Source of the DNA: Niabella sp.
Lineage (GTDB): Bacteria > Bacteroidota > Bacteroidia > Chitinophagales > Chitinophagaceae
DNA: 64,000 bases
Reading direction: 5' to 3'
Assembly: GCA_017744795.1 (NCBI GenBank)
Contig: JAGIAQ010000009.1
Span: 1 to 64,000 of the forward strand
The translations under genes were made by a program, and so were the position numbers. A model generated the notes under the pieces. That model saw only the letters and a list, made by a program, of their open reading frames with translations, did no database searches and was not told the origin of the DNA. Below are positions 1 to 64,000 of this stretch, piece after piece. Position 1 is the stretch's first letter. Each line of letters starts with the position of its first letter.

Positions 1-1659
1 ACTGATATTCTCGAAATGAAGGTGCTTATTATATTTCCTGTTGACAAAGGTTTCCAAAAACTGTAAGGTGGAAGTATGATCAAATACCTGTGAACATACC
101 TTGCCCCCGCGGCTCCAGGGAGAAGCAATGAGCATGGGTACTCTGAAACCCAGTCCTACCGGGGCTTCCCGCGCCTGCTTCTTCGGTATTCCCTGTTTTA
201 ATTCATATTCCAGGCGCACATGCTCAATCTCGGTATCAATACCCGCACTGCACTTTCCGGTGCCCGGCTTTTTATTATCGCAAATTGAAAAGGGCGGCAC
301 GTGATCGTAATAGCCGTCGTTTTCATCATAGGTAACAAAAAAGATCGTTTTCTTCCATACTTCCGGGTTTTTGGTAAGAATATCCAGCATTTCCGACACA
401 TACCAGGCGCCATACCAGGGTGCACTGGGATGATCTGAAAAGTTCTGCGGTCCGGCAAACCAGGAAACCGTGGGCAATTTACCTTCGTTTACATCTTTTC
501 GAAACTGGTAAAAAACATCTCCGGCAGGCACCGTTGCTTCGCGTTTGGTGCCGTTATCCGTATAATCCAAACGTGAAATATTCCGATAATTTTTATCGCC
601 TTTATTATTTACAAATGCGTTATAGAATAATTGTTTTTGGGCATCCGTGAGGGCATTAAAGTTTTCAATGCTCCATTGCTTCAGCTCTGCCGTGGCGTTA
701 TCCAAAGCTTCCTGCTTTTTCTGCAATGCTGCCTTTACCTTAGTGGCGCGTTCCTCACTGGACGGACTTTCTTCCTGCAGCTTGTTAATTTCTCCAGGCA
801 GGGTTTCTACCTGTTTTTTTATATTCTCAATATAATAAGGAGTAAATTTTACGTTATAGGCCTTAAAAAATTCCAGGAGATTGCATCCAAAGTTGGCCAG
901 CCAGGAGCGCTCCTCACCCTTAAACCCGCCCCCACAGGAGATTTCATTCTGGTAAAACTTCCAGGAGATTTGGTTTTGAGAAAGCAATTCAGGAAAGGTT
1001 TTCCAGGTCATTTTTGCATGCCCGAAATTATCGTTCCGGATATTATCCCGCGGATAGCCGTCGTCTGTATCACGAATATTTCCTGTCCAAAAGAAAGAAC
1101 GGTTGGGTGTGGTGCTGGTCATGGCAGAACAAAAATTCTGATCGCAGATCGTAAAAGCATCGGCCATTCCATAATTGAACGGAAGATCTTCGCGGGTATA
1201 AAAGCCAAGTGTAAGCGGCATCTGCGCATATTTTGCGTTGCCGGATCTTTTTGCCAGCAACCACTTATCGTATTTACCATTATTAAAGGCATCTACCTGA
1301 CTGGGACGGGAATGTGGCAGCGAGCCCATCCAGGTGATCTTTGATTCTTTAATATTCAGCCGGAAGGGGCCGTAAGTCTCCTTTTTATCATTTGTCTGAA
1401 ACCATACGGGTTTCTGATCGGGAAGGGTAATCGCTCTTGGATCGTTTAAGCCCCGTACGCCCTGCAGGCTGCCAAAGCAGTGATCGAAAGACCGGTTTTC
1501 CTGCATCAGGATCACAATATGTTCTGCGTCCAGGAAGGTGCTTCCCGGCGCGGGGTCGATGGAGAGGGCTTTAATCAGTGAGTCAGGAAGAGAAGTTTTG
1601 ATGCCGGCGGCGCCGGATAATAACATTGATTTTTTCAGAAAGGTTCTGCGGTTATCCAT
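1..1659 (-). CDS. Phospholipase C / phosphoesterase family protein (phosphocholine-specific type), 3' end truncated by window edge
   Basis: Manual minus-strand translation from ATG at 1659: MDNRRTFLKKSMLLSGAAGIKTSLPDSLIKALSIDPAPGSTFLDAEHIVILMQENRSFDHCFGSLQGVRGLND..., with ENRSFDHCFG motif, Tat-like leader and YDENDGYYDHVPP. Absent from the ORF track because the stop lies outside the window. Confidence 0.93.
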   Translation of the reverse strand, partial: MDNRRTFLKKSMLLSGAAGIKTSLPDSLIKALSIDPAPGSTFLDAEHIVILMQENRSFDHCFGSLQGVRGLNDPRAITLPDQKPVWFQTNDKKETYGPFRLNIKESKITWMGSLPHSRPSQVDAFNNGKYDKWLLAKRSGNAKYAQMPLTLGFYTREDLPFNYGMADAFTICDQNFCSAMTSTTPNRSFFWTGNIRDTDDGYPRDNIRNDNFGHAKMTWKTFPELLSQNQISWKFYQNEISCGGGFKGEERSWLANFGCNLLEFFKAYNVKFTPYYIENIKKQVETLPGEINKLQEESPSSEERATKVKAALQKKQEALDNATAELKQWSIENFNALTDAQKQLFYNAFVNNKGDKNYRNISRLDYTDNGTKREATVPAGDVFYQFRKDVNEGKLPTVSWFAGPQNFSDHPSAPWYGAWYVSEMLDILTKNPEVWKKTIFFVTYDENDGYYDHVPPFSICDNKKPGTGKCSAGIDTEIEHVRLEYELKQGIPKKQAREAPVGLGFRVPMLIASPWSRGGKVCSQVFDHTSTLQFLETFVNRKYNKHLHFENIS

Positions 1660-1796
1660 TCGTTTTTTTTACAGATGAAGCAATTACGTTAAAAATACCC
1701 ACTGCATTCCGCAGCGATCAAAAAAAATAGCTGACTGGTTCTATTTTCTTTTCTGCGGTAACGCGGGCCTTTTTGACGACTATTGCTGCGAATGGT

Positions 1797-3668
1797 TTAA
1801 TGCCAGTTTTTCAACGCCGTTATTTTTTTGTCGACTTTGTTTTTATCTCCCGGAACAAGATAAACGGCAAATGTTTTTTTGCTGTTGGCGGGCAATTCTG
1901 TTTCAAAACCGACAATGGTCGTTCCGGGATTGGGCGCATCGTAACTATTAGTGGGCGCCGTGCTCCAGGTTTTAATGGTAACAGGTTGCTCTGCTGCGAT
2001 CTGCAGCAACAGTGTTTTTCCATTCTTTGTCAGCTCAATTTCGGTAGCTGATTTAACGGTGACCGTAGCCGGCGTTACCATCCGCCACTGCATTTTAACG
2101 GATTGATTCGTTGTGGTAATTTCATCCTGTATCAATCCGTATCCATTGTTTACAAGAGCAACACCTCTTTCAGCGCTTTTTATTTGTCCTTTATAAACTC
2201 CCGTGAGGTCAGTTTCCGCAAAACTAAAACCAGCTGCACCGGAAGATTTTGTAATAACAGCCCTTCCTTCCAAACGCTGCAGACTGTCATCAAACGTTAG
2301 TGTGTTATGCGCAAAATTGGTATAGCGGAATACTTTCCAGCGCTCCGATTGTTGCGAACGATCCCAGATATTTAATCCTTTCGATTCCAGCGATTCATAA
2401 TTCTGCATGCCAAAATCCATTGCCCAGCGTACGCCCTTGGCTTCAAAAACAAAGGAGCCTTCATCCATATGCGCATGACTATTGCCGGGCGAGCCCATTT
2501 TGAATCCCAGGAACAACGCGTTTGGATCCGTCCAGCTCGTGCGCATCATTGCAACGGGTGATGGTCCTCCCCCCTCCCAGAATAATTTTTTTGGTGCGGA
2601 GCTATTGGTCAGTTGCAGATCCTTTCCCCAAAGCAGCAGCGTTGGTAAAAAACGATCATGGATCAAAGCATTTTTATTTTTATCGTTGTGCAGGTATTGC
2701 AATTCGTTCCATATTAAGGAAGGATCATTCAATTTTTTTGCAAACCAGAACATGGCACCATTACATTCGGCCCCTGTGCCTGCATCAGAATAATTAAAAG
2801 GAAGACCTGTAGGCGCAATCATTTGCTGCATATAACCGGGCGTTTTTAGGAACCCGGGCAACTGGCTCAGCCCGTAATCCGTTCCCAGCAACTGTTCCAG
2901 TGCATTAATAAAAAACACGTTGAAAGTGGTTCCGTAGCTCCAATAGCCGTAGCCCTCCGGATAAGCCCCATCCGGCGCGTATAATTTCATCGGTTTTTTT
3001 ATGGATTCCACCGCGCGCGCAATGACCTGACTGCATAGTTCGGGCTCCGATTCAAAAATGGCGATAGCACCATAGGTAATGCCCGTATTACAGACCTGGT
3101 TCCAGTTATTATCTATTTTCAGCCAATTGTTGAAATGGGCGTCAAAAGAGGTTTTGATGCCGAAGTTCAAAATAGCTGTTTTTATTTTTTCACGTGATGC
3201 AGGAGCCAGTTCATCATAGAGCCAATCGTAGCCAATGGCAGCGGCCATGGTCATTTCAGCCACATCCAGGTAATGCGAGGGATTCCAGTCTTCAAATGCG
3301 GAAATGGTAAGGAGCTGTTGTGTTGCCGCATCCAGGTATTTTTTCTCATGGGTCATGCGGTACGCATAAGAAAGGAAAAAGATACGACGGATCGCTTCGC
3401 GGGATACGGAGAGCAGGCGCTTGCCGATTTTCTTATGTTCCAATGCTGGTGCAGCTATGATCTTATCGCACTCTTCTAACAAAAGGGTGTTCACTTTTTT
3501 GAAAGCTGCATTTTTATCGATGGCATTTTCAATCTGCTTTTCTTCGCCTTTAACCATTAGGAGCCGCGGATGCGGTTTTGCGGCCAGCTGCTCTAAATGC
3601 GCTTGCCCGTAACCGGTACCAGATGCTAACAGGAGTCCTAAAAATAAAAGAAAGCCAATCGATTTCAT
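1797..3668 (-). CDS. Heparinase II/III family protein (polysaccharide lyase-like), secreted
   Basis: Signal peptide; WNQVCNTGITYGAIA and NSHAHMDEGSFVFEAKGVRWAMDFG motifs typical of heparinase II/III. Confidence 0.88.
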   Translation of the reverse strand: MKSIGFLLFLGLLLASGTGYGQAHLEQLAAKPHPRLLMVKGEEKQIENAIDKNAAFKKVNTLLLEECDKIIAAPALEHKKIGKRLLSVSREAIRRIFFLSYAYRMTHEKKYLDAATQQLLTISAFEDWNPSHYLDVAEMTMAAAIGYDWLYDELAPASREKIKTAILNFGIKTSFDAHFNNWLKIDNNWNQVCNTGITYGAIAIFESEPELCSQVIARAVESIKKPMKLYAPDGAYPEGYGYWSYGTTFNVFFINALEQLLGTDYGLSQLPGFLKTPGYMQQMIAPTGLPFNYSDAGTGAECNGAMFWFAKKLNDPSLIWNELQYLHNDKNKNALIHDRFLPTLLLWGKDLQLTNSSAPKKLFWEGGGPSPVAMMRTSWTDPNALFLGFKMGSPGNSHAHMDEGSFVFEAKGVRWAMDFGMQNYESLESKGLNIWDRSQQSERWKVFRYTNFAHNTLTFDDSLQRLEGRAVITKSSGAAGFSFAETDLTGVYKGQIKSAERGVALVNNGYGLIQDEITTTNQSVKMQWRMVTPATVTVKSATEIELTKNGKTLLLQIAAEQPVTIKTWSTAPTNSYDAPNPGTTIVGFETELPANSKKTFAVYLVPGDKNKVDKKITALKNWH

Positions 3669-3800
3669 AAGAGGATTTTTGAACTATAAAAATAGGAACA
3701 ATGTTGAATTGTTTGATTTTTATTATTTTGGCGTTTTAACCAATAGTGAGTGTCATCTAAAGGAATCGTTGACAGCACACTAGCATAACATTCAACTTCA

Positions 3801-4988
3801 ATGAACCCTATTCTACGATTGACCGTTGCCGCCGGGCTGCTTTTAACTGCAGTTGCTGGCGCTGCACAACAAAATATGCGTACCCTGGTAAAAGAAGATG
3901 AAACATTTGCCGCAGCACAATATAAATTGCTAATGCAAAAGGTGCCGGCAGATAAAATGCCGCAGAATTATGACCCCGCAAAGGACCAGTTGATTGTGTC
4001 GTCTGTAGATTGGTGGACAAGCGGATTCTACCCCGGCACGTTATGGCTGATATACAAAGCAACAAAAGATCCGCAAATTCTTGTCGAGGCTAAAAAAAGA
4101 TTGACCATCGAAGAACCGATGCAATATTACACCGGCAATCATGATATCGGGTTTATGATCAATTGCAGCTTTGGTACCGCTTATCAACTCACTAAAGATC
4201 CACATTATAAAGACGTACTTCTGACCGCGGCGCAAACGGCTACAAAGCGCTACCGGCGGGGAATGCACGCTATTCAATCCTGGAATAAAAGTAAAAAGTT
4301 CAATGCTCCCGTGATCATTGACAACATGATGAACCTGGAGCTGCTGGAATGGGCATCAACAAACGGGGGTACAAAATACCTGGCGGAGGTTGCGGAAAAT
4401 CACGCAAATACAACACTAAAGAATCATTTCCGGCCGGATGGCAGCAGTTATCATGTGGTGGACTATGATACCGCAACCGGTGCTGTATTAAAAAGAGTTA
4501 CCCACCAGGGATACGCCGATGCTTCTGCCTGGTCGCGCGGTCAGGCCTGGGGACTCTACGGCTACACCATGATGTACCGGTTCACAAAAAAGCCGGAATA
4601 CCTGGCCCATGCACATAAGATTGCTAAATTTATTTTGAGTAACCCGAATCTCCCCGCTGATAATGTACCCTATTGGGATTTTGACGCGCCGGACATTCCC
4701 AATGCACCACGGGATGTTTCTGCTGCTGCGGTGATGGCTTCTGCCCTGCTGGAATTGGCGCAATACAGCAATGCAAAACAAAAGACTGATTATATAAAAG
4801 ACGCTACTGCCATTATTAAAGCATTATCGACTACCTATCGCTCGAAACCCGGCGGCAGCAAGGGTTTTATATTGACGCAAAGTGTGGGCAGTCTGCCTTC
4901 GAAATCAGAGGTGAATGTTTCGCTTAGTTATGCCGATTATTATTTTATGGAGGCCTTAGACAGGTATAAACAGTGGGTACTAAAATAA
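3801..4988 (+). CDS. Glycoside hydrolase family 88 (unsaturated glucuronyl hydrolase-like)
   Basis: Signal peptide; VDWWTSGFYPGTLWLIY, GNHDIGFMINCSFGTAYQLT and WSRGQAWGLYGYTMMYRFT motifs. Confidence 0.92.
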   Translation: MNPILRLTVAAGLLLTAVAGAAQQNMRTLVKEDETFAAAQYKLLMQKVPADKMPQNYDPAKDQLIVSSVDWWTSGFYPGTLWLIYKATKDPQILVEAKKRLTIEEPMQYYTGNHDIGFMINCSFGTAYQLTKDPHYKDVLLTAAQTATKRYRRGMHAIQSWNKSKKFNAPVIIDNMMNLELLEWASTNGGTKYLAEVAENHANTTLKNHFRPDGSSYHVVDYDTATGAVLKRVTHQGYADASAWSRGQAWGLYGYTMMYRFTKKPEYLAHAHKIAKFILSNPNLPADNVPYWDFDAPDIPNAPRDVSAAAVMASALLELAQYSNAKQKTDYIKDATAIIKALSTTYRSKPGGSKGFILTQSVGSLPSKSEVNVSLSYADYYFMEALDRYKQWVLK

Positions 4989-5082
4989 TTTCAACTGCTC
5001 TTATACTTTTTTAATAATCGCCGGAGGCGATAAAATAAGCGTGTAAAGCGAGGACGCTTCACACAGCATGTGTTAAAATAAA

Positions 5083-5112
5083 ACCTGTGAGGTTTAAAAA
5101 AACCTCACAGGT
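5083..5112. terminator. Bidirectional intrinsic terminator hairpin between convergent GH88 and galK
   Basis: acctgtgaggttt-loop-aaacctcacaggt perfect inverted repeat with A/T-rich flank. Confidence 0.75.
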
Positions 5113-5116
5113 CTCT

Positions 5117-6277
5117 TCATTTAATTGTCCGTACTCCTTCAGCAATTATGGAAGAGAACACGCCGGGTTTGTAGCCGATACGCGTTTCATAGTCTGCCGA
5201 TACCTTTTCAGCAAAATCATCAAAGCTGTCTTTTTTGATCAAAGCAATCGCACAACCGCCAAAACCCGCACCCGTCATGCGGGCACCGATGCAGTCTTTA
5301 TAGGTTCGGCAAAAATCAACAATGGCATCCAGTTCCCTGCCTGATACTTCATACAGATGTTGCAGCGAATCATGCGAAGCATACATTAATTCTCCAAATG
5401 TGTTGATATCTTTTTTTACCAATGCATCCTTCGCAGCCTTCACCCGGTCGTTCTCGGTAATTACATGTAAGGCCCGCTTTTCCAGTACCGGGTCGCCCAA
5501 CAGCTGTTTGTTTGCTTCAAATTCGGCGCTGCTGATATCCGTCAGGTGCTGCACCGCAAATTTTTCCTGCAGTTTTTTTAGTGCGGTCCGGCATTCATTA
5601 AACCGTTCATTGTATTTCGATTCTACCAGTTTGCGGGGTTTGTTACTGTTGATAATCGCCAAAACATAATCCCCGATCTCAAAAGGCAGGTATTCATAAT
5701 CCAGCGTACCGGTATTCAACAAAATAGCCTGGCCTTCCTTACCCATCGCCACAGCAAACTGATCCATGATGCCACTGTTCAACCCCATAAAATCATTTTC
5801 CACCTTCTTTCCCAGTATGGCCAGATCCGTATTGGACATCGCTCCCTCAAACATACTATTGATGGCATGAGCGGTCAGTACCTCAATAGAGGCGCTGGAC
5901 GAAAGCCCTGAACCAATGGGCAGGTTCCCGGAAAAGAGAAAATCAAGCCCGGTAAGCTCAATACCCTTTTGCTGCATTTCATGCAATACCCCAACAGGGT
6001 AATTGTACCATTCCGCGCCCGATTTTGTATACCCGTTTTTATTTAATTCAAGGGTAGCCGACTCAGGAAAATCAACCGCATGAAAGCGAAAAACATTCGC
6101 ATCATTTTTTGCAACAAGTAAGGTTGTACCCAGGGAAATAGCGCAGGGCATAACCTGGCCGCCGTTATAGTCGATGTGCTCCCCGATCAGGTTTACACGC
6201 CCCGGACAGAAAAAGATATGCTCCGCGGGATTATTATAATTTTTTTCAAATTCTTTTTGCAATTCATTTATCGTCAT
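5117..6277 (-). CDS. galK: Galactokinase
   Basis: GRVNLIGEHIDYNGG, PIGSGLSSSASIEV, GARMTGAGFGGCAIAL; start moved to internal ATG (MTINELQKEF). Confidence 0.95.
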   Translation of the reverse strand: MTINELQKEFEKNYNNPAEHIFFCPGRVNLIGEHIDYNGGQVMPCAISLGTTLLVAKNDANVFRFHAVDFPESATLELNKNGYTKSGAEWYNYPVGVLHEMQQKGIELTGLDFLFSGNLPIGSGLSSSASIEVLTAHAINSMFEGAMSNTDLAILGKKVENDFMGLNSGIMDQFAVAMGKEGQAILLNTGTLDYEYLPFEIGDYVLAIINSNKPRKLVESKYNERFNECRTALKKLQEKFAVQHLTDISSAEFEANKQLLGDPVLEKRALHVITENDRVKAAKDALVKKDINTFGELMYASHDSLQHLYEVSGRELDAIVDFCRTYKDCIGARMTGAGFGGCAIALIKKDSFDDFAEKVSADYETRIGYKPGVFSSIIAEGVRTIK

Positions 6278-6313
6278 AACAATAGTATTATTTTTATCAA
6301 AAATCAATTCTTC

Positions 6314-7384
6314 ATGATTGAAATTACTGAGCAGCTTGCCGCACAGCATCCTAACAGGAAAAATGTTTATGTATTTACATTAAAGAACGACGCGGGAACT
6401 GAAGTTCGGGTAACCAATTACGGCGCCATTATTATGTCGATAAAAATACGGAAATCGGACGGAAGTTTTAACGATGTTGTTTTGGGCTTTGATGAGCCGC
6501 AACAATATTGGTCAGATGCCTATCTGAAAAAATACCCCTATTACGGGGCTGCCATTGGCCGCTATGCAAATCGCATCAAGGGATCAGCAATTACCATTGA
6601 AGGAAAAGAATATGCACTGCAGGGTGCCGGTTCCGGCTGCCAGCTGCACGGCGGCGTGGAAGGATTTGACAAAAAAGTGTGGGACAAAATTGCGGCAGGC
6701 GACGGGCAGGTGGTATTACAATATGTAAGTCCGGATGGCGAAGAAGGCTTCCCGGGAAACCTCACGGTACAGGTCATTTTTTCATTAAATGAGGCCAATG
6801 AATTTAGTTATGAATATAAAGCCACAACCGATGCGCCAACGGCGGTGAACTTAACCCACCACGGTTATTTCAATCTGAATAATGGCAAGGGCCGGATCGA
6901 TAATCATCATTTAAGGGTCCATGCTTCTCATTACCTGGAGCAGGATGAAAATTATTGCACTACCGGAACGATTTTACCGGTGAAAGGGACACGGAACGAC
7001 TTCAGCGCCTACCAGGAAACGGGAAATATTGAACATCCCGAAAAAGGAATTGACATCAGCTTTCCATTAGACCAGCAAGGCATTGACCGGGTAGCAGCAG
7101 AAGCCTGGTGCGATGAGGAAGATGTAAAATTGGAAGTATATACTACAGAACCGGTAGTACATTTGTATAACAGCTATGGTTCACCCGATATCACTGGTAA
7201 AAACGGACAGCCGTATACTGCTTTTTCCGCGTTTTGTTTCGAAACACAGGTGCACCCAAATGCTATCACGATTCCTTCGTTCCCCAATACCGTACTGAAG
7301 CCGGGGGAAGAGTATTATACTAAAACGATTTATAAATTTGTAAACCAGTCAGGTTTTAGAAACCTCACTGATTTGTATGGTTAA
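6314..7384 (+). CDS. galM: Aldose 1-epimerase (galactose mutarotase)
   Basis: Start at MIEITEQLAAQHP; GRYANRI, NLTHHGYFNLN, GxxFxxxTQVHPNA motifs. Confidence 0.93.
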   Translation: MIEITEQLAAQHPNRKNVYVFTLKNDAGTEVRVTNYGAIIMSIKIRKSDGSFNDVVLGFDEPQQYWSDAYLKKYPYYGAAIGRYANRIKGSAITIEGKEYALQGAGSGCQLHGGVEGFDKKVWDKIAAGDGQVVLQYVSPDGEEGFPGNLTVQVIFSLNEANEFSYEYKATTDAPTAVNLTHHGYFNLNNGKGRIDNHHLRVHASHYLEQDENYCTTGTILPVKGTRNDFSAYQETGNIEHPEKGIDISFPLDQQGIDRVAAEAWCDEEDVKLEVYTTEPVVHLYNSYGSPDITGKNGQPYTAFSAFCFETQVHPNAITIPSFPNTVLKPGEEYYTKTIYKFVNQSGFRNLTDLYG

Positions 7385-9138
7385 CGTCCCGGCAACAGTT
7401 CAATATGCCCCAGCGTATGCAGCCCGTCTTCAATCAATTTTGAAAGCTCAATATGACTGATTTTCAGTTCCTGCAGGTGTGCTTCAATTTCCCGTTGCAT
7501 TTCAACATGGATCGATCGGTCTTTTAAGATCTCCAGGAGCTCCATCGGGCAAAGCCAGTCATCATCATATTTTAATTGCAGTTCCTGCCAGATCGTGCCA
7601 ATCAGGTTTTCATTCTCATTGCCTTCACGAATGGCGCGTACCTGCTGATATAAAGCATGCAGCCGCAGCGTCTTTTTTGTGTATTGGGATCGCGGCATTT
7701 CCTTTGGAACGATGGTGATCTGTTCATAGGCATCTTTATCGGCAGCGCCGGAGAAAACAGAAACTATTTTTTCACCAACAGCCATATCATAGCGTCCCCA
7801 TTCCGGTTCAAACAACCGTTTTCCAGTGACAGTATTTGTTACGGTGCAATCAACAAAACTAATAAGCACCGGTATCTCATCATATATAAGTAGATCCACT
7901 ACTCTTCCTGAAACCTCAATGCCGCTTTGGAAGCGCAACACAGCGTTTTTTTCTTTTTCTACGCCGATATTTTTTAAACCCTCAATAGTAAATGCTTCCA
8001 GCGGAAGATCGTAATCTTTAAGTTTGCCTATGGGTGATCCAAATCCTTTTTGATGAACCTGCTTGCTGTGCCCACTTAATTCTTTGTCATCAACAGCAAG
8101 CGCGGTAGGTCCGTTTGTTTGCAAATAAGCGCCCGCCTCCGCTCCTGTTGCCTCAAAAATGCCCGACACCTGTAACCCGGAACTATAAACAGCGGTGCAT
8201 ACCAGACCGCAATCAATTGCCTTTTGTATGCTTTCACTTCCCCCCTTTCTGTAAGATAAGGCATCTGCAAATGTATCCAGCACCTGCACCAGGTTCTGAA
8301 AATCGGGGGTAACAAAAAGCTGGGGCTGTGGTTTAGTGATATCATAAGGGTAATTGACCGCATCAATTGTGTAAAGCAGCTTTTTAACTTCCGGCTGCAT
8401 ACAGGTAACGCTTTCACCGATGGACGACAGCAATCCCGCTCCATAAATTTTATGGTCTTCCAAAGTACCGATGAGGCCATACTCCACCGTCCACCAGTGT
8501 AACCGCGCCAGCAACGCCATTTCCGAAGGCTCCCCCATGTTTTGCTGAATATGGCATAGTTCTTCTTCCGCTGTTTTGATCGCCCGTTCCGTTGTTCCTG
8601 CCAACTCCTTTAAAACCGCCAGTTTCCGGATGGCCTCAAAAAGTTCCTGGTCTTTTTTTGAGAGCATGGCCCTGGTACCCACTTCGCCGGTAAATTGAAG
8701 GTACGCCGCATATTCCCGTTCACCGATTATGGGAGCATGTCCGGCAGATTCATGAATAATATCCGGAGCGGGTGTGTACTCAATATGTTCGATCTGGCGA
8801 ATATCTGCAGCGACAATTAAAACGCGGTAGGCCTGGAATTCCATAAACGCCTGGGAGGGTATAAAGCCGTTGACCGTAACGGCCCCCCAGCCTATCTGTT
8901 TCAGATGATCATTCATCGTTTGCAGATCAGGGATATGTTCAATAGTTAGCCCGGCCTTTTTAAGGCCGGGAATATAGGGGTAATAAGCAACATCTTTCAG
9001 GTACCGGTAGTTTTGACGCATTACATAACGCCAAACCGCATGGTCAACAGCCGTGTAATGTTCATAATGCTGCTCAACAATATATTGCTTTAAATGATGG
9101 GGAAGTTTATCAATCAGATTGTTATTATAGTTGTTCAT
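7381..9138 (-). CDS. Aromatic amino acid (phenylalanine-4-) hydroxylase, long Bacteroidota form with C-terminal extension
   Basis: Iron-binding HESAGHAPIIGEREYA, WWTVEYGLIG, YGAGLLSSIGE motifs. Confidence 0.93.
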   Translation of the reverse strand: MNNYNNNLIDKLPHHLKQYIVEQHYEHYTAVDHAVWRYVMRQNYRYLKDVAYYPYIPGLKKAGLTIEHIPDLQTMNDHLKQIGWGAVTVNGFIPSQAFMEFQAYRVLIVAADIRQIEHIEYTPAPDIIHESAGHAPIIGEREYAAYLQFTGEVGTRAMLSKKDQELFEAIRKLAVLKELAGTTERAIKTAEEELCHIQQNMGEPSEMALLARLHWWTVEYGLIGTLEDHKIYGAGLLSSIGESVTCMQPEVKKLLYTIDAVNYPYDITKPQPQLFVTPDFQNLVQVLDTFADALSYRKGGSESIQKAIDCGLVCTAVYSSGLQVSGIFEATGAEAGAYLQTNGPTALAVDDKELSGHSKQVHQKGFGSPIGKLKDYDLPLEAFTIEGLKNIGVEKEKNAVLRFQSGIEVSGRVVDLLIYDEIPVLISFVDCTVTNTVTGKRLFEPEWGRYDMAVGEKIVSVFSGAADKDAYEQITIVPKEMPRSQYTKKTLRLHALYQQVRAIREGNENENLIGTIWQELQLKYDDDWLCPMELLEILKDRSIHVEMQREIEAHLQELKISHIELSKLIEDGLHTLGHIELLPGR

Positions 9139-9208
9139 ACACCTTTCAAAAACTAACAGTTGTAAGTTAATGAAAATATATGAAGCTTTTCCGTTAAAAT
9201 TTGACGAC

Positions 9209-9622
9209 CTATAGTTTTTCGCCGGCCATTTTTAAAACCAGCTCCCATTCTTCCGGTTTTACGGTTTGCACCGATAAGCGGCCGAGTCGTACCAGGTCCA
9301 TATTTTTTAGCGCCGGAATTTCTTTCAGCTCAGCCAGGGTAATCTCTTTTTTTAATTTTTTATACGGCGCTACTTCCACTGCTACCCACCGTTCATCAGT
9401 TGTAGTAGGATCCTGAAAAGCCTCTTTAACAATTTTTGCAATGCCCACAATGGCAACGCCTTCGTTACTATGATAAAAAAAAGCAAGATCTCCTTTTTTC
9501 ATAGCACGGAGGTTCAGGCGGGCCGCATAATTGCGTACCCCATCCCATACGGTTTTCTTATCTTTCACTAATTGATCATAGCTGTATTTGAAGGGTTCCG
9601 ATTTAATAAGCCAGTAGGCCAT
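9209..9622 (-). CDS. EVE domain-containing protein
   Basis: MAYWLIKSEPFKYSYDQL...WDGVRNYAARLNLRAMKKGDLAFFYHS motif. Confidence 0.93.
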   Translation of the reverse strand: MAYWLIKSEPFKYSYDQLVKDKKTVWDGVRNYAARLNLRAMKKGDLAFFYHSNEGVAIVGIAKIVKEAFQDPTTTDERWVAVEVAPYKKLKKEITLAELKEIPALKNMDLVRLGRLSVQTVKPEEWELVLKMAGEKL

Positions 9623-9707
9623 AAGAATTATGAATTTTAAATGATGAATGTAGAATTTGTACTTTTAAGAATAAAAATAGCGAACTATCAGTAATTATAC
9701 ACAACAG

Positions 9708-10820
9708 ATAAGTATTTGGGAACAGGAAACGTTCTATGCACCGCAGGATATTATTATTATCGGGGCGGGGTTTACCGGGTTGTGGACGGCCCTTTACCTG
9801 CGCCAGCTATTTCCATCCAGGAAAATAACGGTCGTGGAACGCGGTATTACTCCGGCGGGTGCTTCCCTGCGTAATGCCAGCTTCGCCTGTTTTGGAAGTG
9901 TTACTGAGATCTTATCGGATATTGATTCCATGGGCAGTGAAAAGGCATTGCAATTGGTGGGCATGCGTTTTGAAGGACTGCGCATTCTACAAAAAATTCT
10001 TGCCGCCGCTCCTATTGATTTTACTATTTGTAAAGGATATGAATTACTGGCAGACGAACAAAAGCTGAACCGGATTGGCACATTGAATGAATGGCTTTAT
10101 TTAATAACCGGCTCGCCAGATACTTTTACGCTTGCTAGTGATAAGATTGAATCATTCGGATTTAATGGGGTTTCGCATTTGATTGAAAACCGCTTTGAAG
10201 GCAGCCTGCATCCGGGTAAATTACTAAACAGCCTCTGGCAGCTTGCCGTTAGAACCGGGGTTCAGTTTTTATTTGACACGGAAATAAAGGAGGTGGAGGA
10301 AACCCCCGATCGAATTAAGCTTGTTACACAGAATGGCCCGGCTCTATACGCCGCTCAGATCGTATACTGCACCAATGCCTTTAGCGGGCAGTTGCTGCCC
10401 GAAGTGGATCTGGTGCCAGCACGCGGTCAGATACTACTTACCGCACCGATCCCTGCTCTCAAATTTAACGGTACCTTTCATTACGAAGAAGGCTATTATT
10501 ATTTCAGAAATCTGGGTGACCGGATTTTATTGGGTGGCGCCCGCAATACCTCTTTTCAAACGGAATATACATTGGATGCGTTTACCTCGCTTCCCATCCA
10601 GCAGGCATTAGAGCGGTTTTTGTCGACCGTAGTGCTGCCAGGGCAACAACCTCAAATTGAACAGCGCTGGGCGGGCATTATGGCCATGGGTAAAGAGAAA
10701 ATGCCGATTGTAGAACAATTGACGGCACGCAGCTTTTGTGCATTGCGTCTGGGCGGCATGGGTGTAGCGCTGGCGCCCGTAGTAGGGAGAACGGTGGCGG
10801 AGCTGATGCGGAAGGGGTAA
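9708..10820 (+). CDS. FAD-dependent oxidoreductase (DAO family); start codon uncertain (no ATG/GTG/TTG before the Rossmann motif)
   Basis: Manual extension upstream of the 9780 TTG recovers ISIWEQETFYAPQDIIIIGAGFTGLWTALYLRQLFPSRKITVVERG, a complete GxGxxG FAD-binding fold. Confidence 0.85.
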   Translation: MSIWEQETFYAPQDIIIIGAGFTGLWTALYLRQLFPSRKITVVERGITPAGASLRNASFACFGSVTEILSDIDSMGSEKALQLVGMRFEGLRILQKILAAAPIDFTICKGYELLADEQKLNRIGTLNEWLYLITGSPDTFTLASDKIESFGFNGVSHLIENRFEGSLHPGKLLNSLWQLAVRTGVQFLFDTEIKEVEETPDRIKLVTQNGPALYAAQIVYCTNAFSGQLLPEVDLVPARGQILLTAPIPALKFNGTFHYEEGYYYFRNLGDRILLGGARNTSFQTEYTLDAFTSLPIQQALERFLSTVVLPGQQPQIEQRWAGIMAMGKEKMPIVEQLTARSFCALRLGGMGVALAPVVGRTVAELMRKG

Positions 10821-11120
10821 AAGTGAATAGGCAATAGTCAATCAGTATCGTTTCCTTAAGCGCCGGATTCCAGAAAATATTAAATAAGGTTATTGAATTA
10901 GAAATGTAGAAGGGCATTATTACCGGCACGCCAGCCCGAAAGATTCATTCTGGCGGGGCGGCCCATAGATACAGTAGAAATCATAGCATCTAAGGCCGCC
11001 TAAATTCCGCCTAAGGCGGAACATAGCTCATGTGTTCTTATGTTTCCTTTTCCACAGTCATAATTCTATGTGCCTATGTGGTAAAAAATAAAAATGGCAT
11101 CTCGTCGCTTTTTATTTAGC

Positions 11121-12446
11121 TCAGCCTGAAATAAACTTATTCGCTTTCGCTTCTTTAAACTGCGCGCTTTTACTATCCCAATGCAGTGTTTCATTGGGGA
11201 ATCGCGCAGCAATCACTCCCAGGAGAATCACTTCGGTAAGTTTGGCGGAGTAGGCAAAAGGTGCGCTGCATTTTGCTTTTCCAAGGCAGGTATCTACAAA
11301 CTGGTGGTAATGTTTGAGCGATTCCGTATCATAGTTGGTAACGGGCTTTCCTGCGGCACCATCGGGGTCGTATTTTGCAACATCGATATTTTCGTATTGA
11401 TCATTAACGATCAATTTGGGCAGCTGCATAAAATGCGGCAAGAGGAGCCGTTTCCCGTTTTCTCCAATGAACATAGCGCCCTGGTCGGGCAATTCTGCAC
11501 CACCGGGTAGCTGCAAGTCGGCCTGGGGTTCCGGCGCGCCCTTACCATCATACCATACCCACTCAAGTTTATCTGCAGTGTAAGCGGTGCCGGGGAACAC
11601 ATACGTTACATGATTTTTTTCGGGATGACCAAAGCTGTTGGGTGCGCGGCACTCGTTCTTAACGCTCAGCGGCACCGTTAATTTCAATGCATTGTAAGGA
11701 GTGTCAAAAATATGAACGCCCATATCCCCCAGCGTACCGCATCCGTAATCAATACATTTTCTCCAGTTGCTTGGGTGATAGAGTCCCTCTTTATAAGGTC
11801 TTTTTTTAGCAGCACCTAACCATTTGTCCCAATCGAGCGATGCAGGTACAGGATCGCTGCCCTGGGGTTCCGCACCATCATACCCCCACACTTTAGGCGA
11901 CCAGGCTATGACTTTCTTTACCTTCCCGATAATACCTTTCCGGATGAGCAGGGTGGCCAGTTTATAATCGTAAAATGAATGGACCTGGATGCCCATTTGC
12001 GTTACTAATTGTTTTTGTGTGGCCACCGCTTCCATTTTCCTTGATTCCGCAATGTAATGGGTGAGCGGCTTCTGGCAATATACATGCTTGTTATGCTCCA
12101 TCGCCAGCAGTGATACGGGTGCGTGTATATGATCAGGAGTGGAAACAACTACCGCATCAATTTCATGTCCCATCGTTTTGAACATTTCTTTGTAATCTGA
12201 AAATGTCCGTGCACCGGTATGCAGGGCACTGGCCTTGCTAAGATTATTTTTGTCTACATCGCAAAGCGCCACAATTTCTACAGCGGCATGTGCGGCAATA
12301 GCTGCCAGGTCGTTAGCTCCCATGCTGCCCACGCCTACATGGGCCACTCTTAATTTAGTGGCGTTGCCCGATGCTCCTGATGGGAAGGGTAACAGGAATG
12401 CGATGGATCCGGCTGCGGTTGTTTTTAAAAAACTTCTTCTTTTCAT
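11121..12446 (-). CDS. Gfo/Idh/MocA family oxidoreductase, Tat-type leader
   Basis: MKRRSFLKTTAAGS leader; RVAHVGVGSMGANDL Rossmann motif; HVYCQKPLTHYIAES. Confidence 0.93.
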   Translation of the reverse strand: MKRRSFLKTTAAGSIAFLLPFPSGASGNATKLRVAHVGVGSMGANDLAAIAAHAAVEIVALCDVDKNNLSKASALHTGARTFSDYKEMFKTMGHEIDAVVVSTPDHIHAPVSLLAMEHNKHVYCQKPLTHYIAESRKMEAVATQKQLVTQMGIQVHSFYDYKLATLLIRKGIIGKVKKVIAWSPKVWGYDGAEPQGSDPVPASLDWDKWLGAAKKRPYKEGLYHPSNWRKCIDYGCGTLGDMGVHIFDTPYNALKLTVPLSVKNECRAPNSFGHPEKNHVTYVFPGTAYTADKLEWVWYDGKGAPEPQADLQLPGGAELPDQGAMFIGENGKRLLLPHFMQLPKLIVNDQYENIDVAKYDPDGAAGKPVTNYDTESLKHYHQFVDTCLGKAKCSAPFAYSAKLTEVILLGVIAARFPNETLHWDSKSAQFKEAKANKFISG

Positions 12447-12498
12447 ATAATCGTTATGCTTTTATGCGGTATTCAAAAATAAGATAATTAAACGAGAG

Positions 12499-13428
12499 AT
12501 GCACAATGTGGTTAATAGTTATCTTTCCATTCAAAAAATGAAATTCGGAAAAGTTGAAAACCCCGGGGCTGTTGATTTTACATTGCCCAAAGATGATCCG
12601 GAAACAGCCCGGGTATTAAGAGCAGCTCCAAAAGGATCGAACTTTGAGGTATATGTTGGCTGTGCGAAATGGAACCGAACCGACCTGCAGGGCTTTTATC
12701 CGAAGGGCACCAAAGACGAACTTCATTATTATTCCCGTCAGTTTAATTGTATCGAGCTGAATGCTACTTTCTATAAAATGCCCGATTGGAAACAGGTGGA
12801 AACCTGGAAAAACAAAACACCCGATGGATTTAAATTTTTTCCAAAGCTTACGAATACGATCAGTCATTATAAGCGCCTGATTGAAGTACAGCCCGAAGTT
12901 GAAATCTTTTGCAACGCCATCAGCAATTTTGAAAACCGGCTGGGAATGGCCTTTTTACAACTGCACGATAATTTTGCGCCCAAAGATTTTGGCCGGCTCG
13001 AAGCGACCCTGAGTCATTTTCCCAAAGGCATTCCACTGGCGGTTGAAGTGCGTAATGAACAATGGTTTGCCAACAAGCAGGTTAGCCATCAGTATACTGA
13101 ATTATTGGAGCGGCTGGTACTATCCAACATTATTGTAGATACCGCGGGACGCCGGGATATGCTCCACATGCGGCTCACCAATCCCGTGGCATTTGTCCGT
13201 TTTGTTGGAGCCAACCACCCTACCGATATAAGCCGGTTGAACGACTGGATAGCACGTATTAAAAAATGGCGAAACGAAGGCCTGCAAGCACTATACTTTT
13301 TTGTGCACCAGAATGTGGAACTGGACTCACCCCTGCTTGCGGCACATTTTATCCATTCGATGAATGAAACTTTTGGACTTTCATTAAAAATTCCTGATAA
13401 AGCCGGCGAACAAGGAACCTTGTTTTAA
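12499..13428 (+). CDS. DUF72 domain-containing protein
   Basis: YVGCAKWNRTDLQGFYPKG...YYSRQFNCIELNATFYKMP; true start may be ATG at about 12538. Confidence 0.9.
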   Translation: MHNVVNSYLSIQKMKFGKVENPGAVDFTLPKDDPETARVLRAAPKGSNFEVYVGCAKWNRTDLQGFYPKGTKDELHYYSRQFNCIELNATFYKMPDWKQVETWKNKTPDGFKFFPKLTNTISHYKRLIEVQPEVEIFCNAISNFENRLGMAFLQLHDNFAPKDFGRLEATLSHFPKGIPLAVEVRNEQWFANKQVSHQYTELLERLVLSNIIVDTAGRRDMLHMRLTNPVAFVRFVGANHPTDISRLNDWIARIKKWRNEGLQALYFFVHQNVELDSPLLAAHFIHSMNETFGLSLKIPDKAGEQGTLF

Positions 13429-13505
13429 GGAGCAACAGTAAGATCGCGCAGCAATTACTGGGATCTTTTACTTGATTACTTCATCATAACTGCCCACCCT
13501 TTCAT

Positions 13506-14168
13506 TCAACCATTGTTTGCCAATCCTTCTTCCAGTTCTGATTTGCTTTTTATGAGAGTATTCATTTCTTCTGGGGATAAAAAAAAGTATTTTGCATTGA
13601 TGCCCTCAATTTTTTTGCACCCCCAAACGGCTAATCCAAAATCGACACCGGCATCTCGGGCACATTGATAATCATATAGGGTGTCGCCGATATACAATGC
13701 TTCGTCGGCTTTAATACCGGCCTGTTTTAAGTAAAGAACCATGCCAGCTGCTGATGGCTTGGGAACCTTGTAATCATCAATGCATAAGGAAATATCAATT
13801 TTATCCCCTATGCCAAATGGAATAAAGTCCTCTATATATTCTAATCGGGTTTTAGAGGTTAGCACGCCTATTTTTATTTTTTTCTCTTTTATGGTAAAAA
13901 GCAGCTCTTTAATACCCGGGAATAATCGAACTTTTGAAAAATGATCTTTGAATTTTAGATGCCAAACGGATAAAACCTTTTCTATATTATCAATTTTAAG
14001 CTGTTGAAGCGCTGTTGTTCCGGGTATTCCTAATGCAAAATTTAAATCTTCTAATGTATAATCTATGTTATGGGTTTCTTTTAGTGTTTCTTTTAAAGAA
14101 TTTAATACCGTCGCCTCAGTATCAATTAAGGTTCCATCCAGATCGAAAATAATGTGTTTATACTTCAT
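13506..14168 (-). CDS. HAD family hydrolase (phosphoglycolate phosphatase-like)
   Basis: MKYKHIIFDLDGTLIDTE, GVLTSKTR, ALYIGDTLYDYQCARDAG. Confidence 0.9.
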   Translation of the reverse strand: MKYKHIIFDLDGTLIDTEATVLNSLKETLKETHNIDYTLEDLNFALGIPGTTALQQLKIDNIEKVLSVWHLKFKDHFSKVRLFPGIKELLFTIKEKKIKIGVLTSKTRLEYIEDFIPFGIGDKIDISLCIDDYKVPKPSAAGMVLYLKQAGIKADEALYIGDTLYDYQCARDAGVDFGLAVWGCKKIEGINAKYFFLSPEEMNTLIKSKSELEEGLANNG

Positions 14169-14220
14169 ATAATTTTTTACCATGACAGTTAACAAAGGAT
14201 CTATTTGTTTTTATTTCTTG

Positions 14221-14625
14221 CTACTTTGCTTCAAGCACGAGCTCATTATGCGCAAAACCTTTACAATGATCCTGAAGATATACTTTTAAAATGGCTTTTC
14301 CTGTCAATCGCTTTATCTTATTGTTATTGGTAATAACAAGAGAATCTATATTATCTGCTAACCTTTCCAGACTCGCATCACTCCAGTTGCCGCGACCAAA
14401 ATAAAATGTTTTCCGGGTTGTATCATTTTGAGGAACCCGGATCACTATTTTTCCGGGATAACTGGCTCCGGCTATCATCCTGTTTCCGTACAGAACTATT
14501 GAATCACCGTTTTCACCAGTTGCCTGCAGAATCATTATCTGTGCATAGTCGCAACCCTGAAGCAATCCAATTCCAATCGGAACAACAATAAAGAGCAGCA
14601 ATTGAATGATTGATTTCTTTTTCAT
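14221..14625 (-). CDS. Hypothetical lipoprotein
   Basis: 134-aa ORF with hydrophobic N-terminus and lipobox-like IGLLQGC. Confidence 0.7.
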   Translation of the reverse strand: MKKKSIIQLLLFIVVPIGIGLLQGCDYAQIMILQATGENGDSIVLYGNRMIAGASYPGKIVIRVPQNDTTRKTFYFGRGNWSDASLERLADNIDSLVITNNNKIKRLTGKAILKVYLQDHCKGFAHNELVLEAK

Positions 14626-14710
14626 TTTGGAAGGTTTTGCGTCTGTGGCATCAATCGTTCTCTGATCTGCCCTTTAATACCCGAACTCCATTGCAGGTAA
14701 CCCATGCAAT

Positions 14711-14741
14711 AAAAAAGCGGTCTCCTGTAAAACAGAAGACC
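14711..14741 (-). terminator. Intrinsic terminator downstream of the TrpB-like gene
   Basis: Minus strand GGTCTTCTGT-TTT-ACAGGAGACC-GCTTTTTT. Confidence 0.75.
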
Positions 14742-14767
14742 TCCGGGACAGATAGTAAAACAATCTC

Positions 14768-16126
14768 TTACTGAGGTTGCAGCACCTCAATATCTTTAAG
14801 GGCGCCGGTTAATTCTTCGTCGGTAAACGAATGATTCACCAGCTTACCTGCGAAATAATCCTGGTAGGCAGCCATATCCACAAATCCATGTCCGCATAAA
14901 TTAAATAGGATGGTCTTGCTTACGCCTTCTTCTTTCGCCCTATTTACTTCCCGTATCACCTGGGCAATACCATGGTTCGCTTCCGGCGCCGGAATAATGC
15001 CTTCGGCTTTTGCAAATAAAACGCCGGCTTCAAAACATTCCAGTTGCTGGATGGCATTGGCTTCAATTAATCCGTCTTTTAGCAGCTGGCTGCACAATAC
15101 ACTGGCGCCGTGATACCGCAACCCGCCTGCATGTATGGCCGCTGGTGTAAACGTATGCCCCAGGGTATACATCGGCAACAGGGGAGTATATCCTTGTGTA
15201 TCACCAAAATCATACATGAATTTCCCTTTGGTCAGTTTGGGACAGGATGCTGGCTCCACCGCAACACAACGTACTTGTTTACCTGAAATTTTATCTTTTA
15301 TAAACGGAAAAGAAAGTCCGGCAAAGTTGGAGCCGCCGCCCAGCGGCGCAATGATCACATCCGGGTAATCGCCTGTGTACTCCAATTGTTTTTTTGCTTC
15401 CTGTCCGATGATGGTTTGATGCAACAGCACATGATTCAATACAGAACCTAACGAATACTTGGTATCGGCATCCCCTGCCGCAATTTCAATGGCTTCAGAT
15501 ATTGCAAGTCCCAGGCTCCCGGGTGTGTTGGGATTGGCCTCCAGGGCATTTCTTCCGGCCTGTGTATTAGTGCTGGGTGAGGCATAAACTTTAGCCCCGA
15601 AAGTATTCATCAGTATCTTCCGATACGGTTTTTGATCATAGCTGATGCGCACCATGTACACTTCACAATCGATGCCGAAATGGCTGCAGGCAAAACTAAG
15701 CGCCGTGCCCCATTGCCCGGCACCGGTTTCGGTAATGATGCGTTTCACACCTGCTTTTTTATTGTAATAAGCCTGAGGAATAGCCGTGTTGGGCTTGTGC
15801 GAACCGCTGGGACTGGTGCCTTCATATTTATAATAAATTTTACAATCCGTTTGCAGCGCTTTTTCCAGTTCAGTAGCTCTGATCAGCGGTGTAGGTCGCC
15901 AGATACGGTAGGCTTCCTGTACCTCTTCGGGAATATCAATATATCGTTCTGCAGAAACCTCTTGCTGGATCAGCTCCATGGGAAACAAAGGAGCAAGATC
16001 TTCACCGCTAATGGGCTGTTTGGTTTGCGGATGCAGCGGCGGCAAGGGCTTATTGGGCATGTCAGCAATGATATTGTACCATTGGGTAGGCATGTCCTTC
16101 TCGTTCAAAAGAATTTTCTTTTCCAT
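14768..16126 (-). CDS. TrpB-like pyridoxal-phosphate-dependent enzyme (TrpB2 type)
   Basis: RPTPLIRATELEKAL, YEGTSPSGSHKPNTA (PLP lysine), ETGAGQWGTALSFAC. Confidence 0.93.
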   Translation of the reverse strand: MEKKILLNEKDMPTQWYNIIADMPNKPLPPLHPQTKQPISGEDLAPLFPMELIQQEVSAERYIDIPEEVQEAYRIWRPTPLIRATELEKALQTDCKIYYKYEGTSPSGSHKPNTAIPQAYYNKKAGVKRIITETGAGQWGTALSFACSHFGIDCEVYMVRISYDQKPYRKILMNTFGAKVYASPSTNTQAGRNALEANPNTPGSLGLAISEAIEIAAGDADTKYSLGSVLNHVLLHQTIIGQEAKKQLEYTGDYPDVIIAPLGGGSNFAGLSFPFIKDKISGKQVRCVAVEPASCPKLTKGKFMYDFGDTQGYTPLLPMYTLGHTFTPAAIHAGGLRYHGASVLCSQLLKDGLIEANAIQQLECFEAGVLFAKAEGIIPAPEANHGIAQVIREVNRAKEEGVSKTILFNLCGHGFVDMAAYQDYFAGKLVNHSFTDEELTGALKDIEVLQPQ

Positions 16127-16240
16127 TTTTAAATTGCGTTTTAATAAAATCAGGAGAATTAAATATAAGGCAATTATGCTATATAATTAATCTAAAAACG
16201 CATATTATTGAGAATAGGAAATGGCGTCAGCCGAGACTAG

Positions 16241-16340
16241 CCAGGAAGCAACTTTTGAACCATTAAGGTTTTAAGCTCATTGAGAAAACAGCTTAATGAG
16301 CATCTTAACCCTTAATGGTTTGTTACTCGTTGCTTTGCTG
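16241..16340. repeat. About 100-bp imperfect palindrome (AACCATTAAGG...CTTAATGGTT)
   Basis: caggaagcaacttttgaaccattaaggttttaagctcatt is the near reverse complement of aatgagcatcttaacccttaatggtttgttactcgttgctttgctg. Confidence 0.8.
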
Positions 16341-16377
16341 AACAAAAATACTTTTTGGTTAACCTCGTCTCATTCCA

Positions 16378-17097
16378 CTACCACCCGCTGGCCAGTACAT
16401 CCGCCAGGTGCATGGTTTTGATGGAATATTTTTTATTATCGATATAGCCTTGCAAGTGCATCAGGCAGGAAAGGTCGGTACTGATCAGGTATTCTGCGCC
16501 GGTGGCGATGGCATTCTCTACTTTTTGTTCTCCCATATTAATGGAGATACCGGGAAATTTTACGGCAAAAGTGCCGCCAAAGCCACAGCAGGTTTCCACA
16601 TCGTTCATTTCATTTAATACCAGGCCACGCACATTCGAAAGCAATGTTCTCGGCTCTGATTTTATCTTACACTCCCGCAGGCCCGCACAGCTATCATGAT
16701 AGGTGGCATTCCCTTTTAATGTAGCGCCGGTGTCGGTCACTTTTAATACGTTAATCAGAAAATCAGAAAGCTCATAGATCCGGGCGCCCAGGGCTTTGAC
16801 CTCATTGTGTACGGATGAATTATCGAACAACTTCGGATAATAATTGCGTACAAAGCCCACGCAGCTGGCACTGGGTGCCACCACATAATCAGCTCCGCTG
16901 AAATCATTTAAAAACTTGGTACATACTGCCTTTGATTCTTCCCAGAAACCTGCATTAAAAGCAGGCTGTCCGCAGCAGGTTTGCTCAGCATTGTAAGTAA
17001 CTTTACATCCGAACTTCTCCAGCACTTTTATCATATTAAAGCCCGTCTGAGGATAAAGCTGGTCTACAAAACAAGGTATAAATAACTGTACGTTCAT
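16378..17097 (-). CDS. lutA: (Fe-S)-binding protein, LutA/YkgE family
   Basis: Two CCG motifs (QTCCGQPAFN, ETCCGFGGTF) and N-terminal MNVQLFIPCFVDQLYP. Confidence 0.88.
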   Translation of the reverse strand: MNVQLFIPCFVDQLYPQTGFNMIKVLEKFGCKVTYNAEQTCCGQPAFNAGFWEESKAVCTKFLNDFSGADYVVAPSASCVGFVRNYYPKLFDNSSVHNEVKALGARIYELSDFLINVLKVTDTGATLKGNATYHDSCAGLRECKIKSEPRTLLSNVRGLVLNEMNDVETCCGFGGTFAVKFPGISINMGEQKVENAIATGAEYLISTDLSCLMHLQGYIDNKKYSIKTMHLADVLASGW

Positions 17098-17126
17098 TGT
17101 ATCTCAAATATATTCAGTGATTAAAA

Positions 17127-17340
17127 AACCACATAGGAACATAGTTTTTATTGCCCAAGAACAGAAACAAGAATGTTGCTCTTCTTAAAACACCAGTCCT
17201 GCAAAGGAGACACGTAGCAGCGGCTCTTTTGAGAAAACATAGATTCCGCCAACGGCGGAAATTGCTGCCTTCAATTGTCAGGAGACTATGTGCTTTTATA
17301 TTTCCTTCCTGCCATTGCGCTCTATGTGTCTATGTGGTTA
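17127..17340. repeat. Palindromic intergenic repeat, ACCACATAGGAACATAG...CTATGTGTCTATGTGGT family
   Basis: Terminal inverted repeats aaccacataggaacatag / ctatgtgtctatgtggtt with internal attccgccaacggcggaaat hairpin. Confidence 0.8.
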
Positions 17341-17370
17341 AACAAATCCAGTTACAAAAGAATGTTCTTA

Positions 17371-17847
17371 TCATGAATTGATCATCTTAATCGCTGTAAT
17401 AGCCGCTTCCTCCCCTTTATGCCCGTGGATCCCGCCGATGCGCTCCTGCGCCTGCTCTTCGGTATTTACCGTGAGCACGCCAAAAATAGTGGGCACGGGC
17501 AGCAACAGGTTCAGCTGCAATACGCCCTGGGTAACGGTATCACACACGTAATCAAAATGCGGGGTATCACCTTTTATGACGCAACCCAGCGCAATAAAGG
17601 CATCCGGTCCACGCTCGGCATGCGTGCGCGCCCAATGGCGTTTGATTGCAAAGGGCAGCTCCACAGCACCCGGAACGATTAATGTCTGATAGTGTACTTT
17701 GTATTGCTCAAAGACGCGTTTACAACCCTCTTCCAGTGCATCCACTATGGGAGCGTTCCACTCTGTTTTCACCAAAACAACACAGGCATCCGTTTTAAGA
17801 ATGCCCGCATTAATATTGTATAAAGAACTGTTTCCTTGTGTTGCCAT
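17371..17847 (-). CDS. ribH: 6,7-dimethyl-8-ribityllumazine synthase
   Basis: VVLVKTEWNAPIVDAL, VPGAVELPFAIK, FIALGCVIKGDTPHFDYVC. Confidence 0.96.
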   Translation of the reverse strand: MATQGNSSLYNINAGILKTDACVVLVKTEWNAPIVDALEEGCKRVFEQYKVHYQTLIVPGAVELPFAIKRHWARTHAERGPDAFIALGCVIKGDTPHFDYVCDTVTQGVLQLNLLLPVPTIFGVLTVNTEEQAQERIGGIHGHKGEEAAITAIKMINS

Positions 17848-18545
17848 TAGTTTACATTATATACCCCCAATTGTGCCAGGTATTTATCCGCATCAAAGCC
17901 CTGCTGGGTACGGGGGTACTTTTCTTTTAACTGGGTGTACAGGTCAATTGCCTGTTTTTTGTCGTTCAATATATGTTGGGCCAGGTAAGCAGCGCTGAAC
18001 AGCGCATCGGCTGACGCCATCTGATCTGCTTCAAATTCGGTGGCCGCTTTCTTATAATTTTCCAGCGCCTTGGCCCCGTTACCCAAATCACCATAAGCAT
18101 CACCCAATAATTTATAGGTACGCTGCTGCACTTGTTTGGAATCAGATTTGAAATCATTAAGGTATTTTACCGCCTTATCATTCTGATTCAGTTTTACATA
18201 ACAAACTCCCGCATAAAAATTCGCCAGGTTACCCATGGGAGTGCCACTGTATTTGCTGGCTATCGCCACAAAACCAGGGTTTACCCCATCGCCGTTCAGC
18301 GCAAGGTTAAAAGAATCCTTCCGGTAATACTCCTCGGCTTTAAATCCTTTGTCCAATGCCTCTTCGATCTTGGGTTTTTGTACAAAAGATTTATATAACA
18401 TATAACCCGCTGCCACTACTACCACAGCCCCTAAAATAAGGCTGATCTTTTTTCCGTATTGCAGCCAGAATACTCTCAAGTTGTCAATTGCGTTAGATCC
18501 TGTACTATGTTCATTTACAGCATCTATGCTACGCTTATCCGTCAT
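17847..18545 (-). CDS. Tetratricopeptide repeat protein with one TM segment (YfgM-like)
   Basis: N-terminal TM (ISLILGAVVVVAAGYMLY) followed by TPR-like helical repeats. Confidence 0.82.
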   Translation of the reverse strand: MTDKRSIDAVNEHSTGSNAIDNLRVFWLQYGKKISLILGAVVVVAAGYMLYKSFVQKPKIEEALDKGFKAEEYYRKDSFNLALNGDGVNPGFVAIASKYSGTPMGNLANFYAGVCYVKLNQNDKAVKYLNDFKSDSKQVQQRTYKLLGDAYGDLGNGAKALENYKKAATEFEADQMASADALFSAAYLAQHILNDKKQAIDLYTQLKEKYPRTQQGFDADKYLAQLGVYNVN

Positions 18546-18570
18546 TTTAATATATATTAATTGTTAGTTT

Positions 18571-19566
18571 TTAATCTACGATAAATGGATAGTTCTGATC
18601 CACATACACATCTTTTAATACCTCATCATCATTCGGGATGGGGCTTTCTTCAGCAAATTTTACTGATGCAGCAACCACTTCCTCACAACGGGCATCGATT
18701 TCCTTAACCTGGGCTTCGGTGAGAATTTTATTATCCAGGATATACTTTTTCAATTGATTGATGGGATCTTTCGCCTTATACTCGTCTACTTCTTCTTTTG
18801 TTCTGTATTTTTGCGGGTCACTGATTGAGTGCCCTTTATAGCGATAAGTCTTAATTTCTAATAAGGTAGGACCGCCGTTTTCACGGGCTCTTTTTACTGC
18901 TTTCGCCACCGCGTCATGAACCGTTTCCGGGCTCATTCCATCCACCATTTCAGAAGGCATATCATAAGCCGAACCCAATTTATAAATGTCGTGGATATTG
19001 GAAGTTCTTTCTACCGAAGTACCCATGGCATAATTATTATTCTCGCAGATATAAATAACAGGTAACTTCCATAACATCGCCAGGTTAAAGGACTCATGCA
19101 AAATTCCCTGGCGGGCAGCGCCATCGCCAAAGAAACAAAGCACTACATTATCGGTTCCTTTATACTGCTCGGCAAAAGCCAGGCCTGTTCCGGTACCGAT
19201 CTGTGCGCCTACAATTCCATGTCCGCCGAAGAAATGCTGCTCTTTTCCAAAAAAGTGCATGCTTCCTCCTTTTCCTTTTGCACAACCGGTAGCTTTACCA
19301 TAAAGTTCCGCCATACAGCTGTCTACCGAAACACCTTTTGAAATCGCCAGACCGTGGTCGCGATAGGCTGTGATAAAAATATCTTCGGGCTTAGTGGCGG
19401 TCATACATCCAGCAGCAATGGCTTCCTGGCCCACATAGGCGTGGAAAAAACCGCGGATCTTGCCTTCCATTTTATACTTTTCCTCGGCTGTAAGCTCAAA
19501 AGTGCGAATCAGCTCCATCAGCTCATACCAATACAGGTAGGTTTCTTTTGAAAATTTTGTTGCCAC
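18571..19566 (-). CDS. pdhA: Pyruvate dehydrogenase E1 component alpha subunit
   Basis: GFFHAYVGQEAIAAG, GDGAARQGILHESFNLAMLWKLPVIYICENNNYAMGT (ThDP motif), YRYKGHSISDPQKYRTKEEV. Confidence 0.96.
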   Translation of the reverse strand: MATKFSKETYLYWYELMELIRTFELTAEEKYKMEGKIRGFFHAYVGQEAIAAGCMTATKPEDIFITAYRDHGLAISKGVSVDSCMAELYGKATGCAKGKGGSMHFFGKEQHFFGGHGIVGAQIGTGTGLAFAEQYKGTDNVVLCFFGDGAARQGILHESFNLAMLWKLPVIYICENNNYAMGTSVERTSNIHDIYKLGSAYDMPSEMVDGMSPETVHDAVAKAVKRARENGGPTLLEIKTYRYKGHSISDPQKYRTKEEVDEYKAKDPINQLKKYILDNKILTEAQVKEIDARCEEVVAASVKFAEESPIPNDDEVLKDVYVDQNYPFIVD

Positions 19567-19631
19567 GCGTCTAAAATTTTGGAAGCAAATGTAAGGGAAA
19601 TTTTCTGATTATGGGAGGATGGGATCAGCTG

Positions 19632-19803
19632 CGCGAACACATAAATGCAAAAGCTGCCACGAATACACGAATAAAGCATCTATCAGGCGGTTTTCAAGTG
19701 AAATAAACACGAATTTTTGCCATCTTTGGAACCGGCGACCTCAACTGTTTTTCTTAGTGTTTCAGCCGCATAAAAGCCACTGAAGCTCAGAAGCACAGAA
19801 ATA
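19632..19803. repeat. Degenerate dispersed repeats (GCCACGAATACACGAATAAA; AAGCCACTGAAGCTCAGAAGCACAGAAAT)
   Basis: Shares modules with copies at about 42.2, 43.5 and 48.9 kb in this window. Confidence 0.65.
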
Positions 19804-19833
19804 GTTGCCGATCAAATTATATCTTTACCGGCA

Positions 19834-20916
19834 ATGCTTTATCTCAAAGCCATATCATTGCTGCAGTTTAAAAACTACACCAACCGGAGTTTTGAATTTC
19901 CGAAGAAGGTGGTGGCCATCTGCGGCAAAAACGGGATGGGGAAAACCAATATACTGGACGCCATCCATTATTTGTGTTTTACAAAAAGTTATTTCAGCAA
20001 TACGGATGCGATCAATGTGCAACAGGGTGCCCGCGGCTTTCGTATCGAAGGACTGTTTACCCTGAACAGCCAGGACGAAACCGCCGTCTGCATTTTAAGA
20101 GAAACAGGAAAGAAGGAGTTTTTAATTGATGCTGCTCCCTACGATAAATTTTCCATGCATATTGGCCGCTACCCCTGCGTGGTAATAGCGCCGGATGACG
20201 CCGTTTTAATAACCGGCGGCAGCGAAGAGCGTCGGGCGTTCATAGATGCGCTCCTTTCGCAGCTGGACCCGGAATACCTGAAACAGCTGATCCTATATAA
20301 CAAAATCCTGCAGCAGCGGAATAGTTTTTTAAAAACGGCAGCTGAAACGGGCAGTTTCGATGAGGAACTTTTATCAGTGCTGGACGTGCAGCTACAGGCC
20401 CCGGGTTCCTTTATTTTTTCCAAACGTCGTGATGCGCTGCTCGCTTTCCTGCCCAAAGTAAAACGACTATACACGGAAATTGCCCAACAGGAAGAATACC
20501 TTTCCCTGCTGTACGAAAGCCGGTTGCTGGAAACGGAATTTGGAGAATTATTGCAGGCCTCCCGGCAGAAAGACAACCTGCTGGCCCGCACTACCAATGG
20601 TATTCACCGCGACGATATTACTATTCAGCTGGGCGCGCAGCCCTTCAAAAACATCGCTTCACAAGGGCAACGCAAAAGCCTGCTGTTTGCTTTAAAAATA
20701 ACCGAGCTGGAACTGCTGGCGGCGGAGAAAAAGTTTTCGCCTGTTCTTTTACTGGACGATGTTTTTGAAAAGCTGGATGAAGAACGCATCAGTAATCTTT
20801 TGGCAAAGGTTTGCATTGAAAACGACGGCCAGGTTTTTATCACCGACACCAATAAAGAACGCATTACCCAGCACATGCAGGCACTGGGTGTCGATTTTCA
20901 TTTGATCGAGCTATAA
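19834..20916 (+). CDS. recF: DNA replication/repair protein RecF
   Basis: MLYLKAISLLQFKNYTNRSFEF, Walker A GKNGMGKTNILDAIHY, ASQGQRKSLLFALKITELELL, LLLDDVFEKLDEER. Confidence 0.96.
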   Translation: MLYLKAISLLQFKNYTNRSFEFPKKVVAICGKNGMGKTNILDAIHYLCFTKSYFSNTDAINVQQGARGFRIEGLFTLNSQDETAVCILRETGKKEFLIDAAPYDKFSMHIGRYPCVVIAPDDAVLITGGSEERRAFIDALLSQLDPEYLKQLILYNKILQQRNSFLKTAAETGSFDEELLSVLDVQLQAPGSFIFSKRRDALLAFLPKVKRLYTEIAQQEEYLSLLYESRLLETEFGELLQASRQKDNLLARTTNGIHRDDITIQLGAQPFKNIASQGQRKSLLFALKITELELLAAEKKFSPVLLLDDVFEKLDEERISNLLAKVCIENDGQVFITDTNKERITQHMQALGVDFHLIEL

Positions 20917-20917
20917 G

Positions 20918-23266
20918 TTATTTCTTCAAATCCCCGTACTGCGCCGTTCTGCTATCGCTGATGATCCCGTTCCAGTTTAATCCGTAAGCAAAATTGTAAA
21001 TATGCCCTTCCGTGTCTTTATAGGGCTGCATATCCAGCGGTACATCTTCTTTTTGTTTCTCCACGGTTTCCATGTCCACAGGAAGCTGCATGGGCAACAG
21101 ACCGGATGGTGCAACGGAGCCGGACAGGATATCAGCAATGGCCTGATCCTGTACCCCAAAAGAAACCAGCAACCCGTCAATCTTTGGCTCAAACTCAGCC
21201 ACAACAGCGGGATTGGAGAGATTCATACATACTACTACGGGCTTTCCTTTCATCGCCGCCTTTGTATCCAGTATCGATTGCAGATCGGTAATATTGGCCG
21301 CGGTCACTGATTTGTTTTTATAGGATCGGTTGGTAATAGTCGGATCAACCACCGGATCACCGGCAGCGATGCTTTGCTCCCTGGCGTCCGTGGCTTTATA
21401 CGTTCCATATTGCAGGCTGATGGGCACATAGCCATTGCCCCCACTCTGCCGGTCGGCTGCACTATAACCCACGCCCCCATCCGGCCCTTTTACAAATACG
21501 ATGGCCAGATCCGCTTTAGCGGGATCATCCGTTACATTGAAATACTTTTTCATGATGTCGAGGTTGACGGGGTATTCCACCCGCGCCGGTGTTACATTAC
21601 CAAACCAATCCCTCCCCGCCGGCACGACCCTTTTGGGAATATAAACCGTTTTATTTTTTGAAATGGGCAATACCTGCGCTTTGTTTTTCAGCAGTACGAT
21701 GGATTTCAGTTGTGCTTCATAGCCTGCTTTCATAAATTCCGCATTGCCTACAGTCCGGGCCGATGCTTCGGGATCCACATAAGGATTTTCGAACAAGCCT
21801 GTATTGAAGATGTTGCGTAGCAACCGCACGGCAGATTGCTCAAAACGCCTGCGCATAAAGGCTTCCCCGTGTTCTTTTACCCCCATCTGGTAGGCTTCCA
21901 GCACGGGCCCGGCCGCGTTGTTCCCGCCAAACTGATCTACCCCTGCCATCAGGACTTTATAATGCCGGTCTGCCACCGAAAGTTTTTCAGTGCCCCAGGA
22001 TTTGCCCATAAATAGATCCGGCCGTTTGCCTTCATCGGCGGTCACCAGCCAATCGGTACACACCACGCCATCGTAGCCGTATTTATTTCTCAGCAGATCG
22101 GTAATGAGATATTTACTGTAGCCATTCCCCACATTTTCCTTATATTTTTCATCACGATTATAAGAAATAGTATAATAGGGCATTACTGCGGCCGCTGTTT
22201 TCGTTTTTCCTTTCAGGCGGAAAGCCCCGTCCACAAAGGGGATCAGGTGCATCTGGAAATTATTTCCCGGATAAACGGCAAATTTCCCGTAGGCAAAATG
22301 TGCATCACGGCCCCCCTCTTCCGGCCCGCCCCCGGGCCAGTGTTTCACCATAGCATTTACACTATGAAAGCCCCATCCGTTTTGTATTTCCGGCGTCCCC
22401 GTCGAAGTCTGGAAGCCATCCACATAGGCCCTTGCCATATCCGCCGACAGGCTGGGGTTCTCACCAAAAGTGCCATTGAAACGGCTCCAGCGTGGCTCCG
22501 TAGCCAGGTCAATTTGCGGTGATAAAGCGGTAGCAATGCCCAGGGCGCGGTATTCCTGTGCTGCAATATGACCAAACTGTTCTACCAGCTGCGGATCAAA
22601 AGTAGCTGCCATGCCAATCGATTCCGGCCACATCGAAATAGTGCCGCCGGCTCCTAAATTATATTCAGTACTGGCTACTACCGCATTGCGGGGATCAGAA
22701 CTGTTGTTGGCAGGAATGCCCAGCCCCAGCCCTTCTACAAAGGCCTGCACGTTGTTGTTCCAACGTGCCGCGGTTTCCGGGCTTTTCACCCGCGTGATCA
22801 ATACATGGCGCAGGTTGTCGTCTTTTAGAAATTTTATTTGCTGATCACTGATAGCGTCCGGCGTTGCGCTACTGGAATCAATGGGTTTGCCGTTATAGGT
22901 TCCGGCACCAAAACCTTTGGCATTGGAAGGTATGGCCTGGTGCGCGCTGTATAACATCAAACCTGCAATTTGTTCGATCGACATTTTTGCCGCAAGGTCC
23001 TTTGCTCTTTCGTCAACCGGCAGCCGCCAGTCCTCATAGGGATCTAATTTCCCGTTTTTGTTCAGGTCCTTAAAAGAGCGGCCGTCTACTACCAGGATCT
23101 TTACACCCGAGCCGGGCGCATAGCCAAGTGCAGGCCCTTTTTTATTGGTTACTGTTGTAAAAACAGCTGAATTATTTACCTGGGCGGAAGCTATATTCAG
23201 GATACTGATAAACAGGAAGCTTGCAAGTAATCGTTTGGAAACGATAAGATGGTTTTGGATATACAT
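20918..23266 (-). CDS. Glycoside hydrolase family 3 protein (beta-glucosidase-like), secreted
   Basis: MYIQNHLIVSKRLLASF signal; MVKHWPGGGPEEGGRDAHFAYGKF, YDGVVCTDWLVT (nucleophile Asp), LLKNKAQVLPI. Confidence 0.93.
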   Translation of the reverse strand: MYIQNHLIVSKRLLASFLFISILNIASAQVNNSAVFTTVTNKKGPALGYAPGSGVKILVVDGRSFKDLNKNGKLDPYEDWRLPVDERAKDLAAKMSIEQIAGLMLYSAHQAIPSNAKGFGAGTYNGKPIDSSSATPDAISDQQIKFLKDDNLRHVLITRVKSPETAARWNNNVQAFVEGLGLGIPANNSSDPRNAVVASTEYNLGAGGTISMWPESIGMAATFDPQLVEQFGHIAAQEYRALGIATALSPQIDLATEPRWSRFNGTFGENPSLSADMARAYVDGFQTSTGTPEIQNGWGFHSVNAMVKHWPGGGPEEGGRDAHFAYGKFAVYPGNNFQMHLIPFVDGAFRLKGKTKTAAAVMPYYTISYNRDEKYKENVGNGYSKYLITDLLRNKYGYDGVVCTDWLVTADEGKRPDLFMGKSWGTEKLSVADRHYKVLMAGVDQFGGNNAAGPVLEAYQMGVKEHGEAFMRRRFEQSAVRLLRNIFNTGLFENPYVDPEASARTVGNAEFMKAGYEAQLKSIVLLKNKAQVLPISKNKTVYIPKRVVPAGRDWFGNVTPARVEYPVNLDIMKKYFNVTDDPAKADLAIVFVKGPDGGVGYSAADRQSGGNGYVPISLQYGTYKATDAREQSIAAGDPVVDPTITNRSYKNKSVTAANITDLQSILDTKAAMKGKPVVVCMNLSNPAVVAEFEPKIDGLLVSFGVQDQAIADILSGSVAPSGLLPMQLPVDMETVEKQKEDVPLDMQPYKDTEGHIYNFAYGLNWNGIISDSRTAQYGDLKK

Positions 23267-23415
23267 AACCAAATTTATTAATTCTTTTTTTGTGCGCCAA
23301 TCTATTTTTTGCTTGGATGAATGGCTTGTTAGAGACCCTTTTTTATCGTTGCTATAAATATTTTTTGGACAGGCCAACGTTTCATTTTACTTTAGGTAAG
23401 TCAATTTTAAAATAA

Positions 23416-24543
23416 ATGAACAATCCGATTGCTGTTAAACCCGGCCGGTTCCTGGCCCTTGATATTTTCCGGGGTATGACTATTTGCTTTATGATCATCG
23501 TGAACACGGGCGGTCCCAACCCCTTTCCCGAATTAAGACATGCGCAATGGAACGGGTTTACCTTAACCGACCTGGTATTCCCGTCCTTTTTATTTGCCGT
23601 GGGAAATGCTATTGCCTTTTCAAAATCAAAATGGGATCAGCAATCCAATAAAGAAGTGCTTTTAAAAATATTGAAGCGGACCTGTCTTTTATTTTTGATC
23701 GGCTACCTGATGTACTGGCTGCCCTTTGTAAAAATAGATCCGCAAAACAATATACGCCCCTTCCCTATCGGTGAAACCCGGATCTTTGGGGTGTTGCAGC
23801 GTATTGCCCTTTGTTATGGGATCGGCGCGCTGATCATTCGTTTCGCATCTGTAAGAACGATCATTGTTACCAGTATTTGCCTGCTATTGGGCTATTGGTT
23901 TGTTATGATGGCCTTTGGCGATTACACCGTAAATGGTGCAGCCGAAACAAAACTGGATATACTGTTATTTACCCGGAGTCACTTATATATAAAAGACCCA
24001 GCGCGCGCTTTCGATCCCGAGGGATTTTTAAGCACCTTTCCTGCCATCGTAAATGTATTGATCGGATATCTCGCAGGCATTCATATCCGCAAGAATCCAA
24101 AAAGCTATGAGATGCTGGCCCGGCTGGCAGTCGCTGGATTTTTATTACTGGCGCTAGGCTATTTATGGAATCTTGCATTCCCGATCAATAAAAAACTATG
24201 GACCAGCAGTTTTGTTTGTCTGACCACCGGCCTCGACTGTCTGATCATCGCCACCATCCTGTATTTCATCGATTTTAAAGAAAAACGGACAGGCGTTTTC
24301 TTTTTCGAGGTCTTTGGAAAAAATGCCTTATTCATTTATCTGTTCAGCGAAGTGGTGCCCATATTATTGTCTGCCTGGCATGTTCCGGACAAGCGCAATT
24401 TTTTCAAAGTAATGTACGATACAAGCTTCGGCCAGTTAGGAACAGGGCATATTCCATCGTTGTTATGGTCCGTAAGTTTTATGTTGGTGTGTTGGCTGGT
24501 AGGGTATTTTCTTTATAAGAGGAAGTTGTTTATCAGGTTATAA
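23416..24543 (+). CDS. DUF5009 / heparan-alpha-glucosaminide N-acetyltransferase-like membrane acyltransferase
   Basis: RFLALDIFRGMTICFMIIVNTGG and LRHAQWNGFTLTDLVFPSFLFAVG motifs, multiple TM segments. Confidence 0.92.
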   Translation: MNNPIAVKPGRFLALDIFRGMTICFMIIVNTGGPNPFPELRHAQWNGFTLTDLVFPSFLFAVGNAIAFSKSKWDQQSNKEVLLKILKRTCLLFLIGYLMYWLPFVKIDPQNNIRPFPIGETRIFGVLQRIALCYGIGALIIRFASVRTIIVTSICLLLGYWFVMMAFGDYTVNGAAETKLDILLFTRSHLYIKDPARAFDPEGFLSTFPAIVNVLIGYLAGIHIRKNPKSYEMLARLAVAGFLLLALGYLWNLAFPINKKLWTSSFVCLTTGLDCLIIATILYFIDFKEKRTGVFFFEVFGKNALFIYLFSEVVPILLSAWHVPDKRNFFKVMYDTSFGQLGTGHIPSLLWSVSFMLVCWLVGYFLYKRKLFIRL

Positions 24544-24591
24544 AACTGAGCCGTTTGCTGCACAATTTTTTCAAAACATAATAATGACGGG

Positions 24592-26070
24592 ATGTGCAAG
24601 CGATATTTTTTTCAGTTATTGTTTTATTGTGCCATTGCCGTACGACTTTCTGCGCAAACAAAGCCTAATATTGTTTTCATCTTCGCAGATGACCTCAGAC
24701 CGGATTTGGGGTGCTATGGAAATACGATTATTAAGTCCCCCAATATGGATCGGCTGGCGGGTGAAGGAATCCTGTTTACCAATCAATACGCGGCCGTGCC
24801 TACCTGTGGCGCATCCAGGGTTAGCTTGCTAACAGGAAAGTACCCGGCAGAAAAGGCCGCATTAGAAAATGAAGCCGCTGAGAAAATGATCTCAGGCAAA
24901 CCGCCCGGCATTGCTCCGGAAACATTTATTGAACAATTAAAACGAAATGGCTATTACACGGTAGGCATCGGAAAGATCAGCCATTCGGCCGACGGGTACC
25001 TTTATGGGTATTCAGAACCACGCAGCAACAAATTGGAATTGCCTAACAGCTGGAATGAAATGCTTTTTAATCCCGGCCAATGGAAAACCGGGTGGAACGC
25101 TTTCTTTGGCTATGCCGGCGGCTTTAACCGACAAGGGAAAAAAGGACAGGTAAAGCCATACGAAGCCGGGGAATGCAATGATGAAGGATACCCTGATGGC
25201 TTAACGGCGAACCTGGCAGTAGAAAAGATCCGCGCACTGGCCGCAACCGGGCAGCCGTTTTTTCTGGGTGTCGGTTTTTTTAAACCCCACCTGCCTTTTA
25301 ATGCGCCAAGGCGTTATTGGGATTTATATGATGAAGCTACCCTTACACTTACCCCATCACCTGATATTCCTTCAGGCGTGAATCCGGCAAGTTTGAATCA
25401 AAGCGCTGAATTCAACCAGTATAAACTGGGGGATGAAGCGGCCAGCTTGTCCGCGCCGCTTTCAGATGCTTACGCCCGAAAGCTCCGGCACGCCTATTAT
25501 GCAGCAATCAGTTATATTGACGCGCAGGTGGGCAAAGTATTGGAGGCTTTAAAAGAAAACAACCTGGATAAAAACACAATCATCGTTGTATGGGGAGATC
25601 ATGGATGGCATCTGGGTGACGACCGGGTTTGGGGAAAGCATACCATTTTTGAATGGGCGCTGCGCAGTACTTTTATTTTAAAAACACCCGCAATGAAAAA
25701 AGGAACTGTTCGCAAGGAGATCATTAGTGCAACAGACATTTACCCTACCCTGATGGACCTATGTAAACTTAAGATGCCTTATAATGGAGATGGAGAAAGC
25801 TTTGCCAGATTATTGCGGCATCCAGGAGCTACCGCCTGGAGAAATACGGCCATCAGTTACTTTAATAAAGGAATTACCATCCGGACCAGCCGTTACCGGT
25901 TTACCCGGTATTTTCGGGAGGCTATGCCGGTGGTTGAATTGTATGATCATCAGCAGGATCCCTGGGAAAATAAAAATATCGCTGCCGCAAAACCCGAAGT
26001 TGTGAAAGAAATGGAGCATACATGGGAGAAGGAAATCCGACAGGCTCAAAAAATGTATGAGGGCAGGTAG
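24592..26070 (+). CDS. Sulfatase (iduronate-2-sulfatase-like)
   Basis: KPNIVFIFADDLRPDLGCYG, formylglycine motif CGASRVSLLTGKYP, WGDHGWHLGDDRVWGKHTIFEWALR. Confidence 0.95.
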   Translation: MCKRYFFQLLFYCAIAVRLSAQTKPNIVFIFADDLRPDLGCYGNTIIKSPNMDRLAGEGILFTNQYAAVPTCGASRVSLLTGKYPAEKAALENEAAEKMISGKPPGIAPETFIEQLKRNGYYTVGIGKISHSADGYLYGYSEPRSNKLELPNSWNEMLFNPGQWKTGWNAFFGYAGGFNRQGKKGQVKPYEAGECNDEGYPDGLTANLAVEKIRALAATGQPFFLGVGFFKPHLPFNAPRRYWDLYDEATLTLTPSPDIPSGVNPASLNQSAEFNQYKLGDEAASLSAPLSDAYARKLRHAYYAAISYIDAQVGKVLEALKENNLDKNTIIVVWGDHGWHLGDDRVWGKHTIFEWALRSTFILKTPAMKKGTVRKEIISATDIYPTLMDLCKLKMPYNGDGESFARLLRHPGATAWRNTAISYFNKGITIRTSRYRFTRYFREAMPVVELYDHQQDPWENKNIAAAKPEVVKEMEHTWEKEIRQAQKMYEGR

Positions 26071-26096
26071 GATAAACCTTTTAGTGCCTGATCTTC

Positions 26097-26381
26097 TTAA
26101 GCAGATATAGGAGCAACCCTGATCTGCCCTCCTACAGCCTTCAAAACTTTCATTATTGTTGAAAACTGTGGTTTGGCGCCGTCGGACAATGCTTTATATA
26201 AACTTGGCCGGCTCAATCCTGTTTCTTCAGCAATTTTAGTCATTCCTATTGCCTTTGCAACATGCCCGATTGCTGCAATTATTTCAGAATTGTTTCCTTC
26301 TTCCAAAACCACATTAAGATACTCGGCGATTGTTTCGTTGCTATCTAAATAATCTGCAATATCAAACTTTGAGGTCTCCAT
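26097..26381 (-). CDS. Addiction-module antidote-like HTH protein (HigA family)
   Basis: FDIADYLDSNETIAEYLNVVLEEG...IAAIGHVAKAIGMTKIAEETGLSRPSLYKALSDGAKPQFSTIMKVLKAVG. Confidence 0.9.
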   Translation of the reverse strand: METSKFDIADYLDSNETIAEYLNVVLEEGNNSEIIAAIGHVAKAIGMTKIAEETGLSRPSLYKALSDGAKPQFSTIMKVLKAVGGQIRVAPISA

Positions 26382-26384
26382 CTT

Positions 26385-26432
26385 TTATTTTCTTAATCTA
26401 TTCGAAATCTCTTTTGCCTTTTGGTCTGCTGG
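26385..26432 (-). pseudogene. Possible C-terminal remnant of a HigB/RelE-like toxin (PADQKAKEISNRLRK*)
   Basis: Directly after the Abi-like stop (26433-26435), in the same frame; resembles the KAKEIA-rich tail of HigB-type toxins; its stop lies 3 nt before the antitoxin ATG. Confidence 0.5.
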
Positions 26433-27139
26433 TTATATGTCTTCTGCACTGACAATATTTTCTCTAACGCGATCAAATTCTTTTATCCATTCTATCAGTT
26501 CTGGGTCTATCCAGATTAGTATTTCCGCTATAGCATTATAAATTTCTGCAGGATATGCGAAATCAATAACAGAACCGTTAAAACATATTGGTTCATTATG
26601 ATTTATCCTGTTTCTAAAACGTCTTATTTTGTTAAGCCTGTCGCAGACATCGCTTCGCCCATGCCCGGGAGGAAAATTATTAAAAATCTGAATGGGTCTG
26701 CCCGATAACAATTTATAATGATGCACTTCAAATAAATCAGTCCAAAAGCCCAGGGATTGATCTGCAATAATTTTACCGCTTGTAACAGGAACTTCCAAAC
26801 GTCTGAGTCGTTTTTCGGATTTTTCTACGGATACTTTTAGAAAGTCATTTATAATCTGTTTTCCTGTCCTTCGCTCAATATGGGTAAGCGAAGGAGCAGT
26901 CATAAACCGGGCCTTTTGATTGATAATCCAACCGGGTCTGAGAAGTGAATTGTCAATATTGTATTTATCCGATTTCTCACTAATACTTCTAATGTGCCTA
27001 ACAAAGGATGAAAGGATTGTGCTATCTTCAAGTTCGCTATATATAGTTTAATGGCGCTCCCCTCTTGATTATTGGTTGCAATGAGGTATCTGCCAATGCG
27101 CTGGGAAGAGAGATATTCTCTTATTTTTTGGAACTTCAT
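26433..27139 (-). pseudogene. Abi family protein (HEPN-type, Abi_2/AbiF-like), split into two ORFs by an apparent 1-nt frameshift near 26931-26936
   Basis: ORF 26900..27139 gives the N-terminus (MKFQKIREYLSSQRIGRYLIATNNQEGSAIKLYIANLKIAQSFHPLLGTLEVLVRNRIN) and ORF 26433..26903 the C-terminus (SGKIIADQSLGFWTDLF, HEPN RxxxxH motif RNRINH). WIINQKARF upstream of the second ATG is in the second frame. Confidence 0.85.
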
Positions 27140-27189
27140 AGGTTAATTATATTTTGCAAATATCGGAAATACTGTGTACCTTTACTTTG

Positions 27190-27273
27190 TGATGCTTAGT
27201 CAAGCCTCTTGCTATTGAGCAACGTAACTAAGTTTAAGAGTTTAAAGGGTCGCAATAGGCGGCTCTTTTTTTT
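27190..27273 (+). ncRNA. Candidate structured small RNA with intrinsic terminator, divergent from the Abi-like gene
   Basis: CTTAGT(27195-27200)/ACTAAG(27227-27232) stem enclosing TTGCT-ATTG-AGCAA, then GGGTCGC-AATAG-GCGGCTC-T8 (27247-27273); TACCTTTA promoter-like box at 27177-27184; no ORF. Confidence 0.55.
27247..27273 (+). terminator. Intrinsic terminator of the candidate sRNA
   Basis: 7-bp stem GGGTCGC/GCGGCTC (with G-U wobbles), loop AATAG, followed by eight T. Confidence 0.7.
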
Positions 27274-27401
27274 GTAAAAAGTTGTCAATTTTTCCGTTGA
27301 TGCTCACAAATCTGTTTCGCAGCTAGTTATTGATCTTTTTCCTTTCCGAGTTGTAGCTGCACCATCTGCCTAGCCACTCAAACAGCAATTTAATCCTACC
27401 T

Positions 27402-27701
27402 TTGCTAAAACAACTACCCGTGGCGCAATATTCGTTAGGAGAAGCATTAAATGAGTTTTTGAACAAAAGCCGGCTGAAGGGCGATATCCAGGCCCTGCGC
27501 ATCGACGCGGTATGGGAAGATATTATGGGCAAAACCGTTGCCCGCTATACCGACAAATTACAAATTATAGGCGACAAACTGATCATTGCCACCACTGTAG
27601 CTCCCTTAAAAAATGAACTGATCTACCAACGGGAAAAGATCATCCAGCGGGTGAACGAAGCCCTCGGACAAAAAGTAATTAAAGAGGTAATTGTAAAATA
27701 G
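27402..27701 (+). CDS. DUF721 domain-containing protein (DciA-like)
   Basis: SLGEALNEFLNKSRLKGDIQALRIDAVWEDIMGKTVARYTDKLQIIGDKLIIATTVAPLKNELIYQREKI; GTG at 27420 may be the true start. Confidence 0.88.
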   Translation: MLKQLPVAQYSLGEALNEFLNKSRLKGDIQALRIDAVWEDIMGKTVARYTDKLQIIGDKLIIATTVAPLKNELIYQREKIIQRVNEALGQKVIKEVIVK

Positions 27702-27762
27702 TAGTACTTAGTATTTAGTAATCGGTATTCAGCGTCTGGCATTAAGCATTCGGTGTTTAGCG

Positions 27763-28812
27763 TTAAGCATTTCGCACCCTCGGATCAAACACGCCATACA
27801 AAATATCCGCAACAATATTCATTAGCACAAAAAAAGCAGCGGAAATTAATACAGAGCCCATCACCACCGGGTAATCCAGCTTTTCCAGGGCATCTACGGT
27901 AACCTTACCGATCCCCTGCCAGCCAAAAATATATTCCACAAAAAAAGCACCGGCCAGCAATTCGGCAAACCACCCTGTTACCGCAGTTATTACTGGGTTT
28001 AATGCATTCTTTAGCGCGTGTTTCCAGATAACCGTTCGTTTCTTCAGTCCTTTTGCATAAGCCGTGCGTATGTAATCCTGGTCCAGCACATCCAGCATTG
28101 CGCTGCGCGTTAGCTGCGTGATGATCGCCAGCGGCCGCACGCCTAAAGTAATAGCGGGAAGGATCAGATTTTTTAAAGTGAGCCGGCGCTGCCCGGTTAC
28201 GCCATCTATATCAAACCAGTTGCCGGTTATATGTAAACCGGTGTAGTTCGTCAGTACAAAGCCAAATATATAAGCAATGACAATTCCCGTAAAAAAAGAA
28301 GGTGCTGAAATACCGATGATACTTGAAAAAATGGCTGAAGTATCCAGCCAGGAATTTTGTTTCACTGCCGATACCACACCCAGCGGAATGCCAATGGCAA
28401 TCGCCAGCGCCATCGCTGCAATAGCCAGCAAAATAGTGCCGGGCAGGGCTTCCATAAGCATACTGCTAACGGACCTTTTTGTTTGATAGGAACGGCGCAG
28501 GTAGGGAAGTTTGATTGCAAACTTCGTGTCGCCGCCAATAAAAACGCCTTTCAGTTGCTTGCTTTTGATATCTGCAGCACTATGAACAGCAATGGGCGAC
28601 ACATCATTAAAATATAAAATAAATTGCTTCCATTTGGGCTGATCCAGGTACAATTCTTTCCGGATATTTTCCTGTGTTTTTTTATCGCCGGTTTGTCCCA
28701 TTACCAGGCGGGATGGATCGCCAAAACCCTGGAACAGGAAAAATACCAGCAACACTACACCGGCCATTACCAGTACGCTATACCCTATTTTTTTTAAAAT
28801 ATACTGTAGCAA
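27763..28812 (-). CDS. ABC transporter permease (DppB/OppB family)
   Basis: MLQYILKKIGYSVLVMAGVVLLVFFLFQ; RSAMLDVLDQDYIRTAYAKGLKKRTVIWKHALKNALNPVIT. Confidence 0.93.
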   Translation of the reverse strand: MLQYILKKIGYSVLVMAGVVLLVFFLFQGFGDPSRLVMGQTGDKKTQENIRKELYLDQPKWKQFILYFNDVSPIAVHSAADIKSKQLKGVFIGGDTKFAIKLPYLRRSYQTKRSVSSMLMEALPGTILLAIAAMALAIAIGIPLGVVSAVKQNSWLDTSAIFSSIIGISAPSFFTGIVIAYIFGFVLTNYTGLHITGNWFDIDGVTGQRRLTLKNLILPAITLGVRPLAIITQLTRSAMLDVLDQDYIRTAYAKGLKKRTVIWKHALKNALNPVITAVTGWFAELLAGAFFVEYIFGWQGIGKVTVDALEKLDYPVVMGSVLISAAFFVLMNIVADILYGVFDPRVRNA

Positions 28813-28819
28813 AGACGTT

Positions 28820-30001
28820 TTATTTTTTTAGCAATGAGTCCGTCAGAACCGCGTCCTGATGAACGGGAGGCGGCAAAGCCGGCAAGCCTTGCAGCGCATG
28901 AACCGCGGCATCAAAATTTTTATAACTCCACTTGCCCATAACAGTACCTTTTTTAAACAGGTACACCGTAGGATTGGTGCGCGAAGCCATACGTATCATC
29001 ACCCGGTCGCCGGCCAGTACTTCCGCATTCTTAAAACCGGTTGCCGCTATTTCCTGTTTTACTAACGGTGCCAGGCTGCTGATAATATATACCGGGATGT
29101 TTTTTTGCGCAGCAGCCTGATATATCGGGGCAAAGCCACCCGCCCATTTATTTAATGCGATAGAAGGATCCTCATGAAACAAAAGCACCGCATAACCGGC
29201 ATTCAGAATATCCTGTGTAATGGTCGCCCCGGCACTGTTCTGAAAATCGAATCCCCGGATCTCCGGTATGGCGTTGGTTCCTTTCCGGATCACTTTATCG
29301 TACCGGTCAATGAATTTATAGAGACTGTCATTAAAATCGTCTGGAAAATGATCCGCGTTGAACTCCATTTTTTTGCCGGCTTTTTCATAGACAAAAGTGA
29401 TCTCCGTACTGTCGGGGATTGCATTGGCAGGCACTTTCAGCTTATCGGGAATATAACTCCCCACTTTAAAAGGCAGACAATCCAGCACCGGCAAATAATG
29501 CAGCGTATACCATTGTATACCCAACGAAAGCGCCGCAGATATCAATAATAAAACACCTGTCGCCCGTGCTGCAAACAGTGGCTGAATATACGTCCGGTTA
29601 AAGAACAGCACCAGGATCAGGAGCAACAACGCAATATCCTTCAGGAAAGAGGTTTGGGAGCTGATCGGGATGCAATCCCCAAAACAGCCGCAATTGCTGA
29701 ATTTGCCAGACAAATAAGCATAACCGGTTAGGAATGTAAAAAACACGATCAGCAATAACAGCAACCAGCTGATCAGTTTTTTCTTCCATCCCAGCAGGAG
29801 CGCCACGCCGGCAATAATTTCAAAAGCGATCATCGCTATCGCCAACGCCAGTGAAATACCATCCAGCCAGCTCATTTTCCAGAGATCAAAAAATTCCTGC
29901 ATCTTATAGCTGAGGCCAATAGGATCATTTGCCTTAATTAATCCGGAAAAAATGAACAATACGCCCACCAGGACGCGACAAATATTTATCAAAAATTTCA
30001 T
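28820..30001 (-). CDS. DoxX-like membrane protein of the BT_3928 type
   Basis: N-terminal four-TM DoxX-like region (RVLVGVLFIFSGLIKANDPIGLSYKMQEFF) and C-terminal thioredoxin-like region. Confidence 0.88.
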   Translation of the reverse strand: MKFLINICRVLVGVLFIFSGLIKANDPIGLSYKMQEFFDLWKMSWLDGISLALAIAMIAFEIIAGVALLLGWKKKLISWLLLLLIVFFTFLTGYAYLSGKFSNCGCFGDCIPISSQTSFLKDIALLLLILVLFFNRTYIQPLFAARATGVLLLISAALSLGIQWYTLHYLPVLDCLPFKVGSYIPDKLKVPANAIPDSTEITFVYEKAGKKMEFNADHFPDDFNDSLYKFIDRYDKVIRKGTNAIPEIRGFDFQNSAGATITQDILNAGYAVLLFHEDPSIALNKWAGGFAPIYQAAAQKNIPVYIISSLAPLVKQEIAATGFKNAEVLAGDRVMIRMASRTNPTVYLFKKGTVMGKWSYKNFDAAVHALQGLPALPPPVHQDAVLTDSLLKK

Positions 30002-30008
30002 TGCATTT

Positions 30009-30560
30009 CTATTTTGCAGCCCGTTGTTCCCCTTGCAGGATCAAGGCGAAAACAGCGTAATTAAGGATATCATTATAGTTGGCATCAATGCCTTCGCTGA
30101 TCAGGGTTTGCTGATCATTGCTCAGTATCTGCCGGATGCGACGCAACTTTACCAGGATCAGGTCTACAAAACTTTCCTGGCTCATACTGCGCCAGGCCTC
30201 ACCATAGTCGTGATTTTTATCCTGCATCAAATCGCGCGCCTTGCCCACATAAGTTTCGTATAACCCGGTCACTTCTGCTTCGCTAAGATCTTCAGGGGCC
30301 GTTCCGGGCAGCTCCAGTTGTATCAGCCCGATCACCGCATAATTAATAATGCCTTTAAATTCACCGGCAATATCATCTTCCACCTTCTGCTGTTTCAGTT
30401 CCTGGATCGTGCGAATGCGCTGTGCTTTAATATAAAGCTGGTCCACCACAGAAATCGTACGCAGCACCCGCCAGGAAGTGCCATAATCCTTGTTTTTCTT
30501 TAAAAACACCTCTTTGCATGTTGCAATAACTGCATCGTATTGCTGAATCGTTCTATTCAT
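30009..30560 (-). CDS. DUF1599 domain-containing protein
   Basis: Duplicated motif KKNKDYGTSWRVLR / QDKNHDYGEAWRSM. Confidence 0.88.
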   Translation of the reverse strand: MNRTIQQYDAVIATCKEVFLKKNKDYGTSWRVLRTISVVDQLYIKAQRIRTIQELKQQKVEDDIAGEFKGIINYAVIGLIQLELPGTAPEDLSEAEVTGLYETYVGKARDLMQDKNHDYGEAWRSMSQESFVDLILVKLRRIRQILSNDQQTLISEGIDANYNDILNYAVFALILQGEQRAAK

Positions 30561-30657
30561 AAATTTTTATTAGCCCGGCAGTGGTGCATTGCTCAACATC
30601 CTTGCGTCGCACTCTTCAGGGTTCGGTTCACAAATCGGCTTGGGCCCTATGTTAAGA

Positions 30658-30752
30658 GTTTATAACCGCTAAGACGCAAAGGCGCGAAGAAAATCTTTTC
30701 AAATACAATCATCAAAACTACACCTCGCGTCATCGCGCCTTCGCGGTTAAAA
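30658..30752. repeat. Palindromic intergenic repeat (AACCGCTAAGACGCAAAGGCGCGAAG...CGCGCCTTCGCGGTTA)
   Basis: taaccgctaagacgcaaaggcgcgaag and tcatcgcgccttcgcggtta are imperfect reverse complements. Confidence 0.75.
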
Positions 30753-30806
30753 TATAAAATCCAACCATTCACAAGAAACCTCAAACCCTTACAACTTCCT
30801 ATCTTT

Positions 30807-31655
30807 ATGCCCAAAAATAACAAACAAATGCTGATGTGCACCCTTAATTGTCGTGGAAAGTTGGTATCACTTCAAAAGCCGGCAGTGATGGGTATTTTAA
30901 ACGTCACGGAAGATTCCTTTTATACAGGCAGCCGGCACAAAATAAATGACGCCCTATTGCATGCCGCCGAAGCCATGCTGCATTCGGGAGCCGCTATTCT
31001 GGACGTAGGCGGACAAAGTACGCGTCCCGGAAGCAAGAGGCTGACGGCGCCGGAAGAAGCGGCTGCTGTTGTTCCGGCAATCGCCGCCATCTGCCGGGCA
31101 TTTCCGCAGGCAATTATCTCAGTGGATACTTTCTATGCCTCCGTTGCCGAAGAAGCGGTTGCCGCCGGAGCGGCCATCGTTAACGATATCAGCGCCGGCG
31201 TAATCGATGCGGCTATGTTTGCCACCGTTGCGGCCCTGCAGGTTCCGTATGTGCTGATGCACATGCAGGGCAACCCGCAAACCATGCAGCAGCAGCCCGA
31301 ATATAAAGATGTGGTAACCGAGGTATTGGATTTCCTGGTAAAAAAGATCGCCTTGTTGCAACAGGCCGGTGTAAATGATATTATTGTTGATCCGGGGTTC
31401 GGCTTTGGCAAAACAACCGGGCACAATTTTGCATTGTTAAAAAACCTCCATGCCTTTTCTGTCCTTCGGCGCCCGATCCTGCTGGGCGTCAGCCGTAAGG
31501 GATCCATTTACCGTACCCTGGGCGTTACCGCCGAAGCCGCGCTTAACGGCACCACCGTCTTAAACACAATGGGAATACTTAATGGGGCCAGCCTTTTACG
31601 GGTGCATGATGTAAAAGAAGCTGTAGAAGTGATCAAATTATGCGAATATTATTAA
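30807..31655 (+). CDS. folP: Dihydropteroate synthase
   Basis: VMGILNVTEDSFYTGSR, ILDVGGQSTRPGS, VNDISAG, IIVDPGFGFGKT, LLGVSRKGSIY. Confidence 0.96.
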   Translation: MPKNNKQMLMCTLNCRGKLVSLQKPAVMGILNVTEDSFYTGSRHKINDALLHAAEAMLHSGAAILDVGGQSTRPGSKRLTAPEEAAAVVPAIAAICRAFPQAIISVDTFYASVAEEAVAAGAAIVNDISAGVIDAAMFATVAALQVPYVLMHMQGNPQTMQQQPEYKDVVTEVLDFLVKKIALLQQAGVNDIIVDPGFGFGKTTGHNFALLKNLHAFSVLRRPILLGVSRKGSIYRTLGVTAEAALNGTTVLNTMGILNGASLLRVHDVKEAVEVIKLCEYY

Positions 31656-31806
31656 AGGATTCACCCGCTCCTTCCCCAATTCCAAATATTATGCTGGTAC
31701 AACAATGATCCGGCTCCTTTGGAGCCCAAATCCGTGTCATTTGACTAAGCTATAAACAGGTTGCTCCTGACCGAAGCACCTTATAATTTTTTTTGCATGC
31801 CCAATA

Positions 31807-32115
31807 CTAAACAAACGCCCCGGCGGTATTCAGGTTTTGCTCCAGCTGCGACAGGGGCATCGCACCGCTCTGTCGCCATAAAACCTTCCCGTTCTTAAAC
31901 AAAATAAAAGTGGGAACACTTTGCACCTGATATGCCGCCGCGGCCTGCGGGCTTTGATCAATATCTACTTTAATAACGGAAAGCTTTTCACCCACTTTTG
32001 TTTTCAGGTCATGTAATACGGGAGCCATCATTTTACACGGACCGCACCAGGTAGCCGTAAAATCTACCAGCACCGGCTTATCGCCATTGATTAATGATTG
32101 AAAGGTTGCTGCCAT
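31807..32115 (-). CDS. trxA: Thioredoxin
   Basis: VDFTATWCGPCKMMAPVL; VQSVPTFILFKNGKVLW. Confidence 0.95.
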   Translation of the reverse strand: MAATFQSLINGDKPVLVDFTATWCGPCKMMAPVLHDLKTKVGEKLSVIKVDIDQSPQAAAAYQVQSVPTFILFKNGKVLWRQSGAMPLSQLEQNLNTAGAFV

Positions 32116-32178
32116 TTTGAATGCTTTTGTTGGAGTAAATATAGCCAACAATCAGGGGCATACAAAACGGTTCATGTT

Positions 32179-32210
32179 AAAAAAAATGGCCGCCTTATGC
32201 AGGCAGCCAT
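32179..32210 (-). terminator. Intrinsic terminator downstream of the FKBP gene
   Basis: Minus strand ATGGCTGCC-TGCATA-AGGCGGCCAT-TTTTTTT. Confidence 0.75.
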
Positions 32211-32236
32211 CTATTATTTTGTACAGCGATGATAAA

Positions 32237-33175
32237 TTATCGGCTGCTTTTAGCAGCGTCTGCTACTTTTTGAATTTCCACTTCAAAATACAACGGATCA
32301 AAAGCTTTGAAAGGCGCATCGGACGGAACATCACGCGTGTAGGCAAGAAAGCCAGGAATATAGATCACTCCTTTGCCGCCTTGTTTAAATTGTTTCAGCC
32401 CTTCTTCCAACCCCGGGATATCGCCTCCATCGGTGCTGATCTCAGCCGTAATAACATTGCTGTCGAAAGGCCGGTCACCATTTAAGGTTTTACCGGTATA
32501 CTTAACCGTTACTTCTTTGCCGGCAGCTACCTGCGCTCCGTTTCCGGGGTTATCAATTTTTACAAATACCCCGGCAGAAGTTTTGGAGGCCGCAATGTTT
32601 TTCTTTTTCAGATAACTTTCAACTGCTGCAATTTGCCGCTGTTTCTCTCCCGATTTTTCAAGCGTCGCGGAGTCGGATTCCTGTTTTGCAATTTGCCGTG
32701 AACCTTCTTCGCCTAACTCGTTTTGAAATGCAAGCCTTGCCGCCTGTTCATCCTTTATAACGTCCAGCACTTTAAAAGTATATACCAGCTGATCCGATTT
32801 TTTTACGAAAGGGGGCAGTTGCGCTTCCTGAAGCTGGCCTCTTTTTAAAAGCGAGTCCACCGAAAGGATGACCACTGCGCTGTCTCCCTTTTTCAAAAGT
32901 GGGTAAACAGCATCCGGAGCATAAACCGCAGGTGTTCCGGGCTGCACCTGTGTAAAGAAAGGCATACCGCCGTAGGTGCTGTGCAGCAACGAATCGCCGG
33001 AACCGGAAACCCTTATCGTTTGATTCATTTTAAGCACATAACCGGCCTTTGTTGAATCCTTACTTCCGCTGTCAAAGATCCGGTATTGAACCCCACCGGG
33101 CGTTGTTTTAAAACCAGCGTTTTTACAGGAAGCAAAAATGACTGCCACAAACAGAAAAAAAATAATTCTCTTCAT
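32237..33175 (-). CDS. FKBP-type peptidyl-prolyl cis-trans isomerase lipoprotein
   Basis: Lipobox-like FVAVIFASC; C-terminal FKBP VTVKYTGKTLNGDRPFDSN...GLEEGLKQFKQGGKGVIYIPGFLAY. Confidence 0.92.
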   Translation of the reverse strand: MKRIIFFLFVAVIFASCKNAGFKTTPGGVQYRIFDSGSKDSTKAGYVLKMNQTIRVSGSGDSLLHSTYGGMPFFTQVQPGTPAVYAPDAVYPLLKKGDSAVVILSVDSLLKRGQLQEAQLPPFVKKSDQLVYTFKVLDVIKDEQAARLAFQNELGEEGSRQIAKQESDSATLEKSGEKQRQIAAVESYLKKKNIAASKTSAGVFVKIDNPGNGAQVAAGKEVTVKYTGKTLNGDRPFDSNVITAEISTDGGDIPGLEEGLKQFKQGGKGVIYIPGFLAYTRDVPSDAPFKAFDPLYFEVEIQKVADAAKSSR

Positions 33176-33204
33176 ACTATTCATTTTTGCTTCCTTTTAA
33201 TGTA

Positions 33205-34212
33205 TTATTTTTTTTGTTTTACTGCTCCTCCTTGTGCCGGATGGGGTGCTGCCACTACCGGCGCATGCTGCTGCGGCATCGTATCTGTAACGTTGGTTAC
33301 TTCTACTTCAAAATAAAGCGGTTCGTATTCTTTAAAAGGAGATCCCGGAGGAGGATTTTTACCATAGCCCAGGAAACCGGGAATATAAATAACACCTTTA
33401 CCGCCTTTTTTAAATTGTTTTAATCCATCCTCAAAACCCGGAATGCTGCCTCCCTGGCCAATGGGCACGGTAAAGCTGCTGGCCTGGAAAGAACTGTCGG
33501 TTAAAAGATGTTTACCATTATAAGTAACGGTTGCAAATTTACCGTCCACTACAGGTGCGCCATCGCCCGGGTTGTCAATTTTTACAAAAGTTCCCAACGG
33601 GGTTTTGGTAGCTGTAATATTTTTGCTTTTCAGGTAATCCTGCACCTGGCTGATCTGTTTTTCTTTTGCTCCTGATTTTTCAAATGCAATAGAATCTGCC
33701 CGGTTCTTTTCGATTTCTTTTTTCTGATACGCTTCTCCTTCTTTCTGCTGATCTAACCGTGCCAAACTATCGTTTTTAAACACGTCTGCCAGTTTAAAGG
33801 TCATGAAGTAACGGTCTCCTTTTTTAATAAACGGAGGCAGCTGGGCTTCCTGGAAGATGCCCTTTTTAATCAGAGAGTCAACATACACAAACAAAATAAG
33901 GCTATCTCCTTTGTGCATTTTAGCTACCAGTTCCATCGGGTTATAATCGCCCTGGCCCGGCATTGCAGGCTGAAAAGGCATATACTGCGGCATGGAAGTA
34001 TAACTATCCATCAGCGTAGTATCTTTTGCACCTGATATCTTTTGTGTAACATACAGTTTCAGTATATCGCCCTGTTTTAAAGAATCTTTGCCCTCCCCTT
34101 TAACCAGTTTATACATCAGTCCGCCTGGCGACTTTTGATAGTCAGTATTTTTACAAGCGGTAAAAGCCGTGACAGCAAGCAGGATCAGGCTCAACGTTTT
34201 TAATTGTTTCAT
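33205..34212 (-). CDS. FKBP-type peptidyl-prolyl cis-trans isomerase lipoprotein (paralogue of previous)
   Basis: Lipobox-like AVTAFTAC; FKBP domain ATVTYNGKHLLTDSSF...GFEDGLKQFKKGGKGVIYIPGFLGYG. Confidence 0.92.
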   Translation of the reverse strand: MKQLKTLSLILLAVTAFTACKNTDYQKSPGGLMYKLVKGEGKDSLKQGDILKLYVTQKISGAKDTTLMDSYTSMPQYMPFQPAMPGQGDYNPMELVAKMHKGDSLILFVYVDSLIKKGIFQEAQLPPFIKKGDRYFMTFKLADVFKNDSLARLDQQKEGEAYQKKEIEKNRADSIAFEKSGAKEKQISQVQDYLKSKNITATKTPLGTFVKIDNPGDGAPVVDGKFATVTYNGKHLLTDSSFQASSFTVPIGQGGSIPGFEDGLKQFKKGGKGVIYIPGFLGYGKNPPPGSPFKEYEPLYFEVEVTNVTDTMPQQHAPVVAAPHPAQGGAVKQKK

Positions 34213-34233
34213 TGTTGTTTTTGTTGTTATTTT

Positions 34234-35241
34234 TTATTGTAATAAATCTTTATTTTCTTTTAATGCAATCTTAAATTGCTCCACTGTTTCCTGTAGTGAA
34301 TCTTTTGTACCGCCGCCGGACGCGTTGAAATGTCCGCCACCGTTAAAATATTTCCGGGCAAAACTGTTGCAATCAAAAGTATCCTTACTTCTGAAGCTCC
34401 ATTTGCGTTCTTCTTCCCGGTCAATTACTATTGCAGCCAGTTTGATTCCCTGTACGGAAAGTGGAAAATTAACAAGACCTTCCGTATCTCCCGTCTTTAT
34501 TTCATATTTTAACAAATCGTATTTCGGAATAACGATCAGCGCTGTATTATATTCATAAAAAAACTCCAGCCTGTGGCTGAACATATTGCCCATAAAACGC
34601 AGGCGGTTTTCAAGAAAGTTATCGTATAACTGGCTGAAGATCCTGGTATGATTGATCCCCCGCTCCATCAGCCGGGCCACCATAAGATGCACCGCCGGAG
34701 TAGTTGCTTCAAAACGGAAGGATCCGGTATCAGCAACCACGCCTGCGTACAAACAGGAGCAAATATCAGTATCCAGCAATTCCTCACGCCCTGCGCCCAC
34801 AATAAAGTCGTACACCATTTCGCAGGTAGAGCTCTTTCGGACATTGCTGATCCCAAAATCAAACGAATGTACGTCCGGCTCCTGATGATGATCGATCAGG
34901 ACCTTTTTACAGGTAGCCTTGTAAAGATCGGGTGCGAAATTCTTGGTACGGTGGAAAATATTAAAATCCAGACAGAAAAGATAATCTGCTGCCGAAAGTA
35001 TGTTTTGCGCTTTCTCTTTTTCCTTGTCGTAATTGAGCACTTCTGTTATCCCCGGCATCCAGTTCAGCCAGTTGGCCCAGTTGGTAGGCGACACAACGGT
35101 TACTGTGTGCCCCAGCTTTTGCAGATACCCTTTTAATGCCAGCGATGCCCCCATCGCGTCCGCATCAGGTTTCTGGTGCATTGTAATAACTACCGTTCCG
35201 GCTTGCTCTAATAATGGATATATATCTGCTATTGCTTTCAA
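34234..35241 (-). CDS. DHH family phosphoesterase (NrnA-like oligoribonuclease/pAp phosphatase)
   Basis: VVITMHQKPDADAMGASLAL, LIDHHQEPD, GVVADTGSFRFEATT, GGGHFNASGGG. Confidence 0.92.
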   Translation of the reverse strand: MKAIADIYPLLEQAGTVVITMHQKPDADAMGASLALKGYLQKLGHTVTVVSPTNWANWLNWMPGITEVLNYDKEKEKAQNILSAADYLFCLDFNIFHRTKNFAPDLYKATCKKVLIDHHQEPDVHSFDFGISNVRKSSTCEMVYDFIVGAGREELLDTDICSCLYAGVVADTGSFRFEATTPAVHLMVARLMERGINHTRIFSQLYDNFLENRLRFMGNMFSHRLEFFYEYNTALIVIPKYDLLKYEIKTGDTEGLVNFPLSVQGIKLAAIVIDREEERKWSFRSKDTFDCNSFARKYFNGGGHFNASGGGTKDSLQETVEQFKIALKENKDLLQ

Positions 35242-35248
35242 TGAGGCG

Positions 35249-35256
35249 CAAAAATA
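35249..35256 (-). promoter_or_regulatory. Bacteroidota-type -7 element (TATTTTTG) upstream of the DHH phosphoesterase
   Basis: Matches TAnnTTTG consensus just upstream of the start codon. Confidence 0.5.
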
Positions 35257-35270
35257 GGTAAATCTGTGAT

Positions 35271-35298
35271 TTGAACTAGTCGATTTTTCCTAAATTTG
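35271..35298 (+). promoter_or_regulatory. Bacteroidota-type promoter upstream of ndk (TTG - 17 nt - TAAATTTG)
   Basis: TTG at 35271 and TAAATTTG at 35291-35298; ndk ATG at 35325. Confidence 0.6.
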
Positions 35299-35324
35299 CA
35301 CCCCAAATTAAATTTAAAGCAAAT

Positions 35325-35741
35325 ATGAGCAATCGTACTTTTACCATGATCAAACCTGACGCCATGAAAAACGGACATGCAGGTGTAATTATTGATCGGT
35401 TTATTAAAGAAGGATACCGAATCGTTGCGTTGAAAGCGACAAAGCTTTCTGCAGAAAAAGCGGGTGAATTTTATGCCGTACATAAAGAAAGACCTTTTTA
35501 CGGAGAACTGGTTGCCTTTATGAGCAGTGGCCCCATTGTTGCAGCCATTCTTGAAAAAGACAATGCTGTAGCAGCTTTTAGAGAATTGATCGGCGCCACA
35601 GACCCATCAAAAGCTGCAGAAGGCACCATTCGTAAGCTGTACGCAACCTCTTTGGGTGAAAATGCAGTGCATGGCAGTGACAGCGATGAAAATGCGAAAA
35701 TTGAAGGAGACTTCTTTTTTAGTGGCTTAGAGCGTATTTAA
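35325..35741 (+). CDS. ndk: Nucleoside-diphosphate kinase
   Basis: [14 protein letters not shown], active-site NAVHGSDS. Confidence 0.96.
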
Positions 35742-35770
35742 GAGCAGTAGTTTATTCAGCGATGTTAGTA

Positions 35771-35797
35771 ACCGGTCAAATCAGGGCCGGTTTTTTT
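35771..35797 (+). terminator. Intrinsic terminator of ndk
   Basis: ACCGG-tcaaatcaggg-CCGGT-TTTTTT. Confidence 0.75.
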
Positions 35798-35825
35798 GTG
35801 GAGGTACCTAAAAAAGCGGTATCTG

Positions 35826-36002
35826 CTATTCAGCTATTATGTTAGATGACAGGAGCACGCCCTGTGACATCCGTTCTTTGACGTGATTTCGTTTTAATAC
35901 AATGGTTTTACTTTGATCATTAACCTCATGCGATGCTAAAAACAGCAAAGAGGGAATTGCCGCAACAAAGACCAGTAAGAGGATAGAGAGTTTTCGTTTC
36001 AT
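35826..36002 (-). CDS. Candidate small secreted or membrane peptide, 58 aa (below the ORF-track cutoff)
   Basis: Manual translation: MKRKLSILLLVFVAAIPSLLFLASHEVNDQSKTIVLKRNHVKERMSQGVLLSSNIIAE*. Confidence 0.5.
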   Translation of the reverse strand: MKRKLSILLLVFVAAIPSLLFLASHEVNDQSKTIVLKRNHVKERMSQGVLLSSNIIAE

Positions 36003-36092
36003 AAAAAAAGCGTTTTTGAATATTTCTGACGTAGGTTTTAGCGTTTTCGTAACAAAAGAATAAAAAAATATTTTATCCGGCTTATATTAGTA

Positions 36093-37124
36093 TTATGATT
36101 TAGTTAAGTTTTTTAACCGGGCCCGCGACTTATTGAAGACATTTCTCCCCAGGTCGATCCCTTTTCGTTGCTCTTTTTGTTCATCTTCGGGCAGGTGAAT
36201 AAAATCACGACATTCCTCACTGCAACATCTGTCATACGTTTTCTGACACTCTTCACACTGAATAAACAACAGGTGACAGGCGTCGTTGATACAGTTTACA
36301 TGCGTATCAGCTGGTTTGCCACATTGGTGACAGTGTGCGATGATTTCATCCGTCACCCGCTCTCCCAGCCTCTGATCAAACACAAAATTTTTGCCACGAA
36401 ATTTATTTTCGATCCCCTGCTCTTTGATCTGCCGCACATAATTGATAATTCCCCCTTCCAAATGGTACACGTTTCTGAACCCTTTATGCAACAAGTACGC
36501 CGACGCTTTTTCACAACGAATCCCGCCCGTGCAGTACATGATGATATTTTTGTCAATATGTTCCTGCATCATACCCACGGCCATGGGCAACTGATCGCGA
36601 AACGTGTCGCTCGGTATCTCAATCGCGTTCTCAAAATGCCCGACCTCGTATTCGTAATGATTCCGCATGTCAATAACGATCGTATCCGAATCATTTGTTA
36701 AATCGTTAAACTGCTCCGCATTTACATACTTTCCATTGTTTGACATGTCAAAGCCCGGGTCGTTTATTCCGTCTGCAACTATTTTTTCCCGCACTTTAAT
36801 ATCCAGCACATAAAACGATTTGCCGTCATCATCCACTGCTATATTCAACCGGAGCTCATTAAGCCCCCTTACTGCCGCAAGGACGTCTTTTAGCTGCTGA
36901 AGGTTGTCTGTAGGAACACTTATTTGCGCGTTAATACCTTCGGCAGCTATATAAATACGGCCCAGTACCCCTATTTTTTCAAAAGACCGGTAAAGCTCGT
37001 TCCGCAACGCTTCAGCTTCTGCCACTTTAAAATAGCGATAAAAGGAGATGGTCGTGCGAGGGGTTGGATCGTTTAAAATACGTTCCTTAAGCTCTTTGCG
37101 TGAAATACGGTTATGTAGCGCCAT
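36093..37124 (-). CDS. trhO: tRNA uridine(34) hydroxylase / rhodanese-related sulfurtransferase
   Basis: Rhodanese domain with active-site [15 protein letters not shown]-terminal Cys clusters [14 protein letters not shown]...[16 protein letters not shown]. Confidence 0.94.
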
Positions 37125-37254
37125 TGGTTTTTTGAAATTTGATTCACGCGGACGTGAAAATTAATAATAATTGGACAGTTGCAGGCTGCACCAAATTTCG
37201 CCGCAAAGATAAAGGATTGTTAATGAATAGCCAAAGCAGCTATTATTACATGGC

Positions 37255-37322
37255 TCACAGATTCCACCGATTTTCGCAGAAGGCGTCTAAAATCTGTGCA
37301 GATCTGCGGCGTCTGTGAGATC
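37255..37322. repeat. Degenerate palindromic intergenic repeat (CACAGATTCCACCGATTTTCGCAGA...ATCTGCGGCGTCTGTGAG)
   Basis: Terminal inverted cacaga/tctgtg and cgcaga/tctgcg modules; related to 62563-62640. Confidence 0.6.
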
Positions 37323-37407
37323 AAAATCCTTGTCCAAAAAATAAAACTAAAAAAATAGTTGTTAAACTAAATAATTAGTTTTAACTTGCTGTTAAAATAA
37401 AAATACC

Positions 37408-37779
37408 ATGAAACAATTAACGAAAGCGGAGGAACAGATCATGCAGGTATTGTGGCAGGGAGGACCGATGTTTCTGCGGGAATTACTGGAAGCATTGCCT
37501 CCCCCAAAGCCGCATCAAAACACAGTTGCCACCATTTTAAAGATCCTGGTGGAAAAAGAATTTGTTACCGTAAATGTATTTGGGCGGCAGCACCAGTATG
37601 TGGCGGCTGTAAGCAAGGATGTGTATTCGAAAAAAACGATCAAACAGATCGTAAAAGGATATTTCGATGGTTCTTTCAGTAATGTGGTGTCCTTTATGGT
37701 AAAGGAGAACAATTTAAGTGTTAGTGAGCTGGAGGCGTTACTGGAGCAAATCAAAAATCAGCAACAATCTAAAAACTAA
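37408..37779 (+). CDS. BlaI/MecI/CopY family transcriptional repressor
   Basis: LTKAEEQIMQVLWQGGPMFLRELLEALP...HQNTVATILKILVEKEFV. Confidence 0.94.
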   Translation: MKQLTKAEEQIMQVLWQGGPMFLRELLEALPPPKPHQNTVATILKILVEKEFVTVNVFGRQHQYVAAVSKDVYSKKTIKQIVKGYFDGSFSNVVSFMVKENNLSVSELEALLEQIKNQQQSKN

Positions 37780-37783
37780 TACT

Positions 37784-39244
37784 ATGCTTGTTTATCTCCT
37801 CCAGGTAACCTGCTGTTCCACTCTTTTGTACAGCTATTACCATTTTGTTTTAAGGAATGAGCGGTTTCATCAATACAATCGTTTTTACTTGCTGGCCCTT
37901 ATGCCATTAAGTTTTTTGCTCCCGCTGTTCCGGTTTACACTGCCATTGCAGAATGAAACGGTGTTGGTTATGGCAAACAAATTGAACCAGCTATCCGTCA
38001 CCCTCCCGGAAGTGATCGTCACCAGCCACCGGCAGACGCCCACTACCCGGTATGCGATGCCGTTTTTATATGGGTTTATTATGCTTATTTTTTTACTCCG
38101 GATAGGGGTAGCCGTAGCGAAAGTAATCCGCTTAAGGCTGCAGCATACGGTAAAAAACGCAGGCGGCTTGCAGCTGATCGAATGCAGGCATTCCGATGTG
38201 CCTTTTTCTTTTTTCAATTGGATCTTCTGGAATCCCGGAACCGATCCCAATACCGGATCCGGAAAACAATTATTGGATCATGAAGCCTATCATGTACGGC
38301 AGGGCCACAGCTGGGACCTGTTGTTCATTGAAGTTATTATTGCCGCTATGTGGTTCAATCCCATTTTTTATTTTGTCAGAAAAGAATTAAGAACGACCCA
38401 TGAATTCCTTGCCGACCAATACGCTGCCAACGAAAATAATAAATACCAATATGCTGAATTGCTGGTGCTGCATGCGATGAGGACCGCCCCTGCTCACAAA
38501 TTAATAACCCCTTTTTTCACCAACCAATTAAAAAGAAGAATTGCCATGCTTACAAAAAACAACAAACCCGCATTTCAATACCTTAGAAAATTAATGGTAT
38601 TGCCCCTCCTGGCCGTTGCTATGCTGCTATTTTCGTTTACTTACCTCGAGCGTTCCATTGCTGTCATAAAGAAAACCATTGCAGTGAACAGCCGCAATCC
38701 AATACTGAACAATGGAACAGAGGATTTATCGGACGCGAAGACCGTTGCATTGGTGGCCCGTGAATTGAACACCGTAAAGACCAAACCAAAAGTAAAACAG
38801 CAGCAAGTAATAAACAGTCTGCCTGCCCCAGAAATAAAGATCCAGCTGCCCAGTCTGGAAAATTTAAATCAGATAGTTGTTACGCAACTGGCAGATACTG
38901 TTCCGAGATTAAAAAAAGAACCGGAAATATTCACAAAAGTAGAGAAGGAGGCCTCCTACCCGGGAGATTGGAGCAGGTATTTAATGACCAATCTCAATGC
39001 AAGTGTGGCAACTGAACACGGAGCGCCGGCCGGCAACTATCAAGCAATTATTCAATTCGTTGTAGCCAGAGACGGTTCAGTAAGTGATATCAGGTGCATT
39101 AAAGATCCTGGATTTGGCATTGGCCAGGAAGCTATGCGGGTGATCAAACTTTCCGGCAACTGGAATCCTGCCGAACAAAACCATCGTACAGTAAAAGCCT
39201 ATAGAAAACAGCCTATCACCTTTTCTATTCAAGACGTTAAATAA
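37784..39244 (+). CDS. M56 (BlaR1-like) metallopeptidase with TonB-like C-terminal domain
   Basis: Zinc motif HEAYH in LLDHEAYHVRQGHSWDLLFIEV; C-terminal AIIQFVVARDGSVSDIRCIKDPGFGIGQEAMRVIKLSGNWNPA; start at MLVYLLQVTCCS. Confidence 0.92.
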   Translation: MLVYLLQVTCCSTLLYSYYHFVLRNERFHQYNRFYLLALMPLSFLLPLFRFTLPLQNETVLVMANKLNQLSVTLPEVIVTSHRQTPTTRYAMPFLYGFIMLIFLLRIGVAVAKVIRLRLQHTVKNAGGLQLIECRHSDVPFSFFNWIFWNPGTDPNTGSGKQLLDHEAYHVRQGHSWDLLFIEVIIAAMWFNPIFYFVRKELRTTHEFLADQYAANENNKYQYAELLVLHAMRTAPAHKLITPFFTNQLKRRIAMLTKNNKPAFQYLRKLMVLPLLAVAMLLFSFTYLERSIAVIKKTIAVNSRNPILNNGTEDLSDAKTVALVARELNTVKTKPKVKQQQVINSLPAPEIKIQLPSLENLNQIVVTQLADTVPRLKKEPEIFTKVEKEASYPGDWSRYLMTNLNASVATEHGAPAGNYQAIIQFVVARDGSVSDIRCIKDPGFGIGQEAMRVIKLSGNWNPAEQNHRTVKAYRKQPITFSIQDVK

Positions 39245-39591
39245 ATCTTAGCCGCAGGCCGCAGATAAGCAGCACTCAAAGCAGCAAGCCCGGTAACCAA
39301 CCCGCCTATTACGCCGGTAATAAGCGCCAAGGTTACCGGGCTTTTTCCAATTCCTAATAACAGGCCGATCCTGCCTGCCAGTATGCCACCGTTTGCAGTG
39401 TTGATGCGCGCGGCTAAAACAGCCCACAATAAAAACACGGCAATAAACCCGGAAAGAAAGGCTGCCGAAGGCCGTTGCGGCAGCAATAGGATAATGATGA
39501 ATCCCACCACGGCAATGATCCACCAGGGAAAATATATACCACCGATATAGGACAACAATGCAATGAGCAGAATACTTAAGAAGAATTTCAT
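39229..39591 (-). CDS. Hypothetical membrane protein (multiple TM)
   Basis: 120-aa hydrophobic ORF MKFFLSILLIALLSYIGGIYFPWWIIAVVGF; convergent overlap with the M56 gene. Confidence 0.75.
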   Translation of the reverse strand: MKFFLSILLIALLSYIGGIYFPWWIIAVVGFIIILLLPQRPSAAFLSGFIAVFLLWAVLAARINTANGGILAGRIGLLLGIGKSPVTLALITGVIGGLVTGLAALSAAYLRPAAKIYLTS

Positions 39592-39665
39592 TTTTAAAAC
39601 AAAGTTTTTCGGTTAAATAAGTTATCGGATCACGGTTACAAGTTTCAGGTTGCAGGGCAACTTAA

Positions 39666-42116
39666 CTAACCTTTTGAAAAATTCAGGGTCCATTTAACGC
39701 GGGCATCTCCCCGCTCCCCGGCGTTCATCAGCCACAAGGGGTAATATTGCCCGGAGGCCCAGGTATCTACCGCATTGTCATAAAACCGGCTTCCGGGGTT
39801 GCCGCTTTGCCCACCCGGGTATACGCCGTAGGCCTCGGTTGGCGAGCTCAATTGAACGATCATCCGCCAGCTGGGACCATGACTTTTTTTAACGGCATTA
39901 ATGATATTGCCCCAGCCGCCCACATTTAACCCGGTACGCGCAAAAGGCAATAATGCATCTTTGAGTAAATGATAGATCGTTACACCTTTGAATTTTGCCC
40001 ATTGTAACCTGCCCTCTTTTTCGGCCTGCGCCATAACTACCGCGGTTTTGTTTAAGGCATCAGTAACCACATCATGAATCGTTTGCTGCTCCGGCGCATT
40101 GATATTATCTACAAAGCCCATAACGGTAGAATCCTTCTTTAATAATTCCATCAGGGTTTCTTCCGCCGGCAACTCGGCCTTGTAACCTGTTTTGTCAATC
40201 TCGTCCTGCCAGATTCCGGTAGACAATGAATCCATCCAGCATTGGTAAATCGTTTGCCCTAATGAAGCCGGGCCTGCAAAAAGATCCCAGCCTTTCACTA
40301 TCTCAAAATATTTCTGTGCTTCGGGCGTTAGCTTTTCAGGATCGGTGTAGCGGATCAGCATGGGCACCATATCCCGCGCCGTAATATTATAATAATTATT
40401 CTGCAGGTCCATCATTGTTTGCGTAGTAATATTATTGCTTTGGCTCAGGTACCAGTCGATAGCCCTGGCCCGTGGCGTAATATAGGCGCCGGGAATAAAA
40501 TACGGATAAGCAGCATCCGCCGGGCGCTGATTGGCACTAAACAAATAACCTCTCTCAGGATTCACGGCATGCGGGTTTTCGGTTTGTGGAATATATCCCT
40601 GCCAGTCGTAACTGCTGTCGGTTCCCGGCATTACATATTGGCCCTGGTTCTCCCATCGGGCGGGGAATTTTCCCTGTTGCCAGAGCGCTATGGTGCCCGA
40701 TTTGGACGCAAATGCAAAATTTTGTCCCGGGCATTCAAATGATTTGATCGCGTTCAAGTAATCGTCATAGTTCTTTGCGCGGTTTAAAAAATAAAAAGCG
40801 CTGCCATCGTCTCCGGTATGATGAGCCATCCATTTTACTGCCAATCCGTTATTGTTAGTAAGCGTATCTCTGAAACTGGCATCATACATAACCGGTCCAA
40901 AAACCGTATAGGAAACAGTATCATAAACAGTAGACTGTCCCTTGACTTTGATGGCTTCGATCCGCTGCTGCGCCGGCTTCCATCCATTGTTAAACCAATA
41001 GGAACTGCGGGTATTGTCCCTGAATCTTATGGAATAATAATCCTTCACATCGCGCTGGGCATTGGTTACGCCCCAGGCGATACTGTCATTAAAACCGATG
41101 ATCACATACGGACTGCCGGGCAGTGTGGCGCCATATACTTTGCTTTGCGGCGTGCTTAGCTGCATTTCATACCAGATAGAAGGAAGCGATAACTCCAGAT
41201 GCGGATCATTGCAAAGAATGGGCGCTTTGCTGGCTGTTTTACTGCCGGCTACCACCCAGTTGTTGCTGCCATTGTCCGCGTCGGGCGTATATTCTTCAAA
41301 AGCAGTTATTTTATGCGGTTCTTTAAAATAAGCCGTGTCTGCGCCCGCGGGAACTTTTAAATTAAGCGCTGGTTTTTCAAATGCCGTTCCCGGCGGCACA
41401 ATAGGTTTTAATGAATCAGGAACCTGCGGATACAGCGCATTCAGCTGATCGGTTGTAAAGACAGTATGCAGGCGCGTAAGGGCCAGATCCTTCTCCGTCC
41501 CTGAAGCCAGCATTTTTGCCATCATTTTCAACAGTAATGCAGTGCGCAGGTTGGTCCATTCTTCCGGTGCAAAATTCAGTATCTTATATTCGAGCGGAAG
41601 GTCTTTTACTTTCAGCGAGTGGATATAGGCATTTACGCCTGCTGTGTAGGCCGTATATATTGCCCGGGCCTTGGAATCTTTTTCCATTACTTCCAGCGAA
41701 TTTTCCGCCGCATATTTCATTCCCAGGCGGCGTTGTTCCCGGTCGTAGTTAATTGCCTTTGGGCCTGCTATCTCGCTTACTCTTCCTTCTGCAGCTTTGG
41801 TTTGCAGATCCATCTGAAACAGCCGGAATTTTGCATGCAGATAGCCCTGCACAAAATAAAGATCTTCATCATTTTCTGCAAACACATGGGGCACCAGGCG
41901 CGCATCAAAATATACCTGTACTTTTCCCTTTAGCTCAGGAAAGGAAAGATCCCCGTTAAAGGTTGCTGAAGTATCTTCGGCATTCTGCCAAAAACCAGAT
42001 TGCGGGCTCAAAAAATTACCGACAGGCATCGGGATCTTATCTCCCAGAGGACGGCTCAACAGCACGGTTAATCCCACAGTAATGGTTGCTGTAATTAAAA
42101 AAGGAATTATTCTCAT
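39666..42116 (-). CDS. Penicillin acylase family protein (Ntn hydrolase)
   Basis: Nucleophile motif DNGSNNWVVAGSKTASKAPILCNDPHL; GSRFYDNAVDTWASGQYYPL. Confidence 0.94.
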   Translation of the reverse strand: MRIIPFLITATITVGLTVLLSRPLGDKIPMPVGNFLSPQSGFWQNAEDTSATFNGDLSFPELKGKVQVYFDARLVPHVFAENDEDLYFVQGYLHAKFRLFQMDLQTKAAEGRVSEIAGPKAINYDREQRRLGMKYAAENSLEVMEKDSKARAIYTAYTAGVNAYIHSLKVKDLPLEYKILNFAPEEWTNLRTALLLKMMAKMLASGTEKDLALTRLHTVFTTDQLNALYPQVPDSLKPIVPPGTAFEKPALNLKVPAGADTAYFKEPHKITAFEEYTPDADNGSNNWVVAGSKTASKAPILCNDPHLELSLPSIWYEMQLSTPQSKVYGATLPGSPYVIIGFNDSIAWGVTNAQRDVKDYYSIRFRDNTRSSYWFNNGWKPAQQRIEAIKVKGQSTVYDTVSYTVFGPVMYDASFRDTLTNNNGLAVKWMAHHTGDDGSAFYFLNRAKNYDDYLNAIKSFECPGQNFAFASKSGTIALWQQGKFPARWENQGQYVMPGTDSSYDWQGYIPQTENPHAVNPERGYLFSANQRPADAAYPYFIPGAYITPRARAIDWYLSQSNNITTQTMMDLQNNYYNITARDMVPMLIRYTDPEKLTPEAQKYFEIVKGWDLFAGPASLGQTIYQCWMDSLSTGIWQDEIDKTGYKAELPAEETLMELLKKDSTVMGFVDNINAPEQQTIHDVVTDALNKTAVVMAQAEKEGRLQWAKFKGVTIYHLLKDALLPFARTGLNVGGWGNIINAVKKSHGPSWRMIVQLSSPTEAYGVYPGGQSGNPGSRFYDNAVDTWASGQYYPLWLMNAGERGDARVKWTLNFSKG

Positions 42117-42181
42117 AGATAAACCTTGTACAGGCAATATACTAAAAGTATCACATAAATGAAAAAGTCAATTGCTTCTAC

Positions 42182-42365
42182 AGGACGAACGCATAAATTT
42201 AAAAGATTGCCACAAATACACGAATAAAATAGCTGTTGTGCCCTATTCACAGAAAATAAACACGAATTCCATGCGCCGCCGGCGCTATTTGTGTTCATTA
42301 TTTTACGGATAGATTAATCATTCTATTCGTGCATTCGTGGCTTAACCAATTTATGCGTTCGCCCT
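42182..42365. repeat. About 184-bp imperfect palindrome (GCGAACGCATAAATT...GCCACGAATGCACGAATA family)
   Basis: Left arm gacgaacgcataaattt...gccacaaatacacgaataaaat; right arm reverse complement gggcgaacgcataaattggttaagccacgaatgcacgaatagaat. Confidence 0.85.
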
Positions 42366-42386
42366 GATTGCTTCTACCAGACAGGC

Positions 42387-42578
42387 CTATCCCTTCTTTA
42401 ACGCAGCAGATGTGTCTCCAGCGCCTTTTATTTTTTTTCTTCCCGATTCGATCAATGACTGCTGTAACAGGTATTCTATCTGGCCGTTCACGCTCCGGAA
42501 CTCATCCGAAGCCCATTTTTCCAGCAGGTTAAAGGTTGCCTGATCGATCCGTAATATAAAACTTTTCTTTTCCTTCAA
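42387..42578 (-). CDS. Arc family (ribbon-helix-helix) DNA-binding protein
   Basis: FILRIDQATFNLLEKWASDEFRSVNGQIEYLLQQSL. Confidence 0.85.
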   Translation of the reverse strand: MKEKKSFILRIDQATFNLLEKWASDEFRSVNGQIEYLLQQSLIESGRKKIKGAGDTSAALKKG

Positions 42579-42589
42579 AATTGCCTCCT

Positions 42590-43453
42590 TTATTGGTAAA
42601 GGGTTCCTGCATTTAATACGGGTGTAGCGGCTTTTTCACCACAAAGCACTACCATCAGGTTGCTTACCATTGCGGCTTTGCGCTCATCGTCCAATACAAC
42701 AATATTTTCTTCAGATAATTTTTTTAACGCCAGGTCCACCATGCCAACGGCACCTTCCACAATCTTGGTACGCGCGGCAACAATAGCAGTTGCCTGCTGG
42801 CGCTGCAGCATCGCCCCCGCAATTTCAGGAGCATAAGCCAGGTGACTGATACGCGCCTCCTGGATCAGAATACCCGCAGGTTCCAGGCGATCTGTTAACT
42901 CTTGTTCCAGTATCTTATTCACCCGGTCGCCGCCATCTCTTAAGGTCATGTCGGCATTTTCATCTTCAATGCTATCATAGGCAAAGCTAACGGCCAGGTG
43001 ACGAACGGCTGCTTCGCTCTGGGTGCGTACATAATCGATATAATTTGCTACCTGATAAGCAGCCTTATATGTATCACCTACCTTCCACACGATCACAGCG
43101 CCGATCTCAATCGGGTTGCCCATTTTATCATTCACCTTCAACGTTTGCCCCTGGAAGTTCTGATACCGCAGGCTGATATTGTAACTGGAGTACAGTGGAT
43201 TTACAAAGAACAGCCCATTCTCTTTTACCGATCCAACGTATTTACCAAAAAAGTTCAGCACCCGGGAGTGATTGGGCTGAATGATCATCAATCCTTTTAT
43301 AAAGAAAAAACTCAGCACAATGGAAAGCACGCCCAGAACAACAAACCCAACACGTTGCTCGGAATTGATGAAAAGGAACACGCCAATTGCAATTAAAGCA
43401 ATCGCAATTACTAAAGCAAGATAGCCCGATATGGGCCTTAAAATTTTTTCCAT
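42590..43453 (-). CDS. SPFH domain-containing protein
   Basis: [81 protein letters not shown]. Confidence 0.93.
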
Positions 43454-43531
43454 AGTTTTAATTTGATATTAAAATGATATCATAAAGATATAAACTGTTT
43501 TAATCCGAAAAAAATAAATTTCGGTGCGCGG

Positions 43532-43590
43532 CGAAAAAGCCACTGAAACACAGAATCACAGAAACTTTTCAGTGTTTCTATAGCGAAAAA
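43532..43590. repeat. Degenerate dispersed repeat (AAAGCCACTGAAACACAGAATCACAGAAACTTTTCAGTGTTTCT)
   Basis: Shares modules with 19756-19803 and 56535-56620. Confidence 0.6.
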
Positions 43591-43591
43591 A

Positions 43592-44416
43592 CTACTTTTT
43601 CAGCAGGCCCGCGATCCGGTTAGCAATGATGGTATTGCCTTTATCAGAAGGATGCAGCCCGTCGTAAGTGAGGCTGACCGCATCTGCAGGATAAGGATAT
43701 TCGTCCGTTTCCGGATTAAAAGGAATATCATGAAAGTCCGGATAGGGATAGTTCTTATAAACACCCGTTTGAGGATCTTTCAGGCGTTTAAAATGGACCA
43801 GGTCTTTTTCGTTCAGCAAGGGGTCGTTATACAGATCAATCACTTCAATATGCTCCCTCCTGCCGATATCCTTTACCGCAGCCGCAACGGCTTTGAGTGA
43901 TTGTCCGTCCTTTTCTTTATAAGACCCCCAGGCGTTATTTTTTTTGTTGAACAGGTAAACAAAATCGGAACGCTGCAAGGGCGTTATCAGGATAATGCGC
44001 GCAGCATTATTTAGCTTTCTTATTTTTTCAATAATGATCCGAAAGGAACCATAGATCGTGTGAGTGCCCGTATTTGTTACATAATCTGTAAAACTGCCGA
44101 TGGGCTTGCCCTGCCACCAGTCGTTGGTTCCAAGAAAAATGGAATAGACATCCGCTGCCGGTATGTGCAGTGAATCGAATTGCTGGGCAATCTTTACCGA
44201 GGTCCAGCCATTGTATCCTTTATTGACGTAATGAACGAAAGGCAGTTGTTCCGATACCCGGGTCATATATCCTTTTGTAACACGGTTACCAGTCTCATTT
44301 AAATGATCGTTCAGGTAGGTGATGCTGTCGCCAATGGCCACCCATCTGATCTCTTTTTGTTTAAAGCCAAAAACAGCAATTAACAATACCAATAAAAGCG
44401 GCAGGATCCGTTTCAT
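43592..44416 (-). CDS. SGNH/GDSL hydrolase family protein
   Basis: Start at MKRILPLLLVLLIAVFGF; GDS block VAIGDSITYLND, LGTNDW, YDGLHPSDKG. Confidence 0.9.
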   Translation of the reverse strand: MKRILPLLLVLLIAVFGFKQKEIRWVAIGDSITYLNDHLNETGNRVTKGYMTRVSEQLPFVHYVNKGYNGWTSVKIAQQFDSLHIPAADVYSIFLGTNDWWQGKPIGSFTDYVTNTGTHTIYGSFRIIIEKIRKLNNAARIILITPLQRSDFVYLFNKKNNAWGSYKEKDGQSLKAVAAAVKDIGRREHIEVIDLYNDPLLNEKDLVHFKRLKDPQTGVYKNYPYPDFHDIPFNPETDEYPYPADAVSLTYDGLHPSDKGNTIIANRIAGLLKK

Positions 44417-44543
44417 ATATTTTTTATACAGCTTGCAAAAACAGGTTTTTAATCGATAAGCAAGACAATTTTTTCTCACAGATTTTTCGAATTCCCGGCC
44501 AAATATGATTTCCGCCTTTAGCGGAAGAAAAGTTTTAAAAAAT

Positions 44544-44953
44544 GTTACAAGCCTGTAAGCCGGATTCTGTACCCCCGCCACGGGCGGGGGCGGTTATCAT
44601 TTATCTGTTCAAAGAGTTACCTCAATGAATCAATCTGCCTACCCTTCCTGCCATCCCGCCGGGGCGAAATAGTGAACGGGCCGCTCACCTTTTACCAGCT
44701 GCCTGGTTAAAAGCAGGATTTACATGGCATTTCAGCATACAAGGTTTACCCGCATTCTGTATTACTACAGAACACCGTGAGCTCTTACCTCACATTTTCA
44801 CCCTCATCCTGCCTTGCGACTGGACAGTTATTTTCTGTGGCACTATCTGTTGCTCTGCCGAAACAGAACACCCGGCTGTTCACCGGTGCATTGCCCTGCG
44901 CTGTCCGGACTTTCCTTTCCCGCCGGGGCGGGAACGATAACCCGGCTTGTAAC
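44544..44953 (-). ncRNA. rnpB: RNase P RNA (bacterial class A-like)
   Basis: Minus strand begins GTTACAAGCCGGGTTATC...GGAAAGGAAAGTCCGGACAGCGCAGGGCAATGCACCGG and ends GTACAGAATCCGGCTTACAGGCTTGTAAC; conserved 5' and 3' RNase P signatures pair at the termini. Confidence 0.93.
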
Positions 44954-44957
44954 GGTG

Positions 44958-44965
44958 CAAATTTA
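44958..44965 (-). promoter_or_regulatory. Bacteroidota-type -7 element (TAAATTTG) of rnpB
   Basis: TAAATTTG immediately upstream of the inferred rnpB 5' end. Confidence 0.65.
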
Positions 44966-45070
44966 GAATGTAAAATGTAAAATGTAGAATTTTAAATGTA
45001 ATATGTTGTTTTATGAATGATGGTGGCATTCATTATTTTTCATTCTACATTCAATATTCAATATTTAAAA
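44965..45070. repeat. Low-complexity microrepeat (aatgtaaaatgtagaattttaaatg...cattctacattcaatattcaatattt), imperfect palindrome
   Basis: Arms aaaatgtagaa / ttctacatt; related sequence at 9622-9664. Confidence 0.65.
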
Positions 45071-46083
45071 TGTATTTCTGTGGCGCCGTACCCATACGAC
45101 GGATGATACTGGTTTACGAAATAATTCACTTCTTTTTTTAGTCGCAGTGCGTCGTGTATTTCATCGCGCAACTTGCCCGTGCCTACTCCGTGTATGATCG
45201 TAAGCATGGGCTGCATATGGGCTACTGCCAGGTTATAAAATTTTTCAAAAGTATCCAGCTGCAGGGTCAGCATTTCAAAATTATTCATCCGGGAAGCGTT
45301 ATCTGTTAGCTTCTCAATATGCAGGTCCACAACGCTCCGCGCCGGCTCCAGGTGTTTCCTGGCCTCCTTTGCATTGTACACCTTAAATTTCTGGCTGAGC
45401 TTGCTCATGGAAATATCCATCGGGCTTTCCTCGGGCTGCCTTTCAGGGTAAACGTCAAACAGCTTTTGCGAAAAACTGGCCTCATTTTTCTTCCGTAATG
45501 TTTCAATTTTTTCAAACAGTTGTTTGGGTTTCAGCTTTACTGATGTTTCATAATGGGGCGCCTTTGTTTTGTCTGGCTTTTGCAGGGAAAATTCAAAGTC
45601 AAATGAAGGACTGTCGCTCATATCCGCAAAGGGCACATCATGCAGGTAAAAATGCTGAAAAGGAAGGATGTTGTTTTTTAATTCAAATTCCGGCTCACCA
45701 AAAAAGCCCAGTGCATATTTAAAATTATAGGCAGTATAGGTATTATTTACGAGGTGTATTTTCAGTAACTCCACTACTTCATCGCCAAACTCGTCGGTGT
45801 CAGAAACAGGAAGGAAGTTCAGCCAAATCCCATCTTCTTTACGCGGCTCCGGTGTTTTCTTTTCCTTTTTAATATCATCTATAAAGGACCGCGGCTTTGC
45901 CGGCTGCTGTTTTTTCTTTTGGGTAAAATTGCGGAAATAAGGAAAATCGATCTGATCTAAATAAACGGGAAATTTTACACCCCGCACGTCTACCATTACC
46001 ATTTTATCATTTATAAAATCAATAATGGTTCCTTCTTCTTCTGAATGCAGTATTAATACTTTATCGCCTATCTGGTATTTCAT
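45058..46083 (-). CDS. DUF2027 and Smr domain-containing protein
   Basis: N-terminal KYQIGDKVLILHSEEEGTIIDFI; C-terminal Smr VDLHIEKL...LTIIHGVGTGKLRDEIHDAL. Confidence 0.9.
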   Translation of the reverse strand: MKYQIGDKVLILHSEEEGTIIDFINDKMVMVDVRGVKFPVYLDQIDFPYFRNFTQKKKQQPAKPRSFIDDIKKEKKTPEPRKEDGIWLNFLPVSDTDEFGDEVVELLKIHLVNNTYTAYNFKYALGFFGEPEFELKNNILPFQHFYLHDVPFADMSDSPSFDFEFSLQKPDKTKAPHYETSVKLKPKQLFEKIETLRKKNEASFSQKLFDVYPERQPEESPMDISMSKLSQKFKVYNAKEARKHLEPARSVVDLHIEKLTDNASRMNNFEMLTLQLDTFEKFYNLAVAHMQPMLTIIHGVGTGKLRDEIHDALRLKKEVNYFVNQYHPSYGYGATEIHFKY

Positions 46084-47773
46084 TTTCTACAAGGGCCAGT
46101 TTACTGTTAAAGCGGCTGTAACTGAAATATACTACCAGTCCTACCGCCAGCCATATTAAGAACCGGAGCCAGTTGGTATGACTTTCCTGGGCCATCAGGT
46201 AAAAACAGCTCACCATCCCCAGCACCGGTATTAAAGAGAATTTTTTCAGGTAAGACAATACAACTATAACAACCAGCACCAGCCAAAACAGTACCATCGG
46301 GAAGGTTTCTATTGTTGCAATGTCCTTAAAATAGGTGGGCAGCTTCACAATGATTACAGAAATAACCACTACAAACAAAGCCGGAATAATATAACGCCCG
46401 TTTATATACGGCACTTTAAACCGCGAAGCCGCTTTTTCCGGTTGTTTATCCAGCACCAGTATCCCACCGCAAACCAGTACAAATGCAAACAATGTACCGA
46501 TACTCGTAAGGGCCAGCACCGTATCCAGGTTTAAAAACAAAGCAGGAACGGCAACAACCAACCCCGTAATAATAGTAGCAAAGGAAGGCGTTTTGTATTT
46601 AGGATGGATCCTCGAAAAGGCTTTAGGCAGCAATCCGTCACGGCTCATGCTCATCCATATCCGGGGCTGTCCCATCTGGAACACCAGCAATACGCTTGCG
46701 GTTGCAAAGATGGCGCTCACGGCCACTACCGCAGAAATGAATTTTAGCCCACGCATATCGAACACCATTGCCAGAGGGTCGCCCACATTCAAACGAGTAT
46801 AAGGAACCATTCCTGTAAGCACCAATGCCAGCAATACATATAAAATGGTGCAAATGATCAGCGAGTAGATCATACCTTTAGGCAGATCCGTTTGGGGATC
46901 TCTGCATTCCTCCGCCGTGGTGGAAATAGCATCAAACCCAATATAGGCAAAGAACACAGCCGACACCCCTTTTAAAATACCACCGATGCCGGTAGGTGTA
47001 AAAGGCGACCAGTTATCGGGGTTTACATAAAAGGCTCCCAGCACAATCACAACAAATATAACGGCGAGCTTCAGCCCCACCATAAAGTTGCTGGCGTTCC
47101 GGGACTCTTTCACTCCAACAAAAACAATGTAGGTGATCACTACCACAATAAACAATGCTGGCAGATCCATAATAATACGTAACCCGGCGATCTGCGGCGC
47201 ATTCGTCCAGGCGGCTACTTTTTCAGCCAGGGCCGCATCCATCCCTGGCACCACCTGGTGCAGGCCAGTAGCGGCCGCTTCGGCGAAGCCCCGTTTGGCC
47301 GTGATATAATCCATCGTAAGCCAGTCGGGGATATGAATACCTATTTTGTCAGTAAGGTGAGTAAAATAATCGCTCCAGGAAATAGCCACCGCAATATTGC
47401 CGATAGCATATTCCATCAAAAGATCCCAGCCGATGATCCAGGCAAAGATCTCCCCGAATGCAACATAAGAATAGGTATACGCGCTGCCCGAAACCGGCAC
47501 TGTTGAAGCAAACTGCGCATAGCACAACGCTGCAAACCCACAGGCTATCGCCGTAAAAATATACAGGAACACCACACCCGGGCCCCCTTCTGCAGAAGCC
47601 TTGCCGATACTGCTGAACACACCGGCTCCAATTACAGCTGCCACACCCAGCGCAGTAAGGTCCCTTACACCCAGTACTTTCTTCAGCCCCGAGCTATGTG
47701 CGTCTGTGAGACCGCTCTCTGCTTCCTTTAATATGAGTTGCACCGATTTTTTTCGCAGTAGTGGATTGGGCAT
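46061..47773 (-). CDS. APC family amino acid permease
   Basis: GVRDLTALGVAAVIGAGVFSSIG; FFAYIGFDAISTTAEECRDPQTDLPKGMI. Confidence 0.94.
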   Translation of the reverse strand: MPNPLLRKKSVQLILKEAESGLTDAHSSGLKKVLGVRDLTALGVAAVIGAGVFSSIGKASAEGGPGVVFLYIFTAIACGFAALCYAQFASTVPVSGSAYTYSYVAFGEIFAWIIGWDLLMEYAIGNIAVAISWSDYFTHLTDKIGIHIPDWLTMDYITAKRGFAEAAATGLHQVVPGMDAALAEKVAAWTNAPQIAGLRIIMDLPALFIVVVITYIVFVGVKESRNASNFMVGLKLAVIFVVIVLGAFYVNPDNWSPFTPTGIGGILKGVSAVFFAYIGFDAISTTAEECRDPQTDLPKGMIYSLIICTILYVLLALVLTGMVPYTRLNVGDPLAMVFDMRGLKFISAVVAVSAIFATASVLLVFQMGQPRIWMSMSRDGLLPKAFSRIHPKYKTPSFATIITGLVVAVPALFLNLDTVLALTSIGTLFAFVLVCGGILVLDKQPEKAASRFKVPYINGRYIIPALFVVVISVIIVKLPTYFKDIATIETFPMVLFWLVLVVIVVLSYLKKFSLIPVLGMVSCFYLMAQESHTNWLRFLIWLAVGLVVYFSYSRFNSKLALVENEIPDRR

Positions 47774-47784
47774 ACGATAATTGA

Positions 47785-48750
47785 TTAATGCTCTCTTTTT
47801 ACTAGTTGCTGCGCAAGCTCTTTTAATGGGGCTTTTCTTTTTGACACCACTGCCATATCGTCAAAATGCTGTAACGCCTCGTTCAGGAACCGGCTTTTTA
47901 ACTCCAGCGCCCATTCATCCACTTTGCAATCGCGGTAGATCTTTAAAACCTTCTCCACTTTTTCGGGTTCATTTCCTGCCAGCAATTGATCCAGTTCCCG
48001 TTTTTGAGCGCCGGTTGCCGTTTGTAATGCCCGTATCAGTAAAAACGTCTTTTTGTTAGCCAAAATATCGCCGCCGGCCTGTTTCCCGAATTTCTCCGGG
48101 TCACCAAAGGCATCCAGGTAATCATCCTGCATCTGGAACGCCAGTCCGATCTTTTTCCCGGCCTGATACAGCAGGTCCAGGTTCCCCAGGCTGCTACCGC
48201 CCAAAATGCCGCCCAGTTGAAGGCTTGCCGCCAGCAGCACCGAAGTTTTTTGAGTGATCATTTTCAGATATTCGTCAAAGGTGACATCCGTTCGCTGTTC
48301 AAAATCCATATCCAGCTGCTGCCCTTCGCAAACTTCAGCCGCGGTCTGACTAAAAAGATGCAGGACACGCTGAATCAATGATACATCAATAGCACCGATA
48401 TATTGGTAAGCCTTTATCAGCATCACATCTCCCGCCAGGAGCGCCGTGCTTTCATTGTATTTGGTATGTACTGTTGGTTTACCTCTTCTCAACGGGGCCT
48501 TGTCCATAATATCATCATGGATCAGCGTAAAATTATGAAACAGCTCAATGGCCGCAGCAACCTGCCAGGCATCCCGGCTGATCGCTCCAAATAGTTCATT
48601 GGCCATTAAGCATAAAATGGGACGTAATCTTTTTCCGCCCAGCGACAAAAAATAATCATTGGGTTCATATAAGGTCCGGGGGGCGTTTGGAAAATGCGAT
48701 TTGTCAAACTTCTCTGAGAACAATGCCGATAATTCTTCAAATGTATGCAT
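47785..48750 (-). CDS. Polyprenyl synthetase family protein
   Basis: GGKRLRPILCLM, HNFTLIHDDIMDKAPLRRGKPT, LAFQMQDDYLDAFGD. Confidence 0.95.
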   Translation of the reverse strand: MHTFEELSALFSEKFDKSHFPNAPRTLYEPNDYFLSLGGKRLRPILCLMANELFGAISRDAWQVAAAIELFHNFTLIHDDIMDKAPLRRGKPTVHTKYNESTALLAGDVMLIKAYQYIGAIDVSLIQRVLHLFSQTAAEVCEGQQLDMDFEQRTDVTFDEYLKMITQKTSVLLAASLQLGGILGGSSLGNLDLLYQAGKKIGLAFQMQDDYLDAFGDPEKFGKQAGGDILANKKTFLLIRALQTATGAQKRELDQLLAGNEPEKVEKVLKIYRDCKVDEWALELKSRFLNEALQHFDDMAVVSKRKAPLKELAQQLVKREH

Positions 48751-48924
48751 GCCTCAAAAATAGTGGTTCTTCCTCAATTATCGCTTTTTTGGGGCTTTGG
48801 GCGGCAGGATTCTTCTCCAACTACAGTCCGCCGCCCGCCTCCTATCCCCCGCTTTCGGCGGGGGTATATCCGGCTAAGCGGCGCAGCCCGTCAGCGATGG
48901 AATTGCTATCGGCAACATGTTAAA

Positions 48925-49040
48925 GCTTGGCAATGCCACGAATGCACGAATAGGGCAAAGATGCGCATATCTCAGATTTGCCAAGTGCCAGCATACGCAT
49001 CAAATATATATTCGTGAATTCGTGGCCAAGTTCATTTGCT
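48925..49040. repeat. Palindromic repeat, GCCACGAATGCACGAATA...TATTCGTGAATTCGTGGC family
   Basis: Arms gccacgaatgcacgaata / tattcgtgaattcgtggc. Confidence 0.8.
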
Positions 49041-51034
49041 CATTTTTTCTTGCTACCGCGCGTCTTCTTTGGTGCAGCGGGCGCTTCGGGTTTCACCCAA
49101 TGGTAATCCAAAACTCTTTTTTCAATATTTGCCGCTACAACCTGTATCCGCACCTTATCGCCCATCGTAAATTTGGTGCCGGTGCGCATACCGACCAGCG
49201 CATAGTCAGCTTCCGAATGTTTAAAGGAATCATATTCTGCCAGGCTGGTCATGCTTACCATACCCTCACATAGATGATCCACTGTTTCTGCCCAGAAACC
49301 AAACTTGGACACGCCGCTCACAATCGCATCAAAAGTTTCGCCCACAAACTGCTGCATGTATTCTACTTGTTTATATTTATTAGCACTGCGCTCGGCTTCC
49401 ATAGCAGCGCGTTCTCTTTCACTGCAATGCTTGCATTTTTCTTCCAGCTTTTTATCAGCACGGGCGCGGTCTTCCAGGATCTCTTCCAGGATGCGGTGCA
49501 CCATGATGTCCGGGTAGCGGCGTATCGGCGAAGTGAAATGGCAGTAATTCTCGAACCCCAGCCCATAGTGCCCGATGTTGGAGGACGTGTATTTGGCTTT
49601 TGCCATGGTACGGATGCCCAGCTGCTGCAGCACCGCTTCTTCGGGCCGGCCTTTTATGTCTTTGAGCAGTTTATCAAAAGAAGCGGCGATTGATTCGGCG
49701 CTGGAAATATCAAATTTATAGCCGAATTTATTGGCAAATGCCACAAAAGGCAACAGCTTTTCTTCGTCCGGCGTATCATGTATGCGGTACGGGAAGGGCA
49801 GCGTTTTATTATTGATCTTTACTTTGGATGCTGATTCTGCCACGTATTTATTCGCCAACAGCATCAGCTCCTCTATCAGCTGGTTGGCTTCTTTGCTTAC
49901 TTTGAGCATAATACCTACCGGTACGCCATTTTCGTCCAGCTTAAACCGTACTTCGGTCGAGTTAAAATTGATCGCCCCTTCGTCAAAACGGTTCTGGCGC
50001 AGCCGCTGCGATAATTTATGCACCGTAAGCAGCTCCGCTGCGTTATCCCCTTCTCCTGTTTCTATGATCTGCTGTGCGTCTTCATAGGTGTACCTCCGGT
50101 TGGAGTGAATAACCGTTTTCCCCAACCAGTATTGCTTCACTTCGGCCTTGTCATTCAATTGAAATATCGCCGAGAAGGTCAATTTATCTTCATTGGGTCG
50201 TAAGGAGCACAACACATTAGAAATATGTTCCGGCAGCATCGGGTTTACTCGATCTGGCAGGTAAACGGACGTAGCGCGCTGGTACGCTTCATCATCCAAT
50301 GCGGTACCGGGGGTCACATAATGACTTACATCGGCTATATGCACGCCTACTTCGTAATTTCCATTTTTTAAAACGCGGAAGGAAATGGCATCATCAAAAT
50401 CCTTGGCGTCTTCGGGATCAATGGTAAAGGTCAGGATCCCCCGCACATCCTTGCGCTTGGCAAGGTCCTCCTTCGTGATCACATCCGGAATGCGATTGGC
50501 AACTTCCATGGTTTCATCAGAAAAAGATAAAGGAAATCCTTTTTCCAGCAAGGTTTCCTTCATCGCTATATCGCTGGCCCGGGCCTCATCCAATATAGAA
50601 AGGATTGTTCCTACCGGTCGTTTATCTTCTTTTTCCCAGCGCAGCATTTTGGCAACCACTTTTTGACCATTCAGCGCCCCGTTCAGGTTTTCCTCTGGTA
50701 TATAAATATCAGGCAGCCCTTTTTCTCTGTCGCCCACAACAAAACCAAAACCCCGGTTCATTTGCAGGGAGCCGATAAATTCGGTTCTGCCCCGCTGCAC
50801 CACTTCCGTGATCTTGCCTTTCAGTTTTGCGTCAAAACCAGAGGTCAGCTTTACCCGAACCGTATCGCCATCCATCGCATTGCGCAGGTCTTCCGGGCGG
50901 ATCATTATATCTTCTTCCAGATTCGGTACAATCACAAACCCGCGCCCCGACTTTGTAACTTCCAGTACACCTTTCAACAATTGTTCACTACCGGAGCTTG
51001 CTTTGGGTTTTCTTTTTTTTGTTTTTTTTGCCAT
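49040..51034 (-). CDS. rnr: Ribonuclease R
   Basis: TFTIDPEDAKDFDDAISF, YLPDRVNPMLPEHISNVLCSLRP, GHYGLGFENYCHFTSPIRRYPDIMVHR, C-terminal S1. Confidence 0.96.
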   Translation of the reverse strand: MAKKTKKRKPKASSGSEQLLKGVLEVTKSGRGFVIVPNLEEDIMIRPEDLRNAMDGDTVRVKLTSGFDAKLKGKITEVVQRGRTEFIGSLQMNRGFGFVVGDREKGLPDIYIPEENLNGALNGQKVVAKMLRWEKEDKRPVGTILSILDEARASDIAMKETLLEKGFPLSFSDETMEVANRIPDVITKEDLAKRKDVRGILTFTIDPEDAKDFDDAISFRVLKNGNYEVGVHIADVSHYVTPGTALDDEAYQRATSVYLPDRVNPMLPEHISNVLCSLRPNEDKLTFSAIFQLNDKAEVKQYWLGKTVIHSNRRYTYEDAQQIIETGEGDNAAELLTVHKLSQRLRQNRFDEGAINFNSTEVRFKLDENGVPVGIMLKVSKEANQLIEELMLLANKYVAESASKVKINNKTLPFPYRIHDTPDEEKLLPFVAFANKFGYKFDISSAESIAASFDKLLKDIKGRPEEAVLQQLGIRTMAKAKYTSSNIGHYGLGFENYCHFTSPIRRYPDIMVHRILEEILEDRARADKKLEEKCKHCSERERAAMEAERSANKYKQVEYMQQFVGETFDAIVSGVSKFGFWAETVDHLCEGMVSMTSLAEYDSFKHSEADYALVGMRTGTKFTMGDKVRIQVVAANIEKRVLDYHWVKPEAPAAPKKTRGSKKK

Positions 51035-51042
51035 ACCGTCTT

Positions 51043-52110
51043 CTAAGGTTTTTCAAATTTTTTGATAAAATCAGCAATCAAGATATTAAATTTTTCCATG
51101 CCGCCAAACAAAAAGCGGTGCCTTACCGGTAGCGCATAAACCGGAAAATGCTGTAATTGTTCTTTAAATTGCTGCAGGCGTGTACTGTCTTTCTCTGTTG
51201 TGATCATCGCCGCCGTACCGGCAGGCAGCCCTTTAAAAGCCTGCAGAATGCGATCAATATCGGGTTCCTGAAAATCATAATGATCATCAAAATAAAAGGG
51301 CACAATGGCTTTACCATGCTTCTCCAATTCTGTTTGGAGGGGAAGTGGATTGGCTATGCCCGTAACCAGCAACAGGGTTTTAACAGAATCGAAATGCAGC
51401 TCCGTTCCGCCGAAAACCGGCACCGGTGGATCGTACGCGAGGGTTGCATAAAACAATGCCTGCTGTTCCTTAAGTTGGATGGACCGGGTTGCCAGATGCG
51501 CCGCGTCCTGTGTTAAACGTTCCGGGCATTTGGTTACCACGATGCACTGGGCACGGGTGTAGTTGGAGCGCAGGTCACGCAGTTGCCCGGCGGGCAAATA
51601 ATAGTCTCCTGTAAATATATTAGTAAATTCCGTAAGCAGAATGTTGAACCCGGCTTTAACCGCCCGATGCTGAAAGGCGTCGTCCAGGATGATCACTTCA
51701 GGTTTTTGATCGGGTAAAATAGTTTGCATTGCCTCCGCGCGGCGCTCTCCGACGGCAACGGTAACGGCAGGAAATTTTTGGTGAAACTGCATTGGTTCGT
51801 CGCCAAGGTGGGCAGCGGTGCTGTTACGATCAGCAACAAGCACTCCTTTGGTTTTTCTGCCATAACCGCGACTAACCACTGCAATTTTATATTGGTCTTT
51901 TAACAGCCGTACCAGGTATTCAACCATAGGTGATTTGCCGGTACCTCCTACGGAAAGGTTCCCGATGCAGATAACCGGAAGTGAAAAAGAGGTCGATTGC
52001 TTTAATCCCGAATCATATAAAAAATTAAAAAACCGGACACCGGTAAGATAAAGCCAGGAAACGGGTAGTAACAGTTTATTCTTTTTTTTGATAAGGTTTT
52101 TAAAACTCAT
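51043..52110 (-). CDS. lpxK: Tetraacyldisaccharide 4'-kinase
   Basis: VICIGNLSVGGTGKSPMVEYLV; VVSRGYGRKTKG; LGDEPMQ; ILDDAFQHR. Confidence 0.96.
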   Translation of the reverse strand: MSFKNLIKKKNKLLLPVSWLYLTGVRFFNFLYDSGLKQSTSFSLPVICIGNLSVGGTGKSPMVEYLVRLLKDQYKIAVVSRGYGRKTKGVLVADRNSTAAHLGDEPMQFHQKFPAVTVAVGERRAEAMQTILPDQKPEVIILDDAFQHRAVKAGFNILLTEFTNIFTGDYYLPAGQLRDLRSNYTRAQCIVVTKCPERLTQDAAHLATRSIQLKEQQALFYATLAYDPPVPVFGGTELHFDSVKTLLLVTGIANPLPLQTELEKHGKAIVPFYFDDHYDFQEPDIDRILQAFKGLPAGTAAMITTEKDSTRLQQFKEQLQHFPVYALPVRHRFLFGGMEKFNILIADFIKKFEKP

Positions 52111-52669
52111 AAATCTCCTGCGGAGTGATACAATAGTTTAAAGGTATGTCAAATTCATCAGTGTCCTCAATTTTGGGGATCGGCTCAAAATAACTTAACC
52201 CTATTTTAATAGCATCCGGCCGTGCCAGTTTCAGGTATCGGTCATATACGCCTCTGCCGTAGCCCACACGGAACCCCGCTTCATCAAAGCCCAGCAGGGG
52301 AACCAGGATCAGGTCAAAGCTTTCCGGGGCGGCCGCCTGCCCATTTTCCGGTTCGCTGATGCCCAAATTATTTACTTCGAAAAAAGTAGTTTCTGTAATC
52401 CGGATGGCATTCATGATCCCTTTTTGCTGATCAAAAACAGGGTAAGCGATCTGCATTCCTGGGTTGCGGAATTCCAGGTAACCCAACAGCGCATCGGTGC
52501 TGACCTCCTTTTTACCCTCCATTGCAGCATAAGTAAGCACAGCGTGAACCGGTGGTAATGCCAGCTGCTGAAATTGAATCAATAACAGGTCGTCCCAGAC
52601 CCGTTGCTCCCTGGCGCTGATCGCCCTGCGCTTTTGCAGGTATATTTTCCTGACCTCAGTTTTTAGCAT
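52100..52669 (-). CDS. 5-formyltetrahydrofolate cyclo-ligase
   Basis: LILVPLLGFDEAGFRVGYGRGVYDRYL motif. Confidence 0.92.
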   Translation of the reverse strand: MLKTEVRKIYLQKRRAISAREQRVWDDLLLIQFQQLALPPVHAVLTYAAMEGKKEVSTDALLGYLEFRNPGMQIAYPVFDQQKGIMNAIRITETTFFEVNNLGISEPENGQAAAPESFDLILVPLLGFDEAGFRVGYGRGVYDRYLKLARPDAIKIGLSYFEPIPKIEDTDEFDIPLNYCITPQEIYEF

Positions 52670-52766
52670 TAGTAAAAATAACAAAAACCGGCCATGCGAG
52701 GTTTATCGCCTCCGGCGATGTTTTAAAACATTAAGAATTAAGGTTCATTAAGGGAAAACGGGTAGG

Positions 52767-55010
52767 TCATTTCGGCGGAGTAAATTTTGGCAGAATATAG
52801 CTGTATACGGCATACCGCAATTCACTCCAGGCACTGGGCTTTGGAAAAGGAAAATCGGGGAACAACTGTTGGGTATCGGGTACAAATGCGATTTTCACTT
52901 TTATGGCACTCCTGTTTTTTGTGAGCTTTGCGGGGATCAAAAACTCATCATCCCGGAACCGGCGGTTAGAAGTTTGGGTGCGGCTCCATCGCGGATCCAG
53001 CTCGCCCGGCGGGTCTGAATACAGTGCCGTATTGGCACCGGCCAGATACCATACCCCGGCCTCTACCCAATGTTCCTGCCCCTCGGGCCCGGATACATCT
53101 GCAACAGACACAAGCGCGGTTTGATTGGGGAAACTGTAATCCAGTGTCCGCCGCAGCAATACGCCCTGGTTATCAGCAGCCAGGTGCACTACAAAGTTCG
53201 AAGCGCCCCGTGTATATCTTCCATCTTCCGTATGCGCGGGATAAACTTCCCGGCCTTTTTCTTTGTAGCCCGGGATCTGATTCGTATCAAACGATGCCGG
53301 AAACTGATCGATACCCAACTCATAACGGGACGTAACGGATACAACGGGTGAAGCCTCGGGTGAAGTATACGCGTGTTGCTTTTCGCTTTGGATATTGCCA
53401 ATGTCTATGGAATCAGTTTTAATCAATGACGGCGCGGGAAGGCCATACCAGTAGGAAACGGCCTCGTAATGCTCGGTTGACAGGTTTTCTCCGCCGTGTT
53501 CAAAACCGATAACTGCCCGTCTCCCAAAAGGCATCATGTCGGCCAGCAAAAACCGGTAGGCCGACTCAATCCTGTCCTTTGCATTCTGCGCTTTATCCTT
53601 AGTGACAGCCCCACAAGGATGGCCGGCAAAAGGCAGGGTCATATTCTCTCCGCCCCAGTAGTCGCCGCCGCCGCCCCACTCTTCCGTTCCCGTACCGTAC
53701 GCTTGCGGGCTTTGGCTGTCGTCGAAAAAGAATCTCGGATCCCCCTCCAATGTTCCCAAAAATGCGTTGTGCGAAAAAATAAACGAATTGCCCACAAAAC
53801 TACCCGACCACTCCTGATGCCCTTCAGCCCCTTTGGTGTCCAGGAATATCATGTCCTTGCCCGCCTCAGGCTGCGGAATATCCGTATAAGTGGCATGAAA
53901 ATAACTGCTTGTAACAGGAGCGGTTTTCGAAGGCTCATATCTTATTTCATAACCAATGCTTGCAGTACCGGGTGCGATCCCGGCAAGCTCAAACCGTGCT
54001 GATTTAAAAAAGGGCATCGGGTAATAACAGGCTAATTCCACTTTCTTATTGGCGTAGTCAAAACGGATATTGACGGGAAAGCCTTTTACCAAATACTCCC
54101 GGTTTTCCCGGTTGTACAGTGTGCCGGCGCCAAAGAACAAACACAGCGGAGCGTCGATGGACGGATGTGTTGCTCCATCCCAGGTTACCTGTAATCTTAT
54201 GCGTTCAAGATCCATAGCCTGTTCCAGCGGCAGTATCAGTTTTACAGCCCTGATGCTGGATGCTGGAGTTTTAATGGATGCTAACAATACTTTTTCTCTA
54301 TCGAGTTTTATAGTTCCGGTTTGTTTTTTTATCATTTTTGGGGCAATATCTGTTCCGGAGCGGTTGATCAGTTCCAGCACGTCCGCGTCCGGACGCTCGC
54401 TGATATTCCAGGAACGAATGGGGCGCGACACATTTTTTTCATTAGCCAGTAAGTGATAAATGTAATAACCGGTTCCGTAGCGGGTACGCGCATACGCGAT
54501 CCGCAGTGAGGTTTTAAAGGGCATTGGTGTCCAGATCAGGTCGGCACCCTTAGTGGCAGACCAGGTCCAGTTCAGCGGCTCAGGAAAGGCAGCTTCGGGA
54601 ATGAACGTGGTGTTTTTAGAGTTTCTTTTTGCACGAAGCGGATCGGATGTTCCCGTTTCTTTAATAATATTATCTTTTCCATCAATTATAAAATGCCAGG
54701 GGCTTCCGTGCCAGTGGTTTGCTCTGAAAAAGTACAATATCCCCTTTCCTTTTACGTCCAGCGAAACATTTTGATCTTCTTCATTGGCAAAAAGATAATG
54801 ACCGGCATCTGCCGATTGGTTGGCGCCGTCACGGTCGTAAGTACTGCGCATATACGCCCGAACACCAATCCGCTGCTGCGGCCACAGATCCCACATACGG
54901 TAGGCATCCATTCCAACAGGTGTAACCGGAAGGTCCAGCTTAAACGTTTGTGCATTTAGATACGGACAAAAAATAAGAATACTATACAATAGTAAAATTC
55001 GGGAGCTCAT
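52767..55010 (-). CDS. DUF2961 domain-containing protein (glycoside hydrolase family 172-like)
   Basis: YGTGTEEWGGGGDYWGGE and AHMRSTYDRDG-like N-terminal motifs. Confidence 0.88.
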   Translation of the reverse strand: MSSRILLLYSILIFCPYLNAQTFKLDLPVTPVGMDAYRMWDLWPQQRIGVRAYMRSTYDRDGANQSADAGHYLFANEEDQNVSLDVKGKGILYFFRANHWHGSPWHFIIDGKDNIIKETGTSDPLRAKRNSKNTTFIPEAAFPEPLNWTWSATKGADLIWTPMPFKTSLRIAYARTRYGTGYYIYHLLANEKNVSRPIRSWNISERPDADVLELINRSGTDIAPKMIKKQTGTIKLDREKVLLASIKTPASSIRAVKLILPLEQAMDLERIRLQVTWDGATHPSIDAPLCLFFGAGTLYNRENREYLVKGFPVNIRFDYANKKVELACYYPMPFFKSARFELAGIAPGTASIGYEIRYEPSKTAPVTSSYFHATYTDIPQPEAGKDMIFLDTKGAEGHQEWSGSFVGNSFIFSHNAFLGTLEGDPRFFFDDSQSPQAYGTGTEEWGGGGDYWGGENMTLPFAGHPCGAVTKDKAQNAKDRIESAYRFLLADMMPFGRRAVIGFEHGGENLSTEHYEAVSYWYGLPAPSLIKTDSIDIGNIQSEKQHAYTSPEASPVVSVTSRYELGIDQFPASFDTNQIPGYKEKGREVYPAHTEDGRYTRGASNFVVHLAADNQGVLLRRTLDYSFPNQTALVSVADVSGPEGQEHWVEAGVWYLAGANTALYSDPPGELDPRWSRTQTSNRRFRDDEFLIPAKLTKNRSAIKVKIAFVPDTQQLFPDFPFPKPSAWSELRYAVYSYILPKFTPPK

Positions 55011-55149
55011 GTGCAGGTATCGTTATTTAAAATCGGGCAAGATTCCCGAAGATAAGATAATTCAACCAATGTTAAGCAGCACCCGAGAAACTCACATTTG
55101 CCGTTTCACTCCTCACGATACTATACACCATTGCACGATTTGCCTAGCA

Positions 55150-55689
55150 CTAGTTATTAATAAAAACCGAAAAGATGGTGGTACCGTAATTTTTTTCGAA
55201 ACTGTATTTTTCAAACTGCTTGTAATTATTACGGGGCGTATGTTCCAATACAAACCAGCCCTCGTCATTCAGCAATTGTTTTTCAACAATGATCTTTGGC
55301 AGCTCATCAATTGCAGTTAATGCATAAGGCGGTCCCGCAAAAATAAAATCATAGGTGGTGGTACAGGATTCCAGGTATTTGAAAACATCCATTTTTACAA
55401 ATTTCATGTTTTCAATTTTAAGCGCCGTAGCCGTCTTTTTTATGAAATCGAACATGGTATTATCCTTCTCAACAATAGTCAGATCGCCGGCGCCCCTGCT
55501 GGCCAGTTCGTAACTGATACTGCCGGTCCCCCCGAAAATATCGAGCGTTTTCATCCCCTCAAAATCTATCCGATGCTGCAATACATTAAATAGTCCTTCT
55601 TTGGCTACGTCCGTTGTGGGACGCGTGTAGGGCATTTTTGAAGGCGGATTAATTTTTCGTCCCCCGAGGGATCCTGCTATAATGCGCAT
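55150..55689 (-). CDS. rsmD: RsmD family 16S rRNA guanine-N2 methyltransferase
   Basis: MRIIAGSLGGRKI, RPTTDVAKEGLFNVL, LDIFGGTGSISYELASRGA; catalytic-motif variant AGPPY. Confidence 0.93.
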   Translation of the reverse strand: MRIIAGSLGGRKINPPSKMPYTRPTTDVAKEGLFNVLQHRIDFEGMKTLDIFGGTGSISYELASRGAGDLTIVEKDNTMFDFIKKTATALKIENMKFVKMDVFKYLESCTTTYDFIFAGPPYALTAIDELPKIIVEKQLLNDEGWFVLEHTPRNNYKQFEKYSFEKNYGTTIFSVFINN

Positions 55690-56477
55690 ATAGCAGCCTG
55701 TTTTAAGGTGGTAAAATAATGTGCAGGAAACGGCAGCGACTGTTCGTCCATCCAGCCGGCGTTCAGTAAATGAATATTCAAAAAATAGTCGTACAATAAC
55801 CGGTACAATTTCGAATCGGCTTCCACAAGTCCGGATATATACAACTGTACTTCCTGTTGTGACAGATCATACACTTCGGCGATCTTTAATAAATAAAATA
55901 AGAGGTCATCCGGCGCCCGGAAACTATAATATTGTGCCAGCAATAATTGCTCATCCCGTGTTACTACAACAGAACAGTTATTGTCGATAATATTTATATA
56001 GATCGCTGCGCCGTTCCGGAGCTGCAGGGCTTCTGTGATCCGCACACTTTGTAAATGCCAGTAGGACGCTCCCGGCAGATCAGCGATGCATTGATTCAGC
56101 AAAGTGAACGGCACGGAATAATTAACCGCTATTTGTTTATCAACAATCTCCGTAAGAATGTGATCCTGGATATTGCCACCCGCCAGGTGCAACAAGGCGC
56201 TGTTATCGCCATCATTTAATTCTACGGGAAGCAGTGAATAAACCGGGTAATCAAAAAGGATCAGTTTCTTCTGACAGGAATCTTTTAGCGCAGGCAACGC
56301 TGCGGTTATCCCGGAAAGTGAAGTATGAGAGGTGTCAAACCACTTCAGTTCTCCAAGTCTGGAACCCAATGTATCACAAAAGGCGTACGCAAAATACCCC
56401 GGGCCGGCTTGCGCCACCAGTACACCATTTTCAGGGTCAATAAATTGACCGCCATCTATTTCGAATCGTGCCTGCAT
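55677..56477 (-). CDS. DUF3822 family protein
   Basis: FFLxL-type actin-like fold pattern; overlaps rsmD, an arrangement common in Bacteroidota. Confidence 0.78.
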   Translation of the reverse strand: MQARFEIDGGQFIDPENGVLVAQAGPGYFAYAFCDTLGSRLGELKWFDTSHTSLSGITAALPALKDSCQKKLILFDYPVYSLLPVELNDGDNSALLHLAGGNIQDHILTEIVDKQIAVNYSVPFTLLNQCIADLPGASYWHLQSVRITEALQLRNGAAIYINIIDNNCSVVVTRDEQLLLAQYYSFRAPDDLLFYLLKIAEVYDLSQQEVQLYISGLVEADSKLYRLLYDYFLNIHLLNAGWMDEQSLPFPAHYFTTLKQAAICAL

Positions 56478-56625
56478 TGCTGAATTATAGTGGGCAAACG
56501 TACAGAAATAAAATGAAAGGAGAATGTTAATTGAAAAGCTTTCTCCGTGTTTTTCTGTTTATCAGTGGCAAAAAAATCAGCCGCAAAAGCGCTGAAACGT
56601 GGAAAAATATAGTGCTTCTAATTCT

Positions 56626-57861
56626 TTACGGATACAGCAAATATTTTTTCCGCATTTTTTTATAATCGGAAAGGCCAGGCTCCCAGGAGGCGCGAATGGC
56701 CGCTTCCGATTTACCATCGATAATCTGCTGACGGAATAAACCATTGCCGATCAGGTTTTCGATCTTGCCCATCTCCCTGCTCAGCTTCGAATCAAAGAAT
56801 TTTTCTTTATGAGGTGACGCATTGTATAATTCAATGATCCATTGGAGATTGATCTTTCCGCTTTTGCGCAATTTTGTTACATCATAATTACGAAGATCCA
56901 GCCCATAGCAAACCTGATCCATAAACAAAGGCGTTTCCGCCATTCCTTTTATGGAGACCGGGGTAAAATTAAAGGTGTATTTTCCTTTTAACTCCGGGCT
57001 GCCCAATACGGTGAACGGGAACTGTGTTCCCCTGCCCAGATTAATATATGTGCCTTCAAACATACAAGTGGAAGGGTATAACAAAATCGATTGTTGTGTA
57101 TTTAAATTAGGTGAAGGTTTTACTGGCAAGACATAAGGCATGTCATGATTATAATTGGCAACCTTTATAATCTTCAGTTTGCATTTTTCTTTATTCGCCA
57201 GCCATCCTTCACCGTTCGCCATCTGCGCAAATTCAGCAACGGTTAATCCGTGCGACATGGGGATGGGAAACATTCCGATACCGGATTTGTATTTCATATC
57301 CAGCACGGGTCCATCAATAAGGTAGCCATTCGGGTTGGGCCGGTCCAGGATCAGCATTTCTTTACCATTTTCCGCACAGGCTTCCATCAATCGCGCCAGC
57401 GCATTAATATTGGTATAAAAGCGTACGCCTACGTCCTGCAGATCATAAACCAGGATGTCCACATCGGCCATATCCTCTTTACTGGGTTTGTTTTTAGGGC
57501 CGTATAAAGAAATGATGGAAATACCTGTAGCAGGGTCGACCTCATCTTTAACTTTAGCGCCGGCACTGGCATTACCTCTGAAACCATGTTCGGGGCCAAA
57601 CACTTTTACAATATTTATGCCCAGGCTTTTAAGACTGTCTACCAGGTGCCGCTTTCCGATCACCGAGGTAGGGTTCCCCATCACTGCCACGCGCTTTCCC
57701 TTCAAATAGGGCACATATTTTTCTGTTTGATCGGCTCCGGTTTTAATTGAATGCTCCCTGGGCGGATGCTGTCGATCCTCTTTTTTATTTGCAGGTGCCT
57801 TGATAAAAGAACAGGATAATATTCCTGCTACAAGCAATCCTTTTATAGTGTTTCGTTTCAT
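56626..57861 (-). CDS. DUF1343 domain-containing protein (NamZ-like exo-beta-N-acetylmuramidase family)
   Basis: GKRVAVMGNPTSVIGKRHLVDSL, FGPEHGFRGNASAGAKV, DVDILVYDLQDVGVRFYTNINAL. Confidence 0.94.
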   Translation of the reverse strand: MKRNTIKGLLVAGILSCSFIKAPANKKEDRQHPPREHSIKTGADQTEKYVPYLKGKRVAVMGNPTSVIGKRHLVDSLKSLGINIVKVFGPEHGFRGNASAGAKVKDEVDPATGISIISLYGPKNKPSKEDMADVDILVYDLQDVGVRFYTNINALARLMEACAENGKEMLILDRPNPNGYLIDGPVLDMKYKSGIGMFPIPMSHGLTVAEFAQMANGEGWLANKEKCKLKIIKVANYNHDMPYVLPVKPSPNLNTQQSILLYPSTCMFEGTYINLGRGTQFPFTVLGSPELKGKYTFNFTPVSIKGMAETPLFMDQVCYGLDLRNYDVTKLRKSGKINLQWIIELYNASPHKEKFFDSKLSREMGKIENLIGNGLFRQQIIDGKSEAAIRASWEPGLSDYKKMRKKYLLYP

Positions 57862-58015
57862 TGGACTAAAATACAAAGGGATTGGATAAATGTGAAGAAT
57901 TTATTTGGCTCCTTGTTTTCCACAATTGAGGTTTATGCAAAAAACGGGGGTATTTTTGTGAAAGCCTCCGTTTGACAACACCTATGCGGGATGGTTTTAT
58001 TCTGCTAACGCTAAT

Positions 58016-58267
58016 ATGGAAACGCTATGGATATTATTAACCTTAACGGAACAATTAATTATGAAGAACTTAAAAGACAAGCAGCTTCCGTTCTTAACGG
58101 ACGACGATACATTAACACCCTATCACTGGCAGAGGAGCATGGCCGCCTTGCGGGAGGCAGAAGAAATGTCGAACCATCCTTACTCCTACGAGCAGGCACT
58201 GGAGCAGGTAAAAAGGGACGAAGCAATGCGCCGGAGAGAGCAGGAAATACTTAGTTCTTTTTATTGA
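58016..58267 (+). CDS. Small hypothetical protein; overlaps a second plausible +1-frame ORF at 58027..58254
   Basis: 83-aa ORF ending EQALEQVKRDEAMRRREQEILSSFY; alternative frame starts MDIINLNGTINYEELKRQAASVLNGRRYINTLSLAEEHGRLAGGRRN. Confidence 0.45.
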   Translation: METLWILLTLTEQLIMKNLKDKQLPFLTDDDTLTPYHWQRSMAALREAEEMSNHPYSYEQALEQVKRDEAMRRREQEILSSFY

Positions 58268-59178
58268 ATAAACTCAAATAGCTGTTTTTTCATATCTAAC
58301 AGCAAAGTTCCTTTGATAAATAACCGATTTCCAATCAATCCGATTATGCCCAGGTTTTTCATCATTTGAACCTGCTCAAAAGACGGGTTCTCGACGTACG
58401 ATACTGTTTTCAATGGAAGGTTCACTGTACCTATGCGTATAGTCGATTGCGATGCTGTTGTATTTACTTTCAAAGACCGGCCCCAGGAATTTACAAACCC
58501 GGTTTTAAACGTAGCACTGTCAAGAGCCAATGCTTCAAACGTATTTTTATCAGTGATCAACTCAAAGCTACTTGTACCGCTATCGTAAAAAAAGAAGCCG
58601 TCTTTGGATAAAAGATTGCCCGTGAGTAGAATACGACCGTGCAAAAAAGAAAACTTATTCATAGCTGTTCCCTTCTCCCCCTTCAAACAATTTATATTAT
58701 TTATAAGGTGAATAACTTGTCGGACAAAATCGATTGACACCACCTTATCTTTTATAAAATCGGTGCCGATCGTTCCAATAATTTCAATACGATTATTCTT
58801 TCTCGGATCTTTATAAGTAGAATCCAACGTTAAGACCAGCGGTTCATTTATACGGATTCTTTGCTTTCCTATATGTAACACTATTCTTTTAGCATAATTA
58901 TCGCGGACGTCCTTATAAAAAAAAGTTTTACTTGCCCCCAAATCAAATTGCATATAATAAACTTTGGAGCCTTCATTAATGCTTACGGGAATCAATTGCG
59001 CCGCATAAGGCTCCCATCTGTTGAATAAAGAATCTCCCTGCCAAATGAACGGCATCTTTAATCCGGATGGTGGAAACCGGACATAAGCAACCTTCTGCGC
59101 TTGAGTAATTAAAAAAGATAACAACAGGAAAAAAGATAAAATAACTCTTATTAGCATATTAAATTTATTTGCTGTCAA
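58261..59178 (-). CDS. Retropepsin/aspartic protease-like secreted protein
   Basis: Signal peptide; two D-x-G-[AT]-S motifs (MQFDLGASKTF, FFYDSGTSSFEL) and paired GTIGTDF / GLIGNRL motifs. Confidence 0.6.
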   Translation of the reverse strand: MTANKFNMLIRVILSFFLLLSFLITQAQKVAYVRFPPSGLKMPFIWQGDSLFNRWEPYAAQLIPVSINEGSKVYYMQFDLGASKTFFYKDVRDNYAKRIVLHIGKQRIRINEPLVLTLDSTYKDPRKNNRIEIIGTIGTDFIKDKVVSIDFVRQVIHLINNINCLKGEKGTAMNKFSFLHGRILLTGNLLSKDGFFFYDSGTSSFELITDKNTFEALALDSATFKTGFVNSWGRSLKVNTTASQSTIRIGTVNLPLKTVSYVENPSFEQVQMMKNLGIIGLIGNRLFIKGTLLLDMKKQLFEFIQ

Positions 59179-59222
59179 ATCTAATACACCAAAGAGTCTC
59201 CTGTTACGTCATATTGCCGACA

Positions 59223-59837
59223 TTATCGCGACAAATAACTGTATTTCAGTGATATATAATTATTTAGTCGTAGTCTTATTAAAGCCATAGTTATTATGAT
59301 GCTATTTATGCCAATCATTAAAAAGAAAACTGTTAGATAATCTATTATAAGAGGTTTAAAGAAATATCGCCGTAAGAATACATTATAAAATAGTATAGAA
59401 AGCATTAATCCATGCAGCGCAATTTGCCATATTAGTTGCCGCCAAACAATTTTATCCACTTGTTCTTTAGCATTAGCTGAAACGTTCTTTGTTTTTTTTG
59501 AAATGTAATGAGGTATCAGGTAATGAACGTACGGCAAAACTAAAAAGCTGTAACAGGATAAAAGAATAGTGACCAGAAATTTATAATCGTTATGGGCATC
59601 GCAAACATTGATTTCTTTTTCAGTATTTTCTTCCGCTGAGTCTGGATAAGCTGATAACTCCTCAAATCCAAGGTTCAAAGCTGCGCTGATTGCTTTTAGC
59701 GTGTAGGCCCTTGGTGTGCAAATTCCATTTTCTAATCTTTGAATGGTACGAATTGTCACGTTGCTTCTTTCAGCCAGTTCATCCTGCGTTAACCCAAGCT
59801 TTTGCCGTTGAGATTTTATTTTTTCAGATAATTGCAT
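59223..59837 (-). CDS. XRE-family HTH protein with C-terminal membrane domain
   Basis: QLSEKIKSQRQKLGLTQDELAERSNVTIRTIQRLENGICTPRAYTLKAISAAL then hydrophobic segments. Confidence 0.9.
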   Translation of the reverse strand: MQLSEKIKSQRQKLGLTQDELAERSNVTIRTIQRLENGICTPRAYTLKAISAALNLGFEELSAYPDSAEENTEKEINVCDAHNDYKFLVTILLSCYSFLVLPYVHYLIPHYISKKTKNVSANAKEQVDKIVWRQLIWQIALHGLMLSILFYNVFLRRYFFKPLIIDYLTVFFLMIGINSIIITMALIRLRLNNYISLKYSYLSR

Positions 59838-60129
59838 AGCACCTGCTTTTTGAATAAAGGTATTTATTTGAACTCAAACTTATAATAACAAAACCGCTTC
59901 TGAATGTAGGCCGGGTGCATAAATTTTTCGGTTGATAAACAGGTCGCCACTCCATGGCTTATATGCATTTCGGATTACTGAAGCTACCCACAGCTGGCCC
60001 CATTGGGGCCATATACAGGTAGCATTTGTGAGAAACCGAACGATGAAGCCCGCTTGCCGGGCGATCTGTTTTATGTATACATCGGCCAATTCAAACACTA
60101 ACAACTGTTAATGTAACAGTTTTATTAGC

Positions 60130-60137
60130 TACCTTTG
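60130..60137 (+). promoter_or_regulatory. Bacteroidota-type -7 element (TACCTTTG) upstream of the thiolase
   Basis: TAnnTTTG match 18 nt before the ATG at 60155. Confidence 0.55.
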
Positions 60138-60154
60138 CAAAAATTCAGATTAAT

Positions 60155-61339
60155 ATGTTGCCAAAAGAAGTATATATAATTGCAGCAGTTCGTACGCCCC
60201 TGGGAAGTTTTGGCGGAGTGCTGAAAGACCTTAGCGCTACTCAGTTAGGCGCTATCGCAATCAGGGGCGCATTGGAAAAAGCAGGTGTGGCGGCCGATAA
60301 GGTGGATGATGTGCTTATGGGTTGCGTGCTGCAGGCTAACCTGGGACAGGCGCCGGCCCGGCAGGCGGCAAAGTTTGCAGGGCTGCCAGATAAAGTGAAC
60401 TGCACGACCATCAACAAAGTATGCGCCAGTGGGATGAAGGCGATTGCCAACGCCGCACAAAGCATTGCTTTGGGAGATGCGGATATTGTTGTTGCCGGCG
60501 GAATGGAAAGCATGAGCAATGTGCCCTTTTATCTGGACAAAATGCGCTGGGGCAATAAATACGGCAATGCGACTACCGTTGACGGACTAGCGAAAGACGG
60601 ACTTACAGATGTATATGACGGCCAGGCAATGGGTATGGCCGCAGAATTATGTGCTTCAGCGTGTGGCATTTCCCGTGAAGCGCAGGACGCTTTTGCGGTG
60701 GAGAGCTACCAACGCAGCCAGGCTGCATGGGAAGCCGGAAAATTTACTGAAGAAGTAGTGCCGGTAGAGCTGCCGACCCGCAAAGGTGATGCGGTTATTG
60801 TTTCCAGGGATGAAGAACCTTTCAATGTAAAATTTGATAAGATTGCTGCACTGAAACCCGCCTTTAAAAAGGACGGCACAGTAACGGCCGCCAATGCCAG
60901 CACTATGAATGATGGCGCGGCGGCATTGGTGCTGATGAGTAAAGAAAAGGCAACCGAACTGGGCCTGAAGCCCATCGCAAAAATATTGTCCTGTGCTGAT
61001 GCAGAACAGGCGCCTGAGTGGTTTACCACTACCCCGTCGCTTGCTGTTCCAAAAGCCGTGAAAAAAGCCGGTTTAAAAATGGAAGATATTAATTACTGGG
61101 AGCTGAACGAAGCCTTCAGTGTTGTAGGCATAGAAAATACCCGCCGTATGCAACTGGACCCCGATCGGGTAAACGTCAATGGCGGTGCGGTTTCCATCGG
61201 TCACCCCTTGGGCGCCAGCGGTGCACGTGTTATTGTTACGCTGATCAATGTATTAAAACAAAACAACGCAAAATATGGTGCTGCCGGCATCTGCAACGGC
61301 GGCGGCGGTGCCAGCGCGATGGTTGTGGAAAGATTGTAG
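60155..61339 (+). CDS. Acetyl-CoA C-acyltransferase (thiolase)
   Basis: INKVCASGMKAIANAAQ, NGGAVSIGHPLGASGARVIVTL, GICNGGGGASAMVVE. Confidence 0.96.
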   Translation: MLPKEVYIIAAVRTPLGSFGGVLKDLSATQLGAIAIRGALEKAGVAADKVDDVLMGCVLQANLGQAPARQAAKFAGLPDKVNCTTINKVCASGMKAIANAAQSIALGDADIVVAGGMESMSNVPFYLDKMRWGNKYGNATTVDGLAKDGLTDVYDGQAMGMAAELCASACGISREAQDAFAVESYQRSQAAWEAGKFTEEVVPVELPTRKGDAVIVSRDEEPFNVKFDKIAALKPAFKKDGTVTAANASTMNDGAAALVLMSKEKATELGLKPIAKILSCADAEQAPEWFTTTPSLAVPKAVKKAGLKMEDINYWELNEAFSVVGIENTRRMQLDPDRVNVNGGAVSIGHPLGASGARVIVTLINVLKQNNAKYGAAGICNGGGGASAMVVERL

Positions 61340-61442
61340 TTAGTAGTAATCAGTTTTAAGCTTTTAGTCTTTAGCTGACGCTCTCAGCTCCCAATACTGA
61401 TAACCGATAGCTGATTACTAATAACTTTATACTGACTACTGC
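61338..61442. repeat. Palindromic intergenic repeat (TAGTAATCAG...AGCTGACGCTCTCAGCT...CTGATTACTA)
   Basis: tagtaatcag / ctgattacta arms; related degenerate sequence at 27700-27775. Confidence 0.7.
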
Positions 61443-62398
61443 TTCCGTATTGCATCAATGATCAACACCGCATGTTCCCTTGAATTTTCAATAAACAAAC
61501 GATGGGTGTTCATGCCGCCGCAGATAACACCGGCGAGGTAAATTCCTTTTACATTGGTTTCATGCGTATCAGGGTCCAGAAACGGCGCCAGAACAGGATC
61601 ATCGCTGAGCTGGATGCCCATTTGTTTCAAGAACTGCAGGTTGGGCTGATAACCGGTAGCCGCAATAACAAAATCATTTTTTATGGTAATGAGCCCTTCG
61701 GGAGTATGAATATCCACTTCGTTCTCCCGGATCTGTTGAAGGGTTGAATTAAAATAAGCCTGTATCGATCCTTCTTTGATCCGGTTTTCAATATCGGGCC
61801 GTACCCAGTATTTTACCCGGGTACCAATCTCTGCCCCACGGATCACCATTGTAACCCGGGCGCCCTTTCGCCAGGTTTCTAAAGCAGCATCCACTCCGGA
61901 GTTCATGGCGCCTACCACGAGCACATCCCGGAAGGCATAATAGTGCGGATCGTTATAATAATGCGTCACCTTGGGCAGGTCTTCACCCGGAACATTTAAT
62001 AAATAAGGGATATCATAGAACCCGGTCGCAATGATTATATTATCTGCCGTATAGGTATTTTTTGAAGTGATCACTTCAAAAAGATCCACGACTTTGGTTA
62101 CCTGCAGCACTTCTTCAAATAGTTTTATATGCAGTTCAAACGAAGCAACCACGCGCCGGTAGTATTCCAAAGCCTCATCCCGCTTAGGTTTTGGGCTATT
62201 GGAAACGAAGGGCACCCCGCCAATCTCCAGCCTTTCCGATGTTGAAAAAAAAGTCATGTTTACCGGGTAATGATAGAGTGAATTCACTAACGCCGCTTTT
62301 TCGATGATCACATAATCGATCCCTGCTTTTTTGGCTTCTATGGCGCAGGCAAGGCCAATAGGCCCGCCGCCGATAATGATAAGTGGAATATGTTGCAT
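61436..62398 (-). CDS. YpdA family putative bacillithiol disulfide reductase
   Basis: PLIIIGGGPIGLACAIEAKKAGIDYVIIEK; FRDVLVVGAMNSGVDAALETWRKGARVTMV. Confidence 0.92.
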   Translation of the reverse strand: MQHIPLIIIGGGPIGLACAIEAKKAGIDYVIIEKAALVNSLYHYPVNMTFFSTSERLEIGGVPFVSNSPKPKRDEALEYYRRVVASFELHIKLFEEVLQVTKVVDLFEVITSKNTYTADNIIIATGFYDIPYLLNVPGEDLPKVTHYYNDPHYYAFRDVLVVGAMNSGVDAALETWRKGARVTMVIRGAEIGTRVKYWVRPDIENRIKEGSIQAYFNSTLQQIRENEVDIHTPEGLITIKNDFVIAATGYQPNLQFLKQMGIQLSDDPVLAPFLDPDTHETNVKGIYLAGVICGGMNTHRLFIENSREHAVLIIDAIRKQ

Positions 62399-62562
62399 GG
62401 CGCAAATGTAAAATAAGAAATACCCAATAAGAAATAAGAAATGAGAAAGGGATACGCGTTAGATCAAATTTTCATTCCTGAAACTCAATCTGCTTTTACA
62501 TGCTGCATTTAATATTTAATGAGCAATGACCTCTTGTAGCGTTGTCTGCAGGAGCTTTTTCC

Positions 62563-62640
62563 CGCGAATCAGCGCTGATCTTATTCGCTGATGATCGCGG
62601 ATTGGTTTTGTTCTGCTAAAATCTGCGGGAATCTATCGGA
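62563..62640. repeat. Degenerate intergenic repeat (CGCGAATCAGCGCTGATCTTATTCGCTGATGATCGCGGATT...AAATCTGCGGGAATC)
   Basis: gcgctgatcttattcgctgatgatcgcgg self-complementary modules; related to 37255-37322. Confidence 0.55.
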
Positions 62641-62652
62641 GTTCTTTCCCCG

Positions 62653-63555
62653 CTATTCGTGTACAGAAATTTCGTTCAGTTCCACCCCTTCTATCTCCAT
62701 TTGAATCGTTGTATGGCTGATCTCATATTCATGAGTCAGCAGTTCCTGCGCCATTTTCAGTAATTCCATCGGGTCTGCCTGCGGCAGGTGCACTAAGTGA
62801 GCACTCATTAAATTCACGCCGGAGGTTAATGTCCAGATGTGAAGATCGTGCAAACCGGTAACGCCTTTTATTTGCAGCAGATCCTTACGCAATTGCTGCA
62901 GATCCACCTCCGCCGGAACGCCTTCCAGCAATACATTTACGGATGCCTTCAGCAGGCCCCAGGTCCGGGGAAGGATAAATAAACCGATACCAGCCGATAA
63001 GATCGGATCAATAAAATACCAGTTAGTATAACGCATGATCAATGCAGCAGCGATCACCGCAATGGAAGTTAATGCATCCGACAGTACTTCAAAATAGGCG
63101 CCTTTCATGTTCAGGCTGGCCCCGGAATCTTTTCGCAATATCAGGATCCCCGCTGCGTTGACCACTAAGCCTACTGCCGCAATCAACATCATGTTCCCCG
63201 TTTCCACCTGGTGCGGATGCAACAATCGTTCGTAGGCACCATATAAAATAAAAACGGAAATCACTATTAATACCACCGCATTGGCGAGGGCGGCCAATAT
63301 CTCTGCGCGGTAATACCCAAACGTATTTTTTGAATCGGGTTGCCGCTCGGCATAATGAATGGCCAGCAATGCCAGTACCAGCCCGCCGGCATCTGTAAGC
63401 ATATGGCCTGCATCGGCCAAAAGGGCCAGACTTTTGGTGAGGATACCTCCCACCACCTCAGCGATGAGGTACAGGAAGGTCATGACCAGAACTATTTTCA
63501 GCTTTTTTTTATGCTGCGCGCTATTGGAACGCTGTACAACATGCTCGTGCGCCAT
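62653..63555 (-). CDS. Cation diffusion facilitator family transporter
   Basis: SLALLADAGHMLTDAGGLVLALLAIHYAERQPDSKNTFGYYRAEILAALANA. Confidence 0.95.
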   Translation of the reverse strand: MAHEHVVQRSNSAQHKKKLKIVLVMTFLYLIAEVVGGILTKSLALLADAGHMLTDAGGLVLALLAIHYAERQPDSKNTFGYYRAEILAALANAVVLIVISVFILYGAYERLLHPHQVETGNMMLIAAVGLVVNAAGILILRKDSGASLNMKGAYFEVLSDALTSIAVIAAALIMRYTNWYFIDPILSAGIGLFILPRTWGLLKASVNVLLEGVPAEVDLQQLRKDLLQIKGVTGLHDLHIWTLTSGVNLMSAHLVHLPQADPMELLKMAQELLTHEYEISHTTIQMEIEGVELNEISVHE

Positions 63556-63671
63556 GGGTGGGTTTATTTAAAGGCAAGTTATCAATTTCCCGTTAAAAGA
63601 TAGTTGCCTTTACCTTGTAATGGTCTCCCCTTCAGGCAGCAGTAATCTTTGGTATTGTGGCGCTTCTCACT

Positions 63672-63679
63672 TAAATTTG
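63672..63679 (+). promoter_or_regulatory. Bacteroidota-type -7 element (TAAATTTG) upstream of pdhB
   Basis: TAnnTTTG match 27 nt before the ATG at 63706. Confidence 0.55.
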
Positions 63680-63705
63680 CCTCTCCAAAAATTATAAAAC
63701 AATAT

Positions 63706-64000
63706 ATGGCAAGGATTATAGCTTTCAGAGAAGCCCTGAGAGAGGCAATGACTGAGGAAATGAGAAGGGATGAGCGCGTTTTTCTTATGGGCGAGGAAGT
63801 AGCCGAATATAACGGAGCCTATAAAGTGAGCCAGGGAATGCTGGCAGAATTTGGTGAAAAAAGAGTGATCGATACACCGATCTCCGAGCTGGGTTTTACT
63901 GCTGTTGGCGTGGGAGCTGCTCAAAGCGGTCTGCGTCCGATTGTGGAGTTCATGACCTGGAACTTTGCCGTTTTAGCATTAGATCAAATTTTAAATACAG
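63706..64000 (+). CDS. pdhB: Pyruvate dehydrogenase E1 component beta subunit, 3' truncated by window edge
   Basis: Manual translation: [94 protein letters not shown]. Confidence 0.95.

Follow-up and report, generated by a model that had tools for sequence, protein, structure and literature searches.

Within a window of 64,000 nucleotides of Niabella sp. DNA, which is the whole stretch analysed here, an Abi-family gene, a HigA-like helix-turn-helix (HTH) gene and a divergent segment that lacks an open reading frame lie side by side, raising the question of whether the three belong together and, if the Abi protein is a toxin, what would hold it in check. A preliminary description had proposed a non-standard abortive-infection module in which the HTH protein, an RNA or both control a HEPN RNase. 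The best explanation, and one that we hold with reasonable though not full confidence, is that the locus brings together two unrelated relics: a decayed HEPN RNase/RNA-antitoxin module and an orphan HTH antitoxin. We present below the protein, the HTH gene and the RNA in turn, weighing the alternative readings where the evidence bears on them.

The Abi gene and its HEPN family

The Abi gene spans positions 27139-26436 on the reverse strand, with its stop codon at 26435-26433. The HEPN-like protein with an RNRINH motif that had been described is present, as two pieces in different frames: a 79-aa N-terminal piece that runs up to the frame change (26903..27139, reverse strand) and a C-terminal piece (26436..26948, reverse strand) that carries the motif R-N-R-I-N-H, encoded at 26615-26598. 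Both pieces were delimited from the open reading frames and from alignment with homologues. The N-terminal piece shares 59-68% identity with intact homologues (L032, L033, L035, L037 and L046), and alignment with intact relatives joined the two pieces into one protein of ~235 aa interrupted by a single lesion near 26940 (26936..26950). Profile searches returned no Pfam match for the window pieces, PF07751 (Abi_2) included, and the PADLOC PD-T4-5 profile matched both of them (7e-7 and 3e-6).

A set of 299 genomes from the same family, together with a genome collection, supplied the Abi homologues, whose hosts were Chitinophagaceae, Flavobacterium, Pedobacter, Bacteroides/Phocaeicola, Parabacteroides and one member of the Lachnospiraceae. 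The PD-T4-5 profile matched 21/21 homologues (best 3.8e-17) and the PADLOC AbiD profile 13/21; PF07751 gave a weak match in 20/21 (best 4.4e-6), with homologue L033 scoring 22.7 bits against a cut-off of 25.6. In the alignment of these proteins (A1), R55, N56, W71, N74-Q75-K76, R173, R176, N177, H181 and N182-E183-P184 were invariant. The AlphaFold model of L033 (pLDDT 90.1), when compared with the PDB by Foldseek, returned as its first match 8vz6, the PbAbiF dimer with its ncRNA (probability 1.00, TM 0.58); the E-value of this match was a modest 9.8e-3, and the next PDB match had a probability of only 0.15. An AbiF-type HEPN fold, as indicated by 8vz6, was thus found together with the R-N-x-x-x-H motif, whose R176 and H181 are invariant in A1. 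The only PDB match obtained by sequence, 7yji, was weak and probably due to chance. The window Abi protein belongs to a family of short (~235 aa) HEPN proteins in the AbiF/AbiD superfamily. This family is close to PD-T4-5, an anti-phage gene that Vassallo et al. 2022 (PMC9519451) call a "distant relative of AbiF/D" and associate with toxin-antitoxin (TA)-like abortive infection.

Because the gene is frameshifted, the window copy is probably a relic, dead on the protein side. The gene nevertheless shows no second lesion and retains both the HEPN motif and the natural end of the protein, and the window comes from a draft assembly of 241 contigs, all of which would suit a living gene in which the frame change stems from faulty sequencing or assembly or is bypassed by programmed frameshifting. 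We give this reading a real but minor chance, given that the frame is open at this site in most relatives, that an otherwise invariant G is replaced by R in the window copy, and that abi is also broken, by stops or frameshifts, at seven other loci (L012, L018, L025, L053, L058, L072 and L128). Since other loci of the family carry broken abi genes too, decay of abi appears to be common.

The HTH gene and the genomic setting

The HTH gene (26097..26381, reverse strand) encodes an orphan HigA-like antitoxin of the dnstrm_HI1420 family (PF21716, 8.6e-45; TIGR02684, 8.2e-33). Four of its close relatives (79-85%, L074-L077) are each preceded by an HI1419-type toxin gene whose product ends in KDIEKAKEIWNKLKK and a stop, or similarly. 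No intact HI1419-type toxin gene was found upstream of the window HTH gene. At the place of the toxin tail, within 26432-26388, the window reads ADQKAKEISNRLRK and a stop, leaving the last ~14 codons, and comparison with the intact toxin tails of relatives delimits the C-terminal remnant PADQKAKEISNRLRK, again ending in a stop, at 26388..26432 on the reverse strand. The toxin was thus lost but for its end. The earlier observation of a HigA-like gene without its toxin therefore stands as regards an intact toxin, and is amended in that the toxin survives as a C-terminal remnant.

The position of the HTH gene, adjacent to abi on the same strand and ~50 nt past the stop codon of abi, is what would be expected if its product were an antitoxin or repressor of Abi, as had been suggested. 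We consider this most improbable: the HTH gene was absent from every other Abi locus, HI1419-type toxins are the neighbours of its own relatives, and the last codons of such a toxin directly precede it in the window. Since it adjoins no other Abi locus, the gene does not belong to the Abi/RNA module; on these comparisons it is a bystander, the antitoxin left over from a TA pair of the HI1419/HI1420 type that is unrelated to Abi. It resembles the HI1419/HI1420-type (HigBA-like) type II TA systems in being a clear dnstrm_HI1420 member and differs from them in that its toxin is gone save for the last codons. The Abi unit abuts the scar of this lost toxin.

The surrounding DNA had been called housekeeping, a fair description. 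In five genomes of the same genus (L082 and L084-L087), a DUF5009-type gene (window 23416-24543) lies directly before dciA (window 27402), and no sulfatase gene, HTH gene, Abi gene or RNA was present between the two. By this comparison, what lies upstream of dciA here is an accessory insert; no direct repeats were found at its borders. A sulfatase gene (PF00884, window 24592-26070) adjoins the locus, and since it is missing from the same-genus site, the insert may extend beyond the Abi/HTH unit. Elsewhere in the window, the class A RNase P RNA (44540-44953, reverse strand) was the sole Rfam match.

A conserved RNA transcribed away from abi

The preliminary description had placed an ORF-less RNA at 27190-27273, and a stem-loop and an intrinsic terminator were indeed seen there and are conserved in relatives. 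The element, ~85 nt with its terminator, lies at about 27190-27275 on the forward strand, where a model of the RNA (R1) matches 27189-27250 with 76.6 bits. Its P1 stem (27194-27200 with 27227-27233) encloses internal loops, an invariant CCTCT within an internal loop (27205-27209) and the P2 stem (27209-27212 with 27219-27222); an intrinsic terminator of 10 pairs, 5 of them G-C, and a T run follow at 27244-27275. Homologous RNAs share this order: P1 (CTTRGT/ACYAAG), an internal loop with AAGCCUCU, P2, CGUA, P1' and a T-run terminator. No Rfam model, including RF03085, matched the RNA in the window or in the homologues, at either gathering or E-value settings.

Folding of the window sequence by itself gave a weak signal (z -1.85; 10/200 shuffles as good), whereas comparison with relatives puts the structure far beyond chance. 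In an alignment of 42 sequences (A2) with 13 pairs, 8 of which show double changes, 99.5% of the pair cells were paired compared with 89.0% in shuffles, 68 cells were changed on both sides compared with 15.3, and the covariation score was 0.381 compared with 0.167; none of these values was reached in 500 shuffles. Sliding the partner column by 1-3 positions lowered pairing to 23-40%. Moreover, 543/546 pair cells form when the sequence is read on the divergent strand and 452/546 when it is read on the abi strand, the deficit arising from G-U pairs. The divergent RNA is a real conserved structured element.

Upstream of the RNA lies TAnnTTTG, the Bacteroidota -7 box. It occurs exactly, on the divergent strand, in 46/54 loci, at a distance of 26-29 nt from the GCCTCT that follows (27 in nearly all cases), where shuffling would place it at this fixed spacing in about 3.5. 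The corresponding window sequence, TACCTTTA (27177..27184, forward strand), lies 27 nt before GCCTCT and is one base off the consensus, and the promoter of the window RNA may therefore be weaker than those of its relatives. Two other readings of the element were rejected. Pair counts, terminator and promoter direction rule out an RNA on the abi strand, and a dciA leader is ruled out because the RNA stops at a terminator of its own and because dciA is not preceded by it in genomes of the same genus.

The conservation of this RNA beside Abi homologues, proposed earlier as a check, was found. R1 detected it opposite abi at all 50 of the closer homologue loci, a count that is not independent of the model, as most of those loci were used to build it; genome-wide searches are the fairer measure. 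Among the 299 family genomes, R1 matched 18 places, 15 of which lie beside an abi gene found independently by protein search; of the other three, L102 lies where a contig ends, and L106 and L108 lack a recognisable abi. A search of 396 genomes across the phylum added five places: two with intact abi (L126 and L129), one with broken abi (L128), one near a contig end (L125) and one without abi (L127). No R1 match was found in the sampled genomes of the same genus. Furthermore, RNA and protein distances are correlated (Mantel r 0.67, 0/5000 permutations). Together, this co-occurrence bears out the pairing of an Abi/HEPN protein with a structured RNA.

At loci where abi is broken (the window, L053, L058 and L072), the RNA is intact, scoring 73-77 bits. 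No closer abi locus without the RNA was seen, though places with the RNA only do exist and the sample is not unbiased. Retention of the RNA beside broken abi, together with these RNA-only places, yields the asymmetry expected of a toxin and its antitoxin. The copies without a recognisable abi (L106:1048-1113, L108:1501-1540 and L127 at about 1501-1562) could possibly be stand-alone antitoxins. Two loci carry additional copies: L067 has two ~1 kb apart (2710-2773 and 3690-3753), and L040 has a full copy (3509-3570) and a degraded one (3726-3771) upstream of one abi gene.

More distant relatives were also surveyed. Most of the more distant Bacteroidota homologues have shorter divergent hairpins, with the box before them and the T run directly after P1'; L016 and L030 seem to differ in kind, and L025 is harder to assign. 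Six homologues on gammaproteobacterial plasmids (L110, L115 and L117-L120; Pantoea, Klebsiella, Xanthomonas, Aeromonas and two Pseudomonas) likewise have a divergent hairpin RNA, in which inspection revealed CTCTCCC and GGTGATGAC flanking P2, a TATA-like -10 element and terminators. The divergent RNA of these plasmids, again adjacent to the Abi gene, forms a second subfamily. CCTCT is present in many of these hairpin RNAs, those of the distant Bacteroidota and of the plasmids taken together. In addition, a PD-T4-5-like gene on an E. coli plasmid (L121, 4e-24) faces a divergent stretch that holds TTGACA/TATATG and hairpins and in which no gene is listed.

Relation to AbiF RNAs and a proposed mechanism

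RNA antitoxins are already known for AbiF, namely RCd22 of C. difficile and AbiFr of PbAbiF (PMC12373285, PMC12737573), which takes away from the claim of a non-standard module; what remains non-standard is the divergent orientation of the RNA and its lack of an Rfam match. The likeness to these systems (RCd22; AbiFr, 8vz6; RF03085) extends from the HEPN fold and RNxxxH motif to a structured RNA encoded right beside the gene and to a hairpin with AAGCCUCU just inside P1, common to the divergent RNA and the RF03085 consensus (CCCGCC-A-AGC-CUCUCAACGAU-GCU-CAAAUC-GGCGGG). In contrast, the RNA described here is encoded opposite its gene and has a separate promoter box and terminator and usually one copy of the motif, and the protein is shorter (235 aa), with a weak PF07751 match. 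As a control, RF03085 matched the phiC2 locus L130 and also L131, and R1 did not match either of them; no RF03085 RNA was found upstream on the Abi strand in the window or homologues, where the RNA is divergent. Common descent of the two RNAs is likely, judging by the striking AAGCCUCU that both have just inside P1, and is left unproven because neither model crosses over to the other's loci.

At all three AbiF loci examined (L130, L131 and L001), the RNA is on the same strand as the gene. The last of these lies in the window's own genome (contig C144), with a true AbiF gene at 2298-1255 on the reverse strand (8vz6 match 2e-63; PADLOC AbiD 5e-81) and, upstream on the same strand, a TAnnTTTG box and a hairpin RNA at about 2270-2230 without an Rfam match. 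The divergent arrangement differs from that of the AbiF RNAs at these three loci, and divergent AbiF RNAs may have been described before.

Other known systems offer partial parallels. A presumed RNase toxin held by an RNA recalls the type III TA systems (ToxIN, CptNI and TenpNI). Canonical type III systems have tandem RNA repeats upstream of the toxin gene and on its strand, whereas here a single divergent motif is present at nearly all loci (L067 has two). Likeness to PD-T4-5 rests on the strong PADLOC match to all 21 homologues and to both window pieces, and on the divergent promoter-like site and hairpins of L121; the difference is that the available text of its description (PMC9519451) presents a single gene and mentions no RNA partner.

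In the module that we propose, a short PD-T4-5-like HEPN RNase, frameshifted in the window, would be paired with an intact ~85-nt RNA that has a promoter and a terminator of its own and is transcribed away from abi. Where the module is intact, a P1/P2 hairpin is the most likely fold of the RNA; the conserved unpaired CUC of this hairpin, with the neighbouring bases, would contact the HEPN dimer at the RNase site and so keep the enzyme inactive. Phage infection might then stop the supply of RNA or destabilise the complex, and the freed RNase would cleave RNA, leading to cell arrest. Protein family and fold, motif, divergent RNA, strand, promoter box, terminator, covariation and co-inheritance were seen in this analysis; Abi toxicity, RNA binding, neutralisation and phage defence we infer by analogy with AbiF. 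The proposal leans on the AbiF precedent, since RCd22 binds the toxic AbiF directly and neutralises it both in cis and in trans, for which it needs its stems, and since AbiF itself requires R202/H207 (PMC12373285). The RNA and Abi are a real conserved module, probably type-III-like, in a divergent arrangement, in which the RNA probably acts as the antidote to Abi. Control of Abi by an RNA is thus the part of the earlier proposal that conserved pairing favours, and control by the HTH protein the part that is not supported.

A different role, regulation of abi expression by mRNA base pairing or promoter interference, would accord with an RNA start only ~50 nt from the abi start codon and with the frequency at which divergent transcription units regulate one another. 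We regard it as rather unlikely compared with a protein-binding antitoxin: the RNA runs away from abi without overlapping its coding region, conservation peaks in loop bases (CCUCU and CGUA) within the hairpin, as in protein-binding RNAs, the closest structural relative of Abi is bound by RNA (8vz6), and C. difficile AbiF is neutralised by one (PMC12373285). A guide function, whereby protein and RNA would base-pair with phage RNA as a Cas13-like precursor, draws on the proposal that AbiD/F HEPN proteins are Cas13 ancestors (PMC12165695), and is highly improbable. Unlike Cas13 and the type VI CRISPR systems, the loci have a single conserved hairpin with neither a variable guide nor a spacer-like or repeat array, the short P2 loop being the sole strongly variable part, and the literature presents AbiF as a toxin that has an RNA for its antitoxin (PMC12737573).

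An antidote role for the RNA, if extended to the wider relatives, would define a large plasmid and chromosomal class of AbiD/PD-T4-5-like HEPN toxins under divergent single-hairpin RNA antitoxins, spread over Bacteroidota, Proteobacteria and at least one Lachnospiraceae genome, distinct from the same-strand type III systems and not in Rfam, with PD-T4-5 itself having such an RNA; for this broader claim, we see the chances as evenly balanced. The RNA family is directly testable with intact natural loci. If the claim is true, a second, divergent RNA architecture in another AbiD/F clade would show how evolution rearranged the RNA partner, and the RNA would be a candidate for the missing antitoxin of PD-T4-5-type genes, which have been described as single-gene systems.
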